Shown here piece by piece: positions 1 to 33,244 of a stretch of DNA of 33,244 bases. Under the pieces are notes generated by a model. The model was not told the DNA's origin. It saw nothing but the letters and a program-made list of their open reading frames with translations, and searched no databases. Position 1 is the stretch's first letter. Each line of letters starts with the position of its first letter. The stretch covers positions 1-33,244 of the forward strand of contig JAGXFW010000031.1 of NCBI GenBank assembly GCA_024637035.1, written 5' to 3'. The DNA is from Actinomycetes bacterium. GTDB taxonomy: Bacteria > Actinomycetota > Thermoleophilia > RBG-16-64-13. The translations under genes were made by a program, and so were the position numbers.

Positions 1-90
1 CTGGGAGTCGTATTCGCCCTCGTGCTCGAGCACCATGCGAACAGCCCGCTCCCGAACCTCAGTTGGATACCTCTTTGATGTGTTGTTCAT
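1..90 (-). CDS. IS3-family transposase OrfA, N-terminal fragment
   Basis: Thirty codons are visible from an ATG at 90 to the window edge, beginning MNNTSKRYPTEVRERAVRM. This matches the start of IS3-family OrfA proteins, whose N-terminal helix-turn-helix binds the element ends. A GGAG lies just upstream of the ATG, after the terminal inverted repeat. In IS3 elements OrfA is normally followed by a frameshifted OrfB carrying the DDE catalytic domain; that part is off the window. The reading frame overlaps the last codons of the kinase-ATPase gene in a different frame. Confidence 0.75.
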   Translation of the reverse strand, partial: MNNTSKRYPTEVRERAVRMVLEHEGEYDSQ

Positions 91-140
91 GACTCCATCC
101 TCTCAAAGGTTGGAGCCTCCAGGAAAGCCGGGGCGGTTCA
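1..140 (-). mobile_element. End of an IS3-family insertion sequence (truncated by window edge)
   Basis: Read on the minus strand, the element appears to begin at about 140 with TGAACCGCCCCGGCTTTCC, which resembles the terminal inverted repeats of IS3-family elements. About 50 bp further in, the first transposase frame starts. The rest of the element, its other end and any target duplication lie outside the window. The insertion point is inside the 3' end of the kinase-ATPase gene, so that gene now reads into the IS and stops there. The exact terminal base is uncertain by a few bases. Confidence 0.72.
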
Positions 141-2152
141 AAGAGCCGTTTGACGACACTCAATGCCAGAGCCAGGTCGCCGCTGCACAACTGGTGCACG
201 CAGTCCACCCCATGGTAATAGAAGCGCTCTCCGCCGGCCATCTCCTCACGAATAGCCTTAGCAAAACTAGTGTAGCCGCTCAAACCCAGAATATCTCGTG
301 CCTCACTAGAATACTTGGCCTCACGAAGGCGCCTGTTGAGGATATCTTCCAAAAAGCCGTACCCATCAGCGTCGTTGAGTCGCGTGTACTGTTCGCCACA
401 GTTCACCTCGAGAACTTCCCTGCCCTCCTGGATTCCGTCCAAGTCCATGCCGTCGTACTCTGAGGAGACCTTGAAGAGCGGTGTGCCTTGTTTGGCAAAC
501 GATATTGTCTGGTTCAGCTTCCGTTGGAGACTGACGGGGATCCTCTGGTTCGAGTAGTCATCCAACAGAAAGGTGATATGAGTTGTCTGGAAGAACGGGA
601 CGAAGTGACCAAGTTCTCGCGTCACATCGGACACCAATGCGGAATCTGGATCCGAACTATCCGCTCGGCGCTGTCGAATCTGGGCCCATTCCTGCCATCT
701 AAGCTGGCGACACAGCCCCCGAAGGTATTCGAATGGCGCTTGGCCTTGGAGACGCACACGACTGCCGCTGGGGTCAATGCGTGCGGCCATCGCCTTCACA
801 AGTCCTACTGAGTCGGAGTCTTCAAGCCCGAAGACAAAGCGACCCTCCTGCTCGACTTCCTGCATTACTCGAAGCGTGTCGAAGAGTTCCTCGAGGAGTA
901 GTAGGCCGAAGAACCGGATTACACGTCCCTGAACTCTCTCAAGGCTCTCTTCGGACATGAGTAGGAACCGTGAGCGTAGTTCAGATGAGCAAGACAAGTA
1001 GACGCCGACTTCCTTTAGATCGGCCACGCTCCTAGTCTTGTCGGACAGAAGCACCTTGAACGAAAGCCATCGAAGCACCGACGACTTACCGCACCCTCGA
1101 GGCCCATAGAGATAGACTGGCTGAACTGCTTGGCATTCGGGCAGCCAAGGGCAGACGGCAGAGAAGAGCTTCGCGAATTCAGCGTCATCAAGAATCGTCT
1201 CAGAAGAGGGATAGTCAAAGGGCGAACCGAGCGGTCGATCCTCGTTCAACTGCGTGGCGCGAGCGGCACGGCGAACCTCGCGAAGAGCAGCCACTATTCC
1301 AGCCGGGGAGTCTAGCCGCCGCTCCACATCTTCGTCGATCATGAGATGCAGGATCCTCTCGATACCATCCATGAACTGACGTTCCCATGGATCCGAGCGA
1401 TGGTAATTCGCCTGGACGTTATTGAGAAGCAGGAGCATCAATTCCACGCTTCTGAGGTGATCATCAGGGACCTTCCAGGCAAGAAACTCCCTAAGCTTGG
1501 CGGTTGCCGCGGGACTAGCGCCCCCCTCCTCAAGATCCCGCAGGCGTTGACGCAGCTTCCTCAGAAGCTCGTCCCTCATCGAAGCACGCTTGATGGAGCC
1601 GGTGTCGACGACCCTAAGGACAAGTTCGCGCGTTCCGCTAAGCGCGTCATCGCGTTCGGCGATCATGACGTTTCCGGCATGCAAATCGTCATGGACCAGG
1701 TCGAGAAGTTCGAGTTCCGCGCGCGCTTGAAGCAGTTGCTTGACTAGCTGGACGAAGTCGTCGATTAGGAGGGTGTTCCTCGCAACAAACTCTCGAACTG
1801 AGACACCCTGAACCAGTTCCATGACGACCACCGGGAATTCCTGACCGAACCCTGGGAGACTCAAGTGGCCGAAATGGACGATCTCCGCGAACCGCGGAGA
1901 TCGTAACTTCTCCGCATACCACATTTCGTCATACAGGCTCTTAGTTTCATAGTACTCTGGTGTGATTACTTTGAGTGCGAGTTCTCTTCCGACATCATCG
2001 TGGGCGCTCCAAACCACACTCTGCATACCGTCATCACCGATCATCTCCCCCAGGGTATAGGTGGCGGACGCGCTGGGCCTGGCGACGGTCACCGAACTCT
2101 GCGCCTGCAACGCCCAAATGAGAGCAGCGCGGTTTTCACCGGATAGCACCAA
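59..2152 (-). CDS. Protein kinase fused to AAA/STAND-like ATPase, C-terminus replaced by IS sequence
   Basis: The protein has 697 residues. Residues about 30-300 are a kinase fold: a Gly-rich loop near 35-43, Lys61 in ALKVI, the catalytic loop HDDLHAGN with Asp156 and Asn161, and DTG at 193-195 in place of DFG. All residues needed for phosphotransfer are present. Residues about 318-660 are a P-loop ATPase with Walker A GPRGCGKS at 360-367 and a Walker B-like hydrophobic strand ending in Asp541-Asp542. The lead-in PFDYPSSETILDD resembles ORC/CDC6-type AAA ATPases of bacterial accessory regions. A TTG start at 2152 is chosen because AGGAGG lies five bases upstream and overlaps the stop of the DUF4338 gene, implying translational coupling. 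The last ~26 residues are encoded by the IS3 end, so the native C-terminus is lost. Substrate and role are unknown; regulation or phage defence is inference. Confidence 0.78.
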   Translation of the reverse strand: MVLSGENRAALIWALQAQSSVTVARPSASATYTLGEMIGDDGMQSVVWSAHDDVGRELALKVITPEYYETKSLYDEMWYAEKLRSPRFAEIVHFGHLSLPGFGQEFPVVVMELVQGVSVREFVARNTLLIDDFVQLVKQLLQARAELELLDLVHDDLHAGNVMIAERDDALSGTRELVLRVVDTGSIKRASMRDELLRKLRQRLRDLEEGGASPAATAKLREFLAWKVPDDHLRSVELMLLLLNNVQANYHRSDPWERQFMDGIERILHLMIDEDVERRLDSPAGIVAALREVRRAARATQLNEDRPLGSPFDYPSSETILDDAEFAKLFSAVCPWLPECQAVQPVYLYGPRGCGKSSVLRWLSFKVLLSDKTRSVADLKEVGVYLSCSSELRSRFLLMSEESLERVQGRVIRFFGLLLLEELFDTLRVMQEVEQEGRFVFGLEDSDSVGLVKAMAARIDPSGSRVRLQGQAPFEYLRGLCRQLRWQEWAQIRQRRADSSDPDSALVSDVTRELGHFVPFFQTTHITFLLDDYSNQRIPVSLQRKLNQTISFAKQGTPLFKVSSEYDGMDLDGIQEGREVLEVNCGEQYTRLNDADGYGFLEDILNRRLREAKYSSEARDILGLSGYTSFAKAIREEMAGGERFYYHGVDCVHQLCSGDLALALSVVKRLFEPPRLSWRLQPLRGWSHEQHIKEVSN

Positions 2153-2161
2153 TTGAACCTC

Positions 2162-3145
2162 CTAGATTCGACTATCCAGGGCACGTCTCACTAAGCGCGA
2201 CAGGGGATAGAGGTAGACGTGTTTCGCGGCATGCCCGTTGTGATGCGTAGCGCCGCGCTTGCCGAAACCACGAGTTGTACCGATCTTCTGCCAGTTTGCC
2301 GCTTTATAGCACGTGCCTCGAAAGCGCGCCGAGTCAACATACGTCTCCAAAAAGAGAGGCTCAACAACATAGTACTCGCGCCAATCCGCTACGACTCTAG
2401 CTACTGCCCGAGACAGGACTGCAGATGCTAGATTCGGTACCTTCACCCAGGGCAGAATCAAGAACCGGCCGTTGTTGATCCCCGCGTGGCGAATCTCCGA
2501 AGGCACCATGCCTATGTGCTGAAGCAGAGAGTCGCGACAATCGACCGCCCAACTTGGCTCGCTCCAGCCAATCGCCCCCAATACACAGGAGTCGGAGTGA
2601 ATCAGATACTTCATCGAGCGGCCAACAAATACTTCGAACCCAAGGTAGTGGTGACGCCCTACGAGATCATTCCACGCGGCCTCAGCTTCACCACCGCGCA
2701 CCAGCGTGAGATCAAGAGTCCTGAGGTCCACGTGCGTCACGTCTGCACAAGACAACGGAAGTTGTTGGACATCGGCTGTCCGCAAATGGCTGCGCCGATT
2801 GTTTGGCTCGGATTTCCTCGGGGGCAATTCCACAAGTCCGAGGGCCTCTAGGCGAAGAAGTACATCCCGGCATGCCCTGTCCTTCAGCCAGCCGTTTGGC
2901 TGTCGCCAATCAAGCTGGCGACACACCTCCTGAGAAATGCTCGTGCGGCCTAGTTGCCAGTCACGACATATCACCAGCCGAATCGCCTCGATGTCCGCCC
3001 CATCAAACACGCGACCGCGCAGAGTGATGGACTTAACCGGCACTACAGCCGCCCACACATTCCGTTGAATCTCGAGCCACAATGCCCTCCCCGCTGGTCG
3101 GCCAGAGAGCGACGCAGCGCCGCCGAACTCCGGCCAACAATGCAC
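2162..3145 (-). CDS. DUF4338 (DruA-like) protein
   Basis: The C-terminal two thirds carry the features of the DUF4338 family: HHYLGF near residue 160, NGRFLILPWV, then LETYVDSARFRGTCYKAANW followed by a basic glycine-rich stretch. The N-terminal part (about 40-110) has the LRGRVFDGADIEAIR and WRQPNGWLKD motifs typical of the family. DUF4338 defines DruA of the Druantia anti-phage systems, but many stand-alone copies exist and may be mobile-element proteins. No DruE-type helicase or other Druantia gene is present here. The GTG at 3145 gives 327 residues but has no good ribosome site; family similarity begins near residue 38, so the GTG at 3043 is an alternative. It is followed after ten bases by the kinase-ATPase start, so the two are probably co-translated. 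Confidence 0.8.
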   Translation of the reverse strand: MHCWPEFGGAASLSGRPAGRALWLEIQRNVWAAVVPVKSITLRGRVFDGADIEAIRLVICRDWQLGRTSISQEVCRQLDWRQPNGWLKDRACRDVLLRLEALGLVELPPRKSEPNNRRSHLRTADVQQLPLSCADVTHVDLRTLDLTLVRGGEAEAAWNDLVGRHHYLGFEVFVGRSMKYLIHSDSCVLGAIGWSEPSWAVDCRDSLLQHIGMVPSEIRHAGINNGRFLILPWVKVPNLASAVLSRAVARVVADWREYYVVEPLFLETYVDSARFRGTCYKAANWQKIGTTRGFGKRGATHHNGHAAKHVYLYPLSRLVRRALDSRI

Positions 3146-3323
3146 CCGCCCGCGCTCTCAACCGATACTCTCTCAGGCAGATAGCTTCAGTTCCGATTGT
3201 TCTCAGCCGCCAACTCCCATGCCCCGAGACACTTCTTGCCACCACTGCCACCCCTGATAGGCGAGGGCGGGAGGATGACTAAGGATGATTTCGTCCGAGA
3301 CACAGGGTCGGCAGGGGACAGTC

Positions 3324-3989
3324 TCATAGCGGGCTACCAACGGCAAAGAACTCATCAAACAGGAGCATCATCGATCGGATGGCCGCGTACTCTATTGACC
3401 CGTGATACTCCTTCATCCAGTAGCCATACTCGCCGCCTCCGGTGGTTCCAGGGCGATGGGTCCTTCGCTTCACTACTAGCGCCCTTGACTCGCTCTCTTC
3501 TTCAGCATCGCTCACGCTCGCTTTCAACGGAGCTTCCATGCCTCGTGGATACTCTCGAAACTGGATTCCGAGAGCCTTGCCCACGGGGATGGCCCGCGCA
3601 GCTGGGGCGTCGGTGAGAATCTGAATGGTGACTCCCCGTTCAATCAAAGCCCTGTACGCCGCGAGGTCCTCCTCCAGCCAACTGAGATCACCGGCGAATA
3701 CGCGCAGTGTCCTCAGTGTTCCTCCGGTAAAGCTCCGAGAGGCGCTAGATCGATCATGGACAGTGATGATTCGCCCCTCCCTCAGTTCCATCTCCCTAAC
3801 AAGCCGTCCACGGAGCATCCACACGGCAACGGCCAATCCGGCCAATATCAAGCCCGTCACGGCTACAACAGGCGCGGGTATCAATGGCTGCTCAGAATAG
3901 AAGCCCACTATTCCGAGGAGGCTGATCCCCGTAATGGAACAGACTGACCCAGCAACAGCTATGGCCGTTACAGCTCTGCTCTCGTCCAC
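3324..3989 (-). CDS. Two-TM membrane protein with possible degenerate PLD-like domain
   Basis: This 221-residue protein starts at a GTG preceded by GAGG at six bases. Two hydrophobic segments at about 8-30 and 38-59 form a membrane hairpin, leaving a soluble domain of about 160 residues. That domain contains LRVFAGDLSWL at 95-105 followed by a helix and a RGVTIQILTD strand. This order recalls the first half of phospholipase-D-like domains, with HGSIEY at 196-201 and a C-terminal LLFDEFF. I see no intact HxKxxxxD motif, so catalysis is doubtful. It is upstream of and codirectional with the DUF4338 and kinase-ATPase genes, 178 bp from the former, and could be a membrane sensor or effector of the same cassette. 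The domain call is weak; the coding call is firmer. Confidence 0.6.
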   Translation of the reverse strand: MDESRAVTAIAVAGSVCSITGISLLGIVGFYSEQPLIPAPVVAVTGLILAGLAVAVWMLRGRLVREMELREGRIITVHDRSSASRSFTGGTLRTLRVFAGDLSWLEEDLAAYRALIERGVTIQILTDAPAARAIPVGKALGIQFREYPRGMEAPLKASVSDAEEESESRALVVKRRTHRPGTTGGGEYGYWMKEYHGSIEYAAIRSMMLLFDEFFAVGSPL

Positions 3990-4299
3990 TCATGACCTCG
4001 CATACTCGCCAACCCCCATCGTTATAGCCTATCAAGCCCCGGAGATTTCGAAAACGTCCGCAGGCAGTGGGTTTCGCCTACCAAGGCCAAGGCCACAGAC
4101 GCACCCCGGACGCCACGCACGCCCCTGCGGCCCACGAGACGAAGCCCTCGACCGGCGCGTCGTTCGGGGAGGTCTTGGCAACCCCGTCCCGCCGCCACCG
4201 CCGCCACGCCTGCTACCATTGCGCTAGACCACCACCTACGCGCCGCCACCGCCACGCCAACTCAGCCACCAACGCCAACACCAGGAGCTAGAAGGCCAG
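3990..4299. other. Intergenic boundary between AT-richer island and GC-rich backbone
   Basis: I see no gene in these 310 bases. The left part still has the lower-GC character of the island and holds a minus-strand TATAAC (4021-4026) that could be the -10 of the membrane-protein gene, without a recognisable -35. From about 4080 the sequence turns strongly C-rich. TGCTACCAT at 4211-4219 is an extended -10-like match that could drive threonine synthase. No terminator or att-like repeat was found by eye. Confidence 0.4.
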
Positions 4300-5850
4300 A
4301 TGCCCACCCACTACCACGACACCCGGGCACTCGATCCCACGCACCGCGCCTTCTCCGACGTGATCGTCAAGGGTATCGCCGCCGGCGGCGGCCTCTACGT
4401 GCCGGCGCGGTTGCCGGAGCTTGAGCTGCAGACCATCCTGGGTCTCGCCGCCCTCCCCTACCACCAGCGGGCCTTCGAGGTGTTCCGCCGCTTCGGGCTC
4501 GACGTGCCCGACACCCGGCAGCAGGAGCTGCTCGCCGAGGCCTACGGCGCCAACTTCGACCATCCGGCCATGGCGCCCGTCGTGGCAGCGGGGGATGCCG
4601 CCCCCGGCATGCACGTGCTCGAGTTGTGGCACGGGCCCACGTCGGCCTTCAAGGACATGGCCCTGCAGTGCATGCCTCTCTTCTTCTCCGAGGCGGTGGC
4701 CATGCGCCGCGCGGCTGGCGCCGACGTGCCCGACTTCCTGGTGCTCGTGGCCACCTCGGGCGACACCGGCAAGGCCGCCCTGGAGGGCTTCGCCGACCGG
4801 CCCAGCACGCGCATCGCCGTGCTGTTCCCGGCCCGGGGCGTATCCGAGGTGCAGCGCCGCCAGATGGTCACCCAGCACGGGGCGAACGTCGCCGTGTTCG
4901 GAGTGGAGGGGAACTTCGACGACTGCCAGAACGCGGTCAAGGCCGCCTTCGCCGACCCCGAGTTCGACGCCGAGCTCCGGCGCGACCATCACACGGAACT
5001 CTCCTCGGCCAACTCCATCAACTGGGGACGGCTGCTGCCGCAGATCGTCTACTACGTGAGCGCCTACGCCGACGTGGCGGCCTCCGGGGCGCTCGAGCCA
5101 GGCGCTCCCCTCGACGTCGCTGTCCCCACCGGCAACTTCGGCAACATCCTGGCCGCCCTCTACGCCAAGCGCATGGGCGTGCCCATCGGCCGCCTCCTCT
5201 GCGCGAGCAACGAGAACGACGTTTTGGCCGACTTCATCGCCACCGGCACCTACGACATCCGCGAGCGGCCCTTCGTCACCACGCCATCGCCGTCGATGGA
5301 CATCCTCATCTCCTCCAACCTGGAGCGCGCGCTGTTCGAACTCTGCCGCGATCCAGAGCGCATCCGGGGTTGGATGGCGGACCTCACCGGGCAGGGCAGC
5401 TTCACCGTGGACCCGGACACCCGCGCCGCCATGGCGGACCTCTTCGTGGGCGACTCCGTGGGGAACGACGAGAGCCTCGCCGCGATCCGTCGCGTGCTGG
5501 CCGACACCGGCCGTCTCCTCGACCCCCACACCGCCGTCGCCTGGGCCATGGCCGAGCGTCACAAGGGGCCGGCGCCTATGTTGGTGGTATCCACCGCCCA
5601 CTGGGCCAAGTTCGGGGCCGACGTCTACAAGGCGCTCCGCGGCGTCCCCTACGGCGCCCCCCTACCCGCCGACGCGGCCACCATGTCCGAGTTCCAACTG
5701 CTCGACCAGGTGCTACTCATGGCCCCCGGCGAGAAGATCCCGGAGGGGCTGGCCGGCCTGCAGGACGCCGAGGTGCGCTTCGACACCGTCATCGGGCACA
5801 CGCGCGCCGAGGTGGAGCAGGCAGTGCGGGGGTGGCTGGCGGGGGCGTAG
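4300..5850 (+). CDS. thrC: Threonine synthase
   Basis: This pyridoxal-phosphate enzyme converts O-phospho-L-homoserine to threonine and phosphate, the last step of threonine biosynthesis, in the cytoplasm. The 516-residue length fits the longer bacterial ThrC type. The N-terminal GLYVPARLP segment, the PLP-lysine motif GPTSAFKDMALQ (Lys118), the ATSGDTGKAALEG phosphate-binding region, SSANSINWGR and the PTGNFGN loop are all typical. AGGAG lies upstream of the ATG, with slightly long spacing. The gene appears to stand alone: the island lies on its left and degV begins more than 200 bp on its right. Nothing in the protein looks degraded. Confidence 0.95.
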   Translation: MPTHYHDTRALDPTHRAFSDVIVKGIAAGGGLYVPARLPELELQTILGLAALPYHQRAFEVFRRFGLDVPDTRQQELLAEAYGANFDHPAMAPVVAAGDAAPGMHVLELWHGPTSAFKDMALQCMPLFFSEAVAMRRAAGADVPDFLVLVATSGDTGKAALEGFADRPSTRIAVLFPARGVSEVQRRQMVTQHGANVAVFGVEGNFDDCQNAVKAAFADPEFDAELRRDHHTELSSANSINWGRLLPQIVYYVSAYADVAASGALEPGAPLDVAVPTGNFGNILAALYAKRMGVPIGRLLCASNENDVLADFIATGTYDIRERPFVTTPSPSMDILISSNLERALFELCRDPERIRGWMADLTGQGSFTVDPDTRAAMADLFVGDSVGNDESLAAIRRVLADTGRLLDPHTAVAWAMAERHKGPAPMLVVSTAHWAKFGADVYKALRGVPYGAPLPADAATMSEFQLLDQVLLMAPGEKIPEGLAGLQDAEVRFDTVIGHTRAEVEQAVRGWLAGA

Positions 5851-6063
5851 CGGCGGCGCCACCTCGGCGCGGACGCCTCAAACGCCCACCACGCTCGCCA
5901 CCTCGCAACCTTCTCCCGCTACCCGCTCCCCCTTGATACGATGGCCGCGCTGATCACCGTTGAGGAGTGGCCACGTGACGCCATCCACCGCCGCAACACC
6001 TACCGCGGCCCCGCGGACGCTGGGGCCATCGCCCGCGCTTCGCCGCGCCGGCGGGCCACCCCG

Positions 6064-6939
6064 ATGACCTTGCGCATCGTCACCGACAGCAGCAGCTGCC
6101 TGCCCTCAGGGTGGGCGGAAGCGAACGGGGTCACGGTGATCCCGCAGGGGGTCGTGCTTGACGGCACGGCCTATCGAGAGAACGTGGACCTCTCCGGCGA
6201 CGACTTCTACCACCGCCTCCAAGGTGGGGCGACGGCCACCTCCAGTCAACCGCGGCCCGAGGACTTCGCGGCCGCGTACCGCACCGCGCTGGACGCCGGT
6301 GACCAGGTGCTCTCAATCCACATCGGCTCCAGACTCAGCAGCACCCTCGACACCGCCCACAGTCAGGCGGCGCTGCTCGCCGCCAAGGGGCCGGCGGCAC
6401 GCGGCTCCGGTGCACCCGCGGGCAGCCGCATCCACCTGGTCGACTCCAACAGCGCCGGCCTCGGTCTTGGATTCCTCGTCATGGAGGCGGTGCGACTCGC
6501 GCAACTCGGCGGCGAGCCGGCTGCCATCGTCCGCGAACTGGAGAGCATGGCCACCCGCATCCGCGTGTACTTCATGCTGCACACCATGACCTACCTCGTA
6601 CGTGGTGGTCGAGTGGGACGGGCCGCGGGGCTCGCCGGAGCCCTCCTCGGGCTCCGGCCCATCCTCACGTTCGACGACGGGCGCATCGCACCCGCCGGCC
6701 GCACCCGCACCGCCCGACAGGCTGCCTCGCGCCTCTGGGATCTGGTGAGCGATGCGGCACGCGGAGGGATCACTCATGCCGGCTTCCACTACGGGCTCAA
6801 CCGCGACGAGGTTGAAGGATGGCGCCGCGAGTTCGCCGAGCGTTTCGGGATGGACTCGTTGATCACGCAACTCGGCCCCGCCGTCGGCGCGCACTCGGGG
6901 CCGTGGATCCTGGGGATCGTCCTGATTGTGGAGGCCTGA
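6064..6939 (+). CDS. DegV family fatty-acid-binding protein
   Basis: DegV proteins bind a fatty acid and, in Firmicutes, act as FakB subunits presenting it to the kinase FakA. Here the N-terminus MTLRIVTDSSSCLP is the standard DegV opening, followed by TSQPRPEDF, IGSRLSSTLDTA, IHLVDSNSAGLGLGFLV and MTYLVRGGRVGRAAG, ending in the usual VGAHSGPWILGIV. I take the ATG at 6064 because the family begins here; the frame is open upstream to 5941, but that part is unlike DegV. The ribosome site is poor. The stop is three bases before the ATG of the sensor kinase, so the two are probably cotranscribed. No fakA homologue is in the window, so the lipid role is inferred. Confidence 0.9.
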   Translation: MTLRIVTDSSSCLPSGWAEANGVTVIPQGVVLDGTAYRENVDLSGDDFYHRLQGGATATSSQPRPEDFAAAYRTALDAGDQVLSIHIGSRLSSTLDTAHSQAALLAAKGPAARGSGAPAGSRIHLVDSNSAGLGLGFLVMEAVRLAQLGGEPAAIVRELESMATRIRVYFMLHTMTYLVRGGRVGRAAGLAGALLGLRPILTFDDGRIAPAGRTRTARQAASRLWDLVSDAARGGITHAGFHYGLNRDEVEGWRREFAERFGMDSLITQLGPAVGAHSGPWILGIVLIVEA

Positions 6940-6942
6940 CGC

Positions 6943-9078
6943 ATGGTGTCCTCCTCCGGCTACGAGCCCCCCGCGCACATCATGAGCACCCCCTACCGGG
7001 GCCCAGGGATCGGAGGCGCACAACCCGACAGCGAGGAGATCAAACGGCGGCTCGAACAGGCCGAACTCAGCTTCAAGGCGCTGTTCGACAACTCCAACGA
7101 CGCGATCCTCCTGGTGAACCGCACGACTATGAAGGTCGTCGACGCCAACCTGCGGGCGAGTCAGGTGCTCGGATACGACCGAGCGGAACTCGTGCAATTG
7201 GCGGTGGAACAGCTGACTCCACCCACGGACGCCTCGACAGGGCGCAGCCTCGGCGAAGGCCTTCGACTGGCCGTCGGCGACTTCACCGCGCGGGTGGCGA
7301 CCAAACGGAGAGCCGTGGTCGATGTCGCTGTGACCGCGTGGACGGTCGACCTCCCCGGACTCCCCGTGGTGTTCGCACTCCTGCGTGACCTCACGAGACA
7401 GAAGCAGTTCGAACGGGAACTGATGCTGAGCGCACGGCGCATGAGGCAGCTGTTCGACGTCAGCCCGACCATGACCCACGTGCTCGACATACTCGAGGAC
7501 GGGCTCCGCCTGTCGTGGATCAGCGAGAACGTGAAACGCATCCTTGGATACACCCCGGAAGAGATCCTCGCCGACCCGACGTGGTGGCACCGGGGGATCC
7601 ACCCGGACGATCAGGCGCACGCGCTGCAGACCAACGACGAAGTGCTCTCCAAGGGGGCCGCACGCGTGGAGTACCGCTTCCGGCACTCCGACGGATCGTA
7701 CCACTGGACCCAGGAGGAGCTGCGTCTTGTGACCGACGATGACGGCACGCCGGTCGAAGTGGTCGGCTCCTGGGCGGACATCACCGACAAGAAGACCGCG
7801 GAGGCCGCCTTCATCGAGGGCGAGCGGAGGCTGCGAGAGAGCCAGCGCATGGAGGCCATCGCCAACCTGGCCGGCGGGATCGCCCACGACTTCAACAATC
7901 TCCTCACCACCATCTCGGGCTACGCGAACCTCCTGCTGGAGGAGTCCGACCATCCCGAGCCCGACCTGGAAGAGATACGCACGGCGGCGGAGCGGGGGGC
8001 CGAACTCGTGCGACAGCTGCTCGCCTTCTCCCGCCGTCAGACCGTCCGCCCCGAGCCGATCGATCTCAACGAGGTGATCGTGCGGTTGGAGCGTGTGCTC
8101 GGACGGATGATCGGCGTCGACATAACCCTCCACACCGTCCTCGAGCCGGACTTGTGGCTCACCGAGGCCGACAGCGCTCAGATCGAGCAGATCGTACTCA
8201 ATCTGGCATCCAACTCGCGCGACGCCACGGGCGAGGGCGGCCACATCACCCTCGGCACCGCCAACGTGTACCTGGGGCCGCACTACCGTCAACTCGACCC
8301 GGAGTTCCGCCCGGGGAGGTACGTGTCCCTCTCTGTCACCGATACGGGCAGAGGCATGCCCCCGGAAGTGCGCAAGCGCGCCTTCGAACCCTTCTTCACC
8401 ACCAAACCCCAAGGGAAGGGCACGGGACTCGGGCTCTCCACGGTCTACGGGATGGCCAAGCAGAGCGGCGGCCACGTGATAGTCGACTCAGCCGAGGGCG
8501 CGGGAACGCGGGTCGAGGTGTTCCTGCCTCGCTTCGGATCGGGAACGGAGACCGACGACGACTCACCTCTGCCCATCCCGGCCACGCCCGACCGAACGGA
8601 GACCGGCGCCCGGGGCGAGGCGACAGCCCCCGAGACGTCTGGCGGCACGGCGACCGGCCGGCACCGAGCGACCCCACCGCACCGACCTTCCGACGACTCC
8701 AACCACGAGACTCTCCTGGTAGTTGAGGACGAGCCGTCGGTGCGCCGCTACGCGAGCCACATACTCCGCGGCATCGGCTACACCGTCCTCGAGGCGGGGT
8801 GCGCGGAAGAAGCCTTCGCCGCGGCCGACGGCCATGAGGGGGTCATCTCCCTCCTCCTCACCGATGTCGTGCTGCCCGGCCCGGGCGGCCGGGCCGTGGC
8901 CGACAGCTTGGTGCAGAGTCGCCCTGGGCTGCGCGTGCTCTACATGTCCGGGTATGCCAAGGATTCGATCGTGCACGACGGCCGGGTCGAACCGGGCATC
9001 AGCCTTCTTCCGAAGCCTTTCTCGGCCACCGCACTCGCTTCGGCCGTGCGGGAGGCGCTGGACTCGCCCCGCGGCTGA
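6943..9078 (+). CDS. Hybrid PAS/PAS sensor histidine kinase with C-terminal receiver domain
   Basis: The 711-residue protein has two PAS domains (about 42-155 and 168-290; the second with the WWHRGIHPDDQ motif of PAS_3 folds). A HisKA domain follows with phospho-acceptor His315 in GGIAHDFNNLL, then a GHKL ATPase with N box LNLASNSRDA, G1 DTGRGMP, F box FEPFFTTK and G2 GTGLGLSTVYG. A Pro/Thr-rich linker leads to a receiver domain with acidic LVVEDEPS, phospho-acceptor Asp641 in LTDVVLPG and Lys in LPKPFS. No transmembrane segment is visible, so it is probably cytoplasmic and senses an internal signal. It has no partner response regulator nearby. It follows the DegV gene after three bases. Confidence 0.93.
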   Translation: MVSSSGYEPPAHIMSTPYRGPGIGGAQPDSEEIKRRLEQAELSFKALFDNSNDAILLVNRTTMKVVDANLRASQVLGYDRAELVQLAVEQLTPPTDASTGRSLGEGLRLAVGDFTARVATKRRAVVDVAVTAWTVDLPGLPVVFALLRDLTRQKQFERELMLSARRMRQLFDVSPTMTHVLDILEDGLRLSWISENVKRILGYTPEEILADPTWWHRGIHPDDQAHALQTNDEVLSKGAARVEYRFRHSDGSYHWTQEELRLVTDDDGTPVEVVGSWADITDKKTAEAAFIEGERRLRESQRMEAIANLAGGIAHDFNNLLTTISGYANLLLEESDHPEPDLEEIRTAAERGAELVRQLLAFSRRQTVRPEPIDLNEVIVRLERVLGRMIGVDITLHTVLEPDLWLTEADSAQIEQIVLNLASNSRDATGEGGHITLGTANVYLGPHYRQLDPEFRPGRYVSLSVTDTGRGMPPEVRKRAFEPFFTTKPQGKGTGLGLSTVYGMAKQSGGHVIVDSAEGAGTRVEVFLPRFGSGTETDDDSPLPIPATPDRTETGARGEATAPETSGGTATGRHRATPPHRPSDDSNHETLLVVEDEPSVRRYASHILRGIGYTVLEAGCAEEAFAAADGHEGVISLLLTDVVLPGPGGRAVADSLVQSRPGLRVLYMSGYAKDSIVHDGRVEPGISLLPKPFSATALASAVREALDSPRG

Positions 9079-9156
9079 GACGTCGCGGTCAGCAGGACTG
9101 TACTCCGCCAGCACCGGTTCCACATGACCCGCGTGCCGTACCCGCCCCACTCGTGG

Positions 9157-9165
9157 TACCATAAT
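9157..9165 (+). promoter_or_regulatory. Possible extended -10 element of the toxin-antitoxin pair
   Basis: TGGTACCATAAT around 9154-9165 resembles an extended -10 and stands about 75 bp before the antitoxin start. No convincing -35 is present at the right distance, so this is only a candidate. Confidence 0.25.
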
Positions 9166-9239
9166 AGCGCCATATCGGATCTGCGACGCAGTGTTCGGCT
9201 GGGGAACAGACGCATCGCGCCGTCTTCGCGGAGGTCCAC

Positions 9240-9476
9240 ATGCCCGTCAGCCTGTCGATAAAGAACGTCCCCGATGAGGTCGCAGCCAAGCTCCGACGGC
9301 GCGCGAAGACGCACCGGCGCTCGCTTCAGGGAGAACTCCTCGCCATCGTCGAGGAGGCGGCCCTCACTCCCGAGGAGTTGACTCCCGCTGGATTGAAAGC
9401 CTACGTCGATTCACTCGGCCTGCGAACCGAGAACGACTCTGTCCTAGCCATCCGGATGGATCGCGATGGCCGCTAG
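9240..9476 (+). CDS. FitA/VapB-like ribbon-helix-helix antitoxin
   Basis: The 78-residue protein begins MPVSLSIKNVPDEVAAKLR, a beta strand followed by a helix characteristic of FitA-like ribbon-helix-helix proteins. The second helix follows in HRRSLQGELLAIVEEA. Such proteins bind operator DNA as dimers and neutralise the cognate PIN toxin through a C-terminal tail. GGAGG sits at a good distance before the ATG. Its last codons overlap the toxin start by 11 bases, the usual arrangement for such modules. It probably represses its own promoter. Confidence 0.88.
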   Translation: MPVSLSIKNVPDEVAAKLRRRAKTHRRSLQGELLAIVEEAALTPEELTPAGLKAYVDSLGLRTENDSVLAIRMDRDGR

Positions 9477-9861
9477 CCGCGTCCGCTCACTCGCCGTGGT
9501 TGACGCGTCGGTCTTCGGCGCTCTCACCTTCAACGAATCCCGCGGAACGGAAGCGGCCGGCCTCTTGGCCGACGTCAGCCCGGTGGCCCCAGGCCTCGTA
9601 CGCTACGAGATGGCCAACCTCGCCCGCAGAAAGGCGCTCGGGGACCCAGCGAGCGCGGAACTCGTGGCCAAGGCGTTCCGCCGGTGGCTCGACCTACCGA
9701 TGAAGCTAGTGTCGCCCGATTTCGGAGGCGTCCTCGACCTGGCCCTAGCCGCGCACCTCAGCGCATACGACGCCGCCTACCTCTACGTGGCCCAGGCGCT
9801 GGATGCCCCGCTGCTCACGTTCGACGAGCAGCTCGACTCGGCCTGGCGGAGGCTCGCCTGA
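9466..9861 (+). CDS. PIN-domain ribonuclease toxin (VapC/FitB type)
   Basis: The 131-residue protein is a complete PIN domain. The conserved acidic residues are Asp13 (VVDASVF), Glu48 (RYEMANL), Asp102 (SAYDAAYL) and Asp120 (LTFDEQL), which in the family coordinate Mg or Mn for RNA cleavage. The size is normal for VapC. It overlaps the antitoxin gene and lacks its own clear ribosome site, so it is likely translated by coupling. The target RNA cannot be predicted from sequence. All catalytic residues are present, so the toxin should be active when free of antitoxin. Confidence 0.9.
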   Translation: MAASRVRSLAVVDASVFGALTFNESRGTEAAGLLADVSPVAPGLVRYEMANLARRKALGDPASAELVAKAFRRWLDLPMKLVSPDFGGVLDLALAAHLSAYDAAYLYVAQALDAPLLTFDEQLDSAWRRLA

Positions 9862-9937
9862 CCCACCCGTGCAGTGCGTTCCATGGAGCAGAGACGGCTC
9901 GACGGCCCGACGGCCCGTGGCCGAGGATCGGTGGGGG

Positions 9938-11392
9938 CTACCAGTCGACGATCCTCCGCTGTCCCTTGAGTTCGCGCACGTGCGTGGCGTCCTGCACCAC
10001 TTCGAGGCACCCCTGATACGCACCCGCCTGGTCACGCATGGCGAAGTAGCGGATGTGCACGAACTTCGGCCCCAGCTCGATCCAGAATTCGGCCATGTCC
10101 TTGGTGCCGGCCTTGAACTCGGCGAGGATCTCTTCCACCTTGTCGAGGCTCTTGGGCGGATGGCAGTTACGCACCTCGCGCCCGATGGCCGCGGGGGAAC
10201 GGGGGAACACCCTCTCCCCTTCCGAATAGAAACGGACGCGGTCTTCGGCGTCGACATACGTGAGGTCGAAGGGAAGGTTGCGGAAGAGCAAGTCGATCTG
10301 CTCGGGGGTGAGTGCGCCCGTGCTGAGGGGCAACAGGAGTTCACCCTGTTCGGGGGCCCAGGTGTCGGCGGCCCAGCGGGCGTGGTCGCCGGCGGGGCCT
10401 TCGATCCAGGCATAGCCGATGTCGGCGTCGCCCGAGGCGATCTTGCGCCATTCGTCGGCCTCGATCACCTGCAGTGAGGTCGGGAAGAGGATCTTCTCTT
10501 CTTTGTAGACCATGTCGTCGACCATGCGCAGGGTCTCCGGCAGGGAGCGCAACAGAGTGGCGGCATCCTCGCGGCTGGCGTGGGCCCGATCCGCCTTGAT
10601 GCGCGTGCGGATGTCGTCGTCGAGCGCCCACATCACCTTCGTGGGGCCGGAGACGCCGTGTACCTCGAGCACCGGGAAGAGCTGGTTCTCCTTGCGCAGG
10701 TAGTGCACGTCGACCTGAGCGAGCCGCTCGAGTTCATGAGAGATGTCGGCCAAAGCGGCGTGCTTGGCCTCCTCGTCGGCGGGGGCGCCGAGAGCCTCGA
10801 GCGCGCACCGGAGAGCCGTGGTGATCTCGGTGGTCACCCGGTTCTCGCGCCGGTAGGAGGCGACAGGATGGTCGTCGGGCACAGCTGCCTCGGTGCCGTC
10901 GTCCAGCGCGTCCTTGAACACGCTCACGTGCACGTCGCAGAGACGCTGCACCTCTTCGACCGCCAAGCCTTCGGAGATCAGTGACTGCTCCATGAGCGCC
11001 ACCTCGGTGGCGTCCACGTCGCGCACCAGTTCGTCGAACCGAGCCTTCACATCATCGACGGCGGCGCCGTCGTGCAGATCCATGATGATGCCCTTCAACA
11101 GCACCTGTCGGCGCTCGCGCTCGTCGACATCGAGCCGAGGGGCCGCGCCGGACGTCTCCTCAGCCACGATCTCGTGCTGAGCCACGGCCTGCTTCACATC
11201 GTCGAGGAACTTCTCCACCGTCACGTTGCCCAAGCCCGCCGCTACCTCCAGCGACGCCACTCTGGCCATGGTGTTGTACAGCACCGGGTTCTTGAGCTTC
11301 TCGAACTCAGGCGTGTACTCGGCGAGCCAATCCTTCATGTACGGATACGCCTCACACAACTCGTGGATCTTCGTCTTGGCCGTGATCATCAT
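9938..11392 (-). CDS. DUF1858/DUF438/hemerythrin/PAS multidomain protein
   Basis: This 484-residue soluble protein has an N-terminal DUF1858-like segment (about 1-75, KIHELCEAYPYMKDWL), then a DUF438 region (about 90-165). A hemerythrin-like four-helix domain follows (about 170-325) with histidines and glutamates in DISHELERL, DVHYLRKENQLFP and MVYKEEKILFP. A C-terminal PAS-like domain (about 345-480) contains NCHPPKSLDKV and FVHIRYFAMRD. Proteins of this architecture occur in anaerobes, and hemerythrin domains bind a di-iron centre that can sense or hold O2 or NO. The start is the first of two ATGs; GGAGGAG lies in the end of the preceding amphi-Trp gene, six bases upstream, indicating one operon with it and the SQR-like gene. 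Function beyond redox or gas sensing is unknown. Confidence 0.88.
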   Translation of the reverse strand: MMITAKTKIHELCEAYPYMKDWLAEYTPEFEKLKNPVLYNTMARVASLEVAAGLGNVTVEKFLDDVKQAVAQHEIVAEETSGAAPRLDVDERERRQVLLKGIIMDLHDGAAVDDVKARFDELVRDVDATEVALMEQSLISEGLAVEEVQRLCDVHVSVFKDALDDGTEAAVPDDHPVASYRRENRVTTEITTALRCALEALGAPADEEAKHAALADISHELERLAQVDVHYLRKENQLFPVLEVHGVSGPTKVMWALDDDIRTRIKADRAHASREDAATLLRSLPETLRMVDDMVYKEEKILFPTSLQVIEADEWRKIASGDADIGYAWIEGPAGDHARWAADTWAPEQGELLLPLSTGALTPEQIDLLFRNLPFDLTYVDAEDRVRFYSEGERVFPRSPAAIGREVRNCHPPKSLDKVEEILAEFKAGTKDMAEFWIELGPKFVHIRYFAMRDQAGAYQGCLEVVQDATHVRELKGQRRIVDW

Positions 11393-11398
11393 GCTGGA

Positions 11399-11674
11399 CT
11401 ACTCCTCCGGCTCATCATCGGCCTGTGGGTCGTCGTCATCCTGGTCGATCGACCACTTGAGCTGGAACTCGAGTTCCTCTTCCGACTCACCGCGTTCGTG
11501 CTCGATGCTGATGACGGCGTTCGGAGGTATCGTGATGCGCTCACCGGCCACTCGGATGCGGAACTTCTCTCCCCGCTCTATGCTGTCGGCCAGGCGACGC
11601 AGCTTATCGACGAACTGGTCCGCGGGATAGCTCTTCTCGACGTCGCGCTGGGGCTTCTCCCCTTCTACAGACAC
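11399..11674 (-). CDS. amphi-Trp domain protein
   Basis: The 91-residue protein has the layout of the amphi-Trp domain: a helix YPADQFVDKLRRLADSIERG, a strand with RITIPPNA, and the closing EEELEFQLKWS with its characteristic Trp, followed by a very acidic tail. The GTG start at 11674 has GGAGG seven bases upstream. It lies between the SQR-like gene (75 bp) and the DUF438 gene (6 bp), all in one direction. The biochemical role of amphi-Trp proteins is not known to me; the operon suggests a link with sulfide or redox metabolism. Confidence 0.82.
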   Translation of the reverse strand: MSVEGEKPQRDVEKSYPADQFVDKLRRLADSIERGEKFRIRVAGERITIPPNAVISIEHERGESEEELEFQLKWSIDQDDDDPQADDEPEE

Positions 11675-11749
11675 CTGTGCACCTCCGATTGGTCTCGCTG
11701 ATCAAGACGCCACCCGGCGCCCCGGATCAACCGCGTCATCCCCCGCCCG

Positions 11750-12973
11750 CTACCAGCCGAAGTGCGACGAGGGCAAGTCGCGCTTGATCTTCTCCAGATA
11801 GTACCGCTCGAAGGCGCCTTTCATGTAGTGCGCCCACAGCCCCTTGCGGAGCACAGCCACGTTCCTAGGCGGGAGGAAGGGATCAGCCTTGATGTAGAAG
11901 GCGGTGTCGCCGGCGTCTGCGATGCACGTAGCGGGCAGCGTCAGACCATCGACAAGCTCGCCTTCGCCCAGGTCGGCGGCGATGTTCGTAGCCACGCGGA
12001 CGGCCATCTCTTCGGACATGTGCCCCGTCTTGGGCACACCCACCGGCACGGGGGTCGACACGGGCGGCGCCATGGCCACGGAGACTCCCGCTGCGTAGAT
12101 CTCGGGGAAGGCGGTGGAGCGGAGGTGTTGGTCGGTGGGGATGAAACCACGCGGGTTGCCGAGGCGCTCAGTGTCGCGCACCACCTGGGCGCCGAAGAAG
12201 GCCGGGATCAGCAGGGCGAGGTCGAACTCCATCTCGGAGCCGTCGCCGAGCGTCGCCTTGCCCGGCTCAACCTGCTTCAGCGCGGCGCTGACGGTCGAAC
12301 CGAGATGGCGCGAGCGGAACTCCGACTCCATCATGTTCTGGATGTCGCCGATGCCGTTCACCCCGAAATGGCCGATGAAGGGCTCCGGCGTGACCAGATG
12401 CAGGTCGAAGAGGTGGCGGCGCTTCTGCCGCCGAAGCTCCGTCTCGAGCATCATGATCAGCTCGTAGGCCGGGCCGATACAGCTGGCGCCGGGGTTGGCC
12501 CCGACGATCGCGCGACCCTTGGGCAGCGCGAGGAAGCGCTGGATGGCGGCTCGGGCGGCCACGGCTTGGTCGATCGTGAAGCACGTGTGCACGGTGCCGT
12601 CGGCGGGGTCTGAGCCCGGCACGTTCGACCAGTCGAGGTCGGCGCCTGTCGCCAGCACGAGGTTGTCGTAGGGGAGCGTGCGCCCGCCGGCGGTGGTGAC
12701 CGTATGTGCGGCCGTGTCGATAGACACGGCGCGGTCATGCACGAAGTTGATGCCTTTCGCGCCGAGCGGCCGGGCAAGGGGCACGGAGAGCCGCCCCGGG
12801 TCCCGCCAACCCATCATCACCCAGGGGATACTGGGCATGAAGATGAAGGCCTCGTCGGCCGAGATCACATCCACCGACACCCTGTCGCCAAGCTTCCGCT
12901 TGAGCTGGTACGCGGCGTTCACTCCAGCGAACGACCCACCCACCACGACCACCTTGTGTTGCGCGCTGCCCAT
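11750..12973 (-). CDS. Sulfide:quinone oxidoreductase-like flavoprotein
   Basis: SQR oxidises sulfide to polysulfide and passes electrons through FAD to the membrane quinone pool. This 407-residue protein starts with the FAD-binding VVVVGGSFAGVNAAYQL and has the second dinucleotide motif NLVLATGADLDW. It then shows GASCIGPAYELIMMLE and EPFIGHFGVNG, both characteristic of SQR. Three cysteines sit at 131, 165 and 350, close to the three catalytic cysteines of canonical SQRs. The C-terminus is amphipathic and basic (KGAFERYYLEKIKRDL), fitting monotopic membrane attachment. A run of five Gs lies four bases before the ATG. It heads a leftward operon and its promoter region overlaps the palindrome at 13060-13077, facing the DsrE/ArsR operon. 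A related NADH- or sulfur-linked flavoprotein is possible. Confidence 0.87.
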   Translation of the reverse strand: MGSAQHKVVVVGGSFAGVNAAYQLKRKLGDRVSVDVISADEAFIFMPSIPWVMMGWRDPGRLSVPLARPLGAKGINFVHDRAVSIDTAAHTVTTAGGRTLPYDNLVLATGADLDWSNVPGSDPADGTVHTCFTIDQAVAARAAIQRFLALPKGRAIVGANPGASCIGPAYELIMMLETELRRQKRRHLFDLHLVTPEPFIGHFGVNGIGDIQNMMESEFRSRHLGSTVSAALKQVEPGKATLGDGSEMEFDLALLIPAFFGAQVVRDTERLGNPRGFIPTDQHLRSTAFPEIYAAGVSVAMAPPVSTPVPVGVPKTGHMSEEMAVRVATNIAADLGEGELVDGLTLPATCIADAGDTAFYIKADPFLPPRNVAVLRKGLWAHYMKGAFERYYLEKIKRDLPSSHFGW

Positions 12974-13059
12974 GTGTCCCCCTTCGAAGTCACGCGGCGA
13001 AGGACGCCCGCTCCCCGTTCGGTATCTCGAGGGCAGGACGGCCTTGCCGCGAATCCACG

Positions 13060-13077
13060 GCTATATTGCAATATAGC
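13060..13077. promoter_or_regulatory. 18-bp perfect palindrome, probable ArsR-family operator
   Basis: GCTATATTGCAATATAGC is a perfect inverted repeat in a surrounding GC-rich sequence. It lies in the 225-bp space between the divergent SQR-like and DsrE genes, 87 bp and 122 bp from their starts. ArsR-family repressors bind AT-rich palindromes of this type, and an ArsR gene is the second gene of the rightward operon. The AT-rich arms could also be part of a -10 on either strand, so binding would block one or both promoters. The repeat is seen directly; the assignment to this ArsR is inference. Confidence 0.75.
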
Positions 13078-13198
13078 GATTTTCAGATAGTCTGGTGCAG
13101 ACGTGGAATTCCACATCGCGGACTCTGCCTCGGCCCCCGGGCTTCTTGCCGCACGAACCGGAGCCGCATGTCGGACCGCTACCCACAACGGAGGCGCC

Positions 13199-13552
13199 AT
13201 GCAGACCATCCTCTTCGCCCTCAACGACGGCCCGTACGGCTCCGAGCGCCCGTATAACGCGCTGCGCCACGCTCTCGCCCTCTCCCGGCGCGACGACACT
13301 CAGGTGCGGGTGTTCCTGACGGCCGACGCCACCGCCTGCGCCGTGGCCGGGCAGACGCTCCCCGAGGGCTACTACTCCATCGAACGCTTACTCAAGGGGT
13401 TGATAGCCAAAGACGTGCCCGTCGCCATATGAGGCTCGTGTATGGACGCCCGTGGCTTGGCGTCCGTGGCGGTGGTCGAAGGAGCGGCGCGCGCGTCGAT
13501 GGAGTTGCTCGCGCAGTGGACGGTCGAGGCCGACAAGGTGCTGATCTACTGA
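13199..13552 (+). CDS. YchN/DsrE-family protein, probable selenoprotein (Sec78 at in-frame UGA 13430-13432)
   Basis: DsrE/YchN proteins are small cytoplasmic sulfur-relay or persulfide-handling proteins. Reading from the ATG at 13199 (GGAG upstream), the frame gives MQTILFALNDGPYGSERPYN, QTLPEGYYSIERLLKGL and VPVAI, then meets TGA. It continues in the same frame with GSCMDARGLASVAVVEGAA and ends WTVEADKVLIY before a second TGA. The whole is 117 residues, the same length as E. coli YchN as I recall it. The UGA is codon 78, where YchN has the first cysteine of its CxxC (LCKTC). An intact family C-terminus after the UGA, plus a hairpin at 13442-13467, argues for selenocysteine insertion; a TGC/TGT to TGA nonsense mutation is the alternative. 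Cys81 would be the partner of Sec78. Stopping at the UGA would leave 77 residues lacking the active site. ArsR follows 19 bp downstream. Confidence 0.78.
13433..13467 (+). promoter_or_regulatory. Candidate bacterial SECIS element after UGA codon 78
   Basis: Directly after the UGA, ATGGACGCC (13442-13450) pairs with GGCGTCCGT (13459-13467), nine pairs including one G-U, enclosing the loop CGTGGCTT. The loop starts 18 nt after the UGA and has a G as its second base. Bacterial SECIS models as I recall them ask for a stem-loop within about 16-37 nt of the UGA with a G among the first two loop bases, so the geometry fits. SelB binding is inferred. GC-rich coding DNA forms hairpins by chance, so this is support rather than proof. 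Confidence 0.6.
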
Positions 13553-13571
13553 TGCGCCGGGGCGCCTCCGC

Positions 13572-13919
13572 ATGACCGAGAGCGATCGCATCGACGCGAC
13601 CATCCTGGAGCTGCACGCGCGGGTGTGCAAGACCATGGCCCATCCCGTGCGTCTCGCACTATTGAACGCCATGCGCGACGGCGAGCGGAGCGTCGGCGAG
13701 TTGGCCGAGGCGGCCGGCGTCGCCCAACCCATCGCATCCCAGCACCTCGCGACCCTCCGCGGCGAGGGTCTCGTGAACCACCAGCGACACGGCCAAGAGG
13801 TGCACTACAGCATCGCTCATCCGAAGATGATCGAAGCCTGCGACCTGCTACGCGAGGTGTTGTTCGACCGGCTGCGTGGCCAGAACGAGCTTACCCGACA
13901 CCTGGACACCACGCCCTAG
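13572..13919 (+). CDS. ArsR/SmtB-family transcriptional repressor
   Basis: The 115-residue protein is a typical ArsR winged helix: KTMAHPVRLALLNAM, then the helix-turn-helix SVGELAEAAGVAQPIASQHLATL and the wing LVNHQRHGQEVHYSI. It carries only two cysteines, Cys19 in the N-terminal helix and Cys90 in the C-terminal helix. The sulfide-responsive ArsR proteins SqrR and BigR use a comparable N-/C-terminal cysteine pair to form a polysulfide bridge. The spacing here (71) is slightly larger than I recall for SqrR, so redox sensing is plausible but not shown. It lies 19 bp after the DsrE gene and probably binds the palindrome at 13060-13077, repressing both divergent operons. Confidence 0.92.
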   Translation: MTESDRIDATILELHARVCKTMAHPVRLALLNAMRDGERSVGELAEAAGVAQPIASQHLATLRGEGLVNHQRHGQEVHYSIAHPKMIEACDLLREVLFDRLRGQNELTRHLDTTP

Positions 13920-13974
13920 GCCAGATCGGCCTCCGGCACAAAATCATGGAAATCACGAACTAGGAGAACGAACG

Positions 13975-14547
13975 ATGGCGATCGTCAAGAACTTCCTCGG
14001 CCGCGACATGGACGTGCCCGAGGACCGTCTGTACCACGCTGCGTCACACTACTGGTTCCGCGCGACCGTCGCCGGCGCCACCTCCGATGACGCAGGCGCC
14101 GATGCAGGCGACACGGGCGCCGACGCGGGCGCCGCGGCTGAGTACGACGTGGGCACGACGGAACCGGGCGTGGCCCTCACGGGCGGCCTCGTCGACCTCG
14201 AGGTACTGGCTGAAGCCGGTGCCGCCATCGTGGTGAGCGAGGAGGTGGCCTTCGCCACTACCAGGAAGGCCATCAAGTACTTCATGAGCCCTGTTGCCGG
14301 CATGGTGACCGCCGCCAACCCCTCCGCCACCGCCGAAGCCGCCAACGAGTCGCCCTACGGCACCTGGCTGTTCCGCATGACCTTGGCCGCCGATGCGGTG
14401 GCGACCCTCGTCGAGGCCGCGGCCTACGCGGCAAAGCTCGGCGCCTCCGAGCACGCGACCGACGCCGCGGCAGCGGCCGCCGTTGCCGCCAAGGCCGGCA
14501 AGGCGTCGCCCACGTGCCGGTCCATCTACAGCGGCATCAAGGAGTAG
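13975..14547 (+). CDS. GcvH-like lipoyl-domain protein with Ala/Asp-rich insertion
   Basis: The 190-residue protein matches the H-protein fold: VPEDRLYHAASHYWFRA corresponds to the usual N-terminal strand, GGLVDLEVL to the central part, and TTRKAIKYFMSPVAGMV to the lipoylation hairpin, with Lys98 as the likely lipoyl acceptor. ESPYGTWLFRM matches the end of the fold. Two features are unusual. Residues about 34-60 are a low-complexity Ala/Asp/Gly insertion, and the protein extends beyond the fold through an alanine-rich helix to CRSIYSGIKE with a lone Cys181. No glycine-cleavage genes are nearby. GcvH-like proteins are found with DsrE and other sulfur-transfer genes, where they are thought to carry sulfur intermediates, which fits this locus. 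AGGAG lies eight bases before the ATG. Confidence 0.8.
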   Translation: MAIVKNFLGRDMDVPEDRLYHAASHYWFRATVAGATSDDAGADAGDTGADAGAAAEYDVGTTEPGVALTGGLVDLEVLAEAGAAIVVSEEVAFATTRKAIKYFMSPVAGMVTAANPSATAEAANESPYGTWLFRMTLAADAVATLVEAAAYAAKLGASEHATDAAAAAAVAAKAGKASPTCRSIYSGIKE

Positions 14548-14577
14548 GCGGCTCCCGACCGGGGATCCACCGCCACT

Positions 14578-15693
14578 ATGGCCTTCACCATCGAACCGTA
14601 TCCGCAGTTCTCCTGGTCGATGACGCGCCAGCGTCTTCTCGACACCTGCCCTCGCGCCTACTTCATCCGCTACTACCTTGGCCACAACGGCTGGCTTGAC
14701 GGAGCCTCCGAGCGCACCCGCCTGGCCTACCGGCTGAGCAAGCTCACCGGCCTCGACGCCATCCTCGGGTCCGAGATGGACGAGCGCGCCCGTGAGATCG
14801 AGACCGCGGTACGGGCAGGCTCCCTCCCACCGAGCGCCGACGAACTGGAGGAGCGCACCCGGCGGGCGCTCCGCGAGGCGTGGAAGTCCTCACGCGATCA
14901 GCGTGCCGCCTTCGAGCGCTCCCCCAACCGGGTGACCATGCTCCAGTCCTTCTACCTGGACAACGAGCCGCCCGACGAGCGCACGGTGGACCGCATCAAC
15001 GAGAAGCTCCCCGCTTGCATCGAGAACCTCCTCACCGTCGCCGACTGGGAACGACTCGCGGCCTGCGGCAGCGACGGGTGCGTGCTGATCCCCGACTTCG
15101 CCCACTTCATGCTCGGCGGCGTGAAGGTTTTCGCCGCCGGCGACCTGGCCTACATCGCCGACGGCGTGCTCCACGTGATCGACTGGAAGAGCGGCAGACC
15201 CGGCCAAGACGACACCACCCAGGTGCTCATGGCCGCGTACGCGGCAGCGCTGGACGGGGGGGTAGACACGAACTCCATGACCACAGATGCGGACGACCCA
15301 TTCGCGGGCTGGGCGCCGCCGCCGAGCGGCGGGGGCACGAGTGGCGGGACGGGCACTCCGCGGACAACCGACACCTCGGGCGGAGGTGGCACGGGCGGCA
15401 CAGGCGGGGCCGGCGCCTCCAGTGGAGCTGGCGCTTCCAGCGCTTCCGGCGGCGCCACCACCCTTCGGCCCGAGCTACACTACCTTCTCACCGGTGACTC
15501 GCACGCGCCGGATGTGCCGAGTGACCTCGAGTCCTTCGTGGCCGAGGTCGTGGCGGCAGGCATCAAGGCGATGCGCGACCTGCTGCTCGACCCATACGAG
15601 AACGCTCCCTTACCCGAGGACGAGTTCGAGCGCCGAGAATCCGGTTTGTGTAACGGGCACTGCGCCTACGCGCAGCTCTGCGTCGGGGGGTAG
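14578..15693 (+). CDS. PD-(D/E)XK nuclease with Cas4/AddB-like Fe-S cysteines
   Basis: The 371-residue protein opens with SWSMTRQRLLDTCPRAYFIRYY, the N-terminal cysteine motif of RecB-like nucleases. The active-site core is FAAGDLAYIADGVLHVIDWKSG, with the metal-binding Asp and the D-x-K pair, followed by QVLMAAYAAAL, which holds the usual Gln/Tyr of motif QxxxY. Cys24 together with Cys358, Cys362 and Cys368 would bind a [4Fe-4S] cluster, as in Cas4 and AddB. About 80 residues of Gly/Ser/Thr-rich sequence (roughly 240-315) separate the core from the C-terminal cysteines, which is unusual. It is the last gene of the DsrE-ArsR-GcvH-like run, 30 bp after the lipoyl-protein gene. No CRISPR array or cas gene is seen, so a repair role is more likely than Cas4. 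Confidence 0.82.
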   Translation: MAFTIEPYPQFSWSMTRQRLLDTCPRAYFIRYYLGHNGWLDGASERTRLAYRLSKLTGLDAILGSEMDERAREIETAVRAGSLPPSADELEERTRRALREAWKSSRDQRAAFERSPNRVTMLQSFYLDNEPPDERTVDRINEKLPACIENLLTVADWERLAACGSDGCVLIPDFAHFMLGGVKVFAAGDLAYIADGVLHVIDWKSGRPGQDDTTQVLMAAYAAALDGGVDTNSMTTDADDPFAGWAPPPSGGGTSGGTGTPRTTDTSGGGGTGGTGGAGASSGAGASSASGGATTLRPELHYLLTGDSHAPDVPSDLESFVAEVVAAGIKAMRDLLLDPYENAPLPEDEFERRESGLCNGHCAYAQLCVGG

Positions 15694-15875
15694 GCGAACC
15701 CTTGACGTGGGTACACGGGGGCAGCGGAAGTCGCGACTCTCACTTCACCTCGGACCGTTGGGCGTCGGCCTGAACTGCTCCTTAGTCCGCTCCATCGCTC
15801 AGCGTCACGCGGCTCAGGGGGGCTCGCATTCCGCGCGGCTCGGATCGCGTCGGGCAATCGTCTGAGGAAACGACC

Positions 15876-15899
15876 AGGCGCCCGGTCCCCCAGGCGCCT
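15876..15899. terminator. Hairpin between convergent genes
   Basis: AGGCGCC pairs perfectly with GGCGCCT across a ten-base loop. It lies between the converging nuclease and CHAP genes, so it could serve both strands. There is no U-run, as is common for GC-rich actinobacterial terminators. Confidence 0.4.
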
Positions 15900-15940
15900 A
15901 GTCTCACGGCAAGGGTGTCATCGTGTCTTGGTGAACCCGT

Positions 15941-18775
15941 TCACCCCCCATACCTCCCCACCAACTCCGTCCGGCAGCTCCCGGGCAATCCCACCAGGTC
16001 GACGAGGGAGATGCGACGGATCTCTTGGTCGAGGAGGTCCTGGATGTCTGTGGGGAGTCCACTCGGTCGGGTGAGAAGGAGAATGCCTCCTCTCTTGGCC
16101 AGGAAGGGTCCGACCACCAGGGCGTCAGGGAAGTTCTCCCCTGTGGCGAGGGCGGTGTGGGAGAAGGAGAGTCCGACAGCCTTGGCGTAGGCCGCGACCA
16201 GGGCCGAGGTGTGGTAGCGATCCCGGCCCACCTTGGAGACCACCTGGGTCACCGAAGCCGGGAGTTTGACGTTGGTGCCGACCACCAGAGCCTTGGTGAC
16301 CCCCAAGTCCCCGAAGGCGTCGCGGGTCACCGGGGGCAGGGGGCCCGAGGCCGGGGTGAGGAGGATGGCCCAGCCCATCTTGGCGGCCAGAGGCGCGGCG
16401 GAGAGAGCGTCGGGGAACTTGTCCCCGGGCACAAGGACGATGCGGAAGAGCGATCCCTGCTTCTTCTTCAGCTCCTCAGCGATCAGGGTGGCGGTGTGGT
16501 AGCGGTCACGGCCCACGAAGGTCTTCACCGTCGCTGTGGGGAGGGCGGCTTGCAGTTGCGTCTTGACGTTCTGGGGGAGCCCGATGAAAAGCACCGTCTT
16601 TGGGTTCAATCGTTTGAGCTCCGCCCGGACGGCGTCGGTGAGGCCGCCTGAGGGGGTGAGGATGACCGGGCCGTTGTAGGCTTTGGCGAGAGGGGCGGCG
16701 GCCAGGGCATCGGGGAAGTCGTCCCCCTTGGCCAGGACCACGGCCGGGGCGCCATTCGGGTAGGCGGTCTTCGAAACCAGGATGGCGGTCAGGTAGCGGT
16801 CTGCACCGGCCAGCATGCGGTAGGTGGGCGGGGCGAAAGTGACGGTGAAGGTGACCGGGGTCGTGCCTTCCGCTGTTGTCCAGGTGCCGTCGCTGAAGGC
16901 GGCGGGCCACATCTCCCAGGTGCCGATCTGGTCCGGGGTGAGGGAGACGGTGAACCTCTTCTGCTCTCCCGGGGCCAGGGTGAGGGTGTCAGAGGCCTTC
17001 TGACCTCGGAAGGCACCCTGCGGGTCGCGGATGACCAGGTTGACGGCCTCCCAGGTGCCGGCGGTGCCTCCGGTGTTCTTGAGAGTGAAGGAGATGGAGA
17101 GGGCCTTGCCCTTGTAGTAGGGGGGGGCGGGTAGGGAGAGGGATCCGATGTGGGTGAGGGTGGCGGGACGCGGCTTCACCTCAAGGGTGAGGGAGGGGTT
17201 GGCTCCCACGGTGGCAGGGGTGCCGTTCTGTGCCGCAGTCACCCAGCCCTTCCAGGTGCCGACCACGCCGGGTGCCAGGGTGAAGTCGAAGGTCTTGGAC
17301 GCACCGCCAGCCAGGGTGAGGGTGCGCTGCAGGATGCGGTCCAGGTTCTCGGACGTCGGGGTGCGAAGGGCCAGGGTGACATCCGTCCAGGTGCCCTCGA
17401 GGTCCCCGGTGTTCTTCAGGGTGAAGGAGATGGGGACGGTGTCTCCAGGATAGTAGGAGCCGGGCGGGTAGGCGGGCAAGGTGTGGAGGGTGAGGGTGGC
17501 AGCGAGCGGGATGGCCACCGTGAAGCCCACCGTCTTTGTCGTCGTGTTGTTGGACTTGTCCTTGGCCGTCACCACCAGGGAGTAGGTGCCGTTCTTGGAG
17601 ACGGGGGTGCCGGAGGTGAAGGCGGCGCCGTTCAGGGTGGCGACCACGGAGGCCAGGTTGGCGTCGGTGGCGGAGAAGGTGGGAGTGACGGGGGCGGCGT
17701 AGGTGGTGCCCTCGGTGACTCCGGCGATGGAGACTACGGGGGGGGTGGTGTCGGTGGGGGGTGGTGGGGATACGAAGGTGAGGCGGATGGCATCGAAGAC
17801 CACCCTTGGCGATTTCGTCCGGTCAGTGTACGGTTCGCCAGTGTAGTCGTCCAGTTCAATCCACGCCGACCCCTGACTCAGCTGATACGTCCCAAGGTCG
17901 ACCCACACATTCCCATGGCTGCTTTGGTTCACCACCTTGTGCACTAAGCCTGACGCCGTGTTGATGTGGTAGTCGGCCTTGACACTCTTGTTTGCCAGGC
18001 CCGGAATGTAGGCTTCGACTTTGTAGTGCGCTGTCCCCGAGATCTTTGAAAGATCGAATGTCCATCGGATGTAGTTCCAGCGTGACGACCAAACGTACGT
18101 GAAGATGCCCGAGCCGGAATAGCCGTTGTTGGTCGGCCACCAGTAGTCGGGGCCGGACTTCTGAAAGCCTGAGTCCAAGGGGCACACTATGTTGGCGGGG
18201 TCTTTGTGGGTGCCGGGCAAGTCCTTCACATGGATGAACCTGCTGGGCCATCCCCCGATCTTCGGGCTGCCGGGCCATGCCGTGTACTTCCTCCATGAGT
18301 TATGGAGGTCGTAGTTCATCTCGGTGATGACGACTGAGCCGTTGGCGTTGACTGACTCGACGTATGCTACATGACCAGACCACCAAGCCACGGCCCCGCG
18401 GGCGGGTGTAGTGTCAACGCGTATTCCCGCTGCGCCCGCCGCACTCGCCCAATTGGACGCATCGCTCCACTTGGGCCCCAGGTAATAGTTGTGGAATGCC
18501 ACACCATTCACATTGTTCAGCTGAAATGCGACCCAAGACGTGCACTGCCCTTGGAAGAAGTTCCATTTGTCTGCAACACAACCTGTGTTGCTCGCACCCT
18601 CATCTCAGTCGGGAGCGCTGGGATACGGATAGCCATACTCGGACGGCACATTGTTCGCCGCCTGGGCAGGGGACGTCGTAACGAAGAAGACGCTGCCAAG
18701 AACGGCGATGCAGCAGACAATGACGGTCAGCACAACCCTCGGAGCGCAAGCGAATTCCCCCCGCATTCGGCTCAT
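15941..18775 (-). CDS. Secreted CHAP amidase with cell-wall-binding repeats; in-frame UGA at codon 57
   Basis: Starting at the ATG at 18775, the frame encodes a signal peptide ending SPAQA (cleavage near 39) and then YGYPYPSAPD. It meets TGA at 18605-18607 and continues in frame for 887 codons. After the UGA come a CHAP domain with catalytic Cys78 (GQCTSWVAF), His135 (GHVAYVE) and Glu152/Asn154 (ITEMNYD), a golvesin-like beta domain (about 195-333) and an Ig-like domain (342-422). Two similar NTGxxxGTW beta repeats (about 440-650) and three cell-wall-binding type-2 repeats (about 655-940) end the protein. CHAP domains cleave peptidoglycan. A start at the downstream GTG 18511 would lose both the signal peptide and Cys78, so it cannot be the functional form. 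Either the UGA is read (selenocysteine; a hairpin follows) or the gene is interrupted by one mutation. Residue 57 faces Cys66, so a Cys pair may be ancestral; Trp is also possible. Confidence 0.75.
18573..18604 (-). promoter_or_regulatory. Candidate SECIS-like hairpin after UGA codon 57 of the CHAP gene
   Basis: On the minus strand GCAACACA and TGTGTTGC pair perfectly (18573-18591) around the loop GGT. The loop begins 21 nt after the UGA and its first two bases are G, within the geometry reported for bacterial SECIS elements. If the top A-U pair opens, the loop reads AGGUU, close to the AGGUCU loop of E. coli fdhF. Function is inferred. Confidence 0.42.
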
Positions 18776-18828
18776 CCTGATCCCATCCCCTCGTAGCAGT
18801 TGGTTACTTACTTAATCAGGCAGCGGGT

Positions 18829-18858
18829 ATACTATTTGACTGCACAACCTCAAGTCAA
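18829..18858 (-). promoter_or_regulatory. Promoter of the CHAP gene
   Basis: On the minus strand TTGACT (18853-18858) and TAGTAT (18829-18834) are separated by 18 bases, close to the consensus for a housekeeping sigma factor. Transcription would begin near 18822, leaving a leader of about 45 nt before the ATG at 18775. Its presence supports the longer gene start, upstream of the in-frame UGA. Confidence 0.6.
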
Positions 18859-18969
18859 ACGCAGTACCTGATGCGCGGTGCCAGGCTACTGCCGCAAAAC
18901 GATTATGCTGTCGACCTCCACACACGAGAAGGCGTCCGTCTGGAAGACCATTCCGCACGCTCGCCCCCC

Positions 18970-21306
18970 TCACCCCCCGAGCCACCACTCCACTTCCGGC
19001 TGCAGCGCCGCGGGCAACCCCACAAGGTCGACTATGCGCAGATCTGCGCGGCGGGCGTCGAGCACTGCCCCGATCGAACTGGGCAGCCCGGTGGGAAACG
19101 TCAGCAGTAAGATGCCATCGCATCCAGCCAGATACGGACCGACGACGAGGGCGTCCGGGAAGTTCTGCCCGGTCGCCAACGCCAGGTGCGAGAAGGAGAG
19201 GCCTTGGGTCTGCGCGTATGCCGCGACCAGGGCGCTCGTGTGGTAGCGGTCGCGGCCCACGATGCGCCTCACATCCCCGGCCGCTGCGGGAGGCCGCACG
19301 TATGTTCCCACGATCAAGATATCGACCATGGGGGGCGTCACGACTGGCGGCTCCTCGGTTCCCGCGGGCGCCTCACCCGCGGGCACCTCACCCGCGGGCG
19401 GCACCCCTGAACCAGGCGGTTCCGCAGATGATGGCACCTCCCTCGCTGGCGGAGCCTCCGAGCCCGTCGGCTCAGTGGAAACCGGCACTTCCGCGGAGGT
19501 CGGGTCCCCCGTGCTCACCGGCGGCTCCACAACAACCGGCGGTTCCACCCCCGCCAACCCCGCGAAAGCCACGACCGACGCCTCGGGCAGCGGCCCGGCG
19601 GCAGGAGTCAAGAGGATCGGCCAACCCTTCTTGGCGGCCAGCGGCGCAACCGACAGCGCGTCAGGGAACTTGTCGCCCGGAGCGAACACCACGCGTTCCA
19701 CCGGCCCAATCTTCGCAACCAACGCCTCGGCAAGGAGTGCCGAAGTCTCGTAGCGGTCGGCGCCGCGGATCGTCTCGATCTCAGCGTCGGGCAGGACGGC
19801 CGTCACCTCGTCCTTCAGGCGTCGAGGCAGTCCGATGACGAACACCTTGCTCGGAGCGAGGCGCGCCAACTCCTCGGCCACCGTCCGGGTCAGGCCCCTC
19901 CGCGGCGTCAGTATCACCGGGCCCCCATGGGCGGTGGCCAGCGGGGCGGCGGCGAGGGCGTCGGGGAAGTCGTCGCCGGTGACCAGGCACACAGCCGGAG
20001 CGCCATCGGGGAAGGCCGAGCGCGAGATGAGTAGGGCCGTCTCGTAGCGGTCCTTGCCCGTGAACGTGTTGAAGGTGACCGCAGGCCCCGGGGGCACCCG
20101 GCGCCGCGGGCGGTACACGGTCACGCCGGCGGCGCTCGGCACATGGGAGGTCAGTTCCGCCCACACCTGATCCATGCGCCAGCGCTCCCCTGACGAGACC
20201 CCCAGGTCGCTGGGCGACGTCACGCTCGGATGCACGGGCAGCACTCGGAAGCGCGTGCGGCCACCCGACCATGTCTTCTGCACGTACGTGGGCAGGTAGC
20301 GCATCCCGGTGACACGGGTACCGGCGGAGTCTCGTACAACGTCGGCCCACACCATCAGACCGCTGTCCCGATACCGCGAACGCTGGTCGGACACGAAGTT
20401 GCCGAGGGAGTAGGCCACGTACCCTTCCCGACCTGTCCGCCCGCGCACGCGCACGATGGGTTGCACGACATGGGGGTGGTGACCCACGATCAGATCCACG
20501 CCGAGGTCGATCAGGCTCGAGGCCGCGGCGGTCTGACTCGAACTCGGGTATCGCTGGTATTCGGATCCCCAGTGGACGAAGGCCACGACCAACTCCGCCC
20601 CGGCCTGGCGGGCGCGCACGATATCCGAGGCGACCGAGCCGATCAAGAGTACGTTCACCGCATACGGACGGCCCGACGGCATAGGAATCCCGTTCAGGTA
20701 GTCGGTGTAGTTGAGCAGCCCCACCTTGATGCCGCCCACGTCGAGAATCCGAGGCGCGTCCCGCTCCGCCTGCGAGCGGGCGGTGCCGGCGTGGCGCAGA
20801 CCGTTCCGGTCGAGCACGTCGAGGGTGCGCACCACACCGTCCCAGCCCATGTCGAGACTGTGGTTGTTGGCGGTGCCGAGCGCATCGATGCCGGCGCCGC
20901 GCAGAGCGGGAGCCAGGTCGTCGGGGGTATTGAAAGCCGGGTACCCCTGGTAGCCGCGGCTCGCACCGGCCAGGCGGGTCTCGAGGTTGACGATGGTGCA
21001 GTCGGCGTCCGACAGATAGGGAGCGATCGGAGCGAACACCTCGTCGAAGCGGTAGCGACCGGTCGCGGAGTCGTAGCAGGAGTAGCCGATCGGAGTGTGC
21101 ATCAGGAGGTCGCCGGCGAAGGCGAGGGTCACATGGGTGCTCGTGCCGGATGTCTGGACCACCTGGTCGTCGGCGCGGGCCGGGCCGAGCCCGAGAGCAC
21201 CGATGAGACAGACGAGAAGGAGGGCCGCCAACACGACCGCCGCAGGGACACGTACGCGCCCCTCACACCGGCTGCGCTCCGCTCGCCCCGCGCCCTCCCG
21301 CCGCAC
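18970..21306 (-). CDS. CapA-like metallophosphoesterase with cell-wall-binding repeats
   Basis: The 778-residue protein has a basic N-terminus and one hydrophobic segment (about 20-41) ending GPARA, a signal peptide or anchor. Residues about 55-390 are a CapA/PGA_cap domain with GDLLMH (Asp66, His70), NLET (Asn107, Glu109), TANNH (His149), FVHWGSEY (His245) and GHHPH (276-279), the metal-binding set of this calcineurin-like family. The family is linked to poly-gamma-glutamate anchoring, but substrates vary. Three cell-wall-binding type-2 repeats follow from about 415 to the end. A Pro/Glu/Thr/Ser spacer of roughly 85 residues (582-668) is inserted between the second and third. The GTG start has GGAGGG five bases upstream. 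It lies directly upstream of the CHAP gene in the same direction, but that gene has its own promoter. Confidence 0.9.
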   Translation of the reverse strand: MRREGAGRAERSRCEGRVRVPAAVVLAALLLVCLIGALGLGPARADDQVVQTSGTSTHVTLAFAGDLLMHTPIGYSCYDSATGRYRFDEVFAPIAPYLSDADCTIVNLETRLAGASRGYQGYPAFNTPDDLAPALRGAGIDALGTANNHSLDMGWDGVVRTLDVLDRNGLRHAGTARSQAERDAPRILDVGGIKVGLLNYTDYLNGIPMPSGRPYAVNVLLIGSVASDIVRARQAGAELVVAFVHWGSEYQRYPSSSQTAAASSLIDLGVDLIVGHHPHVVQPIVRVRGRTGREGYVAYSLGNFVSDQRSRYRDSGLMVWADVVRDSAGTRVTGMRYLPTYVQKTWSGGRTRFRVLPVHPSVTSPSDLGVSSGERWRMDQVWAELTSHVPSAAGVTVYRPRRRVPPGPAVTFNTFTGKDRYETALLISRSAFPDGAPAVCLVTGDDFPDALAAAPLATAHGGPVILTPRRGLTRTVAEELARLAPSKVFVIGLPRRLKDEVTAVLPDAEIETIRGADRYETSALLAEALVAKIGPVERVVFAPGDKFPDALSVAPLAAKKGWPILLTPAAGPLPEASVVAFAGLAGVEPPVVVEPPVSTGDPTSAEVPVSTEPTGSEAPPAREVPSSAEPPGSGVPPAGEVPAGEAPAGTEEPPVVTPPMVDILIVGTYVRPPAAAGDVRRIVGRDRYHTSALVAAYAQTQGLSFSHLALATGQNFPDALVVGPYLAGCDGILLLTFPTGLPSSIGAVLDARRADLRIVDLVGLPAALQPEVEWWLGG
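19361..19405. repeat. Three tandem 15-bp units in the CapA spacer
   Basis: The units CCCGCGGGCGCCTCA, CCCGCGGGCACCTCA and a diverged third copy follow head to tail in the Pro/Glu-rich spacer of the CapA-like gene. They encode repeated Gly-Glu-Val/Ala-Pro-Ala peptides. The length of this array may vary between strains by slippage. Confidence 0.7.
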
Positions 21307-21546
21307 TCAGCCCTCCCCAGCTCCGGCGACACACGATCCCGCTCGTGCTTCGACGAACCGCACGACCCAGCCTTCGGTTCGTTCGGCACACTGTATCGAA
21401 CAGAGGTACGCGGACGCTAGTGCGGCCACACCAGGAAAGGCGGACGTGATGGGCCGACCTCGGGGCGCCACCCGCGCAGCCACTCAGCGCACGCGACCGG
21501 CACAGCGCGCTCAGGCGCCCATAGCGCCCGCGCGCTATTCGGAGAC

Positions 21547-22500
21547 TCAGATCTCGCCGGTGAGCAGAGCCGCCAGGTTGCGGCAGAGGAGTCCGTGCTC
21601 CATGAAGGTATCGAGGCCGTCGAGTTTGACGCGTGTCTCCGCAGGCAATCCCTCCAGGGGAGACGCGGCAAGGAGGAGTCGGGTCTCCTCGTCAGAGAAC
21701 GCGGGCCCGTCTTCCACCCACCCCGCCACGTCCCGGTCGGCCGGGCAGACATCCTGGCAGCGCATGCATCCCACCAGGGCGTTGTGCGCACTCCCAGAGA
21801 GCCACTCGGGGAACGACCCCGGCCATTCGTTGAGGTGGGTCACGCAGAGTTCTCCGCGGAGGAGGAAGCGCTCGCCGGATATCGCCCCCGTCGGACAGGC
21901 GACCGCACACGCCCGGCAGGCGTCACAGTCTTCGAGCATCACAGGCTCTCGCCAGAGGTCCTCCCCCGCGGGCAGATCCGACCAAGCAGCCGCGATCTGC
22001 GCGTAGCTCCCCATCCGCGGGAAGTAGGCGATGTTGTTACGCCCGTATCGGGCGAGGCCCGCGCCGACGGCCAGTGCTTTCTTGGGCACCTCGGCGGCGA
22101 CAGCCCGGTGACCCGACGAGCGGAGCACCTGGTCGACCTGAGCCACCATCTCCCGACCCGCAACCCGGAACCTCCGGTAGGTGGGCGGCACCATCACCGC
22201 GATGTCTCGACCGCCAATGCGGAACACGAGGCGCCCAGCGGTAGCCGGACGTGCCACCACGATCACCGATCGCGCCTCGTCCAGCTCCGACGGAGGCTCC
22301 CAATGGAAGGTATCGGCGAGTTCCAGATCGTAGAAGTCGGGGTCGAATGCACCCGCGGCGTGTGCGCTCTCGAGACCGCGCCGCACCTCGACCACTCGGG
22401 CAGCGGACACCACGGCCAGCACCCACCCGCGGGCACCCGCTACGGCGCGAAGCACAGTCTGAGGATCCTCCACGGTCATGTCCACATCATCGCATGTCAT
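21547..22500 (-). CDS. Double [4Fe-4S] protein, epoxyqueuosine-reductase-like
   Basis: The protein of about 317 residues has two ferredoxin-type clusters near its C-terminus, CDACRACAVACP and a later ELC plus CMRCQDVCP, giving the eight cysteines of a 2[4Fe-4S] module. The order of motifs, including GRNNIAYFPRMGSYAQ before the clusters, resembles QueG, which reduces epoxyqueuosine in tRNA with cobalamin. QueG-like paralogues with unknown substrates are common in anaerobes, so the tRNA role is not assured. The N-terminal third is diverged. The ATG at 22500 is a compromise, as 22479 is equally possible and neither has a clear ribosome site. It is divergent from the helicase gene. I give no gene symbol. 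Confidence 0.78.
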   Translation of the reverse strand: MTCDDVDMTVEDPQTVLRAVAGARGWVLAVVSAARVVEVRRGLESAHAAGAFDPDFYDLELADTFHWEPPSELDEARSVIVVARPATAGRLVFRIGGRDIAVMVPPTYRRFRVAGREMVAQVDQVLRSSGHRAVAAEVPKKALAVGAGLARYGRNNIAYFPRMGSYAQIAAAWSDLPAGEDLWREPVMLEDCDACRACAVACPTGAISGERFLLRGELCVTHLNEWPGSFPEWLSGSAHNALVGCMRCQDVCPADRDVAGWVEDGPAFSDEETRLLLAASPLEGLPAETRVKLDGLDTFMEHGLLCRNLAALLTGEI

Positions 22501-22679
22501 GTGGACGCACAACCCACGCGTTACACGCTGCGAACCCCGCCCCCCGATGCGCCGTCCGTCGCCCACGCACGCCCAGCCGTCCGCCGCCACGACCGCTCCG
22601 GCGAGCGTCCGGCGTGGATCCCCGGCGCTTTCTGTCCGGGGCCCCCGCTATGCTTTGGAAGTCGGAAAGGAGGGTCATA

Positions 22680-24953
22680 TTGGCTGGAGTGCACACGGTG
22701 GAAGGCCACGCCAAGGGCGGCGGACTCCACACGCTCTTGGGGGACCTCGACCCCAAGCAACAAGAGGCGGTGCTCCACGGAGACGAGCCGCTACTGATCA
22801 TCGCGGGGGCCGGCACGGGCAAGACCACGACGCTCGCGCACCGCGTGGCACATCTCATCACGGGTGGAGTCAATCCGGCCCGAATACTGCTGCTCACCTT
22901 CTCGCGCCGAGCCGCATCGGAGATGCTGCGGCGTGCCGATTCGGCCCTCCGGAGGGCCGAGGCCGCCGCGCGGGCCGGCGGCGCTCCCACCAACGGCGGC
23001 GCTGAGCGACCGCCACCCATGGCTTCCATACCGGCGGGCAGTCGAGTGTGGGGCGGCACCTTCCACGCCACCGCCGCCCGCCTGCTCCGCATCCATGGAC
23101 GCGACATCGGGCTCGACCCTGGCTTTACCATCATCGACCGGGCCGACTCCGAGGATCTCATGGGTGCCGTACGCACCAGACTCGGGCTCTCGCGGAACGA
23201 CCGCCGCTTTCCGCAGAAGTCCACGTGTCTCGACATCTACAGCCACTGCGTCAACACGCGGCACCCGCTGGAGAAGGCGCTCCGCACGCACTTCCCTTGG
23301 TGTGCCGAGCACGCCGACGAGCTTCGCCGCCTGTTCTCCGGCTACGTGGACCGCAAGGCCGAGGGCTCGGTGCTCGACTACGATGACCTGCTCGTCTTCT
23401 GGTGCGGCCTCCTCTCCGACCCGGCGGCCGGCGCCGCCGTGCGGGCACGCTTCGACCGGGTGCTGGTCGACGAATACCAAGACACGAACGCCCTCCAAGC
23501 CGAGATCCTCGCCCTTCTCCGCCCCGATGGACGTGGCCTGACCGTGGTCGGCGACGACGCCCAGTCGATATATGCCTTCCGAGGTGCCACGGTTCGCAAC
23601 ATCCTGGATTTCCCCACGCAGTTCCAGGGCACCGAGGTGATCACCCTCGATCAGAACTTCCGCAGCACACCGGCGATCCTCGACGTCACGAATCGCGTGA
23701 TCGCACAGGCCCGCGAGCGCTACGAGAAAGACCTGTGGAGTCGGCGTCCCACGGGTGAACGCCCGAATCTCGTCACCTGTTGCGACGAAGACGAGCAGAC
23801 TCGCTTCGTGGTCACACGCATCCTGGAGCACCGCGAGCAGGGCGTACCGCTCCGTAAGATGGCCGTACTCTTCCGGGCGGCGCATCACAGCCTCACGCTG
23901 GAGATGGAACTCGGCCGACGCAATATCCCATACCACAAGTACGGCGGACTCAAGTTCATGGAGACGGCCCACGTCAAAGACCTCGTGGCCTTCCTGCGTC
24001 TTGCCGAGAACCCCCGCGACGAGATGGCCGGCCTGCGCGTGCTTCAACTGCTCCCAGGGGTCGGGCCGCGCCGAGCCGCGGAGTTTCTCGGGCTGCTGCG
24101 GGAGGCGCCCGGCGCCCTGTCCTCAAGCGACGTCGACAGCACCGAGGCTCCAGGCGACGGCTCCGACGCCGCCGGGATTCCCGCGCCCGATGTCTCCCGC
24201 TCCGACCCGGCTCCCAGTCCTGGTCCCTTTGCCGCGTGGCACCAGGTGCGGCCGCCAGAAGCGGCGGCCGCTCTCTGGCCGGGGCTGGTGCGACTCATGG
24301 ACGGGCTCTCCGTCGCCGACCCGGGGCCTCCGTCGGTGCAGGTCGAACGCGTACACGCCTTCTACCGTCCGATCGCGGAGGGCCTCTACGACAGCCCGGA
24401 GTCGCGGCTGGCCGACCTCGAAGCGCTCGCCCGGCTCGCGGTGCGCACACCCGACCGCGCGCGATTCCTGGCCGACATGGCCCTCGACCCGCCGTCCTGG
24501 ACGGGCGACCTGGCGGGGCCGCCGGTCCTCGACGAGGACTACCTGATACTCAGCACGATGCACTCAGCCAAGGGTCTGGAGTGGGATGCAGTCTTCGTCA
24601 TCCACGCCGCCGACGGCAACATCCCGTCGGACATGTCCACGGGGTCCGCCGAGGAGATCGACGAGGAACGCCGCCTCTTCTACGTCGCGCTCACCCGGGC
24701 GCGCGACTACCTCTACGTCTGCTGCCCTTTCCGCTATCACACAGTGCCCAGGCGGCCCGCCGATCCCTTCGGGTATGCTCAGGTCAGCCGCTTCCTCTCG
24801 CCCGACGTGCGCTCGGTCATGGGGTTCGAGACGGCTGAAGCCTTGCTCGCGCACGACACCGATGGCGGCACTGGCGAGGGGCGGCTCGCCGCCGATCGAG
24901 CGGGGTGCGTCACGGTCGCCGACATCCGGGCCGCGATCAAGAGTTCCTGGTAG
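22680..24953 (+). CDS. UvrD/Rep/PcrA-type ATP-dependent DNA helicase
   Basis: A superfamily 1A 3'-5' helicase of 757 residues. Seen motifs are I (IIAGAGTGKTTT), Ia (LLTFSRRAASEM), II (VLVDEYQDTN), III (VVGDDAQSIYAFRGA), IV (LDQNFRSTPAIL), V (LSTMHSAKGLEWDAVFV) and VI (RRLFYVALTRARDYLYV), so it should be active in DNA repair or replication restart. The TTG at 22680 is the best start because AGGAGG stands five bases upstream; the open frame reaches far further upstream but overlaps the divergent Fe-S gene. An insertion of about 60 residues rich in Ser, Asp and Pro interrupts domain 2B. It lacks a nuclease domain. The 3' end overlaps the convergent MFS gene by 17 bases. Confidence 0.93.
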   Translation: MAGVHTVEGHAKGGGLHTLLGDLDPKQQEAVLHGDEPLLIIAGAGTGKTTTLAHRVAHLITGGVNPARILLLTFSRRAASEMLRRADSALRRAEAAARAGGAPTNGGAERPPPMASIPAGSRVWGGTFHATAARLLRIHGRDIGLDPGFTIIDRADSEDLMGAVRTRLGLSRNDRRFPQKSTCLDIYSHCVNTRHPLEKALRTHFPWCAEHADELRRLFSGYVDRKAEGSVLDYDDLLVFWCGLLSDPAAGAAVRARFDRVLVDEYQDTNALQAEILALLRPDGRGLTVVGDDAQSIYAFRGATVRNILDFPTQFQGTEVITLDQNFRSTPAILDVTNRVIAQARERYEKDLWSRRPTGERPNLVTCCDEDEQTRFVVTRILEHREQGVPLRKMAVLFRAAHHSLTLEMELGRRNIPYHKYGGLKFMETAHVKDLVAFLRLAENPRDEMAGLRVLQLLPGVGPRRAAEFLGLLREAPGALSSSDVDSTEAPGDGSDAAGIPAPDVSRSDPAPSPGPFAAWHQVRPPEAAAALWPGLVRLMDGLSVADPGPPSVQVERVHAFYRPIAEGLYDSPESRLADLEALARLAVRTPDRARFLADMALDPPSWTGDLAGPPVLDEDYLILSTMHSAKGLEWDAVFVIHAADGNIPSDMSTGSAEEIDEERRLFYVALTRARDYLYVCCPFRYHTVPRRPADPFGYAQVSRFLSPDVRSVMGFETAEALLAHDTDGGTGEGRLAADRAGCVTVADIRAAIKSSW

Positions 24954-26250
24954 GCGTCCTCAGGAACGATGCCAACACTGCCCCGAGCAGCGCCACGCCC
25001 GCCGCGAGCAGGAAGGCAGGGCCGAATCCGCCAGTGGCGTCTGCCAGGGCTCCGGCCACAGTGGGAGCGGCCGACTGGCCGATGGCGAAGAACAGCGTGA
25101 CGAAACCGAGTGCGGCCGGAGCCAACCGAGACCCGAGCGCGTCGCCGCAGGCCGCGGCCATGATGGCCGGGATACTCCATGCGGTCAGGCCGAAGAGCAC
25201 AGCCGAGATCAGGAACCCAGCCGGCGCCGCCCAGAGATAGAAGAGCGCGAAAGAGGTCGCCTGGATGAGATACACGATCACCAGGGCCCACTTCCGGCCG
25301 ATCCTATCGCTCACCCCACCCCAGATCACTCCGCAGAGCAGGCTCGACCACCCCATCGTCATGAAGAGGCTGCCAGCCTGGGCAGGCGAGTAGCCACCGG
25401 CTTGGATCAGGTGCTTCGTGAAGAAGGTCATGTAGATGATGTACGAGAAGCCGAAGGCGACGTATACGACGCCCAGGTGCCACACCGTCGGCGACCGGTA
25501 TACGAGGCCCCACTTCAATCCGCCTCCCCACCCGGTCTTCGCCTCGGAGGACGAGTTGTCCGCCGTGACCGCCGCCACTTCGGCGCCCGCGCCCGCAGTC
25601 GCCCCCTCGGGGTCCGCGGTTCGGGGCCCCGGCCTATGCGCGCCCTCCGTGTCGCCCCCGAGCGGTCGCAGGCCGATATCCGCGGGCGTATCGCGCAGGA
25701 CGGCGTAGCAGAGAGCGGCAAGACCCACGGTCACAGCGGCGAACAGGAACCACGAGACCCTCCAACCGTCCTCACCCACCTGGGCGATCACCCTCGGCAC
25801 GCTGGGCCCGAGGGCGATCAGGCCGATCGAAGACCCCGCCACCGCGACGCCGGAAGCCACGCCGCGCCGGCGGGCGCCGAACCAGGCGGCGAGCAGGCCC
25901 ATAGCAGGCACGTTGCCGGCGCCGCTGCCCATGCCGGTGACCAGGCGCCAGAAGGCGGCTGCGGCGAATCCGTGCACCATCCCGGTGGCCAGCATGGCGA
26001 CCGCGGCCACGAGCAGACCGCCGGTGATCACGATGCGGGGGCCGAAACGGGAGGCCAGAGCGCCACCCAGGAGCGCGAGCGCCGAGTAGCCTAGGAGGTT
26101 GGCCGTCGCGAGGCCCCCGGCCTGCGTGTTGTCGAGACCCAGCCCAGCCTGCATCGAGGGCAGCACGACCGTGTAGCCGAAACGGGCCAGTCCGAGGGAT
26201 CCGAAGACGGCGAGGGTAGCCGCCCCAAGCACGAACCAGGCGTAGTGCAC
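24937..26250 (-). CDS. MFS transporter, YbfB/YjiJ-like
   Basis: The 437-residue protein has about twelve hydrophobic segments in two halves joined by a hydrophilic loop (about residues 205-245) rich in Ala, Glu and Gly. The start HYAWFVLGAATLAVFGSLGLARFGYTV and the GGVSDRIGRKW motif in the second half mark a major facilitator. The N-terminal half resembles the YbfB/YjiJ group. Substrate and direction cannot be told from the sequence. It overlaps the 3' end of the helicase gene. An inverted repeat upstream (26321-26341) may control it. Confidence 0.85.
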   Translation of the reverse strand: MHYAWFVLGAATLAVFGSLGLARFGYTVVLPSMQAGLGLDNTQAGGLATANLLGYSALALLGGALASRFGPRIVITGGLLVAAVAMLATGMVHGFAAAAFWRLVTGMGSGAGNVPAMGLLAAWFGARRRGVASGVAVAGSSIGLIALGPSVPRVIAQVGEDGWRVSWFLFAAVTVGLAALCYAVLRDTPADIGLRPLGGDTEGAHRPGPRTADPEGATAGAGAEVAAVTADNSSSEAKTGWGGGLKWGLVYRSPTVWHLGVVYVAFGFSYIIYMTFFTKHLIQAGGYSPAQAGSLFMTMGWSSLLCGVIWGGVSDRIGRKWALVIVYLIQATSFALFYLWAAPAGFLISAVLFGLTAWSIPAIMAAACGDALGSRLAPAALGFVTLFFAIGQSAAPTVAGALADATGGFGPAFLLAAGVALLGAVLASFLRTPTRNS

Positions 26251-26320
26251 ACGACCGCGCGCAGGTGTGAAGTCTCGAGCCCCCGTGGAGTCACCTCGAT
26301 GCCAAGGACGTGTGGCGGTC

Positions 26321-26341
26321 GATAGGACGAATCAGCCTATC
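26321..26341. promoter_or_regulatory. Short inverted repeat upstream of the MFS gene
   Basis: GATAGG and CCTATC pair across nine bases, about 70 bp before the MFS start and on a local AT-rich patch. It could be an operator or overlap a -10 (TAGGAT on the minus strand). No regulator is adjacent. Confidence 0.3.
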
Positions 26342-26512
26342 CTACCGTGCTCCATCGTATCCGCGCCAGGGGACCCGACCCGGCGGGAGGGCGCGACACG
26401 AACGGTCGGGGCCTAGGAAACGGCGGCCCCAACCACCTGGCGGGTCATGCAGCCGGCGATGCCATGAGAGATACTATTGGGAGAGAGGCTCGACCGAGCG
26501 ACAGAGGAGGAC

Positions 26513-26941
26513 ATGGTGTCCAGCAAGTCTGAGTTCTTCGAACGACAGCGTTTCGCGCTGGTGGGAGACTCCACCAGCAAGAAGTTCCCCAAGTTCACTC
26601 ACAAGTACCTTCTCGACCACGACAAGACGGTCTACGCGGTGGACCTCGCGGGTGGTCAGGAGGGATTCCTGAGTTCCCTGGCGGACGTTCCCGAAGACGC
26701 CGAGGCGGCGATCATCGAAGTGGCGAAGGAGAAGACCGCCGAAGTCGTGGCGGCGGCACTGGATCGGGGGTTCGACCGCCTCTGGATCCACCAGATGAGC
26801 GACACGCCGGAGGCAGTGGAGTTGGCGAAGAGCCGCGGCGCCACGCTCGAGACCGGTGGTTGCGCGGTGATGTACCTGGCCCCCACGGCCAGCCCTCACG
26901 TCATGCACCGCGCCATCTGGAAGCTACTCAAGCGCTACTAG
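26513..26941 (+). CDS. CoA-binding domain protein (CoA_binding_2/YccU-like)
   Basis: This 142-residue protein is a single Rossmann-type CoA-binding domain: RQRFALVGDSTSKKFPKF with the glycine turn, then VYAVDL, AAIIEV, RLWIHQ and the closing GGCAVMYL, in the order seen in YccU-like proteins. They are homologous to the CoA-binding part of succinyl-CoA synthetase, but their cellular role is not established. GAGGAGG lies before the start; the spacing favours the GTG at 26516 as much as the ATG at 26513. It appears monocistronic and converges on the aldehyde dehydrogenase gene. Confidence 0.85.
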   Translation: MVSSKSEFFERQRFALVGDSTSKKFPKFTHKYLLDHDKTVYAVDLAGGQEGFLSSLADVPEDAEAAIIEVAKEKTAEVVAAALDRGFDRLWIHQMSDTPEAVELAKSRGATLETGGCAVMYLAPTASPHVMHRAIWKLLKRY

Positions 26942-27016
26942 AGGCGCCGGACGTCTTCCCGGGGCGCCGGCTTGCCGCTCTGGATGCCGGGCGTCTTCCC
27001 AAGATACCGACGCGTT

Positions 27017-27044
27017 GTCCGAGGAGCCGGCCGGCTCCTCGGAC
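27017..27044. terminator. 28-bp perfect palindrome between convergent genes
   Basis: Fourteen bases starting GTCCGAGGAGCC are followed directly by their exact reverse complement. The RNA of either strand would fold into a very stable hairpin of about twelve pairs with a tight loop. Placed between the CoA-binding gene (stop at 26941) and the aldehyde dehydrogenase (stop at 27055), it is well positioned as a bidirectional terminator. It lacks a U-run. Confidence 0.7.
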
Positions 27045-27054
27045 GTCCTCGCCC

Positions 27055-28554
27055 CTAGGCCTCGTCTCCGAGGATCGTGAAGTGCCAACCTTTGCGCACG
27101 TCGCCCGTGAGGTCGGCCATCACGTGCTTGACTGTTGTGTATTCCTGGAACGAGTAGCGGGACAGGTCTGACCCGAAGCCCGATCTCTTCACGCCGCCGT
27201 GAGGCATCTCCGAGGCGAGCGGAAGGTGATCGTTGATCCACACCTCACCGAATTCCAGATCCTTAGCGAGACGCAGCGCACGGAACACGTTGCTCGTCCA
27301 CACCGAGGAGGCGAGGCCGTACTCCACCCCGTTGGCCTTTGCGATGATCTCTTCTTCGGTGTCGAACGCGAGGACGACGACGACAGGACCGAAGATCTCC
27401 TTCTGAACCACCTCATCCTCGTGCCGTGCGCCCGCGAGGACGGTCGGCTCGAAGAAGAACCCTGGACGATCGATCTCCCGACCGCCGACGACGACCTCCA
27501 CACCCGATGCCTCGGCCCGCTCCATCACCCCGAGCACTCGTTCCCGCTGGGCTTCCGAGATCAGGGGGCCCATGTCGGTGGTAGGCAACGTGGGATCACC
27601 CACCCGTATCTTGCCCACCTCGGTGACGAACCGCTCCAGGAACTCGTTGTACAACGAGCGCTGCACGTACACCCGCGTGGCGGCCGTGCAATCCTGGCCG
27701 GTATTGACGAAGCCTGCGACCGCGGCTCCCTGGACCGCGGCTTCTAGGTCGGCGTCGTCGAACACTATGAAGGGCGCCTTACCGCCGAGTTCCAGGTGAA
27801 GACGCTTCACTGTGGGTGCGGCGGCGGCCATCACCTTGCTCCCCGTAGCGGTGTCTCCGGTGAGCGAGACCATATCGATGCCCGCGTGGGCCGCGATCGC
27901 GGAGCCCACCTCGCCGCCCGGCCCCGTGACCACGTTCAGGACTCCGGGCGGGAAGCCCACCTCGAGCGCGATGCGGGCGAGTTCGATCGCGGTGAACGGG
28001 GTGTTCGAGGCCGGTTTGAGCACCACAGTGTTGCCAGCCGCCAGTGCCGGCCCCACTTTCCATGCCGCCATAAGGTAGGGGTAGTTCCACGGGGCGATGG
28101 AGCCCACCACACCCAGCGGCTCCCGGCGGAGGATACTCGTGTAGCCCTCCACGTACTCACCGGCCGCCGTGCCTTCAAGCACGCGCGCCTGCGCACCCAT
28201 GAAGCGGAGATTGTCGTTGGCGAACGGCACATCGGAGTTCGAAGAGAGCTTGATGGGCTTGCCTGTCTGGCTGGTCTCGAGCGCAGCCAGACGTCCGGTC
28301 TCCTCGTCGAGACGATCCGCCCACTTCGCCAGATATGCCCCGCGCGCACCCGGAGTCAAGCGGGACCACCCGTGGTATGCCTCGCGGGCGGCCTCGACTG
28401 CGCGGTCGACGTCGATGGGCGCGCCAAGGGGCACGGAGCCGACCATATCGCCGGTCGCCGGGTCGATCACCCCTTGACGGTCGCCGGAGACCGCCTCGGT
28501 CTCCTCCCCGCCGATGACCATCCGATATTCGGTCGGTTCGGTTCTCTCGACCAT
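27055..28554 (-). CDS. NAD(P)-dependent aldehyde dehydrogenase (betaine/aminobutyraldehyde type)
   Basis: The 499-residue enzyme oxidises an aldehyde to the carboxylate. It has the oxyanion Asn157 in PWNYP, the general base Glu255 in LELGGKAP, the nucleophile Cys289 in NTGQDCTAATR and the EIFGPVV motif. It is closest in pattern to gamma-aminobutyraldehyde and betaine aldehyde dehydrogenases, but substrate cannot be fixed. The ATG at 28554 is chosen because GAGGAGG lies seven bases upstream; the frame extends 17 codons further without support. It is a single gene with a strong hairpin after it. Confidence 0.92.
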   Translation of the reverse strand: MVERTEPTEYRMVIGGEETEAVSGDRQGVIDPATGDMVGSVPLGAPIDVDRAVEAAREAYHGWSRLTPGARGAYLAKWADRLDEETGRLAALETSQTGKPIKLSSNSDVPFANDNLRFMGAQARVLEGTAAGEYVEGYTSILRREPLGVVGSIAPWNYPYLMAAWKVGPALAAGNTVVLKPASNTPFTAIELARIALEVGFPPGVLNVVTGPGGEVGSAIAAHAGIDMVSLTGDTATGSKVMAAAAPTVKRLHLELGGKAPFIVFDDADLEAAVQGAAVAGFVNTGQDCTAATRVYVQRSLYNEFLERFVTEVGKIRVGDPTLPTTDMGPLISEAQRERVLGVMERAEASGVEVVVGGREIDRPGFFFEPTVLAGARHEDEVVQKEIFGPVVVVLAFDTEEEIIAKANGVEYGLASSVWTSNVFRALRLAKDLEFGEVWINDHLPLASEMPHGGVKRSGFGSDLSRYSFQEYTTVKHVMADLTGDVRKGWHFTILGDEA

Positions 28555-28773
28555 CGCGCTTCCTCCTCGAACGTGGTGACGCCCTGCCGCGGGCCGGCAT
28601 GACATTCCCGACTGGCTCGTGCACAGCGCGCCCGTGGGCGTTTCGCAGGGAAGTATCCCCGTGCGCCCGGCCGTTCAATCCCGGAGAAAGGTGCCTGCGG
28701 TGGGCGGGAACCGTGCTACCGTGCACCAGGAAGGAACAGCTGGAGACAGGGCCGAACAAACGGAGAAGGCAGC

Positions 28774-29358
28774 GTGCCCCTCGCGTTCAACAGTCTGAGC
28801 CACGGCACGATCCCCTTCGGGTTCTTCAACGTGGCTACCGATCTCGTGCTCCTGCGGGACCACTTCGTATTCGCTTCGGACCTGTGCGACTGGATCGGCG
28901 AATGGGCTTCCGCCCACGGCGACATCGACGAGACCCGCCCCGTCTGGGTGATTCGACAGCAGCGCGACATCGGGCACCTCCACGGCGCGATCAACGGCGT
29001 GGACCACTCGGGACTCATAGGCGAGTTCTACCGGCGCTACCCCTTTCCCGAAAGCCCAGAGGACTTCGCGCAGGACCCAGAGGGACACCGCATGCGCCCC
29101 GAAGCCGAGGACATCCTGGTAGGTATCGCGGGGCTGCCACTACCGATCCCGATAGCGATCTCAGCGCTGACACGCAAGATCAGAATCGGTCCCTACGAGT
29201 TCGATGCTGAGGGTTTCGCCGCGCTCGTGCTGTATCTCTGGCGCGGTGGGATGCCGCGCTGGCGAGCCGATGTGCACCCCGAATACGTGGACCGCATGAT
29301 GGGGCATCTGAGGAGTGCGGAATCGCCCGCGTTCAAGGGGCGCGAGTGGCCGGGGTGA
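28774..29358 (+). CDS. Unrecognised conserved-looking cytoplasmic protein
   Basis: I cannot name the family. The 194-residue protein starts at GTG 28774 with GGAG and AAGG just upstream. It shows a compact N-terminal region with GTIPFGFFNVATDLVLLRDH, an aromatic-rich FVFASDLCDW, then IGEFYRRYPFPESPEDF and a C-terminal half with ALVLYLWRGG. No signal peptide, transmembrane segment or metal motif is apparent. Codon use and GC match the surrounding genes, so it is likely real. The next gene has its own promoter directly after this stop. TGCTACCGT at 28714-28722 may be its -10. Confidence 0.7.
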   Translation: MPLAFNSLSHGTIPFGFFNVATDLVLLRDHFVFASDLCDWIGEWASAHGDIDETRPVWVIRQQRDIGHLHGAINGVDHSGLIGEFYRRYPFPESPEDFAQDPEGHRMRPEAEDILVGIAGLPLPIPIAISALTRKIRIGPYEFDAEGFAALVLYLWRGGMPRWRADVHPEYVDRMMGHLRSAESPAFKGREWPG

Positions 29359-29362
29359 TTCC

Positions 29363-29391
29363 TTGACAGTCCCGTCACGTATTGTTAGCGT
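29363..29391 (+). promoter_or_regulatory. Promoter upstream of the 381-residue hypothetical gene
   Basis: A consensus TTGACA (29363-29368) is followed after exactly 17 bases by TAGCGT (29386-29391). It lies five bases after the previous stop and about 70 bp before the next start. The -35 is a full match; the -10 keeps only the TA and final T. Confidence 0.55.
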
Positions 29392-29465
29392 CTTTGTGTT
29401 GCGCGTTCTTGTCGAGGTCGAGATTCTGCCCGTGACGCGGGTTGGCGAGGAGTGATGTCCGGTTG

Positions 29466-30611
29466 ATGCAATCAACGGCCGTGTTCAGCAGGCCAGGGCA
29501 CTTCGGTAGAGTCGACTGGGAGTTCGACGACCGCACGATCTACGTCTCGCCGCAGGGGATGCCGATGGAGATGTACCCTCTGCGGCAGATCTCCGACTTC
29601 TCGGGCGATGATTACACTCTCCAATTCGGCCTTGGGGGACACAAGTTCACGTTGTCTCGCCTCGGCGCCGAAGGACCAGCCCTGCGCGAAAGACTTCTGC
29701 GGCGCTGGCCGCAACTGCGCGCCGAGGCTCTGTGCATCGACGGCGGGGGAGAGCCCGAACACTTCACCACGCAGTATTCGACAGGCGACCAACCGCTGCG
29801 GCCGTGCACCGTCCTGCTCTACGATGATGTGATGATCCTCGCCGTGGAGGGATGCGACGTCACCCCGGTGTACCTCTCCTCGGTGTCGCACGTCGTTCGT
29901 GATGAGTCCGCGTACTCAGTGTCGTTCGTCCGCTGGAACCGCACGGGCGGGACGTTCTCCCGTATGGGGGTACGCACGGACGAGTTCGCTTCGAGCCTCG
30001 ACGAGGCGAGGCGGAGGCTGGCGGCGGAAGGAGCCTCGGTTCTGTCGACTCACCTGCCGACCTTGGCCCCATCGGCGAAGGCTGCGTTGACGGCCAGATG
30101 GCTCCCTGGGGAGATGATCCCTTTGGCGGCGCTCGAAGCGGGCGCGCCCGGAATCGGCGACGCCCTCATAACCAACTGGGTAGCGACCGGTCCCCGGGTG
30201 CACGAGGCGGAAGCCCTATTGACCGATGCGTCTCTCGACATGACGTTCGTGGGATACGAGCGCCGGCCGGATGCGGGGACGAGTCCCTTGTGGCTCCTAG
30301 TCGGGAGAGACTGGGAGTGGTTCCTGGAGAACGTCTCCGATGGGGACTTCGCGACGTACCAACTCTCGGGAGGACCCGAGGTACCAAGCTTGGTGGGCAT
30401 GCTGCTCAAGTCACAGAGGTTCACTCGAGAAGCCCTCTACCTGCCCCTCGAACAGCTGACCGGCGCCCGACAAGACCTCGCCGTGCCCGCGGCGGAACTG
30501 CCCTTTCTTGTGCAGTTGCGCGAACGTCTCCACGGGCGGATCGATCACGACGACTTTGCCGCCTGGCGTGAGAGCGTCAACCGGATCGACCAAGGCGACC
30601 GCTCAGCCTGA
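29466..30611 (+). CDS. Unrecognised hypothetical protein
   Basis: I do not recognise a family. The 381-residue soluble protein begins MQSTAVFSRPGHFGRVDWEFDDRT-like and has an N-terminal beta-rich half (strands around IYVSPQG, YTLQFGLGG, VLLYDDVMILAV) reminiscent of a PH-like barrel, then a helical second half with repeated Leu-rich stretches. The PH-like reading is a guess from strand pattern only. The ATG at 29466 is preceded by GAGGAG at a slightly long distance; the TTG at 29463 is an alternative. It is driven by the promoter at 29363-29391. Its 3' end overlaps the convergent secreted-protein gene by 35 bases. Confidence 0.68.
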   Translation: MQSTAVFSRPGHFGRVDWEFDDRTIYVSPQGMPMEMYPLRQISDFSGDDYTLQFGLGGHKFTLSRLGAEGPALRERLLRRWPQLRAEALCIDGGGEPEHFTTQYSTGDQPLRPCTVLLYDDVMILAVEGCDVTPVYLSSVSHVVRDESAYSVSFVRWNRTGGTFSRMGVRTDEFASSLDEARRRLAAEGASVLSTHLPTLAPSAKAALTARWLPGEMIPLAALEAGAPGIGDALITNWVATGPRVHEAEALLTDASLDMTFVGYERRPDAGTSPLWLLVGRDWEWFLENVSDGDFATYQLSGGPEVPSLVGMLLKSQRFTREALYLPLEQLTGARQDLAVPAAELPFLVQLRERLHGRIDHDDFAAWRESVNRIDQGDRSA

Positions 30612-31167
30612 CGGCCTCCGCGACCCCGGACACGACGAACACCCGCCATCCCACGACCGATCCGCCCGGTTCCAAGACTCCGTACGTGATCATGGACCCT
30701 GGGCCGCGTCGAGCGTCGAGCCGAGCATGAAGAGAGCCGTCGGCCGCCTCGACACCCAGGTCGAGCGCCGCGTACGTGATGCTCGAGGCACCCAGGTTCT
30801 CGAGCGCCACGCGCACTGAGACCAGACGGTCGCCCACCGGTGCCCCTTCCGTGGACAAAGGCTCCTGCACCACCTCGAGCACGGAGAGACGCACACCGTT
30901 CTCGAGTGCGCTCGCACCCGGGCTGAGATCGACCGTCACGTCAGGCCTCAGGTCAGCCCTCACATCGGACCCAACGTCGGCCCCAACGGCGGCGCTCTCC
31001 TCGAACAAGGGCGCGCTGGCCGACTGCGCCAGCGCCGTAGCCGGCAACCCCTCGGAGGAGCCTCCCTCGGCACCGACAGGCCCCGAAGCCCACACCAGCA
31101 GGAACGCCGCGACCAGCCACACCACCTGCAACTTCGCACTATTCGGCATCCGCCGTACCCATCGCAT
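30577..31167 (-). CDS. Small secreted protein with DUF4352-like beta domain
   Basis: The 196-residue protein has a signal peptide: a basic N-terminus, then LQVVWLVAAFLLVWASGPVGA with likely cleavage after GAEG or nearby. A low-complexity acidic stretch (about 36-85) follows. The last 110 residues are beta-rich, with VRLSVLEVVQEP, LVSVRVALENLG and LEPGGSVVGWRVFVV, the pattern of DUF4352/immunoglobulin-like extracellular domains. GGGGGAGG stands nine bases before the ATG. It is probably exported; its function is unknown. It is divergent from the molybdopterin gene. Confidence 0.72.
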   Translation of the reverse strand: MRWVRRMPNSAKLQVVWLVAAFLLVWASGPVGAEGGSSEGLPATALAQSASAPLFEESAAVGADVGSDVRADLRPDVTVDLSPGASALENGVRLSVLEVVQEPLSTEGAPVGDRLVSVRVALENLGASSITYAALDLGVEAADGSLHARLDARRGPGSMITYGVLEPGGSVVGWRVFVVSGVAEAVRLSGRLGRSG

Positions 31168-31238
31168 CGCGACGAACCTCCCCCGATCCCATGATTCCCT
31201 GCCTCAAGAGAATAGCGAGCGGTGCGGACAGAAACGGG

Positions 31239-31244
31239 TATGCT
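31239..31244 (+). promoter_or_regulatory. Possible -10 of a leaderless transcript for the molybdopterin gene
   Basis: TATGCT ends seven bases before the ATG at 31251 and there is no ribosome site upstream. This is the spacing seen for leaderless mRNAs in actinobacteria. No clear -35 is visible. Confidence 0.4.
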
Positions 31245-31250
31245 GATCGC

Positions 31251-33200
31251 ATGGACTCATCCGCCCGTCGAACTACGTGTTCGCTCGACTGTCCAGACCG
31301 TTGTTCGGTGCTCGTCCACTCCACCTCCGATCTCCGCGGCCCCGCCGCCCTCAGACTGAGCGGCGACCCCGATCATCCATTCACGCGTGGACTCCTGTGC
31401 CGCAAGATCCACCGACACCCGGCCCGACTCGTTTCGCACGAGCGCATTCGCAGCCCCATGCTCCGCGAGGGGGGCCGTGGCGGCCGCTTCCGGCCCGCGT
31501 CCTGGGAAGAGGCGATGGACGTCGCGGCTGGGGCCGTCGCCGATGCCCGCTGCTGGGACCCCGCCTCGATCATGATGATCAGGAGCGCTGGAGCGATGGG
31601 CGCGGGCAAGGAGTTCGCCGAGTACGTCTTCGGACTGCTCGGCGCACGCGGCGTCTCAGGCAGTCTGTGTGACGCGGCGGGAACAGCCGCCGTGCAACGG
31701 GACGCGGGCGCTCTCGACATGAACGATCCGGCACAGATAGCACTGTCAGACGCCGTGGTCCTCTGGGGCAAGAACCCGCGCGCCTCCTCGGTGCACACCG
31801 CCGCTCAGGTGGTCGCGCTCCGACGTCGCGGTGGAAACGTGATAGCCGTGACCCCGGATGCTCTCGGCATGCGCGGTCTGGCCGACCACGTCGTGCGGGT
31901 CCGCCCGGGCGAAGATCGATTCCTGGCTCTCGCGGTGGCACGCTTGCTCCTGGAAGCCGGGGCCGATGATCTGGCCAGATCGTCCAACGACGAAGCGTTC
32001 CGGGCGCTTCTGGCGTCGTACGACACCCAGGAACTCCTGGCGATCTGCGATGTACCGGAAGCCGACGCCCGCCGCTTGGCCGAGATCTACGCGTCCTCGC
32101 CCCGAGTCGCCACGATCGTGGGATGGGGCACGCAGAGGTACCTTCATGGCGGTGAGACCGTGCGCGCGCTTCACGCCCTGGCGCTGCTCGCGGGAACACT
32201 TGGCGTCGAGGGTGGGGGTTTCTTCTACAGTCGCTCGTCATCACAGCATTTCCGTCCCCTCTCCGCCCTTCTGGCCGAGGGGGGCCTGGAGGGGGAGCTC
32301 CTACCACCTCCCCTTGAGATCTCCATGCTCGCGGACTCCATGCGGGCAGCCTCACCCCCCGTGCGGGTAGCCTGGTTGTTCGCGGCGAACCTACTGAACC
32401 AAGGCCCCGACTCCACTGCTCTGCGCCGTGCGTTCGACAAGGTGGAGACCGTGGTCGCGGTGGAAGCCTTCTGGACCGAGACCGCCCGCGCCGCCACGAT
32501 AGTCCTACCTCCCGCTCTCTGGCTTGAAGACGAAGACGTGATCGGCTCCTGTTGGCGCAACGAGATAGCCGCCGTTCGCGCGGTCGTCGACCCACCCCCC
32601 GGCTGCCGCAGCGATTTCGACATCCTCCTCGACTTGGCCATGCGCCTGCGGCTGCCCGTCCCGTATGGCACACTCGACGAATGGCTGCGCGCTCGCCTTC
32701 CATCCGAAGGGCCCGCGCTCGAGACCCTGCGCCAGCGGGGATACCACGACATCGACCGCCCGCCCGTCGCATGGCAAGACGGCTTCGGTCACCCGGATGG
32801 TCGCTTCCTGCTCGTCGACGCTGTCACTCCGCCACCCCCGCGAGATGAGGGCTACCCCTTCACCCTGCTCACGCAGATACGCGGCGAAGCCATGCACTCA
32901 CAGATGTCGGCCGCCGAGCAGACCGAGCCGCTGAAGGTGCGCATGCACCCGGAGGCGACCTCGGCACTCGGCCTCGATGATGGGGCGTACGTGCGTGTCG
33001 TCAGCCGCGTGGGACACATCGAGGGCGTCCTGTCCCTGGATCCTGGACTCCACCCCGAAGCAGTCGCCTGCCCCCGCGGCGGGTGGATCGAATTCGGCCT
33101 CGGCGTCAACGAAGCCACGGTCGCCCAGACGACCGACATGGGCGGCGGGACCGCCTTCTACTCGACCCACGTCCGGGTGGAGCGAGCCGAACGACCCTAG
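31251..33200 (+). CDS. Molybdopterin-dependent oxidoreductase (bis-MGD family)
   Basis: This 649-residue catalytic subunit has the N-terminal [4Fe-4S] motif with Cys10, Cys14, Cys18 and Cys50, then the Mo/W-bis-MGD core with Cys140 (GSLCDAAGTA) as the likely metal ligand. A C-terminal cofactor-binding domain follows (about 540-645, TQIRGEAMHSQMS, VRMHPEATSALGLDDGAYVRVV). A cysteine, not selenocysteine, fills the ligand position. No signal peptide, so a cytoplasmic enzyme is likely. Substrate is unclear: the formate dehydrogenase, thiosulfate/polysulfide reductase and related groups share these features. The ATG at 31251 is chosen because family similarity begins directly after it. No FeS or membrane subunit is seen before the window ends. 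Confidence 0.87.
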   Translation: MDSSARRTTCSLDCPDRCSVLVHSTSDLRGPAALRLSGDPDHPFTRGLLCRKIHRHPARLVSHERIRSPMLREGGRGGRFRPASWEEAMDVAAGAVADARCWDPASIMMIRSAGAMGAGKEFAEYVFGLLGARGVSGSLCDAAGTAAVQRDAGALDMNDPAQIALSDAVVLWGKNPRASSVHTAAQVVALRRRGGNVIAVTPDALGMRGLADHVVRVRPGEDRFLALAVARLLLEAGADDLARSSNDEAFRALLASYDTQELLAICDVPEADARRLAEIYASSPRVATIVGWGTQRYLHGGETVRALHALALLAGTLGVEGGGFFYSRSSSQHFRPLSALLAEGGLEGELLPPPLEISMLADSMRAASPPVRVAWLFAANLLNQGPDSTALRRAFDKVETVVAVEAFWTETARAATIVLPPALWLEDEDVIGSCWRNEIAAVRAVVDPPPGCRSDFDILLDLAMRLRLPVPYGTLDEWLRARLPSEGPALETLRQRGYHDIDRPPVAWQDGFGHPDGRFLLVDAVTPPPPRDEGYPFTLLTQIRGEAMHSQMSAAEQTEPLKVRMHPEATSALGLDDGAYVRVVSRVGHIEGVLSLDPGLHPEAVACPRGGWIEFGLGVNEATVAQTTDMGGGTAFYSTHVRVERAERP

Positions 33201-33214
33201 GAGGTTGCTGAGAA

Positions 33215-33244
33215 GTGACGCCGCGCCGTCAGGGCGCGATGGGC
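33215..33244 (+). CDS. Possible start of a gene downstream of the molybdopterin oxidoreductase
   Basis: GTG at 33215 opens a frame reading MTPRRQGAMG to the window end. AGGAGG overlaps the stop of the preceding gene and lies ten bases upstream, slightly long. If real it would be translationally coupled to the oxidoreductase. Ten codons are too few to identify it. Confidence 0.35.
   Translation, partial: MTPRRQGAMG

Follow-up and report, generated by a model that had tools for sequence, protein, structure and literature searches.

Does the dsrE gene that lies between genes for a sulfide:quinone oxidoreductase (SQR)-like flavoprotein and an ArsR/SmtB-type regulator end at an in-frame TGA, or is this codon read as selenocysteine (Sec), and what might the three genes do together? 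We analyzed this question in a 33,244-nucleotide stretch of an actinobacterial genome (contig JAGXFW010000031.1), hereafter called the window, and in related genomes, several of which are metagenome assemblies. The gene order, with SQR diverging from dsrE-arsR, had been proposed in an earlier note on this DNA and is borne out by the homology of SQR, DsrE and ArsR (Table 1); dsrE and arsR are separated by 19 bp. The same arrangement with a Sec-type dsrE was found in seven copies from six genomes of the window's family (two in G070 and one each in G000, G052, G076, G080 and G097), and a GcvH-related gene is located 3′ of arsR in 5/10 copies. In Acidobacteria, an SQR with approximately 50–53% identity adjoins a DsrE with Cys instead of Sec on the same strand, forming SQR-DsrE operons. 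We conclude that the locus is a genuine conserved sulfur-handling gene group of an uncultured actinobacterial lineage.

Table 1 Features of the SQR–dsrE–arsR locus, with positions in the window.
Feature	Position	Strand	Description	Basis
SQR	11750–12973	−	407 aa	homology
Perfect 18-bp palindrome	13060–13077		GCTATATTGCAATATAGC	
Conserved 28-bp block	13066–13093	+	candidate dsrE promoter with ArsR-operator-like symmetry	
Ribosome-binding site	13190–13194	+	GGAGG before the dsrE ATG	sequence
dsrE(Sec)	13199–13552	+	YchN-like, 117 residues, predicted Sec78 in UxxC	homology, frame conservation
In-frame TGA	13430–13432	+	predicted selenocysteine codon	conservation in family copies
Candidate bacterial SECIS hairpin	13444–13465	+	7-bp stem GGACGCC/GGCGTCC, 8-nt loop CGTGGCTT	
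arsR	13572–13919	+	ArsR/SmtB-type, 115 aa; Cys19 (α1), Asn32 (α2), Cys90 (α5)	
GcvH-related (lipoyl-domain-like) protein gene	13975–14547	+		homology

Some further features of the surroundings are of note. Beside SQR, the minus strand encodes at 9938–11392 and 11399–11674 a DUF1858-DUF438-hemerythrin-PAS protein and an amphi-Trp domain protein, which likewise adjoin SQR in a sister genome. A cell-wall protein with CHAP, golvesin C-terminal and three cell-wall-binding (CWB2) stretches is encoded at 15941–18511 (minus strand). In two other copies of the locus (L052, 7449–8333, and L053, 7629–8501, both on the minus strand), the ArsR frame stays open up to the start of the GcvH-related protein; either the two are fused, or they overlap in the same frame and the second has an internal start. 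An Rfam search of 11–15 kb found no RNA family, and a generic promoter and terminator scan gave no match.

The dsrE gene had been identified correctly in the earlier note, but its in-frame TGA had gone unnoticed: the ordinary open reading frame stops at the TGA after codon 77, whereas the conserved frame spans 13199–13552. Beyond the TGA, this frame reads VAI-U-GSCMDARGLAS... and ends at a second TGA (13550–13552), and the match to the DsrE domain (PF02635, 67.6 bits, residues 4–115) extends across the internal codon. The TGA is placed exactly at the first Cys of a CxxC motif (VAI-U-GSC-MDARG), which is Cys in E. coli YchN and other homologues. In a search of 299 class members, each of the ten family copies (8 genomes; 65–94% identical to that of the window) carries exactly one in-frame TGA, always at this codon, compared with 0/25 matches from other families of the class; dsrE was not found in 10 of the 18 family genomes searched. 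In a phylogenetic tree, the family copies form one clade (support 100/98). The TGA position is occupied by Cys in 72/80 named homologues, which come from many phyla, and the remaining eight comprise six members of the window's family together with the sequences L135 and L149. These latter two represent a second Sec-DsrE type with the motif AT-U-KSCCDARG or AT-U-QSCCEARG (L135 at approximately 1789, L149 at approximately 2405), in which the codon is also TGA and which occurs in one assembly each of Chloroflexi and Pseudomonadota. The tree (support 74/83 for this distant pair) is compatible with a single origin as well as with multiple origins of Sec-DsrE.

The window's genome is equipped for the use of Sec, with a tRNA-Sec above the Rfam cut-off, a SelB above its cut-off, a SelA encoded directly before SelB, and a SelD that itself contains an in-frame TGA. 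Sec-containing SelD is a familiar form of this protein. Across the Sec-DsrE genomes, SelB scored above the cut-off in 7/8, the exception being a 76% complete assembly. Because the TGA occurs at one codon in ten family copies, relatives have Cys at this position and the Sec machinery is present, we infer Sec insertion at the internal UGA, and DsrE is very probably a full-length selenoprotein. A true stop, be it in a pseudogene, in a gene for a truncated protein of 77 residues or as a sequencing error, would agree with standard open reading frame calling, which ends DsrE at 13432. This explanation is nevertheless highly improbable in view of the complete Sec apparatus, the retention of the TGA at the same codon down to 65% identity, and the conservation of the sequence 3′ of it, since a pseudogene would not keep its frame; its pseudogene and sequencing-error variants were rejected on the conservation in ten copies. 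Genome-wide reassignment of TGA was also rejected, as TGA serves as the stop codon in several of these genes.

A candidate SECIS-like hairpin, whose stem begins 11 nt 3′ of the TGA, was assessed for its conservation. The stem positions pair in 96.8% of cells in nine distinct copies versus 29–49% with the partners slid, and the Arg codon in the loop is CGT (CGU in the RNA) in 10/10 copies, compared with a CGT share of Arg codons of 2/52 elsewhere in these genes, 15/166 in the SQR genes and 12/67 at the same loop site of Cys homologues, although the copies are related and neither the pairing nor the codon counts are independent. In two copies, one stem pair has changed in a compensatory manner, both changes being at synonymous third positions (GAC..GCG to GAT..GCA). 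The stem ranks in the top 2.5–10% versus synonymous recodings, and the hairpin is unremarkable versus plain shuffles of a 58-nt stretch. It supports the Sec reading without carrying it.

DsrE-like selenoproteins with UxxC were described previously in the Sargasso Sea set (PMC1088965), in Desulfovibrio vulgaris (PMC1794560) and in a review (PMC13188914). Compared by their described features, they share with the window's protein the PF02635 domain and the UxxC motif, and their SECIS-like hairpin after the UGA has a candidate counterpart in the window, whereas the protein studied here belongs to an actinobacterial family and is tied to SQR and ArsR. Among solved structures, the family profile matches only E. 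coli YchN (PDB 1jx7; E 1e-29), which has the same length and a CxxC at the same place, but Cys where the window's DsrE has the predicted Sec. In a literature search, we found no paper joining DsrE, SQR and ArsR, and none on TsoR with ArsR or YchN with DsrE.

The putative partner enzyme matches the SQR of A. ferrooxidans (PDB 3sz0) over its full length (E 4.4e-85). Its Cys165 and Cys350 correspond to the catalytic residues Cys160 and Cys356, so that the catalytic pair is present; in contrast, the column of Cys128 holds Phe, with a Cys (Cys131) one residue earlier. All three Cys are invariant in six family copies. A selenoprotein subtype of SQR (NF049943) was ruled out for the window's protein (100 bits versus a cut-off of 525).

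As a next point, we consider the region between SQR and dsrE-arsR, where the perfect 18-bp palindrome described in the earlier note was confirmed. Allowing up to three mismatches, no other match was found in the window or the 3.57-Mb genome, a check which that note had suggested. Perfect palindromes of at least 18 bp arose in 6/3000 shuffles of the intergenic region (12974–13198), AT-rich perfect palindromes occurred at a mean of 0.0 per whole-window shuffle, and the GC content is 33% for the palindrome versus 66% for the window. However, the right 12 bp are conserved in the family, whereas the left 6 bp are conserved only in the genus: the left arm GCTATA is matched at 0–3/6 positions outside the orthologous pair formed by the window and one sister genome, and the exact conservation of the palindrome rests on this sister genome. 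The best other near-match (G000:C3:67104), located within an open reading frame, was rejected as a second operator. Elsewhere in the window, long GC-rich perfect palindromes of 20 and 28 bp are found at 22941–22960 and 27017–27044, for which a role as terminators is one possibility.

The upstream regions of the family share a block with the outline TTGCAAYATNGCNAT-N6-ATATNNT. Its distance to the start of dsrE is 105–106 bp in the window and the sister orthologue and 33–40 bp in the other copies. Family copies match the window's block at 17–26/28 positions versus approximately 13 in shuffles, and the weakest match (L056) is the only one reached by shuffles (3/300). The block may be read as a candidate promoter with a −35 element TTGCAA (13066–13071), a 16-bp spacer and a −10 element TAGTCT (13088–13093; TATNNT in the family), but a strict consensus promoter scan does not call it. 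Symmetric sequences within it include TTGCAATATTGCAA, a perfect 14-mer, in L049 and ATATCGC-N6-GCGATAT in L056. Since conservation of the palindrome's left arm is confined to the orthologous pair, it is the 28-bp promoter/operator-like block that, judged by sequence, forms the conserved unit, with the perfect 18-mer as its local extension. The block is also present 5′ of dsrE-arsR in three copies (L052, L053 and L056) with no SQR homologue in the stretches fetched. Therefore, the block follows dsrE-arsR and the control of SQR is uncertain; a control of SQR via the block is possible.

The ArsR protein matches HTH_5 and HTH_metalloreg, and its predicted structure shows an ArsR winged-helix fold with helices at residues 9–22, 25–33, 41–48, 52–64 and 84–112 (pLDDT 90.4 for a model built on 42 sequences; AlphaFold without alignment gave 50.6). 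As the earlier note had stated, the protein has just two Cys, and the model places them in the terminal helices α1 and α5. Its further claim that they are positioned as in SqrR and BigR did not hold: SqrR/BigR/HlyU-type persulfide sensors (SSN cluster 4, PMC10509353; SoxR, PMC10451225) share with the window's ArsR the fold, two Cys and a sulfur-gene neighborhood, but their defining pair is located in α2 and α5 (PMC10509353). In the sequence comparison, the α2 Cys of BigR aligns with Asn32, and BigR has Val in the Cys90 column. The alignment does not reach the α5 Cys of BigR; extrapolation presumably places it near Phe98. The score against the NCBIfam BigR model (57.5) is below its cut-off of 155. 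Foldseek ranked M. tuberculosis Rv0081 (PDB 6jmi, 36% identity) first, with SqrR and BigR lower at similar scores; Rv0081 differs in gene context and has no Cys in the Cys19 column. Cys19 and Cys90 are invariant in nine family copies, and 26 wider relatives all have Cys19, but only eight of them have Cys at position 90, which is otherwise occupied by Phe, Tyr, Ile or Val. By this comparison, Cys19 is a trait of the wider subfamily, independent of Cys90, and thus Cys19 by itself may account for the chemistry in many members. Relatives of this ArsR adjoin DsrE genes elsewhere (L158, L166).

Judged by its gene content, a sulfur-response module is well supported. Our preferred reading, to which we assign a probability of about 0.6, is a sulfide or sulfane-sulfur response module consisting of SQR, Sec-DsrE and a self-repressing ArsR. 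SQR would oxidise sulfide at the membrane to persulfide or polysulfide, and the YchN-like DsrE, with Sec in UxxC, would take up or reduce the sulfane sulfur derived from SQR; its DsrE family and the UxxC motif suggest a role as carrier or reductase. ArsR, cotranscribed with dsrE, would repress the operon by binding within the dsrE promoter, and the sulfur signal would modify ArsR and cause its release, most likely via Cys19 with or without Cys90. The simplest function of such a module would be the handling of sulfane sulfur from sulfide oxidation. The parts of this reading that concern the binding of ArsR to the block and its inducer, the function of DsrE and a possible control of SQR are what we infer from the locus.

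Other explanations differ mainly in what ArsR binds and senses. It could be of the SqrR/BigR type, with a dimer bound to the 18-bp palindrome and polysulfide bridging Cys19 and Cys90, whereby both promoters would be released. This mechanism fits a perfect palindrome that is unique in the genome and flanked by sulfur genes on both sides, BigR as the best sequence match among solved structures, and two Cys that are invariant in the family; it is nevertheless unlikely, given that conservation of the palindrome's left arm does not extend beyond the genus, that the Cys pair does not occupy the α2/α5 positions (PMC10509353) and that Cys19 is retained where Cys90 is replaced by Phe or Tyr. Alternatively, ArsR might sense a metal or metalloid, hypoxia, peroxide or a selenium compound, with the sulfur genes as output only. 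The SSN cluster of the top fold neighbor Rv0081 includes members linked to the hypoxic response (PMC10509353), ArsR is matched by general metalloregulator models, and selenium is a conceivable signal for an operon that encodes a selenoprotein. Yet sulfur genes surround arsR throughout the family, no arsenic or metal transporter is among the neighboring genes examined, and the ArsR sequence is without the CxC metal motif of α3, which leaves this alternative with a low but appreciable likelihood. Similarly tentative is a selenium-dependent version of the module, in which Sec-DsrE would take the sulfane sulfur from SQR and would be controlled by a new kind of ArsR sensor that relies on an α1–α5 Cys pair and may respond to selenium status in addition to sulfane sulfur.

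Sequence data have provided examples of DsrE-like selenoproteins since 2005, and their functions were still described as largely unknown in a 2026 review (PMC13188914). The DsrE of the window very probably belongs to this known, as yet uncharacterised type, and it is coupled here to SQR and an ArsR. With SQR as a clear partner, a regulator and a defined candidate promoter, the substrate of DsrE becomes testable, namely sulfane sulfur from sulfide oxidation. Selenoprotein genes of this kind get shortened by ordinary annotation. The occurrence of Sec or Cys across related families offers a natural comparison, and the locus reveals an ArsR subfamily with a different Cys pair next to sulfur genes.

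Follow-up and report, generated by a model that had tools for sequence, protein, structure and literature searches.

The 33,244-nucleotide stretch of DNA analyzed here (the window), from an uncultured actinobacterium, carries a YchN-type DsrE gene with an in-frame UGA at codon 78. This is judged to be a genuine selenoprotein gene in which the UGA is decoded as selenocysteine (Sec), with a probability of about 0.96. Sec is almost certainly inserted here, about as securely as sequence alone allows. SelB and Sec-tRNA would decode the codon, directed by a hairpin just downstream. The case is built on a combination of evidence, as folding energy and the synonymous-site signal are unremarkable singly. 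The features of the locus are listed in Table 1.

Table 1. Features of the YchN-type selenoprotein locus in the window.
Feature	Position	Strand	Details
Sulfide:quinone reductase (SQR), divergent neighbor	11750..12973	-	Match to 3sz0 (A. ferrooxidans-type SQR), E 4.4e-85; Cys131/165/350
YchN-type DsrE selenoprotein gene (predicted), read through UGA	13199..13552	+	117 residues; terminal stop TGA 13550-13552
In-frame UGA, predicted Sec78, first residue of UxxC	13430..13432	+	TGA in 9/9 distinct family sequences; Cys in other tree rows
Partner cysteine of UxxC, codon 81	13439..13441	+	Invariant in 33 aligned proteins
Bacterial SECIS hairpin core	13444..13465	+	Stem GGACGCC/GGCGTCC, loop CGUGGCUU 13451-13458
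ArsR/SmtB-type repressor	13572..13919	+	NF033788, 79.5 bits vs. cut-off 55; Cys19, Cys90
GcvH-like lipoyl-carrier protein, C-terminal SPTC motif	13975..14547	+	PF01597; matches E. coli H protein 3a8i

The reading frame runs from an ATG to the terminal TGA, and the TGA at codon 78 is its sole interruption. Once read through, the motif at the interruption is U78-G-S-C81. The Pfam DsrE/DsrF domain (PF02635) spans the UGA, covering residues 4-115 with 67.6 bits against a gathering score of 22.7 (E 1.4e-18). Among PDB sequences, only E. coli YchN (1jx7) matches; it aligns over residues 1-116 (E 1.2e-24) and has its CKTC opposite the UGSC of the window protein. The original prediction of a full-length YchN-like frame through the UGA, with the UGA at the position of the first cysteine in the E. 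coli CxxC, is thus borne out. Counting U as C, columns 78 and 81 are unchanged across the 33 aligned proteins. The AlphaFold model of the window protein is confident (pLDDT 93.7, pTM 0.88); in it, a strand ends at residue 78 and the next helix contains Cys81. Foldseek places YchN at the top for this model (TM 0.92); next come DsrEFH, other DsrE-type proteins, and TusBCD. A second, Cys-type YchN copy was not found in the window's genome.

In the host family, the gene is present in 8 of 18 genomes at 10 loci. These give nine distinct sequences because those of L047 and L048 are identical, and all nine have TGA at codon 78. In a tree of 72 rows, every homologue from outside the host family (63 of 63) has Cys at this codon. 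The UGA sequences are one clade, produced by one change on the tree (support 100/99), and a single Cys-to-Sec replacement is therefore the simplest history. In the sampled genomes of the phylum and class, homologues with an internal UGA were found only inside the host family. Viral contigs yielded no relative, and plasmid records contained homologues only at <60% identity, chiefly E. coli ychN and DsrE family proteins.

Some genomes have more than one copy. A sister species (G001) has two UGA-type YchN genes, L018 and L019, of which one is a 93% orthologue and the other, a relative at 70%, has SQR and ArsR neighbors of its own. G404 has two UGA-type genes as well. A separate Cys-type homologue, L107 (G736:C180:4305-4625), contains an in-frame TAG, which may mark a pseudogene or a fault in the assembly.

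Under translation table 11, the frame terminates at 13432, and the UGA could then be a real stop that arose by nonsense mutation or sequencing error and left a pseudogene or a 77-residue fragment. This is very improbable. The same TGA is observed in 8 genomes from separate assemblies, and a sequencing error would hardly recur in independently assembled genomes of other species. Relatives always have Cys opposite the UGA. The frame past the UGA is conserved under purifying selection, with a pN/pS among the family sequences of 0.239 for codons 79-117 versus 0.243 for codons 1-77. Equal constraint on both sides of the UGA is a strong argument against a dead downstream frame. Pseudogene and sequencing error were rejected on the grounds of TGA in 9/9 sequences and a pN/pS of 0.24. 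Two checks proposed with the original prediction, the residue at codon 78 in homologues and the state of the downstream frame in relatives, thus came out in favor of read-through.

A hairpin of the SECIS type follows the UGA. Positions 13444-13450 pair with 13459-13465 to form a conserved 7-bp core, and the stem in the window reaches 9 bp if A13442-U13467 and U13443-G13466 are counted. The loop is 8 nt long, has a G at its second position, and lies 18 nt from the UGA. The 9-bp hairpin described at the outset is real, with the 7-bp core conserved and two more pairs in the window. The bSECIS model has a stem of 4-16 bp, a loop of 3-9 nt with G in its first two positions and, in most cases, G or U next, a spacing of 16-37 nt, and a minimum free energy (MFE) of at most -7.5 kcal/mol (PMC13188914). 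With 8 nt, 7 bp, 18 nt, and a window MFE of -19.2 to -21.9 kcal/mol, the hairpin lies within all of these published constraints, in agreement with the SECIS geometry first proposed.

The hairpin core is kept at 6-7 bp in all nine family sequences, and 96.8% of cells pair across them. Shifting the register of the nine-sequence alignment abolishes pairing. Two sequences share a compensatory C-G to U-A change in which both substitutions are synonymous (GAC to GAT and GCG to GCA); this covariation involves one base pair only. Cys homologues are without the hairpin, with a mean folding z of 0.03 versus -1.22 and a mean MFE of -10.5 versus -16.3 in the UGA set. The single-sequence folding energy of the window hairpin is modest (z -1.57), and in L048 the minimum-energy fold departs from the conserved hairpin. 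The weight of the hairpin therefore comes from conservation and covariation, not from folding energy alone. The synonymous-site signal over the hairpin is weak, with a fraction of identical codons of 0.67 in codons 82-88 versus 0.55 in codons 1-77, and other 7-codon windows match the synonymous identity of codons 82-88.

The Sec machinery named as a further check (selA, selB, tRNA-Sec, and selD) was found in full in the window's genome. tRNA-Sec scores 72.6 bits against a cut-off of 47, selB is present, and selA (549 bits) is located ~80 bp before it. The selD gene (402 bits; G000:C7:14250-15176, L088) carries a single in-frame TGA, which makes SelD a probable selenoprotein as well. In the host family, tRNA-Sec is present in 14 of 18 genomes, covering every carrier of the UGA gene but one. 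The exception is G401, where tRNA-Sec was not found in an assembly that is 78% complete.

Frame conservation by itself leaves the inserted residue unidentified, and the UGA might be read as Trp, or as Cys via a suppressor tRNA. Such decoding is hardly credible in a host with complete Sec machinery and with a SECIS-type hairpin following the UGA. The position is that of a redox Cys, and further genes of the window terminate at UGA, on which ground code reassignment was also rejected. Decoding as Sec, initially called probable, is supported by the TGA/Cys pairing, the hairpin, the Sec machinery, and the constrained downstream frame. The gene is a very strongly supported addition to the selenoproteins, of a type that routine annotation cuts short at the UGA, and its origin is traced to a single switch from Cys to Sec inside one actinobacterial family.

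The order SQR, UGA-type YchN, and ArsR recurs in the host family, often followed by the GcvH-like gene. SQR adjoins the UGA-type gene in L050-L054, the ArsR-type gene follows it in L050-L056, and the GcvH-like gene is present at L050, L052, L055, and L056. No SQR was found within 6 kb at the family loci L055 and L056. An SQR homologue is also located within ~1.3 kb of Cys-type YchN in Acidobacteria (L057, L061, L062) and Ignavibacteria (L066). The sulfide link thus extends beyond the Sec form, which it may predate, and the earlier expectation that a selenoprotein in an SQR/ArsR locus would be unusual did not hold.

Several further observations concern the neighboring genes. Against the model for the sulfane-sulfur sensor BigR, the ArsR-type protein scores 57.5 bits (cut-off 155); it possesses Cys19 and Cys90, and the sensor pair of sHdrR is Cys50/Cys116. 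The putative lipoyl lysine of the GcvH-like protein, placed by eye, is within TRKAIKYFMSPVAG. This protein ends in SPTC(K/R)S(I/V)Y(S/G)GIKE, conserved in the window, L052, L055, and L056; the motif holds the sole Cys of the window protein and is unusual for an H protein. In L055:6318-7229 and L056:6374-7255, the ArsR-type and GcvH-like genes are in one open frame with no intervening stop, which may reflect a fusion, or the second may start internally. A PLP enzyme of Cys/Met metabolism near the UGA gene (L051:2493-3695, L052:7315-8505) is a further sulfur link. Downstream of SQR, the minus strand encodes a DUF1858-DUF438-hemerythrin-PAS protein (9938-11392) and a small amphi-Trp protein (11399-11674). 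The sister species keeps both genes, and the more remote loci yielded neither.

The crystal structure of YchN is known, and to our knowledge the protein has no established function. The favored reading makes the window protein a carrier or transferase of sulfane sulfur, in which Sec78 would bind the sulfur and Cys81 would assist it, a proposal given about even odds. It draws on the fold shared by YchN, DsrE, and TusD, on the nearby SQR, and on the precedent of DsrE-Cys78, which in Allochromatium DsrEFH binds sulfane sulfur and hands it to DsrC (PMC3397948). The divergently encoded SQR would oxidize sulfide to give the sulfane sulfur carried on Sec78, Cys81 would act as the resolving partner, and the adjacent ArsR-type repressor would control the locus. 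It is reasonable to suppose that the Sec78 selenol handles persulfide, and the selenoprotein may be connected in function with SQR, the ArsR-type repressor, and the lipoyl protein. SQR adjacency would give YchN a concrete, testable role in the handling of sulfide-derived sulfur.

Thiol redox or metal/metalloid handling, rather than sulfane-sulfur transfer, is a possible if somewhat doubtful main role for the selenoprotein. UxxC is a general redox motif and the next gene is of the ArsR/SmtB type, a family with metal sensors; against this, the fold is shared with the persulfide carriers DsrE and TusD, and SQR neighbors the gene in several phyla. An elaboration of the sulfane-sulfur proposal is an unlikely Sec-based relay, in which sulfane sulfur made by SQR would be held on Sec78 and passed to the GcvH-like protein while the ArsR-type repressor senses the load. 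If true, this would be a Sec version of a DsrE-LbpA type relay, for which we know of no precedent. The DsrE3C-sHdr-LbpA system is a parallel for relay onto a lipoyl protein (PMC12423496).

Compared with E. coli YchN (1jx7), the window protein has the same length, the same fold (TM 0.92), a full-length alignment, and CxxC at the same place, but has Sec instead of Cys and ~40% identity. DsrE of DsrEFH, with its sulfur-binding Cys78, and TusD of TusBCD also share the fold; unlike the window protein, they belong to heterohexamers with partner subunits, and identity is 15-21%. Assignment to the TusD/DsrE equivalog (TIGR03012, NCBIfam) was rejected, as the window protein scores 21.9 bits against a cut-off of 89.25. 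The type III SQR selenoprotein subtype (NF049943) is another Sec protein in sulfide oxidation, and the neighboring SQR matches this model weakly. At 100.2 bits against a cut-off of 525, it was rejected as a member; it has no in-frame UGA (HxxU), resembles the A. ferrooxidans type, and is not a selenoprotein SQR.

DsrE-like UxxC selenoproteins are already established. They were described from the Sargasso Sea in 2005 (PMC1088965) and from Desulfovibrio vulgaris in 2006 (PMC1794560), GOS added 'DsrE 1' and 'DsrE 2' in 2008 (PMC2398784), and a 2026 review includes them (PMC13188914; reference WP_014524487.1). The Sargasso Sea and GOS reports agree with the earlier statement that such proteins had come from metagenomes. 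In the literature searched, YchN and selenoprotein were not found together, and nothing relevant was found for Thermoleophilia and selenoprotein. The window protein shares PF02635, UxxC, and a bacterial SECIS with the known members, and differs from them in being actinobacterial and SQR-linked and perhaps in being YchN-type. It is a new and convincing member of this established class, with SQR as its neighbor.
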